NCBI RefSeq assembly: GCF_018129005.1
Contig: NZ_JAAEDL010000028.1
Span: forward strand, 1-64,000
DNA length: 64,000 bases
Direction of reading: 5' to 3'
Source of the DNA: Neoroseomonas eburnea
GTDB lineage: Bacteria; Pseudomonadota; Alphaproteobacteria; Acetobacterales; Acetobacteraceae
The position numbers were made by a program, and so were the translations under genes. Positions 1 to 64,000 of the stretch are shown piece by piece; within the stretch, counting starts at the first letter, position 1, and the number at the start of each line of letters is the position of its first letter. The notes below the pieces were generated by a model. The model did not search any database, had not been told where the DNA came from, and saw only the letters and a list, made by a program, of their open reading frames with translations.

Positions 1-851
1 GGCTCGGGCCGGCGGCGGGCGGCTGGGCCGCGGCCGGCGCGCTGCTGTTGGCGGCACGGCTGGCGCTCGGGCGCGCCGGGTTCGGCGCGATGGGGCGCGC
101 CCTGGCGGCGGCTGGATTTGTCGGTGCGGTCGGCGCGATGTTCGCGGCGGGGCTGCTCGACCATCTCTCGCTGGTGCGCGAGGCGGCGGGACGCGGCGAG
201 GAGGTGCGCGCCGCGCTGACCGGCCATCTCGCCCTCGTCGCCGCGGCGCTGCTGCCGGCGCTGGCGATCGGCGCGGCCCTCGGCGCCTTCGCCTTCGCCG
301 TGCCGCGCAGCGCGACGCCGGTCATGGGCGTGCTGGCTGCCTTGCAGGTGATCCCGGCCATCGCGCTCTTTGCGCTGCTGATCGAACCGCTCGCCGCGCT
401 CGGCCGTGCCCTGCCGTTGCTCCGGGACGCAGGGCTGCGCGGCATCGGCGCGGCGCCGGCGGTGCTCGGCGTGTTCCTCTACCTGCTGCTGCCGGTCGCG
501 GCGGCGACACGGGCGGCGCTGGGCGCGGCGCCGGCGGCGGCGGTGGATGCGGCGCGCGGCCTCGGCTTCGCGCCGGGGCAACTGCTGCTGCGCGTGCGGC
601 TGCCGCTCGGCGCGCCGGTCTTCCTCGGCGGGCTGCGCACGGCGACGGTGCAGGCGGTGGGGCTGGTGACGCTCGGCGCACTGGTCGGCGCCGGCGGCTT
701 CGGCGTGCTGATGTTCCAGGGGCTCGGGCAGTTCGCGCCGGACCTGATCCTGCTCGGCGCCCTGCCGGTGGCGGCGCTGGCGCTGGTGCTGGACGCGGCG
801 CTGCGTGCGGTGGAGGAGGGGCTGTCGCGCGGCACCGCCGGCGCCACATGA
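1..851 (+). CDS. Osmoprotectant ABC transporter permease, 5' end missing
   Basis: Inner-membrane permease of a betaine/choline-type (OpuB/OsmU-like) importer. The frame is open to the first base of the window, so the N-terminus is cut off and about 280 residues are visible. Hydrophobic segments rich in Leu, Ala and Val alternate with short loops, and the ATPase-docking EAA-like stretch (DAARGLGFAPGQLLLR) is near the C-terminus. The stop overlaps the start of the ATPase gene (ATGA), and a second permease follows; permease-ATPase-permease is the usual order in this family. The binding protein is not visible and probably lies upstream of the window. The substrate class is inferred from gene order and the CBS-bearing ATPase. 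Confidence 0.85.
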   Translation, partial: LGPAAGGWAAAGALLLAARLALGRAGFGAMGRALAAAGFVGAVGAMFAAGLLDHLSLVREAAGRGEEVRAALTGHLALVAAALLPALAIGAALGAFAFAVPRSATPVMGVLAALQVIPAIALFALLIEPLAALGRALPLLRDAGLRGIGAAPAVLGVFLYLLLPVAAATRAALGAAPAAAVDAARGLGFAPGQLLLRVRLPLGAPVFLGGLRTATVQAVGLVTLGALVGAGGFGVLMFQGLGQFAPDLILLGALPVAALALVLDAALRAVEEGLSRGTAGAT

Positions 852-1780
852 TCCGCTTCGAGAGGGTGCGGAAGTCGTTCGGCGCCGCGCGGGCGCTGGA
901 CGGGCTCGACCTGGTCGTGCCGGAAGGCGCCTTCGCGGTGCTGCTCGGCGGTTCGGGGGCGGGGAAGTCCACCGCCCTGCGCATGGTCAACCGGCTGATC
1001 GAACCCGATGCGGGGCGGGTGCTGCTGCGCGGGCGCGACGTCGCCGCGGAACCTGCGCCGGCGCTGCGGCGGCGTATCGGCTACGTCATCCAGGGCATCG
1101 GGCTGTTCCCGCATTGGAGCGTGGCGCGCAACATCGGCGCCGTGCCGCGGCTGCTCGGTTGGGAGGAACGCCGCATCACCGCGCGCGTCGAGGAACTGCT
1201 GACGCTGCTCCGCCTCGACCCCGCGGCCTATCGCGACCGCATGCCGGCCGAGCTCTCCGGCGGCCAGGCCCAGCGTATCGGCGTCGCCCGCGCGCTCGCC
1301 GCCGATCCCGACATCCTGCTGATGGACGAGCCCTTCGGCGCCCTCGACGCCGTGACGCGCCAGGCGCTGCAGCAGGAGATGGCGCGGCTGCACGCCGCGA
1401 CCGGCAAGACCATCCTGCTGGTGACGCATGATGTCGAGGAGGCGCTGTCGCTGGCCACGCGCCTCGCCGTGATGGCCGATGGCCGCCTGCTGCAGGAAGG
1501 CGCGCCGCGCGAGTTGCTGGACGCGCCGGCCGATCCGCGCGTGCGGGGCCTGCTCGATGGCGGCGCGCTCGGCATGCGGCGGCTGGCGCTGGTGGCGGCC
1601 GCGTCGATCGCGCGCGCTTCCGGCGAGGCGCCCGCCTCCCTGCCGCGCATCGCCGCCGCTGCGACGGGGCGGGATGCGCTGGAGGCGATGCTCGTCGCGC
1701 GCGCCGAGGCGGTGGTGCTGGTGGACGAGGGCGGAGCGCCTGCGGGACTGGTCGCGCTGCGGGACCTGTTGCGCGCATGA
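848..1780 (+). CDS. Osmoprotectant ABC transporter ATP-binding protein with CBS tail
   Basis: Cytoplasmic ATPase that powers the importer formed with the two flanking permeases. Walker A (GGSGAGKST) is at about residues 34-42, the ABC signature LSGGQAQR near 136 and Walker B (ILLMDEP) near 157. After about residue 240 there is a single CBS-like region, as in the ProV/OpuA branch, where CBS domains sense ionic strength. Its start overlaps the upstream stop by four bases, and its own stop overlaps the next start (ATGA at 1777), so the three genes are translationally coupled. The 310-residue length is normal for the branch with a short C-terminal regulatory domain. Confidence 0.9.
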   Translation: MIRFERVRKSFGAARALDGLDLVVPEGAFAVLLGGSGAGKSTALRMVNRLIEPDAGRVLLRGRDVAAEPAPALRRRIGYVIQGIGLFPHWSVARNIGAVPRLLGWEERRITARVEELLTLLRLDPAAYRDRMPAELSGGQAQRIGVARALAADPDILLMDEPFGALDAVTRQALQQEMARLHAATGKTILLVTHDVEEALSLATRLAVMADGRLLQEGAPRELLDAPADPRVRGLLDGGALGMRRLALVAAASIARASGEAPASLPRIAAAATGRDALEAMLVARAEAVVLVDEGGAPAGLVALRDLLRA

Positions 1781-2499
1781 GGCCGGCGGCGCTGCTGCCG
1801 GCGGTGCTCTTCGCCGCGGCGCTGCTGGCGCTGCCGCTGGGCGGCGCGACCTTCGGCGCGTTGTTTCCGGAGGTCGCGGAGCCGCTCTACCGGCGGGAGC
1901 CCTTCACGACGCTCGCGTTGAGCCATGCCGGCCTGGTGCTGGCCTCGCTGCTGCCGGCGGCGGCGATCGGCATCGGCCTCGGCATCGCCGCGACGCGGCC
2001 CGGGGCGCGGGAGGTGCGTGCGGTCGCCGATGCCCTGGTCGGCTTCGCCCAGGCGGTGCCGCCGGTCGCCGTGATCGCCATCGCCGTGCCGGCGGTGGGC
2101 TTCGGCGCGGCGCCGGCGCTGCTCGCGCTGGTCTGCTACGCGACGCTGCCGGTGCTGCGTGCGACCGCCGGTGCGCTGGCGACCGTGCCGCCCGAGGTGC
2201 TGGACGCCGCGCGGGGCGCCGGGATGACGCCGCGCCAGGTGCTGTTCCGGGTCGAGTTGCCGCTCGCGGCGCCGCCGATCCTCGCCGGGCTGCGCGTCGC
2301 GGCGGTGCTGGCGGTGGCGACGGCGGCGGTGGGGGCGGTGGCGGGTGCCACCTGCCTCGGCACGCCGATCATCGCCGGGCTGGTCAACGGCAATCCGGCC
2401 TGGGTCGTGCAGGGCGCGCTGCTGACGGGGCTGATGGCCTTCGCGGTGGACGGGCTGCTCGGCGCGCTGGCGCGGCCGGTCAGCGCATCACCTCCATGA
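1777..2499 (+). CDS. Osmoprotectant ABC transporter permease (second subunit)
   Basis: Second membrane subunit of the same importer, 240 residues. It starts with a hydrophobic anchor. A run of membrane segments follows, with the EAA-like loop DAARGAGMTPRQVLFR in the C-terminal half, closely resembling the matching loop of the first permease, so the two probably form a heterodimer. The gene overlaps the ATPase gene by four bases and ends the operon. Its last 20 bases overlap the end of the convergent CBS gene, so no room is left for an independent terminator between the two. Confidence 0.88.
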   Translation: MRPAALLPAVLFAAALLALPLGGATFGALFPEVAEPLYRREPFTTLALSHAGLVLASLLPAAAIGIGLGIAATRPGAREVRAVADALVGFAQAVPPVAVIAIAVPAVGFGAAPALLALVCYATLPVLRATAGALATVPPEVLDAARGAGMTPRQVLFRVELPLAAPPILAGLRVAAVLAVATAAVGAVAGATCLGTPIIAGLVNGNPAWVVQGALLTGLMAFAVDGLLGALARPVSASPP

Positions 2500-2902
2500 A
2501 GCCTGACTCGTCGTCCAGCCGGGCATGCTCCCTGGCGCGGAAATCGTAGCGGGAGACGATGCCGACCACATGGCCGCCCTCCACGATCGGCACGTGGCGG
2601 AAGCCGCAGTCGTTCAGCAGCAGCAGCGCATCCATCGCGGTGGCCCGGGGGCCGAGCGTCGTCGGGTTCTTCGTCATCACCGCATCGATGCGGGTTGCCT
2701 TGGCATCGAGGCCCTCGGCCAGCAGCCGCACAGCGTCGCGGCCGGTGAAGATGCCCAGCAGATGCCGATCCTCGTCCACCACCAGCACAGCACCCACCTT
2801 GCGCGCATACATGGCGGCGCAGGCCTCGGAGACGGTGGCGGTCGGGGCCAGCGTCAGCGGCTTCTGATCGCGGACGATCTCGCCCATGGTGCGCTGGGGC
2901 AT
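2480..2902 (-). CDS. CBS domain protein
   Basis: Small cytoplasmic protein (140 residues) that is almost entirely a Bateman module: two CBS repeats at about residues 8-62 and 72-126. Both contain the usual G(I/V)(F/V)(T/S)xxD motif, seen as GIFTGRD in the first and GIVSRYD in the second. Such stand-alone modules bind adenine nucleotides and regulate partner proteins. It is transcribed towards the osmoprotectant importer and overlaps the end of its last permease gene, so a regulatory tie is possible but only suggested by position. The start ATG is preceded by a purine-rich stretch (GGAGGAGACC on the coding strand). Confidence 0.85.
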   Translation of the reverse strand: MPQRTMGEIVRDQKPLTLAPTATVSEACAAMYARKVGAVLVVDEDRHLLGIFTGRDAVRLLAEGLDAKATRIDAVMTKNPTTLGPRATAMDALLLLNDCGFRHVPIVEGGHVVGIVSRYDFRAREHARLDDESGFMEVMR

Positions 2903-2973
2903 GGCGGGGTCTCCTCCGTCTTGGGAATGTCACATTGCGCCGGCGGGCCGCCCGCAATCTTGACGCAGCGCAA

Positions 2974-3834
2974 TCAGCCGGCGCCGGTTTCCATCGGCAG
3001 CGATGGGTCGCGGCCCCATTCGTCGAGGCTGCCGTCATAGACCGCAAGCTCCGCCCAGCCCGCGCGCAGCAGGTTGAAGGCGAGGTTGCTTGCGGCGATG
3101 CCGCCGCCGCAATAGGCGATGACCCGATGCCCCGGCGCGATGCCGGCTTCGGCAGCCAGGGCGGCGATGCCCGCGGGCGGCAGCGTCGCATCGGCGAGCC
3201 GTGTCGCCGGCAGGTTGCGGCTGCCGGCGATGCGCCCCGGACGGTGGTAGGAAAGCCCCCCGGTGCCGGCGTGCTGTTCGGACGACAGGGCGTTGACCAC
3301 CAGCACGGCCGGGTCGCCCAGCGCGGCCAGCACATCCGCCCGGTCCGCGATGGCTGCCGTTCGGGGCCGCGGGGCCAGGGGCCGCGCGGCCGGCCTCGGC
3401 GGCGCCGGCGGGCCGGCCTCCACCGGCAGCCCGGCCCCCTGCCATGCCGCGAAGCCGCCTTCGAGCACGCGGACCGCATCGAAGCCGAGCCAGCGCAGGG
3501 TCCAGAAGGTGCGTGCGGCCCAGTTGCCGCCGACCCGGTCGTAGAGCACCACCCGGCTGTCCTCCCCGACACCGTGTGCGGCGAAGGCGGCCGCCGCGAC
3601 CTCGGGGGAGGGCAGGGCGAAGCGGTAGGGCCTCGCCCGGTCCCACAGCCAGTCCAGCGCATCGAGATGCACCGAACCGGGGATGCGCGCCTGTGCGAAG
3701 GCGGGGCGCGCGCTCGCCTGCAACATGGTCGAGAGGTCGGGCGCCGGGCGCTGGAACACGCTGCCATCCAGCACCACGAGCCCCGGCGTGCCGAGCTCCG
3801 CGGCGAGGCCCGCGGGAGTGACGGTCAGGGTCAT
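2974..3834 (-). CDS. sseA: 3-mercaptopyruvate sulfurtransferase
   Basis: Two-domain rhodanese-fold enzyme (286 residues) that moves sulfur from 3-mercaptopyruvate to a thiophilic acceptor such as thiol or cyanide. The catalytic loop in the second domain is CGGGIAA with Cys at about residue 242. It is closer to the mercaptopyruvate-type CGSGVTA loop than to the CRKGVTA loop of thiosulfate rhodaneses, which is why that activity is preferred. The first domain has no active Cys, as usual. The start chosen is the ATG overlapping the stop of the Bug receptor gene (ATGA), which gives the family's normal length. The two genes are likely co-transcribed, although no functional link is obvious. Confidence 0.88.
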   Translation of the reverse strand: MTLTVTPAGLAAELGTPGLVVLDGSVFQRPAPDLSTMLQASARPAFAQARIPGSVHLDALDWLWDRARPYRFALPSPEVAAAAFAAHGVGEDSRVVLYDRVGGNWAARTFWTLRWLGFDAVRVLEGGFAAWQGAGLPVEAGPPAPPRPAARPLAPRPRTAAIADRADVLAALGDPAVLVVNALSSEQHAGTGGLSYHRPGRIAGSRNLPATRLADATLPPAGIAALAAEAGIAPGHRVIAYCGGGIAASNLAFNLLRAGWAELAVYDGSLDEWGRDPSLPMETGAG

Positions 3835-4793
3835 TGCGGCTCGAAGTTCGCGATGCGCAGCAGTTCCGCGTTGCGGGCGACATCGGCGGCGATGAAGCGT
3901 TCGGCCTGGTCGACGCTCTCCGCCACCGGCTCGAAGCCGAGGCCGGTCAGGCGCTCGACCACGGCGGGCTCGCGCATGCCCTCGACGATGGCGGCGTTCA
4001 GGCGGTCCACGATCTCCCGCGGGACGGCGCGCGCGGCCCAGACGCCGTACCAGGAATAGAATTCGAAGCCCGGCAGCCCGGCCTCCGCAAGTGTCGGCAG
4101 GTCCGGGGCGAGCGGCGTGCGCGCGGCGGTGGCGATGCCGAGGCCGCGCAACTGCCCGCCGCGGATCATCGGCAGCGTCGCCAGCACCGGGTCGAACATG
4201 AGCTGGGCATTGCCCGCCGCCACATCCGTCAGCGCCGGGGCGGAGCCGCGATAGCCGACGATCTCGATGTTCGCTCCGGTCATCCGGTTGAACTCGATCG
4301 ATCCCAGATGCCCCGCCGCGCCGAGCGAGGAGGTGGCGAAGGACCATTTCGAGGGCTCGCGCTTCGCCGCCTCGACCACCTGCGGGATGGTGGTCTGCGG
4401 CAGGCGCGGGTTCATCACCAGCACGAGCGGCCCGCGCGCGGTGCGCGCCACGGGGATGAAGTCGGTGACCGGATCATAGGGCGCGGCGCGCATGACATGG
4501 CGCGCCATCGGATGGATCGAGGCCGAGCCCAGGATGGTGTAGCCATCCGCCGGCGCCTGCAGCACCGCCTGGCTGCCGATCGCGCCGTTGGCGCCCGGGC
4601 GGTTCTCCACCACCACGGTGACGCCGAGCTTCTCCTGCAGCTTCTGCGCCGCGAGCCGCGCCATCGCATCGGTCGCCGCACCTGGCGTGTAGGGCACGAT
4701 CACGCGGATGGTGCGGTTCGGCCAGGCCTGCGCGAAGGCGGGTCGCGCCAGCGCGAGGCCCGCCGAGCCGACCAGAAGTTCCCTGCGCCTCAT
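3831..4793 (-). CDS. Tripartite tricarboxylate transporter (Bug) substrate-binding protein
   Basis: Periplasmic receptor of the Bug/TctC family, 320 residues, which binds carboxylates or related small organic anions. An N-terminal export signal (MRRRELLVGSAG then a hydrophobic run ending ARPAFA) is followed by the family opening WPNRTIRVIVPYTPGAATD. The GAATD-type loop normally contacts a substrate carboxylate. The start was set at the ATG just before the signal peptide; an upstream in-frame ATG would give an implausible 27-residue extension. No TctA/TctB membrane genes are nearby, which is common for orphan Bug receptors. The ligand cannot be told from sequence. Confidence 0.9.
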   Translation of the reverse strand: MRRRELLVGSAGLALARPAFAQAWPNRTIRVIVPYTPGAATDAMARLAAQKLQEKLGVTVVVENRPGANGAIGSQAVLQAPADGYTILGSASIHPMARHVMRAAPYDPVTDFIPVARTARGPLVLVMNPRLPQTTIPQVVEAAKREPSKWSFATSSLGAAGHLGSIEFNRMTGANIEIVGYRGSAPALTDVAAGNAQLMFDPVLATLPMIRGGQLRGLGIATAARTPLAPDLPTLAEAGLPGFEFYSWYGVWAARAVPREIVDRLNAAIVEGMREPAVVERLTGLGFEPVAESVDQAERFIAADVARNAELLRIANFEPQ

Positions 4794-4857
4794 CGTCTGC
4801 CCTCCGTTCCGGTGGCGGGAGCATGCACGCCGGGGCGGGTGCGTCCAAGCTTCGCGC

Positions 4858-5493
4858 ATGCGAAAAGCGGGCATGGAGAAGGTGGATCTCGCGCTCTGTC
4901 TCGCCGTGGATGCGTCTTCCTCGGTGGACTATGACGAGTTCGGTCTCATGCTCGGCGGCTATGCGGCGGCGTTCCGGGACGAATCGATCGCCGCGGCGAT
5001 CGCCGCCGGGCCGCGCGGGGCGGTGGCGGCGGTCCTGCTGATGTGGTCGGGGCGTGGGGCGCAGGCGGTCGCGGTGCCCTGGGCGCGGCTCGACGGCGCC
5101 GCCGCCGCCGCCGCCTTCGCCGAGGCCGTCGGGAACGCGCCGCGCGTGGTGGCCCCGGGCGCCACGGCGCTGGGGGAGGGGATGGCGGCCGGCCTCGCGC
5201 TGCTCGCCGCCTGCCCGGCGGAGGCGACGCGGCTGGTGATGGATGTCTCGGGCGACGGGCGGCACAACCAGGGGCGCCCTCCGGGCCCGGTGCGGGACAT
5301 CGGCGTCGGTGCCGGCGTGACGATCAACGCCCTCGCGGTGCTGAACGAGGAGCCCGACCTGCTCGACCACTACCGGGACGAGGTCATCGGCGGCCCCGGC
5401 GCCTTCGCCATCCACACGCCGGACTACGCGGCCATCGCCGAGGCCATCCGCGAGAAGCTGCTGCGGGAGCTGGCCGGCGCGCCGGTCGTCTGA
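4858..5493 (+). CDS. DUF1194 / von Willebrand A-like protein
   Basis: A VWA-fold protein of about 211 residues resembling DUF1194. The metal-ion-dependent adhesion site DASSS is at about residues 18-22. Later the sequence reads MDVSGDGRHNQG, a strongly conserved stretch of this family. The function is unknown, but MIDAS proteins usually mediate metal-dependent protein-protein contacts. Two starts are possible, ATG at 4858 and ATG at 4873; the second begins MEKVDLAL and is nearly as good. No clear signal peptide is present in either version, whereas many relatives are exported. It is divergent from the Bug receptor across a 64-bp gap that must hold both promoters. Confidence 0.8.
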   Translation: MRKAGMEKVDLALCLAVDASSSVDYDEFGLMLGGYAAAFRDESIAAAIAAGPRGAVAAVLLMWSGRGAQAVAVPWARLDGAAAAAAFAEAVGNAPRVVAPGATALGEGMAAGLALLAACPAEATRLVMDVSGDGRHNQGRPPGPVRDIGVGAGVTINALAVLNEEPDLLDHYRDEVIGGPGAFAIHTPDYAAIAEAIREKLLRELAGAPVV

Positions 5494-5555
5494 CGGGCCG
5501 CCGGATCCGCGTCGCCGCTTGGGAGCGGCGGGGCGGGTGGCGTAGATTCCGCCGC

Positions 5556-6206
5556 ATGCCTGAAATCACCCAGCTTGCCCTCTTCTTCGCCGCGGCCCTC
5601 CTCCTCGCGGTGACGCCGGGTCCCGGGATCTTCTACGTCGCGGCCCGCACCCTCGCGGGTGGCCGATCGGAGGGCATCGCCTCCAGCTTCGGCACCGGGC
5701 TCGGCGGCATGGTCCATGTCCTGGCGGGCAGCCTCGGTGTCTCCGCGATCGTGCTGGCCAGCGCGGAACTCTTCACGGCGCTGAAGCTGGTCGGCGCCGC
5801 CTATCTCGTCTGGCTCGGCCTGCGCACCCTGGGGGCCGCCCGCCGCGATGCCCTCGCTGCCGCAGGAGCCGCGACCCCGGTGCCGCCGGTCGGGGCGCGG
5901 CGCGCCTTCCGCGAAGGCATGCTGGTCGAGGCGCTGAACCCCAAGACCGCCGCCTTCTTCCTTGCCTTCGTGCCGCAATTCGTCGATCCCGCATCCGGTC
6001 AGGTGGCGGTGCAGTTCGCTGCCCTCGGCACGGTGTCCGTGGTGCTGAACACGCTTGCCGATGTGGTGGTGGCCTTCGCCGCTGCCGGCATCCGCTCCGG
6101 TGTCGCGGCGCGCCCCGGCTTCGTCCGCCGTCTGCGCGAGGCCTCCGGGGCCGCGATGATCGCGCTCGGCCTCGGTCTCGCGCTCGCCCGCCGCCCGGCG
6201 AACTGA
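5556..6206 (+). CDS. LysE family translocator
   Basis: Inner-membrane exporter of the LysE/RhtB superfamily, 216 residues with about six membrane segments, usually exporting amino acids or derivatives. The diagnostic first segment ends AVTPGPGIFYV with the TPGP motif, and ALNPKTAAFFLAFVPQFVDP in the middle is the second conserved block (NPK...F..PQF). The start is the ATG that places the first membrane helix at residue 5 or so. It lies 62 bases after the DUF1194 gene on the same strand and may share its transcript. The substrate cannot be assigned. Confidence 0.9.
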   Translation: MPEITQLALFFAAALLLAVTPGPGIFYVAARTLAGGRSEGIASSFGTGLGGMVHVLAGSLGVSAIVLASAELFTALKLVGAAYLVWLGLRTLGAARRDALAAAGAATPVPPVGARRAFREGMLVEALNPKTAAFFLAFVPQFVDPASGQVAVQFAALGTVSVVLNTLADVVVAFAAAGIRSGVAARPGFVRRLREASGAAMIALGLGLALARRPAN

Positions 6207-6413
6207 CCCCGGGCGGGCGATGGGCCGCCCTGGCCCCTTGCCAGCCGCCGCCGCGCGTGGCTTTCTCGCCGTGCATCAAGAGTTGGGCCGGCGCCCAACG
6301 CCAACCTGCCTTCCCGGGCAAGGTGGCGCCTCCGCAAGGGGGGATGCGGCCACTCCGGCAACCAAACGGGATGCGCCGCCGTGTCGGTTCGACTCCGGAC
6401 AAGGAGGACCCCG

Positions 6414-6707
6414 ATGCTGGATGTGGCGCCCGCCCCCGACCTGGCCCTGCTGCTCGCCCCGGGCGACGAGGCCGAGTTCGTCGCCCTCTGTGCCTGGACC
6501 ACGCGGCTCGGGCGGAGCGAGCCGTCCTGGCTCTATGTCGTGCTGCATCGCGGCAGCGGGCTTTGGACCCATGCCTATCGCGTGGTGCCGGACCGGCGGC
6601 CCGGTCACCTTGCCGTGTACCTCGAGCGCGCCGAGCCCGGCGACCGTCGCGCCGCGCTGCGGCACTGGCTGCAGGCGCGGGTGGCGGAGGCCGACGACCG
6701 GCGCTGA
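6414..6707 (+). CDS. Hypothetical protein, 97 residues
   Basis: I do not recognise this family. The ATG has an excellent ribosome-binding site (AAGGAGGA about seven bases upstream), which decides the start over a longer in-frame alternative at 6381. The product is soluble and compact, with Trp and Arg residues and an alternating pattern (SWLYVVLHRGSG, then HAYRVVPDRR) that suggests a small beta-sheet domain. No signal peptide or membrane segment is seen. It stands alone between a LysE gene and a large palindrome. It is likely a real gene, with unknown function. Confidence 0.6.
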   Translation: MLDVAPAPDLALLLAPGDEAEFVALCAWTTRLGRSEPSWLYVVLHRGSGLWTHAYRVVPDRRPGHLAVYLERAEPGDRRAALRHWLQARVAEADDRR

Positions 6708-6714
6708 GAGCCTG

Positions 6715-6842
6715 TTTGGAAAAGCACCGTGCGGCGCTTTTCCATGTCCGGCACCGGCCCGCACCCCGACCCGGCCACCCATTCCAGGATACTGACGTGG
6801 GTGGCCGGGCGGGGGTGCGGGCCGGTGCCGGACATTCCAAAC
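6715..6842. repeat. Large nested palindrome (REP/MITE-like)
   Basis: Two 37-base arms (6745-6781 and 6798-6834) are inverse complements with a single mismatch around a 16-base loop. Just outside, GTTTGGAA at the left (from 6715) and TTCCAAAC at the right (to 6842) form an outer pair, and the left flank holds its own small hairpin, GGAAAAGC/GCTTTTCC (6718-6743). Both strands of the arms are open in one frame, so similar short peptides would be read on either strand; I treat these as artefacts. The size and symmetry suggest a mobile palindromic element. It could also act as a terminator after the 97-residue gene. Confidence 0.75.
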
Positions 6843-6915
6843 GGGCGCCGAGCGGCTTGCGTCGGCGCGGCAGGGCAAGGCAGAACTCTCCACGTTCCGC
6901 AGGATCGGGTTCCTC

Positions 6916-8022
6916 ATGCTCCTTCTCATCCCTGGCCCCGTGCAGACCCGCGCCGAGGTGCGCGCCGCCATGGCCCAGGACATCGCGCCCTGGGACCGCG
7001 ACTTCCAGGCCGTCTACGCGCGGGTGCGGGAAAGGATCGTCGGCATCGCCCACGGCACGCCGGGCGTGCACGCGACGCTGCCGATCCAGGGCGCCGGCCA
7101 TTTCGTGACCGAGGCGGCGTTGCGCACCTTCGTTCCGCCGGGTGGCAAGGTGCTGATCCCGGTCAACGGCGCCTATGCCCAGCGCATGGCCCGCCTGGCG
7201 CGCGAGGCGGGGCGCGAGGTCATCGCCATCGACCTGCCCGACACGCGCGGCGCGACGGCGGCCGACATCCTGCCCGCGCTGGAGGCCGACCCCGCGATCG
7301 GCACCGTCGCCTTCGTCTACAACGAGACCGGCAGCGGCATCGTCAACGACGTGGAGGGCATCGGCGCGGCGGTGCGCGCGGCGGGACGGCGGACGGTGCT
7401 CGACGCCGTCTCCGCCTTCGGCGCGCTGCCCTTCCGCCTGGACCAGCACCCCGAATGCGACACCCTGGTCTTCACCTCCGGCAAGTGCCTGGAAGGCATG
7501 CCGGGCATGGGCTTCGCGGTGGCGCGCATCGACCGGGCCGAGGCCTGCGCGGGGCATGCCGGCTCGTGGTCCCTGGACCTGTCGGACGTGCTGGCGCATG
7601 CGCGGCGCGCCGGCTGGGGGTCGATCCGCTTCACCCCGCCGGTGCAGGCGATCGCCGCCTTCGACGTGGCGCTGGACCTGTATGAGGCCGAGGGCGGCCA
7701 GTCGGCGCGGCTCGCGCGCTACCGCGCGAACGCCGATGCGCTCTACGAGGGGTGCGCGGCGCTCGGTCTGCGGCCGTATCTCGAGAAGCGGCACCAGGGG
7801 CCGGTGATCGTCACCGTCCACCAGCCGGCCGATCCGCGCTTCGACCTGATGACCTTCGTCGAGGCGCTGAAGCGGCGCGGCGTGCTGATCAGCAACTTCT
7901 ACAACACGGCGGCGCCGACGCTGCGGATCGGGGCGATCGGGGCGATCACGCCCGAGGATATTCGCGGCGCGGTCAAGGCGATCGGGGCGACGCTGGAGGA
8001 GATGCTGCCGAAGGCGGCGTGA
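6916..8022 (+). CDS. phnW: 2-aminoethylphosphonate-pyruvate transaminase-like class V aminotransferase
   Basis: PLP enzyme of 368 residues in the class V fold. The opening LLLIPGPVQTR is typical for PhnW and alanine-glyoxylate aminotransferases, and the PLP lysine lies in TSGKCLEGMPGMGF at about residue 190. PhnW converts 2-aminoethylphosphonate and pyruvate to phosphonoacetaldehyde and alanine. The block DAVSAFGALPF before the lysine matches the PhnW branch better than the serine-glyoxylate branch, but a related 2-aminoacid:glyoxylate role cannot be excluded. No phosphonatase (phnX) or phosphonate uptake gene is adjacent. A sulfatase-family enzyme 35 kb away has the active-site type of phosphonate monoester hydrolases. 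Confidence 0.75.
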   Translation: MLLLIPGPVQTRAEVRAAMAQDIAPWDRDFQAVYARVRERIVGIAHGTPGVHATLPIQGAGHFVTEAALRTFVPPGGKVLIPVNGAYAQRMARLAREAGREVIAIDLPDTRGATAADILPALEADPAIGTVAFVYNETGSGIVNDVEGIGAAVRAAGRRTVLDAVSAFGALPFRLDQHPECDTLVFTSGKCLEGMPGMGFAVARIDRAEACAGHAGSWSLDLSDVLAHARRAGWGSIRFTPPVQAIAAFDVALDLYEAEGGQSARLARYRANADALYEGCAALGLRPYLEKRHQGPVIVTVHQPADPRFDLMTFVEALKRRGVLISNFYNTAAPTLRIGAIGAITPEDIRGAVKAIGATLEEMLPKAA

Positions 8023-8028
8023 GGGGCG

Positions 8029-8055
8029 CCGGAGAGGGGCGCCGCCCCTCTCCGG
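8029..8055 (+). terminator. Hairpin after phnW
   Basis: A perfect 12-bp stem (CCGGAGAGGGGC paired with GCCCCTCTCCGG) with a three-base loop, starting seven bases after the phnW stop. No T-run follows, so it is a terminator-like or mRNA-stabilising hairpin rather than a textbook intrinsic terminator. Confidence 0.55.
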
Positions 8056-8192
8056 ACCTCGCCCCGCCAAGGGCCGAAAGGCCTTTGGAAACCATGAGAT
8101 TCACCGGGGATTCCGAGGCGGGGGGCTCACGGTCGCGCGGCTGATCGAGCGCGGGCCCTGGCCCACTTCGAAATCCGACAAAGTGCCGGTGT

Positions 8193-8247
8193 CCAGAGGC
8201 CTTTCGGCCTCTGGCGGGTGGGGTTCGGGGAGGGCAGGGCCCTCCCC
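8193..8247 (-). terminator. Double hairpin 3' of the OmpW gene
   Basis: Two consecutive GC-rich hairpins: CCAGAGGCC/GGCCTCTGG (8193-8214, loop TTTC) and GGGGAGGG/CCCTCCCC (8227-8247). They sit just beyond the stop of the minus-strand porin gene and probably end its message. Neither strand has a strong T-run. The rest of the 238-bp gap to phnW holds only a weaker stem (AAGGGCC/GGCCTT). Confidence 0.45.
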
Positions 8248-8260
8248 GATACTCCGCCTC

Positions 8261-8929
8261 TCAGAACCGGTACCGCACGCTGACGCCGAAGATCCACGGA
8301 TCGAGGTCCGCGGTCGCGTTGATCCGCCCGACGGCGGTGTCCACCGCGACATCCGGCCGCAGGAACACCTTCTTGACGTCGAGGTTCATCAGCCAGTTCG
8401 GCGCCAGTTCGATGTCGAGGCCGATGTTGAGCGCGAGCCCGAAGGCGTTCTCGACATCGACGCCCGTCACCGGCGGGGTGCGTCCGCCACCCTCGCTGTA
8501 GAACATCGTCCAGTTCGCGCCGATGCCGATGTAGGGGCTGTAACGCTCCGCCGGCAGCGGGTGGTACTGGAAGGTCAGCGTCGGCGGCAGTGCCCAGACG
8601 TGGCCGAGGTCCACCGTGCCGAGCGCGCTGTTGCGCACTTCGAGGTCGTGGCGGGTGGTGGCGGCGATCAGGTTCACCGCGAAGTTCGGCGTGAAGAAGT
8701 AGGTGAAGTCGAGCTGCGGGGTGACAGCGAAGGACGCATGCGGCGTGCCGCCGATCAGGTCCACGTCGCCGGCGTCCATCGGCAGCATGCCGATGACGCC
8801 GAAGCCGATCATGAAGTCACCGGCCTGCTTGCCGCGCACGGCGTTCGGCTGCTGCTCCTGCGCCAGCGCAGGCTGCGCCAGGAGGCCGAGCACCGCGGCT
8901 CCGGCCAGAAGCATGCTCTTGCGGATCAT
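8261..8929 (-). CDS. OmpW family outer-membrane protein
   Basis: Eight-stranded beta-barrel porin precursor, 222 residues. A clear signal peptide (MIRKSMLLAGAAVLGLLAQPALA, cleaved before QEQQ) is followed by an OmpW-like chain with alternating aromatic and small residues. It ends in the outer-membrane sorting signal SVRYRF with C-terminal Phe. The central LTFQYHPLPAERYSPYIGIG block is the OmpW signature region. The start is the ATG that directly precedes the signal sequence; an in-frame ATG 198 bases upstream would bury it. OmpW proteins pass small hydrophobic compounds across the outer membrane; the specific ligand is unknown. Confidence 0.9.
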   Translation of the reverse strand: MIRKSMLLAGAAVLGLLAQPALAQEQQPNAVRGKQAGDFMIGFGVIGMLPMDAGDVDLIGGTPHASFAVTPQLDFTYFFTPNFAVNLIAATTRHDLEVRNSALGTVDLGHVWALPPTLTFQYHPLPAERYSPYIGIGANWTMFYSEGGGRTPPVTGVDVENAFGLALNIGLDIELAPNWLMNLDVKKVFLRPDVAVDTAVGRINATADLDPWIFGVSVRYRF

Positions 8930-9086
8930 TGGAAAACGTCCCCTGTCAATTCCAGCGTGATCGCGATAGGCGCGCCGTCGCGCGGCGTCCTTGATCCTTC
9001 TCAAGCGCGGCATTGCGCCGGCGCAGGGTTGCAAGCCGGCCACACTCCCCGTAAGCGCCGCGGGTCCAGCCAAGGGGGATGACGGG

Positions 9087-10757
<1,671 letters not shown>

Positions 10758-10769
10758 CGCGCCGCGCCG

Positions 10770-11531
10770 TCAGGCGAGGCCGCGCGCGATCGCCTCGACA
10801 TCCTGCGCCGCCGGGCTTGTCGGGTGGCGCGTCAGCAGCGGCGCCTGGTGCCGGATGGCGTCGCGCACGCGCGGGTCGCGGCGCACGATGCCGGCAAGCG
10901 GGATGTGGCGCCTGAGGAAGGTGCCGGCCGCGCGCGCCAGCGTCGCATGGGTCCGGGTGCCGGCGGCGAGATCGCTGGCGAGGTTGACGACGATGCGCGC
11001 ATCGCCGCCCGGCCGGTCGCGCGCATGCAGCTTCAGGACCGCATAGGCGTCGGTCAGGCTGGTGGGTTCCTCGGTGGCGAGGACCAGAAGCGTGTCGGCG
11101 GCGGCGGCGATGCGCCGCTGCGGCGCGTCCAGCCCGGCGCCGAGATCGACCACCACCCGGTCCCAGCGCAGCGCGGCACGCGCGATCGCGGACAGCAGCG
11201 CATCGAGCGCCGGCGGCGCGAGTGTCGCGAGCGCGCCCGAGCCCGACCGTCCGGCCAGGATGTCGATGTCCGCCGGCGGATGCCGGGAGGCCGCATCCTC
11301 CGGCGACAGCGTGCCGGCGATCACGGAGGAGAGGTCGCGCGCCGGCTGGAAGCCGAGCTGCACATCCACATTGGCAAGGCCGAGATCCGCGTCCACCAGC
11401 AGCACCCGCGCACCCTGCCGCGCCAGCGCCTGGGCGAGGGTGATGGCGAACCAGGTCTTGCCGACGCCGCCCTTGCCGGAGGCGACGGCGATGATGCGGC
11501 CGGGGGCGGGGAGAGGCGCGAGGGCAGTCAT
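10770..11531 (-). CDS. flhG: MinD-like ATPase FlhG (flagellar number control)
   Basis: ParA/MinD-type ATPase, 253 residues, last gene of the fliF-flhG operon. The deviant Walker A SGKGGVGKTW is at about residues 18-27 and the switch block LLVDADLGLANVDVQLG follows near 44. In polar flagellates FlhG restrains the number of flagella by acting on FlhF and on assembly of the C-ring. Its start directly abuts the flhF stop. No amphipathic C-terminal helix typical of MinD is obvious, which supports FlhG over a division role, as does its position beside flhF. Confidence 0.88.
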   Translation of the reverse strand: MTALAPLPAPGRIIAVASGKGGVGKTWFAITLAQALARQGARVLLVDADLGLANVDVQLGFQPARDLSSVIAGTLSPEDAASRHPPADIDILAGRSGSGALATLAPPALDALLSAIARAALRWDRVVVDLGAGLDAPQRRIAAAADTLLVLATEEPTSLTDAYAVLKLHARDRPGGDARIVVNLASDLAAGTRTHATLARAAGTFLRRHIPLAGIVRRDPRVRDAIRHQAPLLTRHPTSPAAQDVEAIARGLA

Positions 11532-12452
11532 TCAGGCGGCCTCCTGCGGGGCGGCAACGCCGCGGCGCGGCGCGGCGGCAAGGCGCGCGGCGAGCCGCGC
11601 GGGCGAGAGCGGTTCAAGGCCATCCGCGACGTCCGGGCCGATGCCGGCCTCCGTCAGCAGCAGCGGCCCGGCCTCGGCGGCGGCGAGCACGGCGCCGAGC
11701 CGGCGCGCGGCATCGAGCCGCGTCGGCACCAGGTGCCGCGCGCCGATCGCGGCGAAGGCGCGCGCCAAGTCGGCGGCTTCCTGGGCGTCCAGGCCGGCGG
11801 GCAGGACCAGCACGAGATCGGCCCCCGATGCCGTGGCGAGGCCGCGCAGCGCGACCGCCTGGGGCGGGTCGAAGGGATCGCAGCCGGCGGTGTCCACCAG
11901 CACGGGCTGGCCGCGCTCGCGCCGCCCCAGCGCCTTGCCGAGCGATGCGGCGGAAGGCGCCACGGCCAGGGTGAGGCCGAGCACGCCGGTGAAGGCGGCA
12001 AGCTGCGCCGCCGCACCGGCACGCTGGCCGTCGGCGGTGACGACCACCGGCGCGGTGCCGCGCATCACCAGGCGAGCGGCGAGCTTCGCGCAGGTCAGCG
12101 TCTTGCCCGCGCCCGGGGGGCCGACCAGCATCAGCGGCTTCTCCTGCGCCTCCGGCAGCGGGGCGAAGCCGAGCGTCGCGCCGAGCGCCGCCTCCAGCGG
12201 CGCCGCGCCGAGCGCGAGCGCCAGCGCGACCGGCAGGTTGTGGAAGGCGAGCGGCCCCGCCACCGGCACCGCCGCGACCGAGGGGCCCATGGGCGGGATC
12301 AGCACCGGTTCCTCGGGTTCCAGCGCCGCCGTCACCTCGACGCCGCCGGCGACGCGGCGGGTGCCGAGGATGACCGCCTCCGCGCCCAGCTCGCTGCGCA
12401 GCAGCGCCATGGCCTCGGACATGCTCGCGGCGCGGAAGACCTTGAGCCTCAT
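11532..12452 (-). CDS. flhF: Flagellar biosynthesis GTPase FlhF
   Basis: SRP-family GTPase that marks the pole for flagellar assembly. The N-terminus MRLKVFRAASMSEAM with its RSELGAEAVILGTRR block is typical of FlhF, and the C-terminal NG domain has P-loop GPPGAGKTLTCAKLA, a DTAG motif (LVDTAGCDPF) and a degenerate base-specificity motif (TRLD instead of TKLD). At 306 residues it is shorter than many homologues because the linker before the NG domain is reduced. Its ATG overlaps the flhA stop and its stop touches the flhG start, so the three are coupled. Together with FlhG it suggests polar or subpolar flagella. Confidence 0.88.
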   Translation of the reverse strand: MRLKVFRAASMSEAMALLRSELGAEAVILGTRRVAGGVEVTAALEPEEPVLIPPMGPSVAAVPVAGPLAFHNLPVALALALGAAPLEAALGATLGFAPLPEAQEKPLMLVGPPGAGKTLTCAKLAARLVMRGTAPVVVTADGQRAGAAAQLAAFTGVLGLTLAVAPSAASLGKALGRRERGQPVLVDTAGCDPFDPPQAVALRGLATASGADLVLVLPAGLDAQEAADLARAFAAIGARHLVPTRLDAARRLGAVLAAAEAGPLLLTEAGIGPDVADGLEPLSPARLAARLAAAPRRGVAAPQEAA

Positions 12453-14512
12453 CAGAGCGACCCCACGGTGCGAATGCGGGCGCGCGGGTGGATCTCGGTA
12501 TGCGCCAGAACGGTGGTCGAGGGACGGAAGCGCTCGACGATCGCGCGGACATGCGGGCGGATCGGGCCGGAGCAGACCAGTACCGGCTGTTCGCCAGCGG
12601 CGTTGGCGGCGTCGAAGGCCTCGCGCAGGCGTTGCATGAACTCGCCGAGGCGGGAAGGCGCCATGGCGAGCTGGCGTTCCTCCGGCGGTCCGACCAGCGC
12701 CTCGGTGAAGGCGACTTCCCACTCGGCGGAGAGCGTGATCATCGGCACATAGCCCTGCGGCCCGCGCGCCGCGTCCGAGAGCTGCCGCGCCAGCCGCGTG
12801 CGGACGATGGCAAGGATGCCCGGCACCGAGCGCGCCCCCGCCGCGGAGGCTTCCTGGATGCCTTCGAGGATGGTCGGCAGGTCGCGGATCGAGACGCGTT
12901 CCGCCAGCAGCGCCTGCAGCACGCGCTGGATGCCGCCGACACCGATCTGCGACGGAACCAGGTCGGCGACCAGCTTGCGGTGTTCGGCCGGCAGCTCGTC
13001 CAGCAGCTTCTGGGTCTCGGCGAAGGACAGCAGCTCCGCCATGTTCTCCCGCACCAGCTCGGTGATGTGGGTGGCGACGACGCCGGCGGCGTCCACCACC
13101 GTGCAGCCGCGGGCGAGCGCATCCTCCCGCCGCGTCTCCTCGATCCACAGGGCGGGCAGGCCGAAAGTGGGCTCGTTGCAGCGTTCGCCGGGCAGGTCGG
13201 GCACGCCGCCCGCCGGGTCGATCGCCAGCAGCAGCGGCGGACGGAGCTGGCCGCGCCCCGCCTCGATCTCCTTCACCCGGATGGCGTAGGTGTCGGGGGA
13301 GAGGGAGAGGTTGTCCTGGATGCGCACGGAGGGCAGGACGAAGCCCATGTCCTGCGCGATCGACCGGCGCAGGCCCTTGATCTGCTCGGTCAGGCGCGGC
13401 GCGTCGCCGGCGGCGAGCGACAGCAGCCCATAGCCCAGTTCCAGCCGCAGCAGGTCCATCCGCAGCGTGTCGGCGATCGGCGGCTCGCCCGCGATGGCGG
13501 GTGCGTCGGGCGGCGCGGCGGGGGCGAGCGCTGCCCGGTGCTTCGCCCAGGCCGCCGCGCCCGCGGCGCCGGCCAGCGCCAGGAAGGGCAGCAGCGGCAT
13601 GCCCGGCAGCAGCCCCATGAGGCCCGCCGCACCCGCCGCGATGGCGAGCGGCTTCGGCCCGGCGCCGAGCTGCCCGACCAGCACCTTGTCCGCCGTGCCT
13701 TCCGTGCTGCCCTTGGTGACGACGATGCCGGCGGCGACCGAGACGAGCAGCGCCGGGATCTGGCTGACCAGGCCATCGCCGACGGTCAGGACGGAGAAGG
13801 TCTGCGCCGCATCGGCGAAGCCCAGCCCGTGCCGCGCGATGCCGATCGCCATGCCGCCGAGCAGGTTGATGAAGGTGATGATCAGCCCGGCGATGGCATC
13901 GCCGCGGACGAATTTCGCCGCGCCGTCCATGGCGCCGTAGAAGCCGGTCTCCTCCTCGAGTTCGCGGCGGCGGCGGCGCGCCTCGGTCTCGTCGATGATG
14001 CCGGCGGAAAGGTCGGCGTCGATCGCCATCTGCTTGCCCGGCATGGCATCGAGGCTGAAGCGCGCGGCCACTTCCGCGATGCGCCCAGAGCCCTTGGTGA
14101 TGACCATGAAGTTCACCACCAGCAGGATGGCGAAGACGATCAGCCCGACGACGACATCGCCGCCCATCAGGAAGCCGCCGAAGGCGGAGACGACATGCCC
14201 CGCCGCCTGCTCCCCTTCATGCCCATGGCTGAGGATGGTGCGCGTGGTGGCGACGTTGAGCGCGAGACGCAGCAGCGTCGTCAGCAGCAGCAGCGTGGGG
14301 AAGGAGGTGAAGTCGAGCGGCCGCTGCAGGAACAGCGCCGTCATCAGCACCAGCACCGACAGGGTGATCGAGATGGCGAGCCCGGCATCCAGCAGCACCA
14401 CGGGCAGCGGCACCACCAGCACGACAAGCAGCGCGACGACGCCGAGCGCCAGCGCCACGTCGTTGCCGGGCTGCGCATTCCGCAGCCAGCCGGGCAGGGC
14501 GATCGCCGCCAC
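12452..14512 (-). CDS. flhA: Flagellar type III export gate protein FlhA
   Basis: Inner-membrane export-gate component, 686 residues. About eight membrane segments occupy the first 330 residues, followed by a cytoplasmic domain that docks substrate-chaperone complexes. The family signature is clear in RPLDFTSFPTLLLLTTLLRL and in the block ARFSLDAMPGKQMAIDADL. The start is a GTG four bases downstream of the end of flbD, and the stop overlaps the flhF start. The partner export genes flhB, fliP, fliQ and fliR are not in this window. Confidence 0.95.
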   Translation of the reverse strand: MAAIALPGWLRNAQPGNDVALALGVVALLVVLVVPLPVVLLDAGLAISITLSVLVLMTALFLQRPLDFTSFPTLLLLTTLLRLALNVATTRTILSHGHEGEQAAGHVVSAFGGFLMGGDVVVGLIVFAILLVVNFMVITKGSGRIAEVAARFSLDAMPGKQMAIDADLSAGIIDETEARRRRRELEEETGFYGAMDGAAKFVRGDAIAGLIITFINLLGGMAIGIARHGLGFADAAQTFSVLTVGDGLVSQIPALLVSVAAGIVVTKGSTEGTADKVLVGQLGAGPKPLAIAAGAAGLMGLLPGMPLLPFLALAGAAGAAAWAKHRAALAPAAPPDAPAIAGEPPIADTLRMDLLRLELGYGLLSLAAGDAPRLTEQIKGLRRSIAQDMGFVLPSVRIQDNLSLSPDTYAIRVKEIEAGRGQLRPPLLLAIDPAGGVPDLPGERCNEPTFGLPALWIEETRREDALARGCTVVDAAGVVATHITELVRENMAELLSFAETQKLLDELPAEHRKLVADLVPSQIGVGGIQRVLQALLAERVSIRDLPTILEGIQEASAAGARSVPGILAIVRTRLARQLSDAARGPQGYVPMITLSAEWEVAFTEALVGPPEERQLAMAPSRLGEFMQRLREAFDAANAAGEQPVLVCSGPIRPHVRAIVERFRPSTTVLAHTEIHPRARIRTVGSL

Positions 14513-14515
14513 GCG

Positions 14516-15907
14516 CTACCCTGCCGCGACCGCGCCGTAGGGCGGCTGGCCGGGCACCGGCGGCACGGCGACGCCCGCGGCGCGATATTCATGCAGCTTG
14601 TTGCGCAGCGTGCGGATGGAGATGCCGAGCATCTCGGCCGCCCGCGTGCGGTTGCCGAGGCAATGCGACAGCGTCTCGAGGATCAGGTCGCGCTCCACCT
14701 CCTCCATCCGCCGTCCGACCAGGGCGGCGACGGGCTGCGGCGCGGGGCGGGCGGCGGCGACGGCGACCGGCAGGCTGGGCGCCGCCTCCGTCGCCGCGGT
14801 GAAGGGCATCGCCTCCAGCAGGTCGATCGCCTCCGGCCCGATCGCCGGACCCTCGGCCAGCAGCACCGCGCGGTGCAGGGTGTTCTCCAGTTCGCGCACA
14901 TTGCCCGGCCAGGCGTGCGTCAGCAGCAGGGCCTCCGCGGCGGGCGACAGGCCGCGCTGCGGCAGCCCGTTGGCGCGGGCGTAGCGGCGCGCGAAGTGCC
15001 GCGCGAGCGGCAGGATGTCCCCCTGCCGTTCGCGCAGCGCCGGGATGCGCAGCCGGACCACGGCGAGGCGGAAGAACAGGTCCTCCCGGAAGCGCCCCTT
15101 CGCGACCTCGGCGGCGAGGTCGCGATGCGTCGCGGCGAGGATGCGCACATCCACCTTCACCGGCGCATTGCCGCCGAGCCGGTCGATCTCGCGTTCCTGG
15201 ATGGCGCGCAGGATCTTGGCCTGCAGGCGCGGATCCATCTCGCCGATCTCGTCGAGCAGCAGCGTGCCGCCCTCGGCCTGCTCGAACTTGCCCTTGCGCG
15301 AGGCGACGGCACCGGAGAAGGCGCCCTTCTCATGGCCGAAGAGTTCGGATTCCAGCAGGGCTTCCGGCAGCGCCGCGCAGTTCAGCGCGACGAAGGGCCC
15401 GCGCGCGCGGCGCGACGCGGCGTGGATGTGCCGCGCCAGCACCTCCTTGCCGGTGCCGCTCTCGCCGGTGATCAGCACGGAGGCATCCGCGCGCGCCACC
15501 TGCTCGGCGCGCGCGAGCAGCGTCGTCATGGCGGGGTCCTGCACCACCGGCCGGTCCGGATCGGCCGCCACCGCCTGCAGCATCGCGGCGATGAGGTCGG
15601 CCTCCGGCGGCAAGGGCAGGAAATCCTTCGCCCCCGCGCGGATCGCGCGCACCGCCGCATCGGCGTCGTTCGGCCTGCCGCAGGCGACGACCGGGCAGGC
15701 GATGCGTTCATCCGCGAGTTGCGCCACCAGCCAGCCGACATCGTGCACCACGTCGCACAGCACCAGGTCCGCCCCCTGTGCGCGCATGAGCCCGATCCCG
15801 GCGGAGACGCCCTCCGCCGTCAGCAGCCGTGCGCCGCGCGCCGCGGCGATGCGCGCAGCCGCGCCGAGCTCCGCCTCCAGCGAGCCGATGATCAGCAGCC
15901 GCGGCAT
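14516..15907 (-). CDS. flbD: Sigma-54 flagellar transcription activator FlbD
   Basis: 463-residue NtrC-type activator: a receiver-like domain (about 1-115), an AAA+ domain (about 125-365) and a Fis-type helix-turn-helix ([19 protein letters not shown]) near the C-terminus. The AAA+ part has Walker A GESGTGKE, the sigma-54 loop GAFSGA (Ser replacing the usual Thr) and Walker [14 protein letters not shown]. The receiver keeps an Asp in LVLCDVVHD but looks degenerate, as in Caulobacter FlbD, which is controlled by FliX rather than by a dedicated kinase. It sits inside the fliF-flhG operon. Likely targets are the two sigma-54 promoters between fliK and flgE. Confidence 0.88.
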
Positions 15908-15908
15908 C

Positions 15909-16232
15909 TCAGGCGCCCCGGTCCGACTTCACGATCTCGGTCATCGTCACGCCGAGCCGGTTGTCGTCCACCATCACCACCTCCCCGCGCGCCACGAGGC
16001 GGTTGTTGACGTAGATGTCCACCGCCTCGCCGAGCTTGCGGTCGAGTTCCACCACCGCGCCGCGGCCGAGCTTCAGAAGCTGCGACACCTGCATCGTCGC
16101 GCGCCCGAGCACGGCGCTGATCTGCACCGGGATGTCGTAGACCGCCTCCAGTTCCCGCGCCGGAGCGGAGGCGGCCTGCCGCGCCTCCTCGGAGGCGGCG
16201 GAGAGCGGCTCGAAACTCGTATTGCCCGACAT
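15909..16232 (-). CDS. fliN: Flagellar motor switch protein FliN
   Basis: C-ring protein of 107 residues with the SpoA fold. The stretch [29 protein letters not shown] and the ending [18 protein letters not shown] contain the typical FliN pattern. It forms the lower C-ring with FliM and helps bind the FliH-FliI export complex. The gene lies directly between fliH and flbD with one to three bases of spacing. FliM is not encoded in this window, so the switch genes are split in this genome. Confidence 0.92.
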
Positions 16233-16235
16233 GGC

Positions 16236-16892
16236 TTACTCCCTGGGCCCGAGGCCGGCGGCGTCCAGCACGCCGCGGATGTCGCGGCGCCGGGCCGCGA
16301 GGTCGAAGGCCGCGCCACCGCCGCGCCATTCGGCGCGCGCATCGCCGGGCGCGAGCGCGGCATCCTCCTCCACCGTCACGCCATCCGCCGCGAGCAGCGC
16401 GCGGGTCGGTTCGGCGAGGCCGGGGGCGACGAGGATGCGCGCCTCCGGCGTGGTCTCCAGCAGCGGCGCGAGCCGGCGCACGAAGCCGGCGGTGAGAGCC
16501 GCGCCGTTCTCCGCCGCGATCCCCGGAAGCGCCGCCTCCAGCATGGACAGCGCGAGCCGTGCGAGGTCCGTCGCGACCTTGGCCGCCGCCTCCGCCGCCG
16601 CGGCGCGGCCCTCGCGCAGGGCGCCGGCGGCGAGCAGAGCGGCCTGGGCGGCCAGCGCCTCGCGCGCGGCGGCGGCTTCGCGCAGCCCTTCGGCGCGACC
16701 CTCCTGCCGCGCCAGGCGTCGCGCCTCGGCGAGGATCTCCTCCATAGGATCGGGCCCGGGTGGCTCCGGCGGCGGGGACGGCGGCGCGGCGGCGGCTTCG
16801 CGCCGCGCCGCGTCGAGCGCGGCAATCAGGAAGGTGGGGGCGAAGCCGTCCCTGGTGGCGGCGAGCGCGAGAGGGGCGAAGCCGTCGGCCAT
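16236..16892 (-). CDS. fliH: FliH-like flagellar export ATPase regulator
   Basis: 218-residue cytoplasmic protein predicted to bind the export ATPase FliI and FliN. It has a Pro-rich N-terminal linker (about residues 36-50), then a long Ala/Glu/Arg helical stretch, with a coiled-coil look, from residues 50 to 110, and a compact C-terminal domain. Sequence similarity to canonical FliH is low, as usual for this family; the assignment rests on the helical layout and on position between fliG and fliN. The gene is separated from both neighbours by only one to three bases. Confidence 0.75.
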   Translation of the reverse strand: MADGFAPLALAATRDGFAPTFLIAALDAARREAAAAPPSPPPEPPGPDPMEEILAEARRLARQEGRAEGLREAAAAREALAAQAALLAAGALREGRAAAAEAAAKVATDLARLALSMLEAALPGIAAENGAALTAGFVRRLAPLLETTPEARILVAPGLAEPTRALLAADGVTVEEDAALAPGDARAEWRGGGAAFDLAARRRDIRGVLDAAGLGPRE

Positions 16893-16893
16893 G

Positions 16894-17898
16894 TCAGTAC
16901 ACCATCTCGTCTTCGCGGCCGTCCTGCATCTGGATCTGGCCCTGGGCCGCGAGGTCCTTGGCCAGCAGCACGATCGCCGACTGCGCCTCGTCCACGTCGC
17001 GCAGCTTCACGGGGCCCAGGTTGGCCAGGTCCTCCTTCAGCATCTTCGCCGCACGCTCGCTCATGTTCTTGATGAAGAGGTCGCGCAGCGTCTCCGACGC
17101 GCCCTTGAGCGCGAGGACGAGCTGCTCCTTCGGCACCGCGCGCATCAGCACCTGCACCCCGGCGCCATCCAAGCGCTGCAGGTCGTCGAAGGTGAACATC
17201 AGGCCGCGGATGCGTTCGGCCGCATCGCGGTTGCGTTCCTCGAGGGCTGCGAGGATGCGGCTTTCCGACTGGCGGTCGAGGTTGTTGAAGATCTCGGCCA
17301 TCATCTCATGCGCGTCGCGCCGCTGCGCGCGCGCGAGGTTCGACATGAACTCCGCCTTCAGCGTCTTCTCGACGCCGTCGAGCGCTTCCTTCTGCACCGT
17401 CTCCATGCGGAGCATGCGCATCACCACCTCCATCGCGAAGCCCTCCGGCAGCAGGGAGAGCACGCGCGCGGCGTGGTCGGACTTCACCTTGGTCAGCACC
17501 ACGGCGACGGTCTGCGGGTACTCGTTCTTGAGGTAGTTCGCGAGCACCGCCTCGTTCACGTTGCCGAGCTTGTCCCACATGGTGCGGCCGGCGGGACCGC
17601 GGATCTCCTCCATGATCTGGGCGACGCGCTCGCGCGGCAGGGTCTTGAGCAGCATCCGCTCCGTGGTTTCCCAGGAGCCGACCAGATTGCCTGTCTGCCC
17701 GAGGTTGTCGGCGAATTCGCGGCACAGCTCCTCGACCGTCGGCGCCGGCACGGTGCCGAGGCTCGCCATGGCGGTGGAGATGTCGCGGATCTCGTCCTCG
17801 TGCATCTTCGCGAAGAGCCGCGCGGCGTGCTCCTCGCCGATCGCCAGCATGAAGGTGGCGGCCTTCTGCGCGCCGCTCAGGGTCGGGGGCAGTGCCAT
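16894..17898 (-). CDS. fliG: Flagellar motor switch protein FliG
   Basis: C-ring protein of 334 residues linking the MS-ring (FliF) to the rotor and carrying the torque residues that meet MotA. The opening [19 protein letters not shown] and the middle block [14 protein letters not shown] (the EHPQ-type motif) are characteristic. The C-terminal domain contains the charged helix around [19 protein letters not shown], where rotor-stator charges lie. It is the second gene of the operon, starting three bases after fliF. Length is normal. Confidence 0.95.
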
Positions 17899-17901
17899 GC
17901 C

Positions 17902-19536
17902 TCAGGATCCTTCCGGCGCCATCCAGCGGCGCACCACGCTCAGGGATTCGTCGGGGTGGCGGTCCACCAGCTCCTGCATCTTCGCGATGGAGGAGGCGCG
18001 CATCTGCCCCTCGACCATGCCGATGGAGACCATCGCCTCGTTTTCCGCCGCGCCTTCCAGCGCCGGGTGGCCGGCGGTACCGGCCAGGGCCGCGCCCCCG
18101 GGGCCCGCCACCGCGACCGCGCCGCCGCCGGGCAGGGCGGCCGCCGGGGCCGGTGGCTGGATCATCGTCGCCAGCCGCCCGGCGAGCGGCCGCCCGACCA
18201 GCAGCAGCGCGACCAGCGCGACCAGGGCGAAGAGCCCGGTCTCCATCAGCCGTGCGAGCGTCGTGCTGCTGAAGGAGAGGTCGAACATGCCAGGCGGGCC
18301 CGCATCCGCCGCCGGCGGCTCCGCGAAGCGCAGGGAGACGACCTCCACCGTGTCGCCCCGCCGCTCGTCGAAGCCGATGGCGCCACGCACCAGGGCGGAG
18401 ATGCGGGCGAGTTCTTCCGGCGTGCGCTCGCGGAAAGTGGCCGGGCCGCTCGCCTGCGGCTCCCAGACGCCGTCCACCAGCACGGCCACGGATTGCCGCC
18501 GCACCACCGGATGCTCGCGCACGGTGCTGCGCGTGGTGCGGCCGATCTCGTAGTTGGTCGTCTCCTCCTGGCGGCTCTCCTGGGAGCCGCCGCCGCCCGC
18601 CGGGTCGGCGCCGGGGACGTTGTTCTGCACCGTGGTCGGCTGGCCCTCGGCGTTGCGGCTGCTCTCCTGCACGCTCTGCTGGCTGCGCGGCACCTGGTTG
18701 TCGGGGTCGAAGCGTTCCTCGGTGGTCTGCACGCGGTCGAAATCCATCTCGACCGTCGCCTCGGCGCGGACGCGGCCCGGGCCGAGGGTGCGTTCCAGCA
18801 TCTCCTCCACCGCGCGCCCGATGCGCAGTTCCTGGGCGCGGCGCATCTCGTCCTGCGACATCGCAGCCGCCGGGCCGGCCAGGGCCTGCCCCCCGCGCGC
18901 CAGCAGCGCGCCGCGGCTGTCGACGATGGAGACGTTCTGCGGCCGCAGCCCGGGCACGGCGGTCGCGACCAGGTGCAGCACCGCCTGCACGCCCTCCCGG
19001 TCGAGCCGCTGCGCGCCCTGCATGGTCAGCACCACCGAGGCCTGCGCCTCCCCACGTTCGCGCGAGAAGGCCTCGCGCCGCGGCAGCACCAGGTGCACGC
19101 GCGCCGCGCGCACGCCGGCCAGGCCGCGGATGGAGCGCGCCAGCTCGCCTTCCAGGGCGCGCAGCCGGTTCACGTCCTGCTGGAAGGGCGTGGTGGTCAG
19201 GGATTCGCCGCGGTCGAAGATCTCGTAGCCGACCGAGCCGCCCTGCGGCAGGCCTTCCCGCGCCAGGGAAAGCCGCAGCCGCGGCACCTGTTCCTCCGGC
19301 GCCAGGATGCGGCTGCCGCCGGCCTCGATGCGATGGGGGACGCGCGCGCGTTCCAGCGCGGCGACGACCTGTGCGGCGTCGCGCGGGTCGAGGTCGGCGT
19401 AGAGCAGCGCCATCGGCGGCTGCCCCGCCCGCAGCACCAGCCAGGCGAGCAGCCCGAGCACCGCGAGCCCGGCCCCGGCCATGGCGCCGAGGCGCAGCGG
19501 TCCCAGCGCGCGGAGCTGCGCAAGCACCGCGTTCAC
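17902..19536 (-). CDS. fliF: Flagellar MS-ring protein FliF
   Basis: Integral membrane ring protein on which the basal body is built, about 544 residues, with membrane spans near residues 20-38 and 435-455. Between them are the ring-building motifs, including YEIFDRGESLTTTPFQQDVN and ALEGELARSIRGLAGVRAARVHLVLP. The C-terminal tail (SIAKMQELVDRHPDESLSVVRRW) is the FliG-binding part. A GTG at 19545 also opens the frame, but the GGGAGG ribosome-binding site lies about eight bases before the GTG at 19536, so that start is preferred. It heads the operon; no convincing sigma-54 site lies upstream, although a GGTTAACGCG motif occurs about 100 bases before it. Confidence 0.93.
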   Translation of the reverse strand: MNAVLAQLRALGPLRLGAMAGAGLAVLGLLAWLVLRAGQPPMALLYADLDPRDAAQVVAALERARVPHRIEAGGSRILAPEEQVPRLRLSLAREGLPQGGSVGYEIFDRGESLTTTPFQQDVNRLRALEGELARSIRGLAGVRAARVHLVLPRREAFSRERGEAQASVVLTMQGAQRLDREGVQAVLHLVATAVPGLRPQNVSIVDSRGALLARGGQALAGPAAAMSQDEMRRAQELRIGRAVEEMLERTLGPGRVRAEATVEMDFDRVQTTEERFDPDNQVPRSQQSVQESSRNAEGQPTTVQNNVPGADPAGGGGSQESRQEETTNYEIGRTTRSTVREHPVVRRQSVAVLVDGVWEPQASGPATFRERTPEELARISALVRGAIGFDERRGDTVEVVSLRFAEPPAADAGPPGMFDLSFSSTTLARLMETGLFALVALVALLLVGRPLAGRLATMIQPPAPAAALPGGGAVAVAGPGGAALAGTAGHPALEGAAENEAMVSIGMVEGQMRASSIAKMQELVDRHPDESLSVVRRWMAPEGS

Positions 19537-19744
19537 CGGCGCCACCTCCCGCGTCGCTCACCGCGCCCTGCCGGCCGCATCCATCGCATCCGAAGGCCGC
19601 CTCCTGCCGCCGCGGCAGACTTTGCCGGGTGGCGGTTGCGGCGCGGTTAACGCGGGCGCGGCGGTACGGCGCGCGGGGCCGGTGGGGCGGCCGCGCGCGA
19701 AACCGGGCCGCCGGTACCGACGTCAGCGGATAGGCCGGCCGCCA

Positions 19745-20407
19745 TCAGGTCTCGGGCACGAGCCGACGCAGCTTGTCGAAGCCGACGCTCAGCCCGCCGA
19801 GCGACAGCGTCAGGGCGCCGTCCTGGCGTTCCGCGCCGGTGACCGTGCCGGCGACCGTGAAGGACAGCGCGACCTGTTCCCCGTTCTCCGCGCGCCCGGT
19901 GACCTGCACGCCATAGGCGCCATCCGTCACGCTGGTGCCGGCGTCGTTGCGCCCATCCCAGGTCCAGCCGCTGGCCGCGGTGCCGAGGGTGACCGTCTGC
20001 CGGCGCACCACGCGCCCGCTGCTGTCGGTGATCGAGATCTCGGCGCTGCGCGCCGTGCCGGCGGCGGGCAGGCGGATCTCGGCGCTGCCGTTCTGCAGCG
20101 CGACCTGGTCGGCCTCGACCTCGACGCGCTGGCCGATCAGCGGCGCGGCGGCGGTGAGCTGCGCCGTCTGCTGCAGCGCGATCAGGCTTTCGAGGTTCTG
20201 GTTCATCGCGATCTGCTGCTCGACCGAGGCGAACTGCACGAGCTGGTTCGTCATCTGGTTGGTGTCGAGCGGGTCGGTCGGGCTCTGGTTCTGCAACTGG
20301 GTCGTCAGCAGCGTGAGGAAGGTGTTGAAATCCCCCGCGAGGCGCGTGTTGGAGCTTGCCGCGCTGCTGGTGGCGGCGGCGGTGGTCGAGGTGATCGATC
20401 CGGACAT
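19745..20407 (-). CDS. flgD: Flagellar hook assembly scaffold FlgD
   Basis: Hook-capping protein, 220 residues, secreted through the flagellar export apparatus to assemble FlgE. The N-terminal block DFNTFLTLLTTQLQNQSP followed by DTNQMTNQLVQFASVEQQI is the classical FlgD signature. The C-terminal half has the FlgD Ig-like/Tudor region with SGWTWDGRNDAG. The ATG has a good ribosome-binding site (AGGAAAGGGA). It lies downstream of fliK, separated by a partial copy of the dispersed repeat, and is probably co-transcribed with it from the sigma-54 promoter upstream of fliK. Confidence 0.93.
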   Translation of the reverse strand: MSGSITSTTAAATSSAASSNTRLAGDFNTFLTLLTTQLQNQSPTDPLDTNQMTNQLVQFASVEQQIAMNQNLESLIALQQTAQLTAAAPLIGQRVEVEADQVALQNGSAEIRLPAAGTARSAEISITDSSGRVVRRQTVTLGTAASGWTWDGRNDAGTSVTDGAYGVQVTGRAENGEQVALSFTVAGTVTGAERQDGALTLSLGGLSVGFDKLRRLVPET

Positions 20408-20425
20408 GGCGAGATCCCTTTCCTG

Positions 20426-20464
20426 GAGCAGATCCCGATCGGATGGAATCACCTGATCGGGTGA
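20426..20464 (+). repeat. Dispersed bipartite repeat, truncated copy A
   Basis: First hairpin of the repeat also found at 26330, 45543, 51739 and 51841. It begins GAGCAGATCCCGATC and contains the CCCGATC/GATCGGG arms; here one arm carries substitutions, and the second hairpin is missing. It lies between fliK and flgD. Confidence 0.7.
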
Positions 20465-20526
20465 GGACGCCGGTGGACTCGACGCGCCGGGGCGGCGGCC
20501 GCGAGCCGGTGCGAATGCGGGCCGCG

Positions 20527-22158
20527 CTAGACGGCGAGGTCGAGCAGCGAGAGGGCGCGGCGCCGGGGCGCGGGCTCGGCTCGAGTGTCGAGGCCCACCT
20601 CGCCGCCTGATTGCATGCCGCGTGCCATGCTGGTCTCTCCGCCGCGTGGGTTCCGACGCTGCCCTTCGGAACCGCCTCCGCTGCCCGGCGCGAGCCCGAG
20701 CGAGAGCGAGCGGCCGTCCGGCTCGATGCCGGCGGCGCTCAGGGCGCGGTCGAGATCGCGCTGGTCGCGCTGCAGCAGGGCAAGCGTTTCCGGGCGCTCG
20801 GCAAGGATGCGCACCTGCGCGCCATCGCCGCTGCGCTCGACGCTGACCTCGACGCGGCCGAGCTCGACGGGTTCGAGCGTGACGGAGAGCCTTGCGGTGC
20901 CGCCGCCGCCGATGGCGACCGCGACGACCAGCGGCGCGAGCTGGCGGACCGGCGCGGTGGTGGGCGCGGGGCGCGCGGTGGAGGGAGGGGCGGGCGGCGG
21001 CGTCGTCGGGGTTAGGACCGCGCCGGGAGCTTCCGTGGCTGGGCCGGTGGCTGCCGGCGCGGCGGGTGGCGGGGGCTCCGCGGCGGGTGCCGGCGGCACA
21101 GGTGTCGCGGCGACTGGGGTGGCCGCCATGTCGCTCTCGGCGGCGGCCGGCGATGGTGCCACGCCGGCCGGCGGAGCCGCCGGCGGGAAGGAGGTGACGG
21201 CTGCATGCGGCTCCTCCGCGACCGGGGGATCGCCGGGACGGGGCGGCCCGGTCTCGCCGCGTGCCGCGGGGCTGTCGGTCGCGGGGCCCGGGGCGCCGGC
21301 GCGCTGCGCTGTGGCCGGCCGCGAAGCCTTGCTCGCCGCGACCGGGGCCGCTGTCGTCGCCGTCGCTTCCGGGGCGACCCCCGGGGGTGCCGCCGGCGCG
21401 GCTCCGGCGATGACAGGCGCGCGGGCGGTCGTGCCCGCGGTGGCCGTGGCGGGCCTGGCGACGGTGCCGGCATTCGTGGGCGCGGCCGTTGTGGGAGGAC
21501 AGGAGGTCGTGGCGACGGGGGCGGCGGCCATCGGGACAGCGGCGGTCTCGGACGGGCCAGCGGCCGGTCCGACGGCGGCTGCCGGGGATGATGGGTGTGC
21601 GGCCGGCTGCGCCGCGATGGTGCCCGCTTGGCCGGAGGCGGCAGTCGCCGCCGGCGCGGCCGGCTGCGTGGCGGCGGCGACGATGGGATCGGCAGGATCG
21701 CCGCTCGCTGTCGGCGTCGGGCCGGGTGTCGCCTCGGCCGGCGGCGGCGTGACGGGGCCTGGGCCGGCCATGCGCGCGGGGCGCGCATCGGTGGCGGGCG
21801 GCGTTCCCGCCTCCGCGCCATTCGACGCCGCCCCCGCCATCGTCGACACTGCCTCCGCCGCGGTTCCGGGCGGCGTTGTCGGCGGTGTCGGCGGTGTCGG
21901 CGGCACTGCGCCGGGCAGGGCCTGTACAAGCAGCGCCTGCAGATCCGGTGGCGCGCCCTCCGGCAGTTCCGGCACAGGGGCTGTCTCCGGTGCCGGAGCT
22001 TCCGCCCCGGCCGGCGCAGCGGGCCCCCCGGCAGCCGCGGGTGTCGCCTGCGCCACCTGCGCGAGCGCCTCGGCGAAGGCGCTCGTCCCGCCGGTAACGG
22101 CGGTGGCCTGCGGCGCGATGGCGATGGCGGCCGGGGCTTGGCTCGCAAGGACATCCAT
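20527..22158 (-). CDS. fliK: Flagellar hook-length control protein FliK
   Basis: 543-residue ruler and export-switch protein. The N-terminal two thirds is a disordered Pro/Ala/Thr-rich chain, as expected for the molecular ruler. The C-terminal domain is the conserved part: LSVTLEPVELGRVEVSVE followed by VRILAERPETLALLQRD and DRALSAAGI, the Flg_hook motif that touches FlhB. The start is the ATG at MDVLASQAP, preceded by AAAGGCACGACCGGC on the coding strand. A sigma-54 promoter match lies about 80 bases upstream, and flgD follows. Similarity outside the C-terminus is not expected in this family. Confidence 0.88.
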   Translation of the reverse strand: MDVLASQAPAAIAIAPQATAVTGGTSAFAEALAQVAQATPAAAGGPAAPAGAEAPAPETAPVPELPEGAPPDLQALLVQALPGAVPPTPPTPPTTPPGTAAEAVSTMAGAASNGAEAGTPPATDARPARMAGPGPVTPPPAEATPGPTPTASGDPADPIVAAATQPAAPAATAASGQAGTIAAQPAAHPSSPAAAVGPAAGPSETAAVPMAAAPVATTSCPPTTAAPTNAGTVARPATATAGTTARAPVIAGAAPAAPPGVAPEATATTAAPVAASKASRPATAQRAGAPGPATDSPAARGETGPPRPGDPPVAEEPHAAVTSFPPAAPPAGVAPSPAAAESDMAATPVAATPVPPAPAAEPPPPAAPAATGPATEAPGAVLTPTTPPPAPPSTARPAPTTAPVRQLAPLVVAVAIGGGGTARLSVTLEPVELGRVEVSVERSGDGAQVRILAERPETLALLQRDQRDLDRALSAAGIEPDGRSLSLGLAPGSGGGSEGQRRNPRGGETSMARGMQSGGEVGLDTRAEPAPRRRALSLLDLAV

Positions 22159-22237
22159 GCCGGTCGTGCCTTTCCTGCCGGCGCCGCGACGCGCGGCGCA
22201 CCGCCGGCGCGCGGAGGCGGCCGGCGCCTGGCCGGCT

Positions 22238-22252
22238 GCAACCGCCGGGCCA
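22238..22252 (-). promoter_or_regulatory. Sigma-54 promoter for fliK-flgD
   Basis: On the minus strand the sequence TGGCCCG-GCGG-TTGC matches the -24/-12 consensus TGGCACG-N4-TTGC at all but one fixed position, with exact GG-N10-GC spacing. It points at fliK, whose start is about 80 bases downstream. It is divergent from the flgE promoter about 100 bp away. Confidence 0.75.
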
Positions 22253-22348
22253 GCGCCGGACGGCCCCCCTGCGGCAGGAAGTGCCGCCCTGGCCTGCGGG
22301 TTCTGCCGCCGAGGGGCAGAGCTCGCCCGGTCCGCGGCCGGTCTGGCC

Positions 22349-22364
22349 TGGCACGCCGGTTGCG
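22349..22364 (+). promoter_or_regulatory. Sigma-54 promoter for flgE-flgK-flgL
   Basis: TGGCACGCCGGTTGCG is a perfect match to the sigma-54 consensus TGGCACG-N4-TTGC with correct spacing. It is 54 bases upstream of the flgE ATG, leaving an untranslated leader of roughly 40 bases. The sigma-54 activator FlbD is encoded 7 kb away in the same island and is the likely partner. Confidence 0.88.
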
Positions 22365-22417
22365 CCATGCCGCAGCCGCGTCGCGCCCCGCAGCGTCCGC
22401 CCAGCCCGGAGAGCCCC

Positions 22418-23710
22418 ATGTCCCTGTTCGGTTCCATGACCACCGCGATCAGCGGCCTGACGGCCCAGGCGCGCGCCCTCGGTCACATCTCGGACAACGT
22501 CGCCAACAGCCAGACCGTCGGCTTCAAGCGCACCGACACCAACTTCGTGTCCTTCCTGACCGACAGCACCCAGACGGTGCACCGGCCCGGATCGGTGGTG
22601 GCGCGGCCGGACTACACCAACACCCTCCAGGGCACGATCGAGCAGTCGGAGAATCCCCTTTCTCTCGCGATCGCCGGGCAGGGGTTCTTTTCCGTGGCGC
22701 TGCCCAACGGCACGTCCGGCGGCCAGGTGACCTTCGACGAACGGCAGTTCTTCACCCGGGGCGGCGACTTCCAGCTCGACACCGACGGCTATCTGGTCAA
22801 CGGCGCCGGATACTACCTGCAGGGCTGGACGGCGGACGCGTCCGGCGAACCGGACCGCACCAGCCTGCAGCCGATCCGCGTGAGCGAACTGGTGTTCAAC
22901 CCGATCGCGACGGCCAATATCGAACTCGCCGCGAACCTGCCGGCCTCCGGGACGGACCCGGTCTCCACGCCGATCAACGTCTATGACAGCCTCGGCGCGC
23001 TGCAGGACATGACGCTGACCTGGACGCCGACGGCGGCGAACACCTGGACGCTCGAGATCAGTGCTCCCGGCGCGGGCGGATCGCTCGGCACCATCGAGGT
23101 GCAGTTCGGCCAGGCGGCGACCCCGGCCGTGCCGGACGGCACGATCGGCGGCTTCGCCAACGCGACCGGCTCGCTGGCCGGCACGGCGTCGGCGCTGGGC
23201 GACCCGGCCAGCGTGACCTTCACCGCCGATTTCGGCCAGGGCAACCAGACCATCTCGCTCAACCTCGGCGCCTTCGGCGCCGCGCGGGGCCTCACGCAGT
23301 ACGCGGGGGAGGAATACGAGCTGCGGAACCGGAGCCAGGACGGCGTGCCGCTCGGCGCCTATTCCTCCGTCACGGTGCGGGACAACGGCGACGTCGCCAT
23401 CAACTACGACAACGGCGAGGCGCGCGTCATCGCGCGCGTGCCCATCACCACCTTCAACAACCCCGATGCGCTGCAGCGCCTCGATGGCCAGGCCTTCATG
23501 CGCACGCTGGAAAGCGGCGAGGCGCGGACCACCGACCCGGCCTCCAACGGCGCCGGGCGGCTCTCGGTCGGCTCGATCGAACGGTCGAACGTCGATATCG
23601 CCTCCGAATTCTCGAAGCTGATCGTCGCGCAGCGCGCCTATACGGCGAACACCAAGATCGTCACCGCCTCCGACGAGATGCTGCAGGACACCATCAACAT
23701 GCGGCGCTGA
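22418..23710 (+). CDS. flgE: Flagellar hook protein FlgE
   Basis: 430-residue structural protein of the hook. The N-terminal rod/hook motif (ALGHISDNVANSQTVGFKR, with the SxNVANxxTxGFK pattern) and the C-terminal helix (SEFSKLIVAQRAYTANTKIV) form the inner tube. The central region (about 170-300) is the surface domain. It is the first gene downstream of the perfect sigma-54 promoter and is followed by flgK after 24 bases. The start ATG was chosen because it places the conserved motif at residues 22-42 and has a purine-rich GGAGAG sequence seven to nine bases upstream. Confidence 0.95.
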   Translation: MSLFGSMTTAISGLTAQARALGHISDNVANSQTVGFKRTDTNFVSFLTDSTQTVHRPGSVVARPDYTNTLQGTIEQSENPLSLAIAGQGFFSVALPNGTSGGQVTFDERQFFTRGGDFQLDTDGYLVNGAGYYLQGWTADASGEPDRTSLQPIRVSELVFNPIATANIELAANLPASGTDPVSTPINVYDSLGALQDMTLTWTPTAANTWTLEISAPGAGGSLGTIEVQFGQAATPAVPDGTIGGFANATGSLAGTASALGDPASVTFTADFGQGNQTISLNLGAFGAARGLTQYAGEEYELRNRSQDGVPLGAYSSVTVRDNGDVAINYDNGEARVIARVPITTFNNPDALQRLDGQAFMRTLESGEARTTDPASNGAGRLSVGSIERSNVDIASEFSKLIVAQRAYTANTKIVTASDEMLQDTINMRR

Positions 23711-23734
23711 GCCGCGGCCTGACGGAGCGCCGCC

Positions 23735-25264
23735 ATGAGCCTCGACGCCGCGCTGATCACCGCGCGTTCCGCCCTTCTGCACACGCAGCGCGCCCTGGCC
23801 GCCTCGGCCAACGATGTCGCCAATGCCGATACGGTCGGTCACACCAAGAAGACCGTCGCCAGCCGGGCCGTGCAGGTGGACGGCGCGGGGATCGGCGTGC
23901 GCAGCCTGGCGCCGACCCGCGACGTCGACGAGGCGCTGGTGACGGAGCTCAATTCCCGTCGCGCCGCCGCCGCCGGCGCCGAGGTGCGGGAACGGCTGCT
24001 GCAGGCGATCGAGACCGCCCACGGCAATCCCGAGAACGGCGAGAGCCTCGGCGACCTGACCGCGGCCCTGCGCACCGGCTTCGAGGACCTGCGCGCCGAC
24101 CCGGCCGAGGCCGGCCGCCAATCCAGCCTGCTGCTCGATGCCGAGGCGCTGGCGACGCGGCTCAACGAGGTCTCCTCGGCGATCGGCGATGCCCGGCAGG
24201 AGGCGCAGGACGGCATCGTGACCGAGGTCGCGCGCATCAATGCCTCGCTGCGCGAAATCGCCGCGCTGACGCAGCAGATCCGCGAGCAGACGGCGCTGAC
24301 CGGCAGCGCCGCGGCGCTCGAGGACCAGCGCGACGCGGCCATCGCGACGCTGTCGGAATCGATCGAGGTGCGGGCGCTCAAGAGCGAGGACGGCAACCTC
24401 GTGCTGGTGGCGCGCAACGGCCTGGTGCTGCCGCTCGACGCCAAGGGCGACGCCTTCTCGACCGCCGACGCGACCATCGGCGCGTCGAGCTATCACGGCG
24501 CCGGGGGCACCATCCCCGGCATCATGCTCGGCGGCCAGGACGTGACGGAGAGCCTGGCCGGCGGGCGGCTTGCCGAATACGTGACGCTGCGCGACCAGAC
24601 GCTGCCGCGCTACCAGGCCGAGGCGGATCTCGCCGCGGCGCAGCTCGCCGCGCGCTTCGAGGGGCAGGGGCTGCGCCTGTTCACCGATGCCTCGGGCAGC
24701 GTGCCCGATGTCACCCAGCCCTATTCCACCAGCGCGATGCTCGGCTTCGCCGGCAGCATCCGGGTGAACCCGGCGGTCAGCGCCGACCCCTCCCTGCTGC
24801 GCGACGGCACCCATGCCGTCGCGGGCAGCGCCGGCGGGCCCTCGGCCTTCACGCCGAACCCGTCGGGCGGGCCGAGCGGCTTCACCACGCTGCTCGACCG
24901 CGTCCTCGACTACACCTTCGGGGCGGAGGCGCAGGCGGGCGTCGCCTGGGACCCGATCCCGACCGGCGGGCTGGGGCCGGATGGGCTGCTCTCCTCCCCC
25001 TTCGGCGCGCCGGCGACGCTCGAAGGCTACGCCGCGCTGGTCACAGCGACGCAGACCGCCGACCGCGCGGCGGCGACCGCGGCGCGGACCGGCGCCGATG
25101 CGATGGTGCAGGGGCTGGAGGCGCGCTTCGCGCAGCGTTCCGGCGTGGACGTGGATACCGAGATGGCAGCGATGGTGGCGCTGCAGAACGCCTATGCGGC
25201 CAATGCGCGGGTGATGAGCACGGTGCAGGCGATGTGGGACGCGCTGCTCGGCGCGGTGAGGTGA
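23735..25264 (+). CDS. flgK: Flagellar hook-associated protein FlgK
   Basis: 509-residue junction protein (HAP1) joining hook and filament. It begins with the coiled D0 motif ALAASANDVANADTVGHTKK, a variant of the usual NIANANTPGYSR, and ends with the matching helix GVDVDTEMAAMVALQNAYAANARV, which contains the conserved VNLDEE-like and Q-(N)-AY-A segments. The protein is secreted by the flagellar system without a cleaved signal. It is the second gene of the flgE operon and is followed four bases later by flgL. The His in GHTKK replaces the usual Tyr of GYSR. Confidence 0.9.
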   Translation: MSLDAALITARSALLHTQRALAASANDVANADTVGHTKKTVASRAVQVDGAGIGVRSLAPTRDVDEALVTELNSRRAAAAGAEVRERLLQAIETAHGNPENGESLGDLTAALRTGFEDLRADPAEAGRQSSLLLDAEALATRLNEVSSAIGDARQEAQDGIVTEVARINASLREIAALTQQIREQTALTGSAAALEDQRDAAIATLSESIEVRALKSEDGNLVLVARNGLVLPLDAKGDAFSTADATIGASSYHGAGGTIPGIMLGGQDVTESLAGGRLAEYVTLRDQTLPRYQAEADLAAAQLAARFEGQGLRLFTDASGSVPDVTQPYSTSAMLGFAGSIRVNPAVSADPSLLRDGTHAVAGSAGGPSAFTPNPSGGPSGFTTLLDRVLDYTFGAEAQAGVAWDPIPTGGLGPDGLLSSPFGAPATLEGYAALVTATQTADRAAATAARTGADAMVQGLEARFAQRSGVDVDTEMAAMVALQNAYAANARVMSTVQAMWDALLGAVR

Positions 25265-25268
25265 TGCG

Positions 25269-26333
25269 ATGAGCGGAATCGGGTCGATCGGCCGCCTGGA
25301 TGCCGGTGCCGCCGCCCTGCGCGCGCGGCTTGAGGTGCTGACGCGCCAGATGTCGGACGGGCGCAAGGGGCCGGGCTACGGCGACATCGCGCCGGAGGCC
25401 CGGCGCGCCATCGACCTGCGCGCCGACATGGCGCGGCGCGAGGCCTGGGAGGGCACGATCTCCCGCGCCCTGGCGCGGACCGAGGTGACGCAGAAGGCGC
25501 TCGGCCGCATGTCGGACATCGCGACGCAGTTCTACGAGGAAGCCATCCTCATCGACGGCACGAGCGAGGAGCGCATCTCCGCCGTGGCCGCGCAGGCGAA
25601 GGCGGCGCTCAGCGAATTCGCGAGCCTGCTCAACGAGCGCTACGCCGGCGAGTACCTCTTCGGCGGCAGCGACGGCGCCAACCCGCCGATCCCGGACCCG
25701 GAGAACATCGCCTCCTCCGGCTTCGCGACGGACATCGCGGCGGCGGTGGCGGGGCTCGGCGGCGGCAACGCGGCCGCGGTGGCGGCGGCGACGCTCGCCG
25801 CGGCATCCTCCGACGCCGCGGGCACGACGCCGTTCTCGGCCTTCCTTTCGGACCCCGCGCTGGGGCTGACGGAACCGCGCCGCAGCGTGCCGGCGGCGGA
25901 AGGCGAGCGGGTCGGCTACGGCGTCTTCGCCAACCGCAACGCGACGGCGACGAGCGAGGGCGAGACGACCGGATCCTGGGCGCGCGACATCCTGCGCGGG
26001 CTGGCGACGCTCGCGGCGATGGACCCGTCCCAGGCGGCGCTCGGCACCGATTTCACCGACCTGATCGCGACCGTGCGCGACGGGATGCGCAGCGCCATCG
26101 ACGCGATCGGGGAGGAGCGCGGCGCGCTCGGCGTCACCGAACAGCGGCTGGAGACGACCGCCCAGCGGCATTCGGAGGTTTCGGTGGCGCTCGCCGGTCA
26201 GCTCGCCAGCATCGAGGAAGTGGACATGGCCGAGACGATCAGCCGGCTGCAGAACACGAAGACGCAGCTCGAGGCATCCTACAACGCGATCGCTCTGGTT
26301 TCCGGGCTGACGCTGACGCAGTTCCTGCGCTAG
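25269..26333 (+). CDS. flgL: Flagellar hook-associated protein FlgL
   Basis: 354-residue HAP3-type protein completing the hook-filament junction. It has a flagellin-like N-terminal helix (RLEVLTRQMSDGRKGPGYG), the YLFGG motif typical of FlgL (ERYAGEYLFGGSDG, near residue 130) and a C-terminal helix (ISRLQNTKTQLEASYNAI). Its TAG stop is part of the leading CTAG of a dispersed repeat (copy B), so the last codon abuts the element exactly. It ends the hook operon; the flagellin gene follows after a 550-bp non-coding stretch. Confidence 0.9.
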   Translation: MSGIGSIGRLDAGAAALRARLEVLTRQMSDGRKGPGYGDIAPEARRAIDLRADMARREAWEGTISRALARTEVTQKALGRMSDIATQFYEEAILIDGTSEERISAVAAQAKAALSEFASLLNERYAGEYLFGGSDGANPPIPDPENIASSGFATDIAAAVAGLGGGNAAAVAAATLAAASSDAAGTTPFSAFLSDPALGLTEPRRSVPAAEGERVGYGVFANRNATATSEGETTGSWARDILRGLATLAAMDPSQAALGTDFTDLIATVRDGMRSAIDAIGEERGALGVTEQRLETTAQRHSEVSVALAGQLASIEEVDMAETISRLQNTKTQLEASYNAIALVSGLTLTQFLR

Positions 26334-26437
26334 AGCAGATCCCGATCAGGTGGAATCACCTGATCGGGTAAAGATGCTCGCGAAAACAAGAGGCCGGAGC
26401 GGTTGCCGTGAGCCAAGGCGAACGGAAACCGCTCTAG
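26330..26437 (+). repeat. Dispersed bipartite repeat, full copy B
   Basis: A 108-base element bounded by CTAG at both ends. The first half is a perfect 12-bp hairpin, CCCGATCAGGTG/CACCTGATCGGG with loop GAAT (26341-26368). The second half is an imperfect hairpin, AGCGGTT.CCGT/ACGG.AACCGCT (about 26398-26436). A short AT-richer linker (GAAAACAAGAGG) joins them. The first CTAG supplies the stop of flgL. Inverted or direct copies occur at 20426, 45543, 51739 and 51841. Confidence 0.85.
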
Positions 26438-26883
26438 CGGCTTGCCTGCCTGGTTCGCCGGATCTCCGGCGAACGAAGCGGAGCGGCAGGCCGCCGGAGG
26501 CACGGGCTGGCGGAGCGAGGGCGACGTCAGCGGGATGTCGGGATCGGGTCATCAGCGGGCGATGTGGACCGGGGGGGCCTCTGCCCCCTCGTGCTCCCCC
26601 GGCAGGGGACACGGTGCCCTGGACCCGCGGTGACTCGGGTGTCGGGGGCGAAAGGTCCTGTGGCCGACAGAGGGGGGCATCGCCGATGCCATGCATCGGC
26701 GACCCGGACCCCTTGCGCAGGGAGTTTGAAAGGGGCGGCGCGCCTCTCAACCCGGGCGTTCCGGATTCAGTGTCGGTTAACGCGCCGTCTGCATTCTGTG
26801 CTCGACACCGCAAGACGCGGCGCGCAACCCGGCCCGGGCGGCGGTCACCACCACCGGGCCACCGGATCCAGGGGAAGACCCCG
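26438..26883. other. Non-coding region upstream of flagellin
   Basis: No gene that I can support. It holds a nested palindrome at 26444-26491 (outer GCCTGCC/GGCAGGC, inner GTTCGCCGGA/TCCGGCGAAC) that recurs after the gene ending at 43137. It also holds a 10-bp hairpin TCGCCGATGC/GCATCGGCGA with loop CAT (26680-26702) and the motif CGGTTAACGCG (26774-26784) about 100 bases before the flagellin ATG. One frame stays open through it into flagellin, but that extension lacks flagellin character. The promoter and the long leader targeted by FlbT are presumably here. Confidence 0.6.
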
Positions 26884-27711
26884 ATGTCGCTGAACTCCGT
26901 CAACACCAATATCGGCGCCCAGGTGGCGCTGCAATCGCTCAACCGCACCAACACCGACCTGAACACCACGCAGAAGCGGATCTCGACCGGCCTGCGCGTG
27001 AACGACGCCAAGGACGACGGCGCTGCCTTCGCCGTGGCGCAGTCGGTGCGTGCCGATGTCGCCGGCCTGACGGCGGCGAACGAACAGCTCGGCGGCGTGA
27101 AGGGCATCCTGGACACCGCGCTTTCGGGCCTGAACAAGGTCTCGGAGACGATGGTGAAGGTGCGCGAGACGCTGGTGCGCCTGGCGGACGACACGCTGAA
27201 CGCCGATCAGCGCGCGCAGTACGAAGCGCAGTACGATGCGCTGCGCACGCAGATCACGAACTTCATCTCGGATGCGACCTACAATGGCCGCACGCTGCTC
27301 GCCACCGCCGCGCCGGGCGGCGACATCACCACCACGCGCAACGAGAGCGGCACGACCTACACCATCACCTCGGTGGATGGCGCGGGCACGCTGATCGTCG
27401 CCGCGGCGCCGACCGATGCCACCGCCGCGCAGGCCGCGCTGGCCGATGGCGGCGACTTCGACACGGTGCAGACGGCGATCAGCAACGCGCTGAACACCTT
27501 CGGCAGCGATGCGCGCTACATCGACAACCAGGTCGCCTACAACAAGGACAAGGCCGATGCGCTGGAAGCGGGCCTCGGCGCGCTGATCGACGCCGACCTC
27601 GCCAAGGAATCCGCCCGGCTGCAGTCGCTGCAGATCCGCCAGCAGCTCGGCACCCAGGCGCTCTCGATCGCGAACCAGGCCCCGCAGACCCTGCTGAGCC
27701 TGTTCCGCTGA
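26884..27711 (+). CDS. Flagellin
   Basis: Filament subunit of 275 residues. The N-terminus SLNSVNTNIGAQVALQSLNR and the block RISTGLRVNDAKDDGAAFAVAQ are diagnostic, as is the C-terminal helix ending SIANQAPQTLLSLFR. The variable surface region in the middle is very short (about residues 140-185), giving the compact flagellin typical of alphaproteobacteria. The ATG follows a GGGGAA ribosome-binding site. It is the only flagellin here and is followed by flbT and flaF, which control its mRNA and secretion in Caulobacter. Confidence 0.95.
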   Translation: MSLNSVNTNIGAQVALQSLNRTNTDLNTTQKRISTGLRVNDAKDDGAAFAVAQSVRADVAGLTAANEQLGGVKGILDTALSGLNKVSETMVKVRETLVRLADDTLNADQRAQYEAQYDALRTQITNFISDATYNGRTLLATAAPGGDITTTRNESGTTYTITSVDGAGTLIVAAAPTDATAAQAALADGGDFDTVQTAISNALNTFGSDARYIDNQVAYNKDKADALEAGLGALIDADLAKESARLQSLQIRQQLGTQALSIANQAPQTLLSLFR

Positions 27712-27777
27712 TCCCGGCGGTGGCGTCGGGCGCCCTGGCCCGGCGCCACCCCATCCACATTCGGCCGGGAGGACAGG

Positions 27778-28212
27778 ATGTCCACGCTGGTGCTTGAACT
27801 TCGGCAAGGCGACCTGATGGTCGTCAACGGCGCGCCGATCCGCTTTCGCAACCGGGCGCGCATCGAGCTCACCGCCAAGGCGCGCTTCCTCTTTGGCAAG
27901 CAGCTGATGACGCCGGAGGGCGCGAACACGCCCTCCCGCCGCATCTACTTCGCGCTGCAGACTGCCTATATCGGCGACGAGGATGAGCGTGAGGCCGGCC
28001 TGACCGTCGCCCGCCGCCTGATCGCCGAGTTCCAGGCCGCTACCACCTCCACCCTCGCGCGGGATCTGCTCGACCGGGCGCTCGCCGCGGCCGAGGCCGA
28101 TGAGTGCTACCAGGCGCTCAAGCTGGTGCGCCGCGTGATGCGGCATGAGGAGGTGGTGATGGGCGTGGCGCTGCCCGGCGCCGCAACCGCCGAGGATGAG
28201 GAGGCGCCATGA
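27778..28212 (+). CDS. flbT: Flagellar biosynthesis repressor FlbT
   Basis: 144-residue post-transcriptional regulator; in Caulobacter FlbT binds the flagellin mRNA leader and triggers its decay until the hook is complete. The opening LVLELRQGDLMVVNGAPIRF and the block RARIELTAKARFLFGKQLM match the family well, and an acidic tail (AEDEEAP) ends the protein. A strong ribosome-binding site (GGGAGGACAGG) precedes the ATG. The stop overlaps the flaF start by four bases. Confidence 0.93.
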   Translation: MSTLVLELRQGDLMVVNGAPIRFRNRARIELTAKARFLFGKQLMTPEGANTPSRRIYFALQTAYIGDEDEREAGLTVARRLIAEFQAATTSTLARDLLDRALAAAEADECYQALKLVRRVMRHEEVVMGVALPGAATAEDEEAP

Positions 28213-28553
28213 CTCTCGCTGACATCGCCCGCGCCTATGGCGCGACCCGTGCCGCGCTCGACCCGCGCGAGCAGGAGGCGGATGTGTTCCGCCGCGTCAC
28301 CGGCGGGCTGCGCGCCGCCAGCCAGCAGGAGGGTGCGGCACGTGTGCGCGCGGTCGCAGACAACCGGCGGCTTTGGCTGGCGGTAGAGTCCGCCCTGGCC
28401 GATCCCGCCAACCGGCTGCCGCCGACCGTGCGCGCGGGGCTGATCTCGCTTGGCCGCGCCGTGCAGCGGGAGATGGAACTGGGCGACCCGGACCTCGCCT
28501 TCCTGATCGAAGTGAACGACCAGGTGGCTGCCGGTCTCACTGGCCGCGGCTGA
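28209..28553 (+). CDS. flaF: Flagellar biosynthesis regulator FlaF
   Basis: 114-residue protein needed for flagellin synthesis or secretion in alphaproteobacteria, acting against FlbT. The pattern RAYGATRAALDPREQEADVFRR at the N-terminus and NRRLWLAVESALADPANRLP in the middle are typical. Its start overlaps the flbT stop (ATGA), so the antagonists are made together. It ends the plus-strand flagellar run. Confidence 0.92.
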   Translation: MTLADIARAYGATRAALDPREQEADVFRRVTGGLRAASQQEGAARVRAVADNRRLWLAVESALADPANRLPPTVRAGLISLGRAVQREMELGDPDLAFLIEVNDQVAAGLTGRG

Positions 28554-28565
28554 CGCGCCGGCGCC

Positions 28566-28940
28566 TCACGCCTCCGCGGCGGGCGCGTCCTGCCGCGTGG
28601 GTGGGGGCGGCGCCTCGGTTTCGGGCATTGCCGCAGCATCGGCGCTTGTCTGCGGCCGCACGCCGACCGGCACCGGCGCATCCGTGACCACCGCTGCGCG
28701 ATAGGCCGCGATCTGCCGGGGGGAAGGGATGGTGTTGGCCACGCCCCCTGCCGCGTCACGGAATTCGATGACCACCATGCCGAGGCTGCCATCGAGCCGC
28801 AGCCGCGGATTCGGCGTGGCAGGGGCCGGCACAGGCGCCGGCGGCGCGGCACCTGCATCGCGTTCACCCCCCGCAGCGCGCTGGGGCGCGCGGACGACTT
28901 CGGCGACCGGGCGTATCGGAAGCGCAATGTCGGCTGTCAT
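28566..28940 (-). CDS. Hypothetical protein, possibly FlaG-like
   Basis: 124 residues. The two ends are Ala/Pro-rich and probably disordered, while a short central core, LRLDGSLGMVVIEFRDAAGG followed by IPSPRQIAAYR, resembles the beta-strand plus IP-containing segment of FlaG proteins (usual form D..TGEVIRQIPPE). Position at the end of the flagellar island, convergent with flaF, supports a flagellar role. The similarity is limited to about 35 residues and would need a profile comparison. The ATG lies near 28940, with no strong ribosome-binding site. Confidence 0.5.
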   Translation of the reverse strand: MTADIALPIRPVAEVVRAPQRAAGGERDAGAAPPAPVPAPATPNPRLRLDGSLGMVVIEFRDAAGGVANTIPSPRQIAAYRAAVVTDAPVPVGVRPQTSADAAAMPETEAPPPPTRQDAPAAEA

Positions 28941-29047
28941 GGTTGTGACTCCATCGTCATTCTCCGAGATGAAGATGAACGAAGGATTGACGTCGCGCGG
29001 CGCACTTTGACCGCTGCCTCGCGCGCGACGATTCTGCCCGCCTGCCC

Positions 29048-30136
29048 GTGTCCGATCCGCCGTCCTACGCTCCGCCGCCCGATGCCTATCTGCGCACGCT
29101 GCTGCTCGCGGTGCTGGCCGGCGGGTTGCTGAACACCATCGGCCTGCCGCTCGGCTGGATGGTCGGCGCCATGCTGTCCACCGCCTGGCTCGGCTGGCGC
29201 GGGGCCGCGGCGGTGCCGAAGTTCCTGCGCCCGGCGGGGCTCGTCGTGCTCGGTCTCGGGCTGGGGCAGGGCTTCACCGCGCCGGTGATGGCGGCGGTCG
29301 CGTCCTCCCTGCCGGCCATCCTGGCGGGCGGGGTGCTGTCCATCCTGGCGGGGCTGGCGGTGGCGCCGCTCTATGCCCGCATCGCCCGGTCGGATGCGCG
29401 CACTGCCTACTACGCTGCCATCCCGGGCGGCATCGTCACCATGGCGGTGCTGGCGCAGCGCGCGGGCGCGGCGGTCTCTGCGGTGACGGTGGCGCAGACC
29501 ATCCGCATGGCGGTGGTGGTGCTGACCTTCCCGGCGCTGGTCGCGGTGATCGCCGTGGGCGGGCGGGATGCCGCCTTCTCCGCCGCGCTGCCGGGCTTCG
29601 CCTGGGGCGGGATGGCGCTGCTGCTGGCGTGCGGCGCGCTCGCGGCCCTGCTGGGCGCGTGGGCGGGGCTCGCCAATGCCGCCATGATCGCGCCCTGCCT
29701 GCTGGCGATGGGGCTGTCGGGCAGCGGGCTGCTGCCGTCCTCCATCCCGCGCTGGATGGTGGATGCGGCGCAGCTGGCGATGGGGGCGAGCCTCGGGCTG
29801 CGTCTCACGCCGCAGAGTCTCGGCGGCGGGCCGCGGCGGCTGGCGGCGGCGGGGCTGGCGTCCGCGCTGGCCGTGGGCGTGTTGCTGGCGCTGCTCGGGC
29901 TTGGCCTCGGCTGGCTGTCCGGCCTGCCGCCGGTCGCGGTGGTGCTCGGCATGGCGCCGGGCGGCATGCCGGAGATGGCGGTCACGGCGAAGGCGCTCGA
30001 CCTCGCCGTGCCGCTGGTGCTCGGCTTCCACCTGGTGCGCACGGTGCTGTGCAACCTGCTGGTCGGCCCGATCTGGAGGCTCGCCCTCGCGCTCGGCCTG
30101 GTCCGCCGCCCACCGCCCGAAGACCACGGCGGATAG
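29048..30136 (+). CDS. AbrB family membrane protein
   Basis: Polytopic inner-membrane protein of 362 residues with about ten hydrophobic segments arranged as two similar halves, each with a G(L/M)PLGWMVGA or MAPGGMPEMA-type motif, as in the AbrB/AidB-regulator family (PF05145, once misnamed ammonia monooxygenase). The motifs YYAAIPGGIVTMAVLAQ and VVLGMAPGGMPEMAV are the conserved pair. The substrate and role are unknown; transport or membrane-linked regulation has been proposed for relatives. Start is the GTG at 29048. It is convergent with apt. Confidence 0.85.
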   Translation: MSDPPSYAPPPDAYLRTLLLAVLAGGLLNTIGLPLGWMVGAMLSTAWLGWRGAAAVPKFLRPAGLVVLGLGLGQGFTAPVMAAVASSLPAILAGGVLSILAGLAVAPLYARIARSDARTAYYAAIPGGIVTMAVLAQRAGAAVSAVTVAQTIRMAVVVLTFPALVAVIAVGGRDAAFSAALPGFAWGGMALLLACGALAALLGAWAGLANAAMIAPCLLAMGLSGSGLLPSSIPRWMVDAAQLAMGASLGLRLTPQSLGGGPRRLAAAGLASALAVGVLLALLGLGLGWLSGLPPVAVVLGMAPGGMPEMAVTAKALDLAVPLVLGFHLVRTVLCNLLVGPIWRLALALGLVRRPPPEDHGG

Positions 30137-30148
30137 GCGGCCGCGGTG

Positions 30149-30679
30149 CTATTCGTCGTAGGCGACGAGGGATTCGAAGGGCACGTCGATCCGGTTCCTG
30201 CCGCCGAGAAAGGTCAGCTCGATCAGGGCGGCCGCGCAGGGCACCACCGCCCCCGCCTGGCGCAGCAGGCTGATGCCCGCGGCCATGGTGCCGCCGGTGG
30301 CGAGCAGGTCGTCCAGCAGGATCACCCTCTGGCCCTTCTGCACGGCGTCGGCCTGCATCTCGATGCGGTCGGTGCCGTATTCCAGCGCGTAGTTCAGCCC
30401 GATGGTCAGCCCCGGCAGCTTGCGCGGCTTGCGCAGCATGATGAAGCCGAGGCCGAGTTCGAGCGCGAGCGGCGCGGCGACGAGGAAGCCGCGGCTCTCG
30501 ATGCCGGCGAGCAGGTCGGGCTTGTGCGGCCGGATCGCGCGGGCGAGCCGGGCCATGGCGGCCCGCCAGGCCGGTCCGTGCCGCAGCAGGGTGGAGATGT
30601 CGTAGAAGAGGATGCCCGGCTTCGGGAAATCCGGAATGCCGCGGATATGGGCCTTGATGTCGATGCTGTCGGTCGTCAC
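30149..30679 (-). CDS. apt: Adenine phosphoribosyltransferase
   Basis: Purine-salvage enzyme, 176 residues, making AMP from adenine and PRPP. The PRPP-binding loop [13 protein letters not shown] is near residue 125, the base-binding N-terminal block reads [17 protein letters not shown], and the flexible region [12 protein letters not shown] is also clear. I chose the GTG that starts VTTDSIDI, giving the normal family length; an ATG 87 bases upstream would add a low-complexity tail. It is a single gene, divergent from the small DUF2842 gene. Confidence 0.93.
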
Positions 30680-30845
30680 GGGATCGCTGCCGGTCCTGAT
30701 GGAGGGGGGCGCCGCCGCAGGGGCCGCGGCGACGGGCCGGCGCTTCGCTAGCCTTCCTGCGCGCAAAGTAGAAGTGCGGCGATCCGCCTGTCGATGCCGC
30801 CGATCGGGACTTGGCGGATGGCGGCGGACGCGTCAGATGCGGGGC

Positions 30846-31031
30846 ATGTCCCGCACCTCCATCGCCCTGATCGCCGGTCTCCTCGGATTCCTGCTCTACG
30901 TCGCCGGCGTGCTGGTGGTCGCGGACCATGTGCGCGGCCTGCACTGGGCGCTGGAACTCGCCTTCTTCGCCGTGGCCGGCGTTGCCTGGGTGTGGCCCGC
31001 CAAGCGGCTCATCGTCTGGGCGGTGCGCTGA
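30846..31031 (+). CDS. DUF2842 small membrane protein
   Basis: 61 residues with two membrane helices (about 6-27 and 36-53) and the conserved core LLYVAGVLVVADHV followed by AFFAVAGVAWVWPAKRLI. This fits DUF2842, a family found almost only in alphaproteobacteria. The start ATG gives the standard length; a longer in-frame opening upstream overlaps the apt promoter region and is not supported. Function unknown. Confidence 0.75.
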   Translation: MSRTSIALIAGLLGFLLYVAGVLVVADHVRGLHWALELAFFAVAGVAWVWPAKRLIVWAVR

Positions 31032-31074
31032 CCGCCCGGGCCGGCCATCGCCCCTGGCGAGGCCGGAGGCGCCC

Positions 31075-31392
31075 TCAGCGCCGCGGACGCGTGCCGGTGA
31101 CGATGGCCGGGTCGCCGGCGGTGATCACCTCGATCTGCGTGCCCTGCCGCTGCCAGGCGAACAGGCAGTTCGCTGCGCCCGTCCCGGCACAGGCCACCAT
31201 TTCCGGCCGCCCCGCGCAGCGCGCATCGCCACGCCCGCAGCGGTCGGCGTCCGGTACCAGGAGTGGGGACCACCCCTCGCGCAGCAGCGATTCGCGCGCC
31301 TGGGCGTAGGGCGTGCCTGGCGCGACGGCAGGCTGGGCCGATGCCGGGCCGGCGAGGAGGAGGCCGACGAGGAGGATGTGCGGGCGGACCAT
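31075..31392 (-). CDS. Hypothetical exported protein, 105 residues
   Basis: A short signal peptide (LLVGLLLAGPASA, cleaved before QPAV) and a mature domain of about 85 residues with four cysteines (in DADRCGRGDARCAG, VACAGTG and ANCLFAW), which could form two periplasmic disulfides. The PYAQARESLLREGWSPL stretch resembles a recurrent motif in small secreted proteins of alphaproteobacteria. The function is unknown. It is transcribed on the same strand as the upstream tRNA-Pro and follows its terminator. Confidence 0.65.
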   Translation of the reverse strand: MVRPHILLVGLLLAGPASAQPAVAPGTPYAQARESLLREGWSPLLVPDADRCGRGDARCAGRPEMVACAGTGAANCLFAWQRQGTQIEVITAGDPAIVTGTRPRR

Positions 31393-31433
31393 GCCGGCAG
31401 GCTAGCCGCGCACCGCGCGCACGCGAAGCGGGC

Positions 31434-31464
31434 AAAAGAAAAGCCCTTGGTTTCCCAAGGGCTT
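31434..31464 (-). terminator. Intrinsic terminator of tRNA-Pro
   Basis: A perfect 10-bp stem, AAGCCCTTGG/CCAAGGGCTT, with a four-base loop, followed on the minus strand by TTCTTTTG. It begins 25 bases after the tRNA 3' end, so it is a proper rho-independent terminator for that gene. Confidence 0.85.
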
Positions 31465-31488
31465 AACTCTCGCGGCGCGGCCGGGAAC

Positions 31489-31565
31489 TGGTCGGAGTGA
31501 GAGGATTCGAACCTCCGGCCCCTGCGTCCCGAACACAGTGCTCTACCAGGCTGAGCTACACTCCG
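31489..31565 (-). tRNA. tRNA-Pro (anticodon CGG)
   Basis: 77 bases on the minus strand. The acceptor stem CGGAGTG pairs with CACTCCG, the D arm contains AGCTCAGCCTGGTAGAGC, the anticodon loop TTCGGGA reads CGG between the arms CTGTG and CGCAG (one G-T pair), and the T arm is GGTTCGAATCC. The discriminator A and a genomically encoded CCA follow. It reads CCG codons. A terminator follows closely. Confidence 0.97.
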
Positions 31566-31728
31566 TCGCCAGGTCCGCGCTGCGGAGGCGGCGGTATAGC
31601 GGCAGGTCCCCGAGGCCGCAAGACGGGGTGCCGCGAGACTTTGTCACGCGCCATTGCCTCGCGGGAATGGCAGCGTCACCGTAGCCGCGCGTGTCGTGCG
31701 GCGCGCTATCCTTGCTGGGGAGAATGCC

Positions 31729-32181
31729 ATGAGGTCTTGGGCGTTGGTTGCAGGGTTCGGGCTGCTCGCGCTGGGCGCCGGCGTCGCCCTGGCGCAACAG
31801 TCGCCGTCGGATCTCAGCGCCGAGCGTCGCGGCCTGATGCGGCAGCAGGTGCAGGCGGTACGGGCGATCGCGCCGGTGGTGCAGGGCGGCGGCGATCCCC
31901 GCACCGTCCAGCCGCAGGCCGAGGCCGTGCTGGCGACCGCCCGCCGCAAGCTGACGATGTTCCCGCCCGGCAGCGACCGTGACGACGACCGCGCGCGTCC
32001 CGAGATCTGGACCGATCGGGCGACCTTCGATCGTGACGGCCAGGCCCTGGTCGATGGCGCGACCGCCCTCGTCGCCGCCTCCGCCGCCGGCGACCGTGCC
32101 GCCTTCGCTGCCGCCTTCCAGGCGGCCACCAATGCCTGCAACGCGTGCCACGATCGCTTCCGGCTGCCCCAGCGGCCCTGA
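31729..32181 (+). CDS. Cytochrome c' (class II c-type)
   Basis: Periplasmic haem protein precursor of 150 residues. A signal peptide (ending GVALAQQ) leads into a helical domain with the haem motif CNACHDRFR at residues 137-145 near the C-terminus, the position expected for class II cytochromes c. These four-helix bundles bind NO or CO or shuttle electrons. The start ATG follows GGGGAG. It is convergent with, and 11 bases from, a cytochrome b561 gene; in many genomes the two proteins are functional partners. Confidence 0.9.
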   Translation: MRSWALVAGFGLLALGAGVALAQQSPSDLSAERRGLMRQQVQAVRAIAPVVQGGGDPRTVQPQAEAVLATARRKLTMFPPGSDRDDDRARPEIWTDRATFDRDGQALVDGATALVAASAAGDRAAFAAAFQAATNACNACHDRFRLPQRP

Positions 32182-32192
32182 CGCCGCGCGGT

Positions 32193-32873
32193 TCAGAACA
32201 GGGCGAGCCGCCACAGCGCCACGGCCATCGCGGCCGCGGCGCCCAGCAGCAGCGCGGCGAGGACGCGGTTGCCCATCCGCGGCGGCGTCCGCGCCGCCGC
32301 GGAGTCGGCCGGAAACTGCGCGCTGCCCGTGACCATCGCGCCGACGAGCCGCCGGCCGAAGGCGATGCGATAGGTCGCGACCGCCGCGACATGCAGGGCG
32401 ACCGCGATCAGCAGGAGGTCGAAGATGCGCGCGTGCCAGCCGGAGACGCGCTGGCTCGCGTCGTAGCCGATCCAATCGGCGAAGGGACCGCGGTAGAGTT
32501 CGGCATCGTCGGCGAACAGCCCGGTCACGCCCTGTGCCAGCAGCAGCGCCAGCAGCAGCACGACCATCCAGCCGCCCGCCGGGTTGTGGCCGGGCCTCGC
32601 CTCGTCCTCGCCGCGCAGCAGCGCCGCGGCATGGTGCAGCACCGCGCGCGGCCCGGCGAGGAAGCGGGCGAAGCGCGCCGTCTCCGAACCCAGGAAGCCC
32701 CAGGCGATCCGAAACAGGACCAGCGCCAGCGCGAGACAGCCGGAGAGCATGTGCCACTCGATCCGCCGCAGCTTCGCGGTGGCGTAGGAAACGGCGACCA
32801 GCAGGACGATCGACCAATGGAAAAGCCGCACCCAGCCGTCCCAGACCTTCACCCGCACGGTCCTGCCCGCCAT
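32193..32873 (-). CDS. Cytochrome b561-type di-haem membrane protein
   Basis: 226-residue inner-membrane protein with four or five helices. Candidate haem ligands are the His residues in VRLFHWSIV, EWHMLSGCLAL and the pair in WHARIFDLLLIAVALHVAAV, the layout of the Ni/Fe-hydrogenase-type b subunit and bacterial b561 family. It probably passes electrons between quinone and a periplasmic cytochrome c, plausibly the c' encoded convergently next door. The ATG at MAGRTVRVKVWD was preferred because the preceding in-frame part is charged and unlike the family. Confidence 0.88.
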   Translation of the reverse strand: MAGRTVRVKVWDGWVRLFHWSIVLLVAVSYATAKLRRIEWHMLSGCLALALVLFRIAWGFLGSETARFARFLAGPRAVLHHAAALLRGEDEARPGHNPAGGWMVVLLLALLLAQGVTGLFADDAELYRGPFADWIGYDASQRVSGWHARIFDLLLIAVALHVAAVATYRIAFGRRLVGAMVTGSAQFPADSAAARTPPRMGNRVLAALLLGAAAAMAVALWRLALF

Positions 32874-32947
32874 GCATCCGCTCCTTCGTCGTGCCGAGCC
32901 TGCCATGGCGCTCGCCCTGGCGCGATGCCTCGGGCAGCCTGACCGGC

Positions 32948-33715
32948 ATGGGACTCGACACGGTGCCGATGGTGGCGGTGAGCGGCATCATCGCCGCGCT
33001 GGCCGCAGTGATCTGGGCGGGTGGCGGGCGGCTGCTCGGCTGGCCGCGGCTCGCCGGGGCGGCGGGGGGATTCGGGCTGCTCGTCGGGCTGATGGCCCTG
33101 TTCGGCGTCATCAACGCTTCCCCCCGGCAATTGGTGGAACGGCTGCCGGCGCTTGCCCTGGTCGGCCTGGTGGCGGGGCTGCTGGCGGATGGCGGCCGGG
33201 CGCGGCAGGTGGCGGGTAGCCTTCTGGGCCTGCTGGCAGGTGCCTGGTGGATGGCCGGCGCGCCGATGCACCCCGACAGCCTGCTGCGGGCGGCGCCGGT
33301 GGCGCTCGGGCTGTTCGCCGCCATGGCTCTGGCGCTGCGCGGTGGGGCAACCACCGCTCCGATGGCGATGGCCTGGCTCGCGCTGGCGGCGGGCGTGGCT
33401 GCGGCCAGGGCAGGCGGGCCCTACCTCCCCGGCGCACTTGTCGGCCTGGGCGCCATCCTGGGGGCGGCGCTGACCGGGGCAGGGCAGGGGATGACGGCGC
33501 GGCTGCCGCTGGCGCTCACCCTTGCCGGCATCGCCGCGGTGCCGGTGCTGGCGCGGGCGGCGCCGGCGGATGTCGCGGCCGCCGCCGCGCCGGCCCTGGC
33601 CCTGCTGGCCGGGCCGGTGGTCGGGCGGCGCCTGCCGGTGCGGCTCGGGGCGTGGCTCGGCCCGGCGCTGGCGGCGGTGCCGGCGATCGGGCTGGCGCTG
33701 CTGCTCCGGCGATGA
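32948..33715 (+). CDS. Hypothetical polytopic membrane protein
   Basis: 255 residues with eight or so hydrophobic segments separated by very short loops, almost all Ala, Gly, Leu and Val. I do not recognise a family. The start ATG at MGLDTVP places the first helix at residue 8; an upstream extension overlaps the cytochrome b gene in antisense and is not supported. A conserved-looking polar loop (VINASPRQLVERLP) breaks the membrane region near residue 60. Could be a small transporter or cation-channel-like protein. It is followed after 76 bases by the LysM protein gene. Confidence 0.6.
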   Translation: MGLDTVPMVAVSGIIAALAAVIWAGGGRLLGWPRLAGAAGGFGLLVGLMALFGVINASPRQLVERLPALALVGLVAGLLADGGRARQVAGSLLGLLAGAWWMAGAPMHPDSLLRAAPVALGLFAAMALALRGGATTAPMAMAWLALAAGVAAARAGGPYLPGALVGLGAILGAALTGAGQGMTARLPLALTLAGIAAVPVLARAAPADVAAAAAPALALLAGPVVGRRLPVRLGAWLGPALAAVPAIGLALLLRR

Positions 33716-33791
33716 GCCGTGCCGGGGTGATTTCTTTGTGCACAGGTGCTTCCGTTAGGGCGTAACCTTTTGACGGATTCGGGAACCGGCG

Positions 33792-34877
33792 ATGCAACGT
33801 GCCGCGATGATCGGCCTTGGCGGGATCGTGGTGATCCCGGCCCTTGTGCTGGCCTATCTCGGCCGGCCGCAGGCGCCCCGGCCGGCTGCACCGGGGGCCG
33901 CCCCGCCTGCCGCGGTGAGCGCCCCGCTGGCTGCCGCCTCCGTCCCCATGGCCTCAAGGCCGGCGGCTGCACCGGCCGCCTCCGCCTCGGCCCCGACCGC
34001 GGCGGCTTCCGGACCGGCTCCGACGCAGGTCGTGGCGCCGGCCGCCGCCAGCCGCGCCCCGAGCTTCGACGTCGTGCGGGTCGGGGCCGGCGGCTCGGCG
34101 GTGATCGCCGGCCGCGCCGCGCCAGGGGCCGAGGTGTCGCTGCTGCTCGACGGCCAGCGCGAGATCGGCCGCACCCGCGCCGATGGACGCGGCGAATGGG
34201 TCATCCTGCCCGCGCCGATCGCCCCCGGTGCGTGGGAACTCTCGTTGCGCGCCCGCCTGGGGACCGAGGCTTCGCCCGGTGCCGAGACGGTCGTGGTGAT
34301 CGTGCCCGAACCTGTCCGTCGCGCCGCGCCCGCGGAGGCGCCCGTGGCCGTGCTGCTGCCCTCCGCCGCGCCGCCGCGCCTGTTGCAGGCCCCGTCGGCA
34401 GAGGCCGCGCCCGGCCTCGCGATCGGTTCGGTCGAGCAGCAGGCGGACGGCGATGTCCGTATCGCCGGCGCGGCGCCGGCCGGCGCTGCGCTGCGGGTGC
34501 ATCTCGGTGACCGCCATGTCGCGGACACCACCGCGGATGCCGAGGGGCGCTGGCAGGTCGCCACGTCCGGCGGCGGGCAGGGAACGTTGCGGGTGGACCG
34601 CATCGGCGAAGGCGGGCTGGTCGCGGCGCGGGCGGAAGTGCCCTTCACCCCGGTCGCGGCCGCGCCCGACGGCCTGGGCGCGCGTCGCGTTGTGGTGGAG
34701 CGGGGGACCAATCTCTGGCGCATCGCCCGCGCCACCTACGGGCAGGGGCCGCGCTACACCGTCATCTACCAGGCCAATCGCGGGCAGATCCGCGATCCGG
34801 GGCGGATCTTCCCCGGTCAGGTCCTGGACGTGCCGGGCGGCCAGGCAACGCCTGCCGCCTCCAGCGAATCGAGATAG
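33792..34877 (+). CDS. LysM-domain envelope protein
   Basis: 361 residues. A single N-terminal membrane anchor (about 7-22) is followed by an 80-residue Pro/Ala spacer, two Ig-like repeats that look alike (GSAVIAGRAAPGAEVSLLLDG and DVRIAGAAPAGAALRVHLGD) and a C-terminal LysM motif (VVERGTNLWRIARATYG to GRIFPGQVLDVP, about 300-350). LysM binds peptidoglycan glycan strands, so this is a periplasm-facing wall-binding protein. The last 61 bases overlap the end of a convergent gene, which is uncommon. Confidence 0.85.
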   Translation: MQRAAMIGLGGIVVIPALVLAYLGRPQAPRPAAPGAAPPAAVSAPLAAASVPMASRPAAAPAASASAPTAAASGPAPTQVVAPAAASRAPSFDVVRVGAGGSAVIAGRAAPGAEVSLLLDGQREIGRTRADGRGEWVILPAPIAPGAWELSLRARLGTEASPGAETVVVIVPEPVRRAAPAEAPVAVLLPSAAPPRLLQAPSAEAAPGLAIGSVEQQADGDVRIAGAAPAGAALRVHLGDRHVADTTADAEGRWQVATSGGGQGTLRVDRIGEGGLVAARAEVPFTPVAAAPDGLGARRVVVERGTNLWRIARATYGQGPRYTVIYQANRGQIRDPGRIFPGQVLDVPGGQATPAASSESR

Positions 34878-35245
34878 GGATCGAGCGCCAGCACGAAGCG
34901 CACCAGCGAGGCGACCAGCGCCGTCGCATTGGCCGGGGCGGCGAGCGGCGCCGAGGCTTCCAGACGCAGCCTGTGGTCGGGCAGCAACCGGGCGCGCCAG
35001 CCGCTGGGCAGGTGCGCGGGCAGGCGGGCGACGGCCGCGAAGGCGCGGCGGCGGTCGGCACCGGGTTCGGCGGTGGAGGGGATGCGCGCCGCGTCGGCGG
35101 CGAGTCGCAGCCCATCCGCGGCGACCTCCGCCCGGCAGGCGCGGCCGCGCCAGGCGAAGCGCAGCGCCGGGGCCGGATCCGCGGCGAGCGGCGCGAGGGC
35201 GCCGTCGGGCGTGACGGCGAAGGGGCCGAGGGCAATCGTTTCCAT
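34817..35245 (-). CDS. Hypothetical protein, 142 residues
   Basis: I do not recognise the family. The product looks soluble: an N-terminal stretch of beta character (METIALGPFAVTPDGAL, RFAWRGRACRAEV) followed by Arg/Ala-rich helices (RRRAFAAVARLPAHL). A helix-rich end contains SLVRFVLALDPYLDSLEAAG. No signal peptide. Support comes from codon character and a clean ATG; the 61-base convergent overlap with the LysM gene is a caution. Divergent from psd across a 49-bp gap. Confidence 0.55.
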   Translation of the reverse strand: METIALGPFAVTPDGALAPLAADPAPALRFAWRGRACRAEVAADGLRLAADAARIPSTAEPGADRRRAFAAVARLPAHLPSGWRARLLPDHRLRLEASAPLAAPANATALVASLVRFVLALDPYLDSLEAAGVAWPPGTSRT

Positions 35246-35294
35246 GCCGCCAGGGTTGCCCGGGACTGGTGAACACACCATAACCGCGCCCGAT

Positions 35295-35972
35295 ATGGCC
35301 CTCGGACACAGCCTTCGTATGGTGCTCGCCCCGCCGCATCCGGCGGGGCGGCCCTTCCTCATCGGCGGGGGCGCGGCGGCGCTGCTCGGCCTGATCCTGC
35401 TCGGCAACTGGCTGTTCTGGCTGGCGGTGATCTTCGTCGGCTTCTGCCTGTATTTCTTCCGCGACCCGGAACGCGTGCCGCCTTCCCGCCCCGGCCTCGT
35501 GCTCGCCCCGGCGGACGGGCATGTCGTCTCGATCATGCCGGCGGTGCCGCCCGCCGAGCTCGGCCTCGGCGAGGCGCCGCGCTGGCGGGTGGCGATCTTC
35601 CTGTCGGTGCTCGACGTGCATGTGAACCGCATGCCGGCCGAGGGCACGGTCACCCGCATCGCCTACCGGCACGGCAAGTTCCTTTCCGCCAACCTCGACA
35701 AGGCGAGCGAAGAGAACGAGCGCAACGCCATCGCGCTCAGCCTGCCGGACGGGCGCGACCTCGCGGTGGTGCAGATCGCGGGGCTGGTGGCGCGGCGCAT
35801 CCTCTGCGACGCCAAGGTCGGGGATTCCGTGCAGGCGGGCGACCGATACGGCATCATCCGCTTCGGCAGCCGCACCGACGTCTACCTGCCGCCGGGCGTG
35901 CAGCCGCTGGTGAGCGAGGGCCAGACCATGATCGGCGGCGAGACCGTGATCGCCGAGCTCGGTCCGCGGTGA
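35295..35972 (+). CDS. psd: Phosphatidylserine decarboxylase
   Basis: Inner-membrane enzyme producing phosphatidylethanolamine from phosphatidylserine. At 225 residues it is the short class. A hydrophobic anchor (about 28-50) is followed by FFRDPERVPP and the block VAIFLSVLDVHVNRMP. The self-cleavage site is the Gly-Ser pair in IRFGSRTDVYLP (Gly191-Ser192), where the Ser becomes the pyruvoyl group. The stop overlaps the GTG start of pssA (GTGA), coupling the two steps of the pathway. Confidence 0.95.
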   Translation: MALGHSLRMVLAPPHPAGRPFLIGGGAAALLGLILLGNWLFWLAVIFVGFCLYFFRDPERVPPSRPGLVLAPADGHVVSIMPAVPPAELGLGEAPRWRVAIFLSVLDVHVNRMPAEGTVTRIAYRHGKFLSANLDKASEENERNAIALSLPDGRDLAVVQIAGLVARRILCDAKVGDSVQAGDRYGIIRFGSRTDVYLPPGVQPLVSEGQTMIGGETVIAELGPR

Positions 35973-36874
35973 CCGAGGACCGCCCCGGGCCGGGCCGCCC
36001 GCGCGGGGATGAAGGCCGCGTGCGCCGCCTGCGCACGCGCTTCCGTCCACGCACCCGGCCACGCTTCGAGGGGCAGTCCTTCAACCGGCTGATCCCCAAC
36101 CTGCTGACCATGCTCGGCCTGTGCTGCGGGCTGGTCGCCATCCGCTTCGCCTTCGAGGGCCGCTTCGAGCAGGCCGCCGTGCTGATCGTCGTCGCCGGGG
36201 TGATCGACGGGCTGGACGGGCGGCTCGCCCGGCTGCTCAAGGCGACGTCGCGCTTCGGGGCGGAGTTCGACAGCCTGTCGGACTTCCTGTGCTTCGGCGT
36301 GGCGCCGGCGATGATCCTGTACTTCTGGACCATGCAGGACTGGCGGGCCCTGGGCTTCGCGCCCTGCCTGCTGTTCGCGGTGTGCATGGCGCTGCGGCTC
36401 GCGCGGTTCAACGCCGCGCTCGATGTCGGGACCACGGTGAAGCCGGCCTACACCTACAATTTCTTCACCGGCGTGCCGGCGCCGGCGGGGGCGGGCTGCG
36501 TGCTGTTCCCGCTCTTCCTCGGCCTGTGGTTCACGCAGGCGGGCTGGCCGATCCTGGCCTCGGCGATCCGCCACCCGGCCTTCGTCGGTATCATCCTTCT
36601 GCTGGTGGCGGGGCTGTCCATCAGCACCCTGCCGACCTGGTCCTTCAAGAACTTCAAGGTGCCGCGCCACGTGGTGCTGCCGCTGCTGGTCGGCACCGGG
36701 CTGTTCGCCGCGCTGCTGCTGGCCGAGCCCTGGGCGGCGCTGGCCATGGCGGGGGTCGGCTACCTCGGCATGCTGCCCTTCTCCGTGCGTTCCTACCTGC
36801 GGCTGAAGCGGGAGGCGGAGAGCATGTTGGAACCCCTGGTGGTGGCGGAGGGTCCGCGCTCCGGCGCGGCGTGA
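35969..36874 (+). CDS. pssA: CDP-diacylglycerol-serine O-phosphatidyltransferase
   Basis: Multipass membrane enzyme, 301 residues, making phosphatidylserine from CDP-diacylglycerol and serine, the substrate for Psd encoded just upstream. The CDP-alcohol transferase motif is complete: DGLDGRLARLL, then GAEFDSLSD with the two catalytic aspartates. A basic Arg-rich N-terminal tail of about 35 residues precedes the first helix, as in related type II enzymes. Start is the GTG overlapping the psd stop. Confidence 0.95.
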   Translation: MTEDRPGPGRPRGDEGRVRRLRTRFRPRTRPRFEGQSFNRLIPNLLTMLGLCCGLVAIRFAFEGRFEQAAVLIVVAGVIDGLDGRLARLLKATSRFGAEFDSLSDFLCFGVAPAMILYFWTMQDWRALGFAPCLLFAVCMALRLARFNAALDVGTTVKPAYTYNFFTGVPAPAGAGCVLFPLFLGLWFTQAGWPILASAIRHPAFVGIILLLVAGLSISTLPTWSFKNFKVPRHVVLPLLVGTGLFAALLLAEPWAALAMAGVGYLGMLPFSVRSYLRLKREAESMLEPLVVAEGPRSGAA

Positions 36875-37025
36875 TCCGGCGCACGGCCCTGTGATGCGCG
36901 GTCTTGGTCCATTCACGGCCCAATGCCAGTCTTCTCCCGGGCCCGTGGCGCGCCGTCGCGCCCGTAGCCGATCGGGAGGGATGCATGGTGCCGCGGCAGG
37001 GTGTGCTTCGCGCGCCGCCGCGGCC

Positions 37026-37472
37026 ATGACACCGCGCGGTGTCGTCACGCTCGGCCTGGAGGGGCGGGAGGTGCGGATCTCCTGCGGGCCCTTCGACGCG
37101 ATGCCGCAGGGCGCGCGGGGGCTGTGCCTGGAGGCTCGCGCGGCGCGCGTGGCGGAGGCCGAGTGGCGGCTCGATGTGCCCGATTTCGGCGTGCCGGACC
37201 CGGAGGCGCTGCGTTCCGTGCTGGCGGGGATGCTGGCGGCGATGCGGGCGCGACCGGAGGATGCCTACCATATCGGCTGCCGGGCGGGGCTGGGTCGCAC
37301 GGGGATGGCACTGGCCTGCCTCGGCGCTATGGCCGGCATCGACGATCCCGTTCGCTGGGTGCGCGGGACTTATGACCCCGCGGCCATCGAGACATCGCAG
37401 CAGGAGGCATTCGTGATCGGCTTCGCCGATGCGGTCCGGCCGGAGGCCAGCCGGCAGGTGGTGCGCGACTGA
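37026..37472 (+). CDS. Small protein-tyrosine-phosphatase-like protein
   Basis: 148-residue protein with the cysteine-phosphatase loop IGCRAGLGRTGMAL: Cys85 and Arg91 of CX5R are present. The usual His before the Cys is replaced by Gly, with His two residues further back (YHIGC), so activity is likely but specificity is open. In the DSP/PTP family such proteins dephosphorylate proteins or inositides. The chosen ATG starts MTPRGVV; two upstream in-frame ATGs would add a basic low-complexity tail overlapping the pssA 3' region. Confidence 0.7.
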   Translation: MTPRGVVTLGLEGREVRISCGPFDAMPQGARGLCLEARAARVAEAEWRLDVPDFGVPDPEALRSVLAGMLAAMRARPEDAYHIGCRAGLGRTGMALACLGAMAGIDDPVRWVRGTYDPAAIETSQQEAFVIGFADAVRPEASRQVVRD

Positions 37473-37619
37473 CAGGAACTGAGAGATGGCGCGCCTGCGT
37501 CATCTTCGCGCTGGATGCGCAGTAAGGTCGGGGGGAGGGGAACCTCCCCCATCCCCCCTCCCTTCCTTGTCCTTTGGAGACTGTCCTTGGAGGTCAGTTC
37601 CCAAGTGCCAAAGAAGGCT

Positions 37620-37633
37620 GGGGGGGGGGGGGG
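37620..37633. repeat. Homopolymer tract of 14 G
   Basis: Fourteen consecutive G bases between the convergent phosphatase and CoA-transferase genes, in a region with further short G and C runs. Such tracts slip during replication and are also common sites of assembly error. It is outside coding sequence. Confidence 0.8.
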
Positions 37634-37657
37634 AAGTCCTCTTCCTTCCGTCTTCTC

Positions 37658-38890
37658 CTATTTCCGCCGCGCCGCGACGATCACCCCGTCATTCTCCAGC
37701 GCCGCGATCTCCGCTTCCGTGAAGCCGCGCCCGAGCAGCACGTCCCGCCCATGCTGATTGAAGCGCGGCGGCGCGGAGCGTGCTCCGCCTGGCGTGCGGG
37801 ACAGCTTGATCGGCGTGTTCAGCGCGCGGAACTCGCCGATCTGCGCCACCATGTCGCGGAAGGCGGTGTGTTCGGCGGCCATCGCCTCATCCACATGCAG
37901 CACCGGCCCGGCGGGCAGGCCGGCGGCGAGCATCCGGCGCGTCAGCTCGTGGCCGTCCTCGCTGGCGAAGCGGGCGTTCAGCACCTCGGTCAGCGCGTCG
38001 CGGTTGACCACGCGCTGGCCGTTGGTCGCGAAGCGCTCGTCCTTCGCCAGTTCGGGGATGCCGAGGAACTCGCAGAACTTGCGGAAGGCCGGGTCGTTCC
38101 CGGCGGCGACGAAGATCTCGCAGGTCTTCGTCGTGAACTTGGAATAGGGCGCGAGGTTCGGGTGCGGGTTTCCCGTCGCCATGGGCCGCTTGCCCGAGAG
38201 GAAGAAGTTGGCGGCATGCGGATGCAGCAGCGCCATGCCGCAATCGTGCAGCGTCATGTCGCAATACTGGCCGCGGCCGGATTTCTCGCGCTCGTGCAGC
38301 GCCATCAGGATGGCGATGGTGCTGAACAGGCCGGTCGCGATGTCCACGATCGGGTTGCCGAGGCGGGTCGGGCCGGAGGTCTCGGTGCCGTTGATGGACA
38401 TCAGCCCGACCATCGCCTGCAGCACGGCATCATAGCCGGGGAAGCCGCCGAGCGGGCCCTCGCCGCCGAAGCCGGAGACGCGGCAATGGATCAGGCGCGG
38501 GAACTTCTTCGACAGCACCTGTTCATAGCCGAGGCCCCACTTCTCCATCGAACCGGGCTTGAAGTTCTCGACCAGCACGTCGGCGCCTTCGAGCAGGCGC
38601 ATCAGCACCTCGCGCCCCGCCGGCTTGGACAGGTCGAGCCCGACCGACCGCTTGTTGCGGTTCACGCCGACGAAGTAGGAGGCATCGCCATCCGCGTTGA
38701 AGGGCGGGCCCCAGTCGCGGACCTCGTCGCCCTGCGGGGGTTCCAGCTTGATCACCTCGGCGCCGTGGTCGGACAGCACCATGGTGCAGTAAGGGCCGCC
38801 GAGCACGCGCGTCAGGTCCACCACGCGCAGGCCCGCGAGCGCGCCGGGCGAGAGCTTCGCCCCGGTTTCGATCGCCGCGTTGTCGTCCAT
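37658..38890 (-). CDS. CaiB/BaiF family III CoA-transferase
   Basis: 410-residue CoA-transferase that moves CoA between carboxylic acids through an Asp anhydride. The N-terminus GLRVVDLTRVLGGPYCTM, then ADVLVENFKPGSMEKWGLGY and FPGYDAVLQAMVGLMS (with the catalytic Asp) are the hallmark blocks. The acyl substrate cannot be deduced; relatives act on oxalate, succinate, carnitine or aromatic acids. It is a single gene. It is upstream on the same strand of nothing obviously related, although class I CoA-transferase subunits are encoded 1.5 kb away. Confidence 0.92.
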   Translation of the reverse strand: MDDNAAIETGAKLSPGALAGLRVVDLTRVLGGPYCTMVLSDHGAEVIKLEPPQGDEVRDWGPPFNADGDASYFVGVNRNKRSVGLDLSKPAGREVLMRLLEGADVLVENFKPGSMEKWGLGYEQVLSKKFPRLIHCRVSGFGGEGPLGGFPGYDAVLQAMVGLMSINGTETSGPTRLGNPIVDIATGLFSTIAILMALHEREKSGRGQYCDMTLHDCGMALLHPHAANFFLSGKRPMATGNPHPNLAPYSKFTTKTCEIFVAAGNDPAFRKFCEFLGIPELAKDERFATNGQRVVNRDALTEVLNARFASEDGHELTRRMLAAGLPAGPVLHVDEAMAAEHTAFRDMVAQIGEFRALNTPIKLSRTPGGARSAPPRFNQHGRDVLLGRGFTEAEIAALENDGVIVAARRK

Positions 38891-38962
38891 TGCCTGCCTC
38901 TCCCGAATAGCGGCCGGAAGATGCGTCAGCGTCGCGCGTTTGTCGAACGGTGCGGGGGTGGA

Positions 38963-39358
38963 TCAGAACCCTGCCGCCACCGCAAGGCAGAGCGCCGACA
39001 GCAGCGCCCCGGCGCAGGCGGCCGCCAGCAGCGGTGCCGGCGTGCCGGGTTGCAGGGCCTCGGGGTGGCCGGGCGGGTGGCACAGGGTCAGCATCGCCCC
39101 GACCCTGGGCGGCCCGCCCGGCCGCGCCATGTGCAGGTGCGCCAGGCGCGTCGTGCCGTCGGGTTGCGGCACGGCAATTCCGATCGGCGTGGCCGCGTCG
39201 CCCGGCTCGGGCCGCGACACGACGATGCCTTCCAGGACCACCCAGCCGCGCCGTGCCCGCCACATGAGGAAGCAGGCGACGCTCGCGACGGCGGTCACCG
39301 GCAGGACCGCCCAGAGGACCAGGGCGGAGAGCCCGGGATCCGCCAGAGGGCCGCTCAT
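38963..39358 (-). CDS. Hypothetical membrane protein, 131 residues
   Basis: One membrane helix at about residues 11-33 and another at the C-terminus (LLAAACAGALLSALCLAVAAGF) flank a soluble loop of about 70 residues rich in strands (WVVLEGIVVSRPEPGD). The topology and the short mid-domain resemble DUF3592-type proteins, although the similarity is weak. It overlaps the stop of the CoA-transferase beta gene by four bases and so is the last gene of that operon. Function unknown. Confidence 0.6.
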   Translation of the reverse strand: MSGPLADPGLSALVLWAVLPVTAVASVACFLMWRARRGWVVLEGIVVSRPEPGDAATPIGIAVPQPDGTTRLAHLHMARPGGPPRVGAMLTLCHPPGHPEALQPGTPAPLLAAACAGALLSALCLAVAAGF

Positions 39359-40107
39359 GCCGCTCGGGCGCGGCCCCAGACCCGGCTGCAGAAGTCGGGA
39401 TAGGTCTCGACCATCTCGTCGCAGACGCGGCCGCGCAGCAGGGCGAGTTCGGCCTCGGTCGGGTCGGGAGTGGCGGGGATGTCGCCGTCCACGTCGAAGC
39501 CGAAGCCGGTGGCTGCCCGCACGGAGTCCACCGTTTCCCCGGGGTGCAGGCTGTCCAGCGAGAAGCGCGCGCGGTCCGGATGGAAGCGGAAGACGCATTT
39601 GCCGGTGACCAGCGCCTGCGCCGTGCCGCGGCGGAAGACGCCAGGCGGCGAGACGCCGGGGGCGGAGATGTTGTCCACCCTCTCGACCAGCACGCGGGGG
39701 GAATGCTCCTCGCGGAACAGGATCGTCCGGGGCGTCATGAAATACATGAAGGCGGACCCGAAGCTGCCGGGGAAACGCACGCTCATGCCCGGCCATTCGC
39801 CGGTGCCGACCAGGTTGAGGTTGGCCTGTCCGTCGATCTGCCCGCCGCCGAGGAAGAACAGGTCGATCCGCCCCTGGCCGGTGAGGTCGAAGAGTTCCCG
39901 CGTGCCCTCGGTGAAGGGGTTGCCGCTGCGCTTGTGCAGCAGGGAAAGCCGCACCGGATTGCCCATCAGCTTCACCAGCCAGCAGGCCGCGGCCGGGATG
40001 GGGGAGGCGGCGCCGACCGCGATGTGCCGGGCCGGGGGGGCGGAGGGATCGAGGATCAGCCGCGCCAGCGTCGCCGCCAGCCGTTCTTCCAGGGCGATCG
40101 CGCTCAT
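39355..40107 (-). CDS. Class I CoA-transferase subunit beta
   Basis: 250-residue subunit of a two-part CoA-transferase related to glutaconate CoA-transferase GctB and IpdB. Supporting blocks are LFFLGGGQIDGQANLNLVGTG and FRFHPDRARFSLDSLHPGETVDSV. The start overlaps the end of the alpha gene by four bases (ATGA), so equimolar synthesis is likely. I could not identify the catalytic Glu with certainty, so a CoA hydrolase role as in IpdAB is also possible. Confidence 0.85.
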   Translation of the reverse strand: MSAIALEERLAATLARLILDPSAPPARHIAVGAASPIPAAACWLVKLMGNPVRLSLLHKRSGNPFTEGTRELFDLTGQGRIDLFFLGGGQIDGQANLNLVGTGEWPGMSVRFPGSFGSAFMYFMTPRTILFREEHSPRVLVERVDNISAPGVSPPGVFRRGTAQALVTGKCVFRFHPDRARFSLDSLHPGETVDSVRAATGFGFDVDGDIPATPDPTEAELALLRGRVCDEMVETYPDFCSRVWGRARAA

Positions 40108-40934
40108 TCCGCAGCCACCTTCCGCGCACCGCCGAACACTTCGCGGTCAATCCAGGCGCGGAAGCCCTCCTCGGTCTTCGCCGCACGGGCGTAGTCGGCG
40201 ACATAGGCGCTGTCGAAGCCGTATTCGTCGAGCAGCGCCACCGGATGCGCGCCGCGTTCGGCGATCGCCGCCGCGGTGATGTAGTTCGCGCTGATCGCAC
40301 CCGGGGCCATGCGCTCATCCTCGAGGAAATTGCCCTCGACGACACGCTCCACCGTGACCAGCGCCTGCCTCGAGGCATGGGCGATCGTCGCGCACTCGCG
40401 CCGGCGGCCGAGCCAGACATTGCCCTCGCTGTCGGCCATGGCGGCGTGGAAGACGGCGAAGTCCGGCTGCTTGGCGGGCAGCAGCACGATGGGGTCCTCG
40501 CCGTTCTCGGCGAAGGGGTTCGGCACCACCTTCCAGTCCGGGCGGTTGGCGAGGATGTCGCTGCCGATGATCCCGCGCAGCGGCATGAAGGGCACGCCCT
40601 TCTCGGCTGCCTGGAGCATGGTGTGGATGGCCGGGCATGTGGCGTCGCGGACCTTGACGCGACCTTGCTTCAGCGCGGCGGTGAAGCGCGGCGGGAAGCC
40701 GGCCTCGCCGAGGGAGAGGGCGCTGGTCTCGACCTCCGCGACGCAGCCCGCGCCGATCAGCATGTCGGTCGCGAAGCCCGAGACCGGCACGCCGAGCAGC
40801 CGCAGCCTGCGCGCGCCCTTGCGGATCAGTGCCTTGGCGAGCGCGACGGACGGCAGGGAATTGTCGGGTGGCATCGCCACCAGCGCCCCATCGGGGATCT
40901 GGGCGGCGAGCGCGTCCACGGACGGCAGCATCAT
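40104..40934 (-). CDS. Class I CoA-transferase subunit alpha
   Basis: 276-residue partner of the beta subunit. The IPDGALVAM opening, the middle block PFMPLRGIIGSDI and PAKQPDFAVFHAAMADSEGNVWLGRR (the CoA-binding loop of the alpha family) support the call. Together with the beta subunit it would exchange CoA on a dicarboxylate or 3-oxoacid, but no dedicated degradation genes surround it. Two adjacent ATGs at the start give no practical difference. Confidence 0.85.
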   Translation of the reverse strand: MMLPSVDALAAQIPDGALVAMPPDNSLPSVALAKALIRKGARRLRLLGVPVSGFATDMLIGAGCVAEVETSALSLGEAGFPPRFTAALKQGRVKVRDATCPAIHTMLQAAEKGVPFMPLRGIIGSDILANRPDWKVVPNPFAENGEDPIVLLPAKQPDFAVFHAAMADSEGNVWLGRRRECATIAHASRQALVTVERVVEGNFLEDERMAPGAISANYITAAAIAERGAHPVALLDEYGFDSAYVADYARAAKTEEGFRAWIDREVFGGARKVAAE

Positions 40935-41047
40935 GGTCGGGTCCTCCGTGGCGAAGTCTAGCCCTCGGCCGGCGGGCGCGCCAAATCGCGGCCGGTGACA
41001 CCGGCGGCAAGGCGCGCTAGAGCCGTCCGAACCGTTCCGGCACGAAG

Positions 41048-41590
41048 ATGCGCATCGTCACCCTGCACGGCCGGCGTCTGACCCTTCGCCCCTGGCGGGC
41101 GGAGGATCTTCAACCTCTCCACGTCCTCAACGGCGATCCGGAGAGCATGCGCCACTTCCCAGCGGTGATGACGCGGGCGGAAAGCGATGCCTGGGCGGCC
41201 CGCCTGCAGGCCCATATGGAGGCCCATGGCTGGGGCTTCTGGGTGGCGGAGGAACACGGCGGCGCCCCCTTCGTCGGTGTCGTCGGGCTGATGAACATTC
41301 CGTGGGAAGCGCGCTTCACCCCGGCGGTCGAGGTCGGCTGGCGCATCTCGCCCGCCTTTCGCCGCCGCGGCTATGCGGCCGAAGCGGCGCGGCTGGCGCT
41401 CGACTTCGGCTTCGGGACACTTGGCCTGCCGGAGATCGTCGCCTTCACCGTGCCGGGCAACACCGCCTCCCGGCGGCTGATGGAGCGGCTCGGCATGCGG
41501 CCGGATGGAACCTTCGAGCATCCGCGGCTGCCCGAAGGCCACGAGCTGCGGCGCCATCTGCTCTACCGCCTGGCGGCCCCGGCGCGCTGA
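41048..41590 (+). CDS. GNAT family N-acetyltransferase
   Basis: 180-residue RimJ/RimL-type acetyltransferase. The opening LHGRRLTLRPWRAEDLQPL, the cofactor-binding motif around PAFRRRGYAAEAARLALDF (the R-x-x-G-x-(A/G) loop) and VPGNTASRRLMERLGM are all present. It probably acetylates an amine or a protein N-terminus; the acceptor is unknown. It is preceded by a short gap from the CoA-transferase alpha gene and is divergent from it. Confidence 0.9.
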   Translation: MRIVTLHGRRLTLRPWRAEDLQPLHVLNGDPESMRHFPAVMTRAESDAWAARLQAHMEAHGWGFWVAEEHGGAPFVGVVGLMNIPWEARFTPAVEVGWRISPAFRRRGYAAEAARLALDFGFGTLGLPEIVAFTVPGNTASRRLMERLGMRPDGTFEHPRLPEGHELRRHLLYRLAAPAR

Positions 41591-41674
41591 AGCGCTGCGG
41601 TGCGCGCGCGCACTCGATCTGCAACCATCCTGCGCTAGGATCATTTGCAAGCAACGACCCGGCAGGAGGTTTCC

Positions 41675-42148
41675 GTGTCCCGCATTCCGCTTCGCGCATT
41701 CGCCGCGTCCTTCGCGCTGATGGGCTCGCCCGCGATGGCCTCCTCGGTTTCCACGGCCTGGGCGCAGTTGCCGTCGAACAATCAGGAGGAATGCCTCAGC
41801 ATCGGCAGCCGCGCGGTGGAGAGTGTCGGCTTCCGCGCCAGCATCTCCCAGGACCGCCAGACAGTCTTCGGCTGGCGCGGGGAGGAGGCGCTGACCGTCC
41901 GTTGCATCTCCGCCAGCGGCGTTGCGGTGGTCTTCGCCTGGGTGACGGACGAGGCGAATGACAGCGGCCGGCTCGTGGAAGCGGTGACCTCGGCCTACCG
42001 CAACCGCGGCGTGACGGGCGGCGGCAATCTCGGCGGCGGCAATCTCGGCGGCGGCAATCTCGGCGGCGGCAATTTCGGTGGCGGCGGCGGCAATCTCAGC
42101 CCTGGCGCCTTTGGCAGCGCGCCGGGCGGAGGCATCGTCAAGCGGTGA
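41675..42148 (+). CDS. Exported protein with Gly-Gly-Gly-Asn repeat tail
   Basis: Secreted protein of 157 residues. A GTG start is supported by an AGGAGGT ribosome-binding site, four bases away. The signal peptide (IPLRAFAASFALMGSPAMA) is followed by a small domain with two cysteines (EECLSIG and VRCISAS). The C-terminal 45 residues are repeats of GGGNL (four in a row, then GGGGGNL), encoded by tandem 15-bp units. Such Gly-Asn tails may be flexible adhesive or wall-facing linkers. I recognise no family and the function is unknown. Confidence 0.7.
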   Translation: MSRIPLRAFAASFALMGSPAMASSVSTAWAQLPSNNQEECLSIGSRAVESVGFRASISQDRQTVFGWRGEEALTVRCISASGVAVVFAWVTDEANDSGRLVEAVTSAYRNRGVTGGGNLGGGNLGGGNLGGGNFGGGGGNLSPGAFGSAPGGGIVKR

Positions 42149-42154
42149 TCTCCC

Positions 42155-42164
42155 GGGGGGGGGG
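42155..42164. repeat. Homopolymer tract of 10 G
   Basis: Ten G bases just after the stop of the Gly-Asn repeat protein gene, within a GC palindrome-rich 209-bp gap that holds no other supportable gene. Confidence 0.6.
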
Positions 42165-42357
42165 CGGCGCGCCTCCCCGCAGGCGCAACGGACCCGCGCC
42201 GCCAGCGGCGGCGCAGCCCGGCCGATCCCGCCGCCCGCCCGATGACCGGAGGGGGCCGGCGCATGCGATGCTGCAATGCGGCGATCGGCATGCCATCGCC
42301 TCTTTCCCGGGGCCGCCGGCGACCGCAGGATAGCGCCTTCCCTGAGGATTCCTCCGC

Positions 42358-42852
42358 ATGACCGTGTCCCGACAGGAATTCCGCGACGCCATGTCCCGCC
42401 TTGGCGCCGCGGTGAACATCGTCACCACCGATGGACCGGCCGGGCTTGGCGGCATGACCGTGAGCGCCGTCTGTTCGGTGACCGACGATCCGCCGACGCT
42501 GCTCGTCTGCCTCAACCGCGGCAGCCCGCAGAACCGGCTGTTCAAGGACAATGGCGTGCTCTGCGTGAACACCCTGGCGGCGGGGCAGGAGGCGCTGTCC
42601 GGCCTCTTTGCCGGCCGCAGCGCGGATGCCGACATGCCCGAGCGCTTCGCGAACGCGAGCTGGGGCCTGCTCGCGACCGGGGCGCCGGCGCTCGACGGCG
42701 CGACCGTGTCCTTCGACTGCCGCATCGCGGAGGTGGTGGAGCGCGGCACCCACAGCGTGATCTTTGCCGAGGTGGAGGCGGTGCGGCAGGGCGCGGCGTC
42801 GCGCGGGCTGATCTGGTTCAGCCGCGACTATCACCGCATCGGCGCGGAGTGA
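42358..42852 (+). CDS. Flavin reductase-like domain protein (RutF/HpaC type)
   Basis: 164-residue FMN-binding split-barrel reductase. The opening FRDAMSRLGAAVNIVTTDGPAG and the block GMTVSAVCSVTDDPPTLLVCLN are diagnostic, followed by FKDNGVLCVNTLAAGQE and the C-terminal SRDYHRI. These enzymes supply reduced flavin to two-component monooxygenases. No monooxygenase partner is adjacent, so the partner is probably elsewhere. The ATG is preceded by GAGGATTCC. Confidence 0.9.
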   Translation: MTVSRQEFRDAMSRLGAAVNIVTTDGPAGLGGMTVSAVCSVTDDPPTLLVCLNRGSPQNRLFKDNGVLCVNTLAAGQEALSGLFAGRSADADMPERFANASWGLLATGAPALDGATVSFDCRIAEVVERGTHSVIFAEVEAVRQGAASRGLIWFSRDYHRIGAE

Positions 42853-42966
42853 GGCGCGTCACCTTCCGCGCCACCCGCATCGCATCCCACCCATGCCGAA
42901 GCCGCAAAGGCGCCGTAAACGCCCATGACCCTATGCTGCAGACGGGCAGACAGAGGAGCGGCTGGC

Positions 42967-43137
42967 ATGGCCGAAGTGAAGGTGGAGCTTCCGGACGAGT
43001 TGGCGCAGGAGATCGCGCGCCGCGCGGCCGCGCTCGGCACGACGGCCGAGGACTGGGTGGCTGCGGTGGTGCAGGATCTTGCCGCCGACCTGCCGGAGGA
43101 CACCGCCGACGGGCCGGACGGCTGGATCGCGCGGTAG
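42967..43137 (+). CDS. Small hypothetical protein, antitoxin-like
   Basis: 56 residues. The N-terminal two thirds, VKVELPDELAQEIARRAAALGTT followed by AEDWVAAVVQDLA, looks like a ribbon-helix-helix DNA-binding fold, as in CopG-type antitoxins. The C-terminus is acidic. No toxin gene follows; instead a nested palindrome begins four bases after the stop. The start ATG was chosen because the longer in-frame version adds unrelated residues. Confidence 0.55.
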   Translation: MAEVKVELPDELAQEIARRAAALGTTAEDWVAAVVQDLAADLPEDTADGPDGWIAR

Positions 43138-43140
43138 GGC

Positions 43141-43190
43141 CCTGCCCGCGAGGTTCGCCGGATGTCCGGCGAACGGCGCGGACGGGCAGG
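43141..43190. repeat. Nested palindrome, copy 2
   Basis: Outer arms CCTGCCCG/CGGGCAGG and inner arms GTTCGCCGGA/TCCGGCGAAC with loop TG (43153-43174). A second copy with the same inner arms and similar outer arms is at 26444-26491. It lies between the antitoxin-like gene and the convergent sulfatase gene and may work as a bidirectional terminator. Confidence 0.7.
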
Positions 43191-43264
43191 TCGCTGCAGA
43201 CAATGGCCGGTGGCGTCAGAACGAAGCCCGCAGGGCTTCGGAATCAGGACACTGGGCCGCGCGC

Positions 43265-44827
43265 CTACCATTCCCCGTAGAAGACGCCGGCCGCCTTGTG
43301 GCGGTCGGTGCGGAGTTCGGCCTCGGCCCAGGTCAGCGTGGTCCGGCGCTTGAGGCCGGTGAACCAGGCGAGCAGGCGCGCGCGCAGCGCCTCGCGCACG
43401 CCTTCCAGCGCCGGGTCGGCGCCGAGGTCGTGGAATTCCTGCGGATCGGCGACGAGGTCGTAGAGCATCGGCCGGAACCCGTCCGTCCAGTGGACGAATT
43501 TCCAGCGGTCGGTACGCACCATCCAGGCATGGTGCTGGCCGGTCTTCAGGCCGAGCCGTCGGCGCGCGCCGCGGAAGGTCCAGTCGAGCTCGCTGAACAC
43601 CGCGTCGCGCCAGGCCGGCGCGTCCCCGCGCGCGAGCGGCAGCAGGGACCGCCCCTCCACCACATGTTCCGCCGGATCGAGGCCGAGGCCGTCAAGAATC
43701 GTGGGAACCGCGTCGATCGCCTCGACGAAGCGGTCGTCGGCGCTGCCGCGCGTGGCATCGGCCTCGCCGGAAGGGTCGTAGAGCAGGAAGGGCACGCGCT
43801 GGATGCAGTCGTGGAACAGCTCCTTCTCGCCGAGCCAGTGGTCGCCGAGATAGTCGCCATGGTCGGATGTGAAGACGACCAGCGTGTCCCGCCAGCGGCC
43901 GAGCCGGTCCAGCGCCTCCCAGACCCGGCCGAGATGGTGGTCGAGCTGCGCGACCAGCCCCTGATAGGCGGGGCGCACCGTCGCGATGCAGTCATCCTGC
44001 TGGAAGGCGCGGGCGACTTCCTCGGCCTGGAACTCGCGCAGGACAGGGTGGGCCTGGTTGCCGCGCTCGGCCGCGTCGCGCGCGACGGGCAGGCATTGCT
44101 CGGGTGTGAACATCGCGTGCCAGGGCGCCGGCGCGATGTAGGGCCAGTGCGGCTTCACATAGGACAGGTGCAGCACCCAGGGACGGTCGCCCTGCTCCTC
44201 CATGAAGGCGATGCCGCGGTCGGTGGTGTAGGCGGTCTCGCTGTGCGCGTCCTTCACCCGCGCCGGGTAGCGCGCGTTGCGCATCTTCCAGCCGTTGCGC
44301 GTCGCGCCGGCCTCGTCGGTCACGGCGATGACATAGTCGGTCCAGGGATCCGTGCTGTCGTAGCCCTGGGCGCGCAGCCAGTCGGCATAGGCGCTGTCGG
44401 TCTCGGCATGGTGGCCGTCATGGCGGTCGACCAGGGTGAACCAGCCCTCGCGCAGCAGCACCGCGAGCTCGTCCTGCCCGTCGAGCAGCAGCCGCTTCAT
44501 GCCGCGCGCATCGGGCAGCATGTGGGTCTTGCCGGCGAGGGCGAGGGTCCGCCCGCTCTCCCGCAGATGCCAGCCGAGCGTGACCTCCCCGACCGAGAGC
44601 GGCACCCGGTTGTGCGTCGCGCCGTGGCTCGACACGTAGCGGCCGGTGTAGGCGCTCATGCGGGATGGCCCGCAGATGCCGGACTGGACATAGGCCTGGG
44701 TGAAGCGAACGCCGCGCGCGGCCAGGGCGTCGATGTTCGGCGTCTTCAGGAAGGGATGGCCGGCGCAGCCGAGATGATCCCAGCGCAACTGGTCGCACAT
44801 GACGTAGAGCACGTTGCGAATGGTCAT
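43265..44827 (-). CDS. Sulfatase-family hydrolase (phosphonate monoester hydrolase-like)
   Basis: 520-residue hydrolase of the alkaline phosphatase superfamily. The formylglycine site is C52 in ICGPSRMSAYTGR, with the CxPSR pattern needed for conversion of the Cys. Metal ligands appear as MCDQLRWD (Asp12) and, further on, FTSDHGDYLGDH. Enzymes with this pattern include phosphonate or phosphate monoester hydrolases and arylsulfatases; the length favours the former, but sequence alone cannot decide. No sulfatase-modifying enzyme is in the window. Transcription comes from the left end of the leader/hairpin region. Confidence 0.82.
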   Translation of the reverse strand: MTIRNVLYVMCDQLRWDHLGCAGHPFLKTPNIDALAARGVRFTQAYVQSGICGPSRMSAYTGRYVSSHGATHNRVPLSVGEVTLGWHLRESGRTLALAGKTHMLPDARGMKRLLLDGQDELAVLLREGWFTLVDRHDGHHAETDSAYADWLRAQGYDSTDPWTDYVIAVTDEAGATRNGWKMRNARYPARVKDAHSETAYTTDRGIAFMEEQGDRPWVLHLSYVKPHWPYIAPAPWHAMFTPEQCLPVARDAAERGNQAHPVLREFQAEEVARAFQQDDCIATVRPAYQGLVAQLDHHLGRVWEALDRLGRWRDTLVVFTSDHGDYLGDHWLGEKELFHDCIQRVPFLLYDPSGEADATRGSADDRFVEAIDAVPTILDGLGLDPAEHVVEGRSLLPLARGDAPAWRDAVFSELDWTFRGARRRLGLKTGQHHAWMVRTDRWKFVHWTDGFRPMLYDLVADPQEFHDLGADPALEGVREALRARLLAWFTGLKRRTTLTWAEAELRTDRHKAAGVFYGEW

Positions 44828-44892
44828 GTGCGTTCCCTGCCGTTTGCGTGCGCAGCCTAGCGGCGCCGCGGCGGTGCGGAAGGGGGCGGGGC

Positions 44893-44927
44893 GGGGAGGC
44901 CGGGCGGCGCCCCGCCGGGCCTCCCCG
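44893..44927 (-). terminator. GC-rich hairpin upstream of the sulfatase gene
   Basis: A 10-bp stem (CGGGGAGGCC/GGCCTCCCCG) with further pairing inside, about 65 bases upstream of the sulfatase start. No T-run follows. It may be part of the terminator or leader of the small transcript upstream. Confidence 0.5.
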
Positions 44928-44943
44928 CGGCGCCGGAACGCAG

Positions 44944-44973
44944 AAGGCCCCGGAGGTTGCCCTCCGGGGCCTT
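44944..44973 (-). terminator. Perfect 13-bp hairpin (terminator-like)
   Basis: The arms AAGGCCCCGGAGG and CCTCCGGGGCCTT pair without a mismatch around a four-base loop. On the minus strand it follows the leader ORF by about 110 bases and comes before the sulfatase gene. The T content after it is low. It resembles the hairpin that ends the binding-protein gene at 45678-45703. Confidence 0.6.
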
Positions 44974-45033
44974 CCCATCGCGTGGCCGGTGTGCGGCCCG
45001 CGAAACCCTGGTGACCCGCGAGCTCGGCCTGCG

Positions 45034-45082
45034 CCATCCGGGTATGACCCTCGGGCCCTGCGGCCCGATGGTCACCGGATGG
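45034..45082 (-). promoter_or_regulatory. Long leader hairpin after the leader ORF
   Basis: Outer arms CCATCCGG (45034-45041) and CCGGATGG (45075-45082) plus inner arms CGGGCC/GGCCCG with loop CTGC. The base of the stem meets the stop codon of the leader ORF. A GGTGACC at 45010-45016 could instead pair with GGTCACC at 45070-45076, which would break the hairpin, so two mutually exclusive structures are possible. Confidence 0.5.
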
Positions 45083-45142
45083 TCAGGCGCCCGCGGTGAT
45101 CCGGGCCACGGGCGCGACAGCCCGATTGATGCGATGAGACAC
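45083..45142 (-). CDS. Putative 19-codon leader peptide
   Basis: GTG start, product VSHRINRAVAPVARITAGA then TGA. The ribosome-binding site is exceptional: the minus strand reads GAAAGGAGGTGATCC, complementary over 15 bases to the standard 3' end of 16S rRNA, with AAGGAGG seven bases before the GTG. Nothing else in the window has such a match. The peptide is Ala, Val and Arg-rich with no run of one amino acid that would point to a classical amino-acid attenuator. It is followed by a long hairpin and a terminator-like hairpin. It could be a regulatory leader or a stand-alone small protein. Confidence 0.5.
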   Translation of the reverse strand: MSHRINRAVAPVARITAGA

Positions 45143-45542
45143 CGGATCACCTCCTTTCGGTTGTTGACGACGAAGCCATGCTGCGCCGCGGCGAGGCCGC
45201 TGCGCAACCACTTCGATGCGAGTCGCCGCCGCCGGGGCGGATTCGTGTCTGACCGGATTGAACGGTGATGGGTCGATGGGGCCACGGACGGCACGGCAGC
45301 CCTCGCCGACCCGACCTGCCGGCGCATCCCGGGCATCCGCGCGGGAGGGCGAGAAGCCGGCCGGCGCCATCGTCGCCCGCTTCGCCGTCAATGCCCCGGC
45401 TATCTCAAGGGGCTGAATCAGGCCGGGCTGGCGCGCATGCGCATCGACGGGCAGCGGAGGCTCCACGGCCTCGGCCCCGGCGGCCTTCGGCCCGGACGGA
45501 TCGCGCCGGTCGGCGCGATCGATGCGCGGCTGGAGCAGCTTC

Positions 45543-45638
45543 GGTTCGCCCCGGCTCACGGCAGCCGCTCCAGCCCCTTGTTTTTGCGAGCATCTTCACC
45601 CGATCCGGTGATCCCGCCTGACCGGGATCTGCTCCAGG
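45543..45638 (-). repeat. Dispersed bipartite repeat, copy C
   Basis: Inverted relative to copy B. It is recognisable by GGCTCACGGCAGCCGCTCC, the linker TTGTTTTTGCGAGCATC and CGGGATCTGCTCC, but more diverged: the first hairpin has lost perfect pairing and the CTAG ends are CCAG and absent. Confidence 0.75.
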
Positions 45639-45677
45639 GGCGAAGTGCGCGGCGCACCGCGGCCCCTGAACGCGAAA

Positions 45678-45703
45678 GGCCCCGGCGGTTTCCCACCGGG
45701 GCC
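45678..45703 (-). terminator. Terminator of the binding-protein gene
   Basis: An 8-bp GC stem GGCCCCGG/CCGGGGCC with extra inner pairing, followed on the minus strand by TTTCG. It is about 30 bases after the stop of the periplasmic binding-protein gene. Confidence 0.7.
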
Positions 45704-45733
45704 CCGTCGCGGTCGCGCCCGGAGCGCGTCGGA

Positions 45734-46855
45734 TCAGGACAGTTCGGCGTAGGCGCCGTTGCGCCAGATGTAGAAGACGTAGTCCGGCACCGTGACGTCG
45801 CCCTTGGCGTCGAAGGAGATCGGGCCGAGCACCGTCTGCCACGGCCCTTCCGCCTTGATCACGGCGGCGAGCCGGCGCGCCTCGGTGCTGTTCGCCTTCG
45901 TCGCCGCGGCGGCGAAGATCTGGATCGCCGCGTAGGTGTAGAGGACGTAGCCCTCCGGATCGACGTTGCGGGCGCGGAAGCGCGCCACCACCTCGGCCGC
46001 CGTCGGCCGCTTGCGCGGGTCGGAGGAGAAGGTCATCAGCGTGCCTTCGCCGGCCGCGCCGGAGATCTGCCAGAACTCGTTCGTCACCAGCGCGTCGCCG
46101 CCGATCAGGGTGACGTTCATCCCCTGCTCCTTGGCCTGGCGGATGATCAGCCCGCCTTCGGTGTGGTAGCCGCCGAGGTAGATGACGTCGACGTTCGCCG
46201 CCTTCATGCGGCTGACCAGGGCGTTGTAGTCGCGCTCACCCGGCGTGTAGGCGGCGTAGAGCGTCTCCTGCATGCCGCCGGCGTTCATCGCCTTCTTGGT
46301 CTCGTCCGCGAGCCCCTTCCCGTAGGCGGTGTTGTCGTGAAGGATCGCGACGCGGCGGTTGCGGAAGTTCCGCAGGATGTAGGCGCCGGCCACCTGGCCC
46401 TGCTGGTCGTCGCGGCCGCAGGTGCGGAAGGTGTTCCACTTGCCTTCGTCGGTGAAGCGCGGGTTGGTCGAGGCGGGCGAGATCTGCAGCACGCCTTCCT
46501 CGGCATAGACGTCGCGCGCCGGGATCGAGGAGCCGGAGCAGAAATGCCCGGCGACGAAGACGACGCGCCGCGCGGCGAGCTGGTTCGCCACCGAGACCGC
46601 CTGGCGCGGGTCGCAGGCGTCGTCGCCGATCTCGAGCGCGAGCTGCCGGCCGAGCACGCCGCCGGCCGCGTTGATGTCGTTCACCGCCTGGGTGGCGCCT
46701 TCGCGCATCTGGGTGCCGAAGGCGGCGTACTGGCCGGTCATCGGGCCCGCGGTGGCGATCCGGATGGGGCCGGAAGCGGCCTGTGCGAAGGCGTCGCGTC
46801 CGATGGCGAGCGTGCCGAGGCCCGCGCCGAGCACCAGCCTGCGTGTCGTGAGCAT
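45734..46855 (-). CDS. Branched-chain amino-acid-type ABC substrate-binding protein
   Basis: Periplasmic receptor of the LivK/Leu-Ile-Val family, 373 residues. The export signal (MLTTRRLVLGAGLGTLAIG, possibly Tat-like with TTRR) is followed by IRIATAGPMTGQYAAFG and the block QAVNDINAAGGVLGRQLALEIGDDACDP, typical of the family. The start ATG was picked directly before the signal; an upstream in-frame ATG adds 44 basic residues. It is a lone gene with its own terminator. The livHMGF membrane and ATPase genes 10 kb away have no binding protein, so this could serve them. Confidence 0.9.
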   Translation of the reverse strand: MLTTRRLVLGAGLGTLAIGRDAFAQAASGPIRIATAGPMTGQYAAFGTQMREGATQAVNDINAAGGVLGRQLALEIGDDACDPRQAVSVANQLAARRVVFVAGHFCSGSSIPARDVYAEEGVLQISPASTNPRFTDEGKWNTFRTCGRDDQQGQVAGAYILRNFRNRRVAILHDNTAYGKGLADETKKAMNAGGMQETLYAAYTPGERDYNALVSRMKAANVDVIYLGGYHTEGGLIIRQAKEQGMNVTLIGGDALVTNEFWQISGAAGEGTLMTFSSDPRKRPTAAEVVARFRARNVDPEGYVLYTYAAIQIFAAAATKANSTEARRLAAVIKAEGPWQTVLGPISFDAKGDVTVPDYVFYIWRNGAYAELS

Positions 46856-47050
46856 CCTTTTGTCCCCTTCGCTGAAGCCGACCGTCGTCCGTGCCCCGAT
46901 GGCACGGCGACCGCCATCGCGGCGGAGGGTAGGGCAGACGCGAGCGGCTTGCCCAGCGTGACCTTCCGCACACGGCGTCCGGCACATACTGGCAACGAGC
47001 GGAGCGTCCTGTTACTCTGTCTCGCCGAGGTCTTCCCGGAGTAATTTTTG

Positions 47051-48061
47051 ATGCGCGCCTCCCTTCGCCGCCCCATCGCCAGCGTCACCGCCGCCGTCAT
47101 GCTGGCCGGTTGCGTCTCGACCCAGGCCGGGCGCATCGGCGCGGACGATGGGCGCGACGCCTGCCGCGCCTATGTGGTGCAGCTCGATTCGACCGGGGAT
47201 TTCTACGGCGAGGACATCCTCCGCGGCGCCGCGATCGGCGCCGGCACGGGCGCGCTGGCGGGCGGCATCATCGCCGCGGCGACCGGGCGGCGCGGCAGCG
47301 ACATCCTGGCCGGGGCGGCAATCGGCGCGCTCGCCGGCGGCATCGTCGGCGGCGTCGGCGGCTACCTCGCGGCGCGGCAGCGCCAGGCGCAGGACCAGGG
47401 CGCGCTGGTGCAGGCGGTGGGCGGCGACCTCGCCAACGAGAACCGCCAGCTCGCGGCCACCCAGCTCGCCTTCAACCAGCTCGTCGATTGCCGGGTGAAC
47501 ACCGCCAACCGGATCCGCAGCGATGTCCGCGCCGGCCGCATGTCGCGCGACCAGGGCATGGCGCTGATGAGCTACCAGCGTGACCTGATGCGCCGCGACG
47601 TGGCCCTGGCGCGGCAGATCAACGAGAAGATCGGCACCCGCGGCGCCGAGTTCGACACCGCGATCGAGAACATCGCCCCTGGCACCAAGGGGGCGATGAC
47701 GGCGCGCGCGGGCCGGCCGCAGCCGGTGACGACGCGCGTCTCCGCCCCCATCCGCATCCGGCCCGATGCCGGCGCGCCGCAGATCGGCCAGCTCGGCCCG
47801 AACGAACAGGTCACGGTGCGCCCGGCCGAGGGCAGCTTCGCGCTGGTCGAGACCTCCTCCGGCGTGCGCGGCTACGTGCCGGCGAATGCCGTCGGCGTGC
47901 GCGGCCTGGGCAGCCCGACGGCGAATGTCGGCGGGCGCGGGCAGGAAGGCGAGTTCCGCCAGCTCGCCGCGACCAACATCGCGCGGCGCGACAACTTCGC
48001 CGAGAGCGTGCAGACCGCCGACCGCCTGGCGGAGGGCCAGGGCTTCGAGCTGGCCGGCTGA
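47051..48061 (+). CDS. Glycine-zipper and SH3-domain lipoprotein
   Basis: 336-residue outer-membrane lipoprotein: the lipobox LAGC puts the acylated Cys at residue 21. Next comes a glycine-zipper region (GAAIGAGTGALAGGIIAAATG and GAAIGALAGGIVGGVGGYLA, about 55-105), able to insert in or stack on membranes. A helical segment follows, and a bacterial SH3 fold (about 225-285) contains RVSAPIRIRPDAGAPQIGQL and VRGYVPANAVG. SH3 domains of this type bind peptidoglycan or peptides. It is followed four bases later by the propeller-caspase gene on the same strand, so the two form an operon. Confidence 0.82.
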   Translation: MRASLRRPIASVTAAVMLAGCVSTQAGRIGADDGRDACRAYVVQLDSTGDFYGEDILRGAAIGAGTGALAGGIIAAATGRRGSDILAGAAIGALAGGIVGGVGGYLAARQRQAQDQGALVQAVGGDLANENRQLAATQLAFNQLVDCRVNTANRIRSDVRAGRMSRDQGMALMSYQRDLMRRDVALARQINEKIGTRGAEFDTAIENIAPGTKGAMTARAGRPQPVTTRVSAPIRIRPDAGAPQIGQLGPNEQVTVRPAEGSFALVETSSGVRGYVPANAVGVRGLGSPTANVGGRGQEGEFRQLAATNIARRDNFAESVQTADRLAEGQGFELAG

Positions 48062-48065
48062 ACCC

Positions 48066-51000
48066 ATGTCCGGCCGCCGCCTGCTCCGCGGGTTCTGGCT
48101 CGCGGCGGTCCTTGCGCTCGCGCCCGCGGCGCCGCACGGCCAGGCGCTGAACGAGCCGCCGCAGCAGCCCTTCCTGCGCATCGAGGCCGAGGCTCATATC
48201 GCCCCGGTCGCGCGGCTGGCGATCGATGCGGAAGGCTCCGTGCTGGCGAGCGTCTCGGACGACAAGACGCTGCGGCTGTGGAACCTGCCCGAGGGGACGC
48301 CGCGCCTCGTCATCCGCCCGCCGATCGGGACCGAGGCGGAGGGCGAGCTCTACGCCGTCGCGATGACGCCCGATGGCGCGCGCGTCGCGGCCGCCGGCTT
48401 CACCGCGCGATCCTGGGACAGCGGCTTCGCCCTCTATATCCACGATGCGCGCACGGGGCGGCTGATGGCGCGGCTGCCGGGCCTCGCGGCGCCGGTGCAG
48501 CACCTCGCGTTTTCCGCGGACGGGACGCGGCTCGCCGCGGCCCTTGGCGGGCGCGCCGGCGTCAAGGTGTGGGATGCGCGGAACGGGCGGCTGCTCTTCG
48601 AGGACACCGCCTATACCGGCCCCGCCCGCATGGTCGCCTTCGACGCGGCGGGGCGGCTCGCGGCGAGTTCCGCCGATGGCGGCATCCGCCTGTACGGCGC
48701 GGAGGGCCAGCGCCTCGGCAGCCGCGTGCCGGTGCCGGGCGGGCGCCCCTATGGCCTGGCCTTCTCGCCCGAGGGGTCGCTGATCGCCGTCGGCTACGAG
48801 GACCGGCTGCGGGTGGAGGTGCTCTCCGCCACCGACCTGCGCACCGTCTTCGTTCCCGATGCCGGCGGACTGGCGGGGGAGGGGCTGCCGGCCGTCACCT
48901 GGGCGCATGACGGGCGCGGCGGGGTGCAGCTCCATGCGGCAGGCTATGCGCGGCTCACCCGCGGCGGCGCCGCGCCCGCGCCGGCATCGCAGGGCGGGGC
49001 AGGGACGCGCGGGTCGAGCTCGGGCTCCTCGCAGGGTGGGCGCGGGCTGGTGGTGCGCGAACAGCAGCCGGCGCCGGCGCCGGCGCCCGCACCGGTGCCG
49101 GCCCAGGCGGCGTCGCCAGAAGCGCGACGGGAGTTCGTCATCCGCCGCTGGGCGGATTTCGGGCTGGGTGGGTCCACCGACATCGCCGCCGCGCGGGATG
49201 CCATCTCCCATCTGCTGCCGCTACCGCAGGGCGGGCTGGTCTTCGCCGCCGCCGATCCGGGCTGGGGACGCATCGCGCCGGACGGGGTGCTGGCCACTGC
49301 CCCGCGTCCGCCGGGCGGCGACTTCCGCAACACCGGGGTGACGCTGGCGCTGTCCGCCGACGGGACGCAGGTGCGCTTCACGCTGCGCGCCGGCGGTGCG
49401 CCGCTGGTCTTCGATCCGCTGACGGGCAATCTCTCCGCCTGGAGCGGAGAGGCCGGGTTCCACGCCGCGCGCACCGAGACGCCGCGCATCCGCGTGCTGG
49501 ACTGGCAGGGTTCGAACCGTCCGCGCCTGGGCAACATGCCGCTGCGGCTGGGGGAGGGCGAATTCTCCCGCAGCCTCGCGATCCTGGTGCGGGAGGACGG
49601 TTTCCTTCTTGGCACCGACAATCATCTGCGGCTGTTCGACGCGCAGGGGCGGCTGGTCGATTCCATCGCCACGCCTGGCGCGGTCTGGGGCCTGACGGTT
49701 GCGGGCGACATGGGTGTCGCGGCGCTCGGCGACGGCACCATCCGCTGGTACCGCTTCGAGGCCGGCGCGTTGCGGGAGCAGGCCGCGCTCTTCGTCCATG
49801 CCGAGACCCTGAAATGGGTGCTGTGGACGCCGGAGGGGCTGTTCGACCACGCGCCCAATGGCGGGCAGGAACTGGTCGGCGTGCACCTCAATGGCGGGCG
49901 CAACCAGACGCCGGAATGGGCGTCCTTCCAGCAGGCCTATCGTGCGCTCTACGCGCCGAGGGCGGTGCGCGGAAAGATCGCGGGCGACTTCGCGCCGGCG
50001 CAGGAGCGGCTGACGCAGCTCGGCGAGGTGCGCAGCCGCATCGGCCGGCTGCCGACCCTCGCGCCCGGCACGCTCTGCGCGGTGGTGGGCGATGAGTGCC
50101 GCAGCCTCGCCTGGGATGCGCGCGCCCTGCCGGAAGGCGCCTCCGCGCTGCGCATGACCTTCACCGCGACCGATCGCGGCCTCGGCTTCGGTCCTCTCGA
50201 CGTGCTGGTGAACGACCGCATCGCCGCCCGCGCCGAACCGGCGGTCGGCGAGGCGAGCGCCGAGGTGCCGCTCGACCCTGGCACCAACCGCATCGCGACG
50301 CGGCTGTATGGCAGCGACGGGACGCTGTTCGCCGAAGGACCGTCCATGCTGCTGCGCCGGCCGGGCGAGCCGGAGGCGCCACCGGGCGCCGGGCGGCTGG
50401 TGGTGCTGGCCGTGGGGGTGAACGAGTACGCGCTGTCGGATCTCAACCTGCGCTTCGCCGAGCCCGATGCGCGATCGGTGGGCGATGCGCTGCGGGCCAG
50501 CGGCAACGGGCTGTTCCGCGACGTCGACCTGCGCTTCCTGCCCAGCGCGCGGGCGAACCGCCGCGGCGTGCTGGACGCGCTCGCCGCCGTGGCGCGTGAC
50601 ACCGGGCCGGCGGACACCTTCGTCCTGTACCTCGCCGGGCACGGCATCGTCGCGCAGCCTGGCAACCGCTTCCTCTTCCTGCCCTCCGACGTGCGGGACA
50701 CCAGCAACTTCACGGTGCTGCGGGAACAGGCGGTGGACGATGCGACGCTGGTGGCGGCGCTCGCGCGCATCCGCGCGCGCGACGCCTTCATCATGATCGA
50801 CACCTGCTATGCGGGGCAGGTGGACATCGACCAGCTCGCGGCGATCGGCAACGACACCGGGCGGTTCCTGCTGGCGGCGTCGTCGAGCGTGCAGGAAGCG
50901 CTGGATTCCTACGACGACCGCAATGGCGTGTTCGCCTACGCCCTGATGGAAGGGCTGCGCGGGCGGGCGGCGGTGGATACGGAAGGGCGCGTCACGGCGC

Positions 51001-51131
51001 TCGCGCTCGGCGAATGGGTGATGCGGCGGGTGCCGCAGCTCGCGCGCGAGAAGGGGCACCAGCAGAATGCGGTGTTCCGGGCGGCACAGCGGGATCTCAG
51101 GTCGTTCCCGGTGGCCGTGGTGCAGCGGTAG
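48066..51131 (+). CDS. Exported beta-propeller-caspase protein
   Basis: 1021-residue protein with a signal peptide (LLRGFWLAAVLALAPAAPHG). WD40-like repeats fill about residues 45-320 (SVLASVSDDKTLRLWNLPEG is typical), a Pro/Ala linker follows (about 330-350), a second propeller-like region runs to about 640, and there is a beta-sandwich near 690-760. The C-terminal domain (about 775-1000) is caspase-like (peptidase C14): the catalytic pair is His859 in YLAGHGIV and Cys914 in IDTCYAGQ. Caspase-like domains in bacteria usually cleave after Arg, Lys or Asp and may be self-activating. Secretion to the periplasm is unusual for bacterial metacaspases. It is probably co-transcribed with the upstream SH3 lipoprotein. 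Confidence 0.85.
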   Translation: MSGRRLLRGFWLAAVLALAPAAPHGQALNEPPQQPFLRIEAEAHIAPVARLAIDAEGSVLASVSDDKTLRLWNLPEGTPRLVIRPPIGTEAEGELYAVAMTPDGARVAAAGFTARSWDSGFALYIHDARTGRLMARLPGLAAPVQHLAFSADGTRLAAALGGRAGVKVWDARNGRLLFEDTAYTGPARMVAFDAAGRLAASSADGGIRLYGAEGQRLGSRVPVPGGRPYGLAFSPEGSLIAVGYEDRLRVEVLSATDLRTVFVPDAGGLAGEGLPAVTWAHDGRGGVQLHAAGYARLTRGGAAPAPASQGGAGTRGSSSGSSQGGRGLVVREQQPAPAPAPAPVPAQAASPEARREFVIRRWADFGLGGSTDIAAARDAISHLLPLPQGGLVFAAADPGWGRIAPDGVLATAPRPPGGDFRNTGVTLALSADGTQVRFTLRAGGAPLVFDPLTGNLSAWSGEAGFHAARTETPRIRVLDWQGSNRPRLGNMPLRLGEGEFSRSLAILVREDGFLLGTDNHLRLFDAQGRLVDSIATPGAVWGLTVAGDMGVAALGDGTIRWYRFEAGALREQAALFVHAETLKWVLWTPEGLFDHAPNGGQELVGVHLNGGRNQTPEWASFQQAYRALYAPRAVRGKIAGDFAPAQERLTQLGEVRSRIGRLPTLAPGTLCAVVGDECRSLAWDARALPEGASALRMTFTATDRGLGFGPLDVLVNDRIAARAEPAVGEASAEVPLDPGTNRIATRLYGSDGTLFAEGPSMLLRRPGEPEAPPGAGRLVVLAVGVNEYALSDLNLRFAEPDARSVGDALRASGNGLFRDVDLRFLPSARANRRGVLDALAAVARDTGPADTFVLYLAGHGIVAQPGNRFLFLPSDVRDTSNFTVLREQAVDDATLVAALARIRARDAFIMIDTCYAGQVDIDQLAAIGNDTGRFLLAASSSVQEALDSYDDRNGVFAYALMEGLRGRAAVDTEGRVTALALGEWVMRRVPQLAREKGHQQNAVFRAAQRDLRSFPVAVVQR

Positions 51132-51311
51132 GGCGGGCCGGGTCGCGCGGCGGCACCTGGCAAGGTGTCCACGCAAGCCGCGACCTGGACCAGCTCCGGT
51201 CGCCGCAGCGAAGGGCAGTCCCCGCGAACGGACAGCACAAGGCCGGCTGTCGCTCCGCGCGGGGAGCCTGGGGCGGGGGCAGTTCCGCCCGCGCCGCGGC
51301 GGTGCTGGCCT

Positions 51312-51704
51312 TCAGTCTCCGGGCGGCGTCGCGACGCAGCCCCCGCCGCTGCGGGTGAACGAGGCCACGCGCCCGTCCCGCATCTCGAACGTCACGCGGC
51401 AGGGCGGCGGCGGCGCATAGGCCGGGTAGGCGGTGCCGATCCCCCAGCCGGTGCCGTAGCCGCCGCGCCAACCGACGCCGCCGAACCCGACGCCCACGAT
51501 CGGGGTCGGTGTCGAGGTACCGAGCCGTTCGTATTGCAGGAACCGCCGGCCCTCCGGCGTGGTGAAATCCCCGTCGGGCACGCCGAGCGCCTGCACCAGG
51601 TCGCCCTCCCGCGTGCCGACGAAGGCCTGCATGCGGGCGTCGAAGCCGGCCTGGGTGGCGCAGGCCGCAAGAGCAACGCCGGTCAGCAGCAGGATCGCGC
51701 GCAT
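51312..51704 (-). CDS. Small lipoprotein, paralog of the 54805 gene
   Basis: 130-residue precursor with lipobox LAAC (Cys15). The mature part has the pattern TQAGFDARMQAFVGTREGDLVQALGVPDG and ends with CRVTFEMRDGRVASFTRSGGGC, with two cysteines that may pair. The central stretch is Gly/Tyr-rich. The same layout (AGF.DRM.ALVG..E..LVQ.LG.P and FE..DGR) occurs in the gene at 54805-55194, so they are paralogs. The family looks like the small SmpA/YfgH-like lipoproteins, but I cannot assign a function. Confidence 0.7.
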   Translation of the reverse strand: MRAILLLTGVALAACATQAGFDARMQAFVGTREGDLVQALGVPDGDFTTPEGRRFLQYERLGTSTPTPIVGVGFGGVGWRGGYGTGWGIGTAYPAYAPPPPCRVTFEMRDGRVASFTRSGGGCVATPPGD

Positions 51705-51738
51705 GAATGGAGGATGGGCCGGGATGCCGGCGATTTCC

Positions 51739-51844
51739 AGAGCGGCTTCCGTTCGCACGCGCTCACGGCGACCACTCTAGCCTCTTGCTTTCGCGAGCAT
51801 TTTCACCCGATCAGGCGAGTCCACCTGTTCGGGATCTGCGCTAG
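51739..51844 (-). repeat. Dispersed bipartite repeat, copy D
   Basis: Inverted relative to copy B, diverged in both hairpins (CACCCGATCAGGCGAGTCCACC), keeping the AGAGCGG start and the linker TTTCGCGAGCATTTTCACC. It shares its final CTAG with copy E, so the two copies are in tandem. Confidence 0.8.
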
Positions 51845-51948
51845 AGCGGTTTCCGTTCGCCTTGGCTCACGGCAACCGCTCCGGCCTCTTGTTATCGCGA
51901 GCATCTTTGCCCGATCAGGTGATTCCACCTGATCGGGATCTGCTCTAG
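51841..51948 (-). repeat. Dispersed bipartite repeat, copy E
   Basis: Close to the inverse of copy B (108 bases, CTAG at both ends) with the first hairpin intact, CCCGATCAGGTG/CACCTGATCGGG. On the minus strand its terminal CTAG supplies the TAG stop of the flavoprotein gene at 51945. Copies D and E fill the gap between that gene and the small lipoprotein gene downstream. Confidence 0.85.
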
Positions 51949-53120
51949 GCCGCCTCGCCCGCCGCCCAGCCGCTGGACCAGGCCCATTGGAAATTGTAGC
52001 CGCCGAGCCAGCCGGTGACGTCCACCGCCTCCCCGATCACGAAGAGGCCGGGGACGTCCTTCGCCGCCATGGTCTGCGAGGACAGCCCGGCGGTGTCGAC
52101 ACCACCGAGCGTGACCTCCGCCTTCGCATAGCCCTCGGTGCCCGAAGGCTCGAGCCGCCAGGCCTTGAGCAGCGCGCCGAGGCGTCTCAACTCGGCATCG
52201 CCGGTTTCGCCGATGACCCGCGGCGGCAGGTGCAGCGCGGCGAAAGCCTGGGCGAGGCGCTGCGGCAGCAGCTCCGCCAGGATGGTGCGCGATTCCGCCT
52301 TCGGCCGCGCGCGCTTCGCCGCCAGCAGCAGCGCGGTCGCGTCCTGCCCCGGCAGCAGGTCGAGGGTGACGGCCTCGCGCTCCCGCCAATATGAGGAAAC
52401 CTGCAGCACCGAAGGGCCTGACAGTCCGCGATGGGTGAAGAGCATCGCCTCCGGGAAGGCTGCCTTGCCGCAGCGGGCGATCACCGGCAGGGCGAGGCCG
52501 GCGAGCGGGCGCATGAGGTCGAGCGCTTCGCCCGCGAAGGTCAGCGGCACCAGGCCCGGGCGCGGGTCGACCAGCGGCAGACCGAAGCGGTGCGCGACGT
52601 CGTGCGCAAGGCCCGTGGCGCCCATCTTCGGGATGGAGAGGCCGCCGGTCGCCAGCACCAGGCTGCCGGACGTGAAGGCGCCGCGGTCGGTCTCGATGCG
52701 GAAGCGGTCGCCGCGCGTGATGTCGGTGACGCGGTGGCGCAGGCGGAGGTCGACGCCGGCGGCGTCGCATTCCGCCAGCAGCATCGCCACGACCTGCCGC
52801 GCCGAGCCGTCGCAGAACAATTGCCCGAGCGTCTTCTCATGGAAGGCAATGCGGTGCTTGCGCACGAGCGCGATGAAGTCGTGCTGCGTGAAGCGGGACA
52901 GCGCCGAACGCGCGAAGTGGCGGTTCCGCGACAGGAAGCGTTCCGGCACGCAGCCGGTGTTGGTGAAGTTGCAGCGCCCGCCGCCGGAGATCAGGATCTT
53001 CTTCCCCACCTCCTCGGCATGGTCCAGCAGCAGCACGCGGCGGCCGCGCTGGCCCGCGCGCATGGCGGCGAAGAGGCCCGCCGCGCCGGCCCCGATGACG
53101 ACGACGTCGAACTGGGTCAC
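51945..53120 (-). CDS. HI0933/BaiN-like flavoprotein
   Basis: 391-residue FAD-binding protein of the HI0933/YhiN family. The Rossmann fingerprint DVVVIGAGAAGLFAAMRAG is at residues 5-23, the family block VGKKILISGGGRCNFTN near 40-58, and the C-terminal GLFVIGEAVDVTGWLGGYNFQWAWSSG (the second FAD-contacting region). The reaction is not established for most relatives; BaiN reduces bile-acid double bonds. GTG start overlaps the stop of the upstream oxidoreductase (GTGA). The TAG stop is formed by the repeat copy E. Confidence 0.88.
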   Translation of the reverse strand: MTQFDVVVIGAGAAGLFAAMRAGQRGRRVLLLDHAEEVGKKILISGGGRCNFTNTGCVPERFLSRNRHFARSALSRFTQHDFIALVRKHRIAFHEKTLGQLFCDGSARQVVAMLLAECDAAGVDLRLRHRVTDITRGDRFRIETDRGAFTSGSLVLATGGLSIPKMGATGLAHDVAHRFGLPLVDPRPGLVPLTFAGEALDLMRPLAGLALPVIARCGKAAFPEAMLFTHRGLSGPSVLQVSSYWREREAVTLDLLPGQDATALLLAAKRARPKAESRTILAELLPQRLAQAFAALHLPPRVIGETGDAELRRLGALLKAWRLEPSGTEGYAKAEVTLGGVDTAGLSSQTMAAKDVPGLFVIGEAVDVTGWLGGYNFQWAWSSGWAAGEAA

Positions 53121-54760
53121 GCGGCCGCCGCGAGCCCCGCCATGTCGCGCCCCACCGCCTCCGCCACGCGGATGCCGTCCACGCCGGCGGAGAAGATGCC
53201 GCCCGCATAGCCGGCGCCTTCCCCGGCCGGATACAGCCCGATCGTGTTCACGCTGCGGAAGGACGCATCGCGGCGGATGCGCACGGGGGAGGAGGTACGC
53301 GTCTCGACCCCCGTCATCACCGCGTCCTCCATGTCGTAGCCGCGGATCTGCCTGCCGAAGGCGGGCAGTGCCTCGCGGATCGCGGCGACGACGAAATCGG
53401 GCAGGCAGAGCGCAAGGTCGGTCGGCGTGACGCCGGGCTTGTAGGACGGCAGCACGGAGCCGAGCGCCGTCGAAGGCCGCCCGGCGAGGAAATCCCCGAC
53501 GAGTTGCGCCGGGGCGCGGTAGTCGCCGCCGCCGGCGACGAAGGCGCGTTCCTCCCAGTGCCGCTGGAAGGCGATGCCGGCGAGCGGGTGGCCGGGATAG
53601 TCCTGTTCCGGCGTGATGCCGACGACGATGCCCGAATTGGCATTCCGCTCGGCGCGCGAATACTGGCTCATGCCGTTGGTGACGACGCGGCCGGGCTCGC
53701 TGGCCGCCGCCACCACGGTCCCGCCCGGGCACATGCAGAAGGAATAGACGCCGCGCCCGTTGGCGCAGTGATGCACCAGCTTGTAGTCCGCTGCGCCGAG
53801 GATCCTGTTGCCCGCGAAATCGCCGAAGCGCGCGCGGTCGATGATCGATTGCGGATGCTCGATGCGCACGCCGATGGAGAAGGGCTTCGCCTCGATGTGC
53901 ACGCCGCGGTCGAACAGCACCTGGAAGGTGTCCCGCGCCGAATGGCCGATGGCGAGCACGACGTGGTCGGTCTCGATCGTCTCGCCCGTCTCGGTGACGA
54001 CGCCGCGAAGACGGCGGATGCCGTCCCGGCCCGTCTCGACGACGAAATCCGTCACTTTCGTCCGGAAGCGGTACTCGCCGCCGAGCGCGGTGATCTTCTC
54101 GCGCAGGCTTTCCACCATCGTCACCAGGCGGAAGGTGCCGATATGCGGCTTGGCGACGGTGAGGATCTCCTCCGGCGCGCCGGCGGCGACGAATTCCTCC
54201 AGCACCTTGCGGGCGAGGGACTCAGGGGCCTTGATGCCGGAATAGAGCTTGCCGTCGGAGAAGGTGCCGGCGCCGCCCTCGCCGAACTGCACGTTGCTCT
54301 CGGGCACCAGGACCGATCGGCGCCATAGGCCCCAGGTGTCCTTGGTGCGTTCGCGCACCACCTTGCCGCGGTCGAGGATGATCGGCCGGAAGCCCATCTC
54401 CGCCAGGATCAGCGCGGCGAGCAGGCCGCAGGGGCCGGTGCCGATCACCACCGGCCGCCGCCAGCCGCCGGCCGGTGCGCGGGCGACGTGGCGATAGGCG
54501 GTGTCGGGCGTCCGGCCGAGGGTGCGTGCGAGGACCTTGTCCCGCGCGGCGCGGCGCAGCAGGGCGGCCTCGTCCGCCACCTCGATGTCCACCGAGTAGA
54601 CCAGGAAGATGTCCGACCGCTTGCGCGCATCCCAGGCGCGGCGGGCGATGTGCAGGGACCGCAGCTCCTCGCCCTTGAGGCCGAGCCGGGTGCGCACCGC
54701 CGCCTCGATGGCCCCCTCCGGGTGGTCGAGCGGCAGTTTCAGTTCCGTCAGTCGCAGCAT
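53117..54760 (-). CDS. FAD-dependent dehydrogenase (COG2509-like)
   Basis: 547-residue flavoprotein with an N-terminal domain of about 90 residues (RLTELKLPLDHPEGAIEAAV, RRAWDARKRSDIFLVYSVDI) and a Rossmann fold (PVVIGTGPCGLLAALILAEMGFRPIILDRG, near 102-130). The block ESNVQFGEGGAGTFSDGKLYSG is typical of this family. It ends with GLYPAGEGAGYAGGIFSAGVDG. The physiological substrate is unknown. It is co-transcribed with the HI0933-like gene, whose start overlaps its stop. Confidence 0.85.
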   Translation of the reverse strand: MLRLTELKLPLDHPEGAIEAAVRTRLGLKGEELRSLHIARRAWDARKRSDIFLVYSVDIEVADEAALLRRAARDKVLARTLGRTPDTAYRHVARAPAGGWRRPVVIGTGPCGLLAALILAEMGFRPIILDRGKVVRERTKDTWGLWRRSVLVPESNVQFGEGGAGTFSDGKLYSGIKAPESLARKVLEEFVAAGAPEEILTVAKPHIGTFRLVTMVESLREKITALGGEYRFRTKVTDFVVETGRDGIRRLRGVVTETGETIETDHVVLAIGHSARDTFQVLFDRGVHIEAKPFSIGVRIEHPQSIIDRARFGDFAGNRILGAADYKLVHHCANGRGVYSFCMCPGGTVVAAASEPGRVVTNGMSQYSRAERNANSGIVVGITPEQDYPGHPLAGIAFQRHWEERAFVAGGGDYRAPAQLVGDFLAGRPSTALGSVLPSYKPGVTPTDLALCLPDFVVAAIREALPAFGRQIRGYDMEDAVMTGVETRTSSPVRIRRDASFRSVNTIGLYPAGEGAGYAGGIFSAGVDGIRVAEAVGRDMAGLAAAA

Positions 54761-54804
54761 GGGGCGGGCCTATAGCATGGCAGGCGGCGGCCGCGTCTCG
54801 CCTC

Positions 54805-55194
54805 TCAGCGCGGGGCTGCGGCGAGGCAACCGCTGCCACTCGGGATGAAGCCGACGGCCCGCCCGTCCATGATCTCGAAGCGGACGGAGCAGCCGGCCTC
54901 CGGCCAGGCCACCGCCGGTCCGGCGAGGGGGCCGGCGGCAATGCCCTGGCCGCTCAGCCGCCCGGCGCCCAGGCCGAAGCCGGCGGCCGGGCCGATCGTC
55001 GCCGGGGCGGCGACGCCCAGGTCGTCCCAGCGCAGGAAGCGCCGGCCCTCCAGCGTCACATCCGCCGAAGGCGGCCCCAGGCGCTGGACCAGCACCGCCT
55101 CCGGCTGGCCGACCAGCGCGTTCATCCGATCCTCGAAGCCGGCCTCCGTGGCGCAGCCCGCCAGCAGGAGGAGCTGGGCCGCACCCCGGCGCAT
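54805..55194 (-). CDS. Small lipoprotein, paralog of the 51312 gene
   Basis: 129-residue precursor with lipobox LAGC (Cys14). The mature domain aligns with the 51312 product: EAGFEDRMNALVGQPEAVLVQRLGPPS at the front and CSVRFEIMDGRAVGFIPSGSGCL at the end, with the same two cysteines, whereas the Gly-rich centre differs. It lies one base downstream of livF, in the same direction, and would be read on the same transcript. Confidence 0.7.
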   Translation of the reverse strand: MRRGAAQLLLLAGCATEAGFEDRMNALVGQPEAVLVQRLGPPSADVTLEGRRFLRWDDLGVAAPATIGPAAGFGLGAGRLSGQGIAAGPLAGPAVAWPEAGCSVRFEIMDGRAVGFIPSGSGCLAAAPR

Positions 55195-55195
55195 C

Positions 55196-55911
<716 letters not shown>

Positions 55912-55915
<4 letters not shown>

Positions 55916-56706
55916 TCCTCGTCGCCCTCCCCGAGATAGGCGGCGATGACGCGGGCATCGGCGCGCACCTCGGCCGGCGGGCCGTCGGCGATCTTCTTGC
56001 CGTGGTCGAGCACCACCACGCGGTCGGAGATGCCCATCACCACGCCCATGTCGTGCTCGATCAGCAGCAGGGAGCAGCCGCCGTCGCGGATGCGGCGGAG
56101 CAGCCCGGAGAGCTCCTCCGATTCGCGCGGGTTCAGCCCCGCGGCGGGTTCGTCCAGGCAGAGCAGCACCGGGTCGGTGCACATGGCGCGCGCGATTTCG
56201 AGCCGGCGCTGCTGGCCATAGGGCAGGGCGCCGGCCGGGTCGTCGGCGCGGTCGATCAGCCCGGTCGCCTCCAGCCAATGCACGGCCTTGGCGATCGCCG
56301 CCCTTTCCGCCCGGCGGTAGCCGGGGGCGCCGAGCAGCGCGCCGATGCCGAAGCCGGTCGCCGCCATCAGCGTGGTGTGCTGGGCGACGAGCAGGTTCTC
56401 GAGCGCGGTCATGCCCGGGAACAGGCGGATGTTCTGGAAGGTGCGCGCGACGCCCGCGCGGGCGATGCGGTGGCCGGGCAGGCGCTGCAGCTCCACCGGC
56501 GCGCTGTCCCGGAACAGGCGAAGCGTGCCCTCGGTCGGGCGGTAGAAGCCGGTGATGCAGTTGAACATCGTCGTCTTGCCGGCGCCGTTGGGGCCGATGA
56601 TGGCGGTGATGTCCCCGCGCATGGCGGTGAAGGAGACGGCATCGACCGCGGTCAGCCCGCCGAAGCGCATGGTCAGGGTGGCGGCTTCGAGGATCGGTTC
56701 GGCCAT
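55912..56706 (-). CDS. livG: Branched-chain amino-acid ABC transporter ATPase LivG
   Basis: 264-residue partner ATPase with Walker A GPNGAGKTT and Walker B LLCLDEPAAGLNP. The block VARTFQNIRLFPGMTALENLLVAQH is typical of LivG. The ATG is three bases after the livM stop, and the stop overlaps livF, keeping the four genes in one operon. The longer loop before the signature distinguishes it from LivF. Confidence 0.95.
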
Positions 56707-56709
56707 GGC

Positions 56710-58031
56710 TCAGCCGCGGCCCTCTGCCACGTGCTCCGCGCCGATCGCCCTGCGCGTGCCGAGGGCGACGGTCGGCGTGCGGCTGCCGACCAGGCCGCGC
56801 GGCCGCGCCACCATGATCAGCACCATCGCGCCGCCGAAGACGAGCATGCGGTACTCGTCGAGGTCGCGGAACACCTCGAAGCCGCCGATCATCACCAGCG
56901 CCGCGATGGCGATGCCGATCTGGCTGCCCATCCCCCCCAGCACGACGATGGCGAGGATGATGGCGCTCTCGATGAAGGTGAAGCTCTCCGGGCTGATGAA
57001 GCCCTGGCGGGTGGCGAAGAAGGACCCGGCGATGCCGGCGAACATGGCGCCGAGGGCGAAGGCGGTCAGCTTGGTCGTGGTGATGTTGATGCCGAGCGCC
57101 CGGCAGGCGATCTCGTCCTCCCGCAGGGCTTCCCATGCGCGGCCGAGCGGCTGACGCCGCAGCCTGATGCTGACCCAGTTGGTCAGCAGCGCGAGGGCGA
57201 GGATCAGGTAGTAGAGGAAGATCACCCGGTGCACCGGGGAGGGCTCGATCCCGAAGAAGCCCGCGAAGGTGCCGGGTTCCCCCGACATGGAGAAGGGCAG
57301 GCCGAAGAAGGTCGGGCGCGGGATGCCGGTGACGCCGTTCGGCCCGCCGGTCAGGCTGACCCAGTTGAGCAGCACGACACGGATGATCTCGCCGAAGGCC
57401 AGGGTGACGATCGCCAGGTAGTCGCCGCGCAGCCGCAGCACCGGGAAGCCCAGCAGCACGCCCCAGAAGGCGGCGAGGATTCCGGCGAGCGGCAGGCAGA
57501 TCCAGAACGACAATCCGAAGATCGTGGCCAGCAGCGCGTAGGCGTAGGCCCCGACGGCGTAGAAGGCGACGTAGCCGAGGTCGAGCAGCCCCGCGAGCCC
57601 GACCACGATGTTCAGCCCCCAGCCGAGCATCACGTAGGTGAGCACCAGGATGCCGAGGTCGAGCTCATAGCGTCCGGTGCCGGGGATGAAGGGCAGCAGG
57701 ACGGCCAGGGCCAGGAGGACCGGGGCGACGAAGGTGCCGGCCTTGCGCAGCAGGGCGGTGCGGGCGGCCGTGGCCGGCTTCGCATCGCCGCGCACCGCGC
57801 GCCAGGCGAGCATAAGCAGCCGGCCGGCGAAGGCGAGGCCAACCAGGACCGCGACGTCGCCCCAGCGTTGCCGCAGCACCAAACCGCCATTGGCACCGAC
57901 GTCTGTGCGCAGCCCGACGATCGGGACGAACAGGCCGAATGCGACCAGCGCGGTGAGGAGCGCATCCTTCAGTGCCGGGACGGCGACCGCGGGGCGTTGC
58001 GCCGGCGCGACGGCCGCGGCTGCGCCGCCAC

Positions 58032-58035
<4 letters not shown>
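56710..58035 (-). CDS. livM: Branched-chain amino-acid ABC transporter permease LivM
   Basis: 441-residue permease, longer than the usual 300-360 because of an N-terminal extension with two or three extra hydrophobic segments (residues 20-130). The family core follows: GLNIVVGLAGLLDLGYVAFYAVGAY and RGDYLAIVTLAFGEIIR, then RLRRQPLGRAWEALREDEIACRALGINI, the ATPase-coupling loop. Start is the ATG overlapping the livH stop. Confidence 0.93.
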
Positions 58036-58946
<911 letters not shown>

Positions 58947-59154
58947 GTAAGCACCCCCTGTCGGCCTCGTGAATGCCCGTCTCCCGGGTTCGACGCTAGG
59001 GCAGCGGAGGGATCGCAGGAAGCGGATTCGGCGCCGCGCCGCACCCCGTCTCCGACCCGGCGGGCCTGAAACGGATCACACTCCGATCCGGGACCGTATT
59101 GCCTTCCCCGGCGGCGGCTCTAGGACAACACGCCACATTCCTGTCGGAGCCAGC

Positions 59155-59547
59155 ATGATCCGCCGTCTCACCATCGATGTCCCGCGCATCCTCCTCGGGC
59201 TGTTGTTCCTGGTCGCCGCCGTGGACGGCTTCACCTGGATGCTGACGGGCCAGCGCCTGATCCACCCGCCGACTTCCGCCGCCGGGCTGCGGTTCGAGGA
59301 CGGGCTGAAGGAAAGCGGCTTCATCTGGCCGCTGATGAAGACGATCGACCTCGTCGCCGGGCTGTGCCTGCTGTTCAACCGCTTCCCGGCGCTGGCGCTG
59401 CTGTTCCTGCTGCCGATCATCACCGTGATCATCCTGTTCCACCTGGTGCTGAACCCGGGCGGAATCCCTGTGGCGGCGGTGCTGGCGGTGCTGACCGGGA
59501 TGCTGCTGTTCGGCTACCGCGACCGCTATCTGCCGCTGCTGCGGTAG
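59155..59547 (+). CDS. DoxX-like small membrane protein
   Basis: 130-residue inner-membrane protein with four hydrophobic segments, resembling DoxX/DUF4383-type proteins: the first helix ends LLFLVAAVDGF and the last loop contains NPGGIP before the final helix. Its role is unknown; DoxX relatives are linked to thiosulfate oxidation or oxidative-stress complexes. The ATG was chosen from the helix position; no strong ribosome-binding site is seen beyond CGGAGCC. Confidence 0.65.
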   Translation: MIRRLTIDVPRILLGLLFLVAAVDGFTWMLTGQRLIHPPTSAAGLRFEDGLKESGFIWPLMKTIDLVAGLCLLFNRFPALALLFLLPIITVIILFHLVLNPGGIPVAAVLAVLTGMLLFGYRDRYLPLLR

Positions 59548-59641
59548 CGCCGGGGCATCAGGGGCGCGTTGCCCAAGGGCAGGGGTGCCACCGCGCGCAC
59601 CGTTGCACGGGGTCGGTGTGGCGGCTGCCTGCGGGAGAAGA

Positions 59642-59717
59642 TGGTGCCCAGGGGCGGAATCGAACCACCGACACTGCGATTTTCAGTCGCATGCTCTACC
59701 AACTGAGCTACCTGGGC
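59642..59717 (-). tRNA. tRNA-Phe (anticodon GAA)
   Basis: 76 bases on the minus strand. The acceptor arms GCCCAGG/CCTGGGC, D arm AGCTCAGTTGGTAGAGC, anticodon loop with GAA between GCGA and TCGC, and T arm GGTTCGATTCC all fold. Discriminator A and encoded CCA follow. No other tRNA is adjacent. Confidence 0.97.
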
Positions 59718-59789
59718 CCAGCAGGTTCCTGACGGAACCCGGCGAGGCGGCGGGGAATAGCCGAGGCCGCGGCGCCTGTCCAGCGGGGC

Positions 59790-59978
59790 TCAGTCGGATT
59801 CGTCGTCGGGGCCTGTGGCGTCCTCCGGCGCGCCCGGGATGGCATAGGCGCCGGTGAGCCAGCGCCCGAGATCCGCCTGCGCGCAGCGCGGTGAACAGAA
59901 GGGGCGGGACTCCGCGCTCGCCGCGCGGCCGCAGACAGGGCAGCGGGCTGCGGGACGGGGCCTGGGTTCAGTCGCCAT
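59790..59978 (-). CDS. yacG: DNA gyrase inhibitor YacG
   Basis: 62-residue zinc protein with the motif CPVCGR and the second pair [14 protein letters not shown], which together bind one Zn and block gyrase. The rest, [11 protein letters not shown], matches YacG. The start overlaps the end of the RNase G gene (11 bases), as in many alphaproteobacteria, where yacG follows maf and rng. Confidence 0.92.
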
Positions 59979-61314
59979 GATGGGCCTCCTCGATCTGCGG
60001 CTCGGCGGCGAGCGGATCGGGCCGCAGGGAAAGTGGCCTGCCGGCGGTGGCGGCGAAATCCTCGAGCGCGCCCGGCAGGGCCTGGAGCGCGGCCAGCACG
60101 GCCGGCCTCGCCCGCAGCGCCAGGGCCTGGCCGGGGCGTGCCGCCGCCTCCCGCGCCGCCTGGCGCAGCGCCGCGAGCCCGCGCGTGAGCGTGGAAGGCG
60201 GCCAACCCAACACCTCATGCAGCGGCGGGTGGATCCGGTCGCGCACGATCTCGGCAAGGCCCAGATGGGTGAAGCCGAGCAGCCGTGCCTGCCGGTCCGG
60301 CGCCAGCGCGGCGCGCAGCGGCTCCTCCAGCGCGGCGCGGCGCTTCGGCGACAACCCGGCGAAGTCGACCAGGATCGCACCGCCGAGGTTGCGCAGCCGG
60401 ATCTGGCGGGCGAGCTCGGGCAGCGCCTCCCGGTTCATCGCGACGACCGCGCTGGCGCCGCGCGCGCCGGCCGCGCTGCCGGCATCCATGTCGATCGCGG
60501 TCAGCGCCGGAGTCGGGTGGATCAGCAGGCGACCGCCGCCGGCGAGCGGCACCTCCGGCCCGGCCAGCAGGTCGAACTCGGCTTCCAGCGAATCGTCGAA
60601 GGCCGGCGCGGCGAGCAGCCGGACGCGCGCACCGAGCGTGCCGCGCAGGCGCGCGGCCAGGGCGGCGGCATCGACCTCGACGCCGGCGCCGGGGTGTCGA
60701 GCGGCGAGTCGCAGCGGCGCATCCGGACCGCGTGCGACCAGGCGCGGCGCACCTTCGGGGGCGGCGGCGATTCGCGCCGTCTCCTCTGCCGTCAGCCGGG
60801 CCGTCACGCGCGGGCCCTTGCCACCCTGCGCGGCACGGGTGACGCGCAACGGCAGGATCATGCCCTCGGAAACCGCCTCGGCGATCGGGCGGCGCGCGGT
60901 GCTGGCCTCGCTCTCGGGCAGGAAGCCGGTCTCGCCGCCGGCCAGCACCACGAAGGCGCCCGCCATGGCCGGTGCCACCGCCGAGACGCGGCCGCGATGC
61001 AGGTCGCCCACGCCGTCCGGGCGCGCCGGGCGCTCCACCCAGGCTTCCGCCAGGGTGCCGTCGATCAGCAGGGCCGTGCGGACCTCCCCGGGGGAGGCGC
61101 TGACCTTGATCGTCGCGCCGCCAGGCGCGCGGGAGGTCGTCGCGCCGTGAGGCGCGCGGGGGTCTGTCGCGCCGCGAGGCGCGCGGGGGTCTGTCGCGCC
61201 GCGAGGCGCGCGGGGGTCTGTCGCGCCGTGAGGCGCGCGGGGGTCTGTCGCGCCGCGAGGCGCGCGGGGGTCTGTCGCGCCGTGAGGCGCGCGGGGCTCT
61301 ATGGCCGCAGCCAT
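59968..61314 (-). CDS. rng: Ribonuclease E/G family protein
   Basis: 448-residue RNase G-like endonuclease for RNA processing. Recognisable core blocks are [26 protein letters not shown] (the S1-like part), [20 protein letters not shown] (containing the catalytic DMD region) and [15 protein letters not shown]. The first 70 residues are seven imperfect nine-residue repeats of the type RAPHGATDP, encoded by a 27-bp minisatellite. The ATG at 61314 overlaps the maf stop by 16 bases. No plausible ATG or GTG lies after the repeats in this frame, so they seem to be translated. Confidence 0.82.
61112..61300. repeat. 27-bp coding minisatellite
   Basis: Seven tandem units of 27 bases inside the 5' end of rng. 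Units 2-7 differ from each other at one to three positions, alternating CGCCGTGAGG and CGCCGCGAGG; unit 1 is more diverged. The unit length keeps frame, so copy-number change would lengthen or shorten the protein without frameshift. Unlike CRISPR, there are no unique spacers. Confidence 0.85.
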
Positions 61315-61886
61315 CCGATGCCGCGCAACAGTTGCGCCGTCTCGAACAGCGGCAGGCCGACCACGTTGGAATGGCTGCCGGAGAGGAAGCGCACGAAGGC
61401 CTCGGCATGGCCCTGTATGGCGTAGCCGCCGGCCTTGCCGCGCCATTCGCCGATGGCGAGGTAGTCCGCCACCTGCTGCCCGGTCAGGCGCTGGAAGGTG
61501 ACGGCGGTTTCGACCAGCCGCTTCAGCCGCCGTCCGTCGGGCAGGGCGAGCACCACCGCCGTCATCACCCGATGCTTCCGGCCGGAGATGAGGTCGAGGC
61601 AGGCGCGCGCCTGATCCTCCGTCTCCGCCTTGGGCAGGATGCGGCGGCCGACCGCGACGACCGTGTCGGCGGCGAGCACCAGCGCCTCGGGCGCGACCGC
61701 CGCGGCGGCCTCGGCCTTCGCCAGCGCGAGCCGCGCGGCATGCGGCCGCGGCAGCTCGCCGCCATAGGGCGTCTCGTCGATCTCGGTGGGAACCACCCGG
61801 TCGGGTGTGACCCCGATGCGGGCAAGGAGGTCCAGGCGCCGCGGGCTGGCGCTGGCCAGCACCAGGGGCGGGCGCGGCTCAGGCAT
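61299..61886 (-). CDS. maf: Maf-family nucleotide pyrophosphatase
   Basis: 195-residue cytoplasmic enzyme that hydrolyses non-canonical or nucleoside triphosphates. The N-terminal block LASASPRRLDLLARIGV, the catalytic region VLAADTVVAVGRRIL and the block RKHRVMTAVVLALPDG are all present. The end overlaps the start of rng, giving the order infA-maf-rng-yacG common in alphaproteobacteria. Confidence 0.93.
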   Translation of the reverse strand: MPEPRPPLVLASASPRRLDLLARIGVTPDRVVPTEIDETPYGGELPRPHAARLALAKAEAAAAVAPEALVLAADTVVAVGRRILPKAETEDQARACLDLISGRKHRVMTAVVLALPDGRRLKRLVETAVTFQRLTGQQVADYLAIGEWRGKAGGYAIQGHAEAFVRFLSGSHSNVVGLPLFETAQLLRGIGWLRP

Positions 61887-61923
61887 GGCGCGCCTTACCG
61901 CGGGCGGCCCCGGCGCATGCCGG

Positions 61924-62142
61924 TCACTTGAAGCGGAAGGTGATGCGGCCCTTGGTCAGGTCGTAGGGCGTCATCTCGACATTCACGCGGTCGCCGGCCA
62001 GCACGCGGATGCGGTTCTTGCGCATCTTCCCGCTGGTGTGGGCCAGGACCATGTGGTCGTTGTCCAGCTTCACGCGGAACATGGCGTTGGGGAGGAGTTC
62101 AACGACCTGGCCGCTGAACTCGATCATGTCTTCCTTCGACAT
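61924..62142 (-). CDS. infA: Translation initiation factor IF-1
   Basis: 72-residue S1-like OB-fold protein that binds the ribosomal A-site during initiation. The full sequence fits the family, with the blocks [19 protein letters not shown] and [20 protein letters not shown]. It is likely the first gene of the infA-maf-rng-yacG run. The 98 bases upstream to the DUF3592 gene must contain its promoter. Confidence 0.97.
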
Positions 62143-62241
62143 CGGGCCTCATGCATGGGGCGCGCCGGGCGCGCGTTCAGGCGCGGCGCGAGGACGCGCC
62201 GCTGAAAGGAGGGCGGAACATGGTCCTCCAGCCCTGCCGGG

Positions 62242-63120
62242 TCAAGCGCGGCGCGCCGCCACGCGGCCCCGTCGCCGGCGGCGAAGCGCCCAGCCGGTCC
62301 CGGCCAGCACCAGCAGGAAGGCCAGGACCACGCCCACCGGCCGGAGCCAGGTGAGCAGCGGGCGATCGATCGTCGCGCGCGAGGGCGCGTCGCGCCGGTA
62401 GCGGACCGCCACCACGCTGCCGACCGGCAGGGAGGGGGTGGCCCGCCAGTCCGATGGCGCGAAGGTCGCCGCCGTGCCTTCCTCGGTCGTGAAGCGGATG
62501 GTGGGCGCCCAGAGGGACTCGGCGCGGCCATCGGCGTGCCCCCGGGTCATCTGCCGGTGGCCGGTGACGGTGCCCTCGGCCACGGCCGTCGCGCGCCGGC
62601 GGGCGAGTGCCTGCTCGACCTCGTTCGCGGTCACGAAGGCTCCGAGCATCAGCACCAGCGCCCCGCCCGAGCCGGCGAGCAGCGGCAGCGCCCGCCGCGC
62701 GCGCCCGGGCGCCAGCAGCGCCCAGCCGAAGGCGAGGAAGATTCCGCCGAAGGGCAGCGTCATCAGCGGCGCGAGGATGATGACAGCGAGGGGCGCGATC
62801 TCCGCCTGCTCCGGCGCCGCGGGGTCGTAGCGGACGGAAACGGCATCGCCGGCGGCGAAGCGCTCCCACCCATTGGCATGGCGGGCCGAGGTGCGGATCC
62901 CGGCGCCCTCCCGCGTCGTGAAGCGGAGGTCGGCGACGTAGTTGAGCGAGCGGCGGCGGAAGACCTCGCGGACCTTCTCGACCTGCCCTTCGGCGGTCTC
63001 GGCCCGCAGCGCGAAGGCCACGGCACCTGCGGCCGCATACAGGCCGACGCCGACCGTGACGGCGCCGAGGATCAGCATCAGCCCGGCAAGGAGCAGGGCC
63101 GGCAGTCGCGGGCGATTCAT
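62242..63120 (-). CDS. DUF3592 membrane protein
   Basis: 292 residues with two DUF3592-like beta domains (LRFTTREGAGIRTSARHAN and IRFTTEEGTAATFAPSDWR, each followed by GDAVSVRYDP or GSVVAVRYRRD) separated by a hydrophobic pair, with membrane segments at the N-terminus (about 8-32), middle (about 115-170) and C-terminus. Function unknown. A GTG two codons upstream is an alternative start. It is upstream of infA on the same strand but separated by about 100 bases. Confidence 0.75.
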   Translation of the reverse strand: MNRPRLPALLLAGLMLILGAVTVGVGLYAAAGAVAFALRAETAEGQVEKVREVFRRRSLNYVADLRFTTREGAGIRTSARHANGWERFAAGDAVSVRYDPAAPEQAEIAPLAVIILAPLMTLPFGGIFLAFGWALLAPGRARRALPLLAGSGGALVLMLGAFVTANEVEQALARRRATAVAEGTVTGHRQMTRGHADGRAESLWAPTIRFTTEEGTAATFAPSDWRATPSLPVGSVVAVRYRRDAPSRATIDRPLLTWLRPVGVVLAFLLVLAGTGWALRRRRRGRVAARRA

Positions 63121-63258
63121 GTCCACAGCCTAGCGTGCTGCCGACGGGGTTCGTTGCATGTCGCGGCGAGCGGCGTGGATCGGCAGACTGCGGAAAGCAA
63201 GGGTCGGTGGCCCGGGCAGGACGTCCGCAGGACTTTGGCACCGGGACACCGGACCGCT

Positions 63259-64000
63259 TCAGCCGTTCTGGCCGAGCCTCAGCGCGACGCTGCGCGCATG
63301 GGCGGTCAGGCCCTCGGCCTCCCCCAGCGCCACCGCCGCCGGGCCGACCGCGGCGAGCGCCGTCTCGTCCGCCTCCACCCAGGTGGTGCGCTTGAGGAAG
63401 TCGAAGACCGAAAGCCCGGAGGCGAAGCGCGCCGTGCGGCCGGTGGGCAGCACGTGGTTCGGGCCGGCGACGTAGTCGCCCACCGCCTCGGGGCAGAAGC
63501 GGCCGAGGAAGGCGGCGCCCGCATGCCGGACCCGCGCCAGCAGGGCGCGGGGATCCGCCACCATGAGCTGCAGGTGCTCGGGCGCCAGGCGATTGGTGAG
63601 GTCGACCGCCTCCTCGAGGTCGCGCACCAGGATCACCGCGCCGTGGCGGCGCCAGGATTCGCCGGCGATGGCGGCGCGGGGCAGGTGCCTCAGCTCAGCC
63701 TCCACCGCGGCGGCGACGGTATCGGCCAGCGCGGCGTCGGGCGTGATCAGGATGGATTGCGCGCTCTCGTCGTGCTCGGCCTGGGCAAGCAGGTCCACCG
63801 CGACATGGCGCGGGTCGTTGGCGGCATCGGCGATCACCACCACCTCCGACGGCCCGGCGATGGAATCGATGCCGACGCGGCCGAAGACCTGGCGCTTGGC
63901 CTCCGCCACATAGGCATTGCCCGGGCCGCAGATGCGGTCCACCGGCGCGATGGAGGCGGTGCCCCAGGCCATCGCCGCGATTGCCTGCGCGCCGCCGACG
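63259..64000 (-). CDS. hisD: Histidinol dehydrogenase, partial
   Basis: C-terminal 247 residues of the enzyme that performs the last two steps of histidine biosynthesis; the 5' end lies beyond the window. Diagnostic blocks are VDRICGPGNAYVAEAKRQVF, IDSIAGPSEVVVIAD and AEHDESAQSILIT (Zn- and NAD-site regions), and near the end GPNHVLPTGRTARFASGLSV. The frame is open to the last base. Downstream is a 138-bp gap with an element resembling that beside the sulfatase gene. Confidence 0.95.
   Translation of the reverse strand, partial: VGGAQAIAAMAWGTASIAPVDRICGPGNAYVAEAKRQVFGRVGIDSIAGPSEVVVIADAANDPRHVAVDLLAQAEHDESAQSILITPDAALADTVAAAVEAELRHLPRAAIAGESWRRHGAVILVRDLEEAVDLTNRLAPEHLQLMVADPRALLARVRHAGAAFLGRFCPEAVGDYVAGPNHVLPTGRTARFASGLSVFDFLKRTTWVEADETALAAVGPAAVALGEAEGLTAHARSVALRLGQNG

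Follow-up and report, generated by a model that had tools for sequence, protein, structure and literature searches.

Organization of the locus

The window, by which is meant the whole 64,000-nucleotide stretch of DNA analysed, contains a very small gene on its minus strand, with a sulfatase gene downstream and a gene for a branched-chain amino-acid binding protein upstream. The predicted 19-codon open reading frame (ORF) at 45083-45142 was confirmed, with a GTG start codon and a TGA stop codon, as was the proposed 15-base complementarity of its Shine-Dalgarno sequence (SD) to the 3′ tail of 16S rRNA. Against the 16S 3′ end (...GGCTGGATCACCTCCTTTCAAGG, read from 16S copies of the family), the SD forms 15 Watson-Crick pairs, and with one G.U the duplex comprises 17 pairs at -30.3 kcal/mol; the spacing from the GG core to the start is 7. 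The 15-mer GAAAGGAGGTGATCC occurs once in the 5.86-Mb assembly. The features of the locus, with the evidence for each, are as follows:

44944..45184, minus: putative stand-alone unit, from promoter-like element to terminator (RF01867 alignment and limits of genus conservation)
45178..45207, minus: promoter-like element, TTGCGC (45207-45202), an 18-nt spacer and CAGCAT (45183-45178) (genus alignment)
45144..45158, minus: extended SD GAAAGGAGGTGATCC, complement of the 16S rRNA 3′ tail (16S comparison)
45142..45151, minus: 5′ strand of predicted helix S1, GGTGATCCGG, the SD plus the first start-codon base (covariation)
45083..45142, minus: 19-codon ORF, GTG start, TGA stop, peptide VSHRINRAVAPVARITAGA (sequence and homolog comparison)
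45131..45136, minus: 5′ strand of predicted helix S2, CATCGC, codons 3-4 (covariation)
45095..45104, minus: 3′ strand of S1, the candidate cis anti-SD CCGGATCACC, codons 13-16, mimicking the 16S tail (covariation and minimum-energy fold)
45034..45082, minus: long hairpin after the stop codon, which 5 of the 15 genus members carry as an insertion within the stop-codon hairpin
45010..45017, minus: GGGTCACC, a second SD-complementary stretch of 7-8 bp with one G.U (genus alignment)
44979..45002, minus: conserved 3′UTR hairpin CGCGGGCCG...CGGCCACGCG (genus alignment)
44976..44981, minus: 3′ strand of S2, GCGATG, just preceding the terminator; the local hairpin 44979-45002 can also take up its first bases (covariation)
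44944..44973, minus: terminator-like hairpin of 13 perfect bp with loop GCAA and tail CTGCGTT, the last conserved feature of the unit

The limits of the unit were read from an alignment of 15 genus members, in which similarity starts at TTGC...GCAGCAT, spans the ORF and the 3′UTR, and ends abruptly past the terminator (GGCCTTCTGCGTT). Beyond the terminator the DNA is unrelated among the members, except where the same sulfatase comes next. Upstream of the unit the sequence has mostly diverged, yet TTG is kept in 15/15 and GCAGCAT in most of them. The transcript probably starts near 45171 (minus), and the conserved limits fit a short transcript. A scan for sigma-70 promoter and U-run terminator consensus sequences gave no match at this locus and is uninformative at 73% GC; the terminator stem has no U-run (CTTCTGCGTT) and was therefore missed. 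The 351-nt region folds 8.6 standard deviations below dinucleotide shuffles (z -8.6). The homologs read in the family have the layout CAACAA, SD, ORF, 30-60 nt and a CRATGnGAAGG terminator. As part of the overall explanation that we consider fairly probable, the unit would be a free-standing gene for a small mRNA of about 220 nt here and about 170 nt in relatives.

Two candidate roles had been put forward for this region, a leader of the sulfatase gene and a stand-alone micro-gene with its own terminator, and the conservation limits favour the second, since conservation stops at the terminator and different genes come next even within the genus. Among 954 neighbouring ORFs at 234 homologous loci, no ortholog cluster covered more than 14 loci, and the sulfatase and the branched-chain amino-acid binding protein are therefore taken to be incidental neighbours.

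The perfect 13-bp stem and the long hairpin after the stop codon are both real, but the latter is a lineage-specific insertion of 49 nt. In the other ten genus members, a shorter stop-codon hairpin covaries (C-G/U-A 5:5, with three pair types at one position). A switch between this hairpin and an alternative pairing of GGTGACC with GGTCACC had also been proposed. Both motifs are present (45076-45070 and 45016-45010), and GGTCACC is invariant in the genus and a possible second partner of the SD, but the switch itself is not conserved because its GGTGACC partner sits in the insertion. The further hairpin predicted just before the sulfatase gene is not conserved in the genus alignment.

Elsewhere in the window, a dispersed intergenic repeat resembling GATGCTCGCnnnnACAAGGGGC was observed at 45573-45594 (minus), 51884-51905 (minus) and 26373-26394 (plus); the assembly has 44 copies at up to 2 mismatches (reversed control, 0), and one copy lies upstream of the micro-gene. 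A SAM-I/IV riboswitch aptamer is located at 6268-6375 (plus) (Rfam RF01725, 56.7 bits).

Conservation of the micro-ORF and its distribution

The 25-mer GAAAGGAGGTGATCCGGTGTCTCAT, which runs from the SD to codon 3, is present without mismatch in 15 of 35 genus genomes, and the remaining 20 have no match even at two mismatches. The bait GAAAGGAGGTGATCC matched in 147 of 299 family genomes, a count that includes 16S copies. When these were set aside, the sequence 3′ of the bait at the loci read was always, or nearly so, [AGT]GTGTC.CAT[TC]G, and these bases lay outside the bait. The sequence AAAGGAGGTGATCNNDTGTC was found in 71 of 385 genomes of an evenly drawn sample of the class, and in a phylum-wide sample 36/36 matches fell within the window's own class. 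The named matches belong to Rhizobiales, Rhodobacterales, Sphingomonadales, Caulobacterales and Rhodospirillales-type genera. Some matches of the genome scan (L073, L115) proved to be normal, longer genes that follow a strong SD, and were left out by ORF length. A remnant of rRNA was rejected as the source of the homologs, because their similarity to 16S ends at GGATCC; genuine 16S copies (GATCCAGCCGCAGG) could be told apart by their sequence.

Practically every homolog retains an open frame of 14-36 codons that has both a start and a stop and keeps the same spacing. The length and sequence of the peptide vary greatly among orders while the SD, the start region and the helices persist, and neither VSHRINRAVAPVARITAGA nor the homolog peptides contain a run of one amino acid, as had been noted for the window's peptide. 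Codons 2-4 (TCT CAT YGn) are conserved at the nucleotide level, and the VSHC/R peptide start is widely common. The serine codon TCT is used for 0 of 150 serines across nine neighbouring genes, yet is frozen in the micro-ORF.

Several further observations were made on the distribution. Among the 35 genus genomes the pattern is all-or-nothing, with nearly all carriers at 4.8 Mb or more and most genomes smaller than about 4.2 Mb lacking the unit, so that loss of the micro-gene seems to accompany genome reduction. Two copies occur in some genomes (G046:C1:805113 and C1:2922049; G976:C2 and C9), either with the SD variants GATCGA and GATCCG or as one strong and one weak match. A TTG-started version (LSS...SGLSWASDR) is found in metagenome-assembled genomes labelled Gemmatimonadetes (L069:7833 and, on the reverse complement, L104:7812), the former scoring 35.6 bits against RF01867; these copies represent either transfer beyond the Alphaproteobacteria or mislabelled or mixed bins. 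In two genomes (L147 and L185) the extended SD precedes a longer ORF of 56-59 aa (MSHGA..LFG..ALLTAG, signal-peptide-like), possibly a different gene with a captured start region.

Relation to the CC2171 and rre RNAs

A cmscan search aligned positions 44945-45166 (minus) to the whole Rfam model RF01867 (CC2171, "Caulobacter sRNA"; model positions 1-159 of 159) with 58.2 bits, at E 3e-11 in a 1-kb stretch and 4e-11 genome-wide, and this was the sole match in the genome. The curated gathering cut-off of RF01867 is 75 bits, and for this reason the Rfam search of the window at the gathering threshold did not find the micro-gene, while a permissive E-value search did. Relatives with the same layout exceed the cut-off (L048, 87.2 bits; L127, 81.0 bits; Falsiroseomonas, 75.5 bits). 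The hairpin at 44944-44973 corresponds to the terminator hairpin that closes the RF01867 RNA.

The model also matches a Bradyrhizobium ORF of 14 aa, VSCLKRCHLAGIAR (43.6 bits), and Rhodobacterales ORFs of 18 aa, such as VSRKRLERGVGTTGGIAC (32.5 bits), which share the SD-GTG-TC start. The rreB and rreR small mRNAs of Bradyrhizobiaceae and Rhodobacterales are reportedly equipped with an extended SD for the 16S tail; their ORFs are said to start with GTG, to encode 14 or 18 aa on a short transcript of their own, and to be bound by 30S subunits and weakly translated. The Bradyrhizobium and Rhodobacterales ORFs found here fit these features and are presumably rreB and rreR. The rre-type hallmark of about 16 nt of 16S complementarity directly before a small ORF is present in the window's SD. 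Because the RF01867 match runs end to end and the rreB/rreR-like ORFs match the same model, the micro-gene appears to belong, as a divergent member, to an alphaproteobacterial RNA family that is already known. From the model matches, we conclude that the Caulobacter CC2171 'sRNA' and the rre small mRNAs form a single family.

No mention of CC2171 together with Caulobacter and sRNA was found among the papers searched, and the main-text passages searched in Bradyrhizobium papers on small ORFs and transcription start sites do not describe the micro-gene. A passage of PMC7298713 cites Hahn et al. 2017 (RNA Biol 14:1353) on rreB/rreR. Within the literature covered, the covarying in-frame anti-SD, the pseudoknot that follows from it and the identification of CC2171 with rre appear to be new.

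Predicted pairing of the SD with an in-frame anti-SD

Helix S1 (GGTGATCCGG:CCGGATCACC) has a predicted stability of -18.6 kcal/mol and is included in the minimum-energy fold; it is absent from the RF01867 model. Its two sides co-vary across the class (GATCCAG/CTGGATC, GATCCGG/CCGGATC and GATCCTG/CAGGATC), with further co-varying pairs in GATCCGATG with CGTCGGATC and GATCTCGTG with GCGAGGGTC. The complement of the SD-tail 5-mer lies inside the same ORF in 83 of 159 representatives, compared to 45.5 (sd 4.1) when partners were shuffled. Outside the window's family the count is 37/94 compared to 18.2 (sd 3.2), and without the commonest SD type it is 13/58 compared to 7.6 (p 0.008). Against codon-shuffled ORFs, the SD:ORF duplex has a mean z of -1.34, with p<=0.05 in 48 of 159 where 8 are expected. 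Some Rhodobacterales and Sphingomonadales ORFs have weak SD complements.

Within the family alignment, pair 14-57 is A-T in 55 and G-C in 12 sequences, and the codon concerned follows the SD: CGG (Arg) occurs in 21/21 G-type SDs and TGG (Trp) in 61/70 A-type SDs, counts in which related sequences are not independent and in which only about four A-to-G switches could be counted. Three A-type SDs with CGG and three T-type SDs with TGG are exceptions, so that S1 in its exact form is not universal. The exchange of Trp for Arg is a radical change in the peptide in which the base pair is kept, which argues for selection on the RNA and not on the peptide. Overall, the comparative support for the predicted helix S1 is good across the class.

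A second helix that crosses the first

Helix S2 (-7.3 kcal/mol) would join codons 3-4 (CATYGY) to the bases just before the terminator. It is already part of the Rfam consensus structure, in which the consensus helix corresponds to CATCGC:GCGATG of the window. In the family, where the 3′ region was aligned separately and without pairing information, pair 24-248 is T-A in 60, C-G in 13 and G-C in 1, so that 75/76 sequences are paired compared to 62.8 after shuffling, and pair 26-246 is T-A in 33 and C-G in 23. Outside the family, the complement of the sequence's own 6-mer was found in 33 of 93 non-redundant homologs compared to 8.6 (sd 2.5) after shuffling, and the variants include CATTGTC:GACAATG, CAATGTC:GACATTG, CATGGT:ACCATG and CATCGT:ACGATG. 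A double compensation within one genus was seen in L223 (G286), which has CATGG/CCATG where sister genomes have CATTG/CAATG. Pairing in S2 explains the frozen His codon of the micro-ORF and its neighbours. In the window's genus, the 3′ strand of S2 overlaps and competes with the local 3′UTR hairpin.

The 5′ strand of S2 is situated between the two strands of S1 and would pair with a sequence 3′ of both, and the two helices therefore cross, as a pseudoknot or as two mutually exclusive states. With loops of about 25 and 40-100 nt, S1 and S2 could form simultaneously (H-type pseudoknot) or alternate. The comparison with relatives that had been proposed for conserved codons and covarying pairs showed conservation of codons 2-4 and covariation in S1 and S2, but no conservation of the long hairpin or the switch. 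The original idea of competing structures that switch ribosome binding was broadly correct, although S1 and S2, and not the pairings first proposed, are the conserved ones.

Proposed mechanism and alternative explanations

The explanation that we consider fairly probable, judged from sequence comparison, is that the unit encodes a self-sequestering small mRNA of the CC2171/rre family, in which the cis anti-SD and the 16S tail compete for the extended SD. S1 and S2, as a pseudoknot or in alternation, would close the ribosome-binding site and hide the SD and the start region. A free 30S subunit would displace S1 with its 16S tail, which is possible because the SD:16S duplex is about 12 kcal/mol stronger (-30.3 compared to -18.6 kcal/mol). 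A ribosome elongating through codons 13-16 would unzip S1 and expose the SD again. Ribosome binding at the micro-gene RNA, and not a downstream gene, would then determine loading, low translation and RNA stability, and the translation and probably the decay of the RNA would report ribosome binding. The peptide is probably incidental or secondary. The step from pairing to control of the ribosome is drawn from the reported work on rreB. A wider and more doubtful proposal is that CC2171 and rreB/rreR form one class-wide family in which coding bases serve the structure, the pseudoknot is opened only when a free 30S subunit invades it with its 16S tail, and the RNA senses or buffers free or mature 30S subunits.

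An unlikely but not far-fetched alternative is a trans-acting or ribosome-binding sRNA, which would capture 30S subunits with its SD as a decoy or sensor, its ORF not being productively translated. It agrees with the Rfam classification of CC2171 as an sRNA and with peptides that diverge among orders around a constant SD, start region and set of helices, but against it stands the open frame that nearly all homologs keep at the same spacing. In addition, two C. crescentus RNAs formerly called ncRNAs are translated (PMC4117421, where it is not stated which two).

That the micropeptide is the functional product, with the extended SD merely securing its translation, is improbable. The frame is indeed retained and the VSHC/R start is widely common, but the common residues are fixed at the nucleotide level, as for the TCT serine codon (0/150 nearby), and are accounted for by S2, and Trp changes to Arg exactly where the SD base changes.

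A very improbable reading, the one first suggested, is that the ORF controls the sulfatase gene downstream as an attenuator or translational leader. The order of ORF, hairpins, terminator and gene fits, and the sulfatase starts at the same place in three other genus members; against this, unrelated sequence follows the terminator directly in other members, the downstream gene thus differing even within the genus, neighbour families cover at most 14/234 loci, and the peptide has no amino-acid run. A chance ORF with a fortuitous SD, for which only the small size speaks, is refuted by conservation, namely the identical 25-mer in 15 genus genomes and the class-wide homologs, and its probability is negligible.

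The proposed self-sequestering mRNA unites two descriptions of one RNA, the Caulobacter 'non-coding' RNA and the Bradyrhizobium/Rhodobacter small mRNAs, and offers a concrete reason why the SD, the surroundings of the start codon and parts of the ORF are held constant even as the peptide diverges. With two covarying, crossing helices over an exceptionally long natural SD, ribosome sensing by an mRNA becomes directly testable by mutation. Genes of 14-30 codons are easily overlooked in routine annotation.

Comparison with known RNA systems

The unit resembles a trpL-type attenuator in its order of short ORF, hairpins and terminator, but it lacks a conserved downstream gene and an amino-acid run, and it has an extended SD and a predicted long-range pairing to the start. 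In the SAM-II riboswitch the SD is occluded within a pseudoknot (PMC9373788), and an SD-hiding pseudoknot is predicted here as well; the micro-gene differs in that it has no known ligand aptamer, its pairing strand lies inside the ORF, and no downstream gene is regulated. With RF01867 the unit shares the SD and start region, the terminator and S2 (CAUUGUC:GACAAUG in Rfam, CATCGC:GCGATG here), whereas it scores 58 bits compared to the required 75 and carries the 49-nt hairpin insertion, and the Rfam model lacks S1 and is labelled a non-coding sRNA. The rreB/rreR RNAs encode another peptide and reportedly come from Bradyrhizobiaceae and Rhodobacterales, while the window's family is probably Acetobacteraceae. 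As reported, they share with the micro-gene the extended SD for the 16S tail and the GTG start, and the rre-like loci match RF01867.
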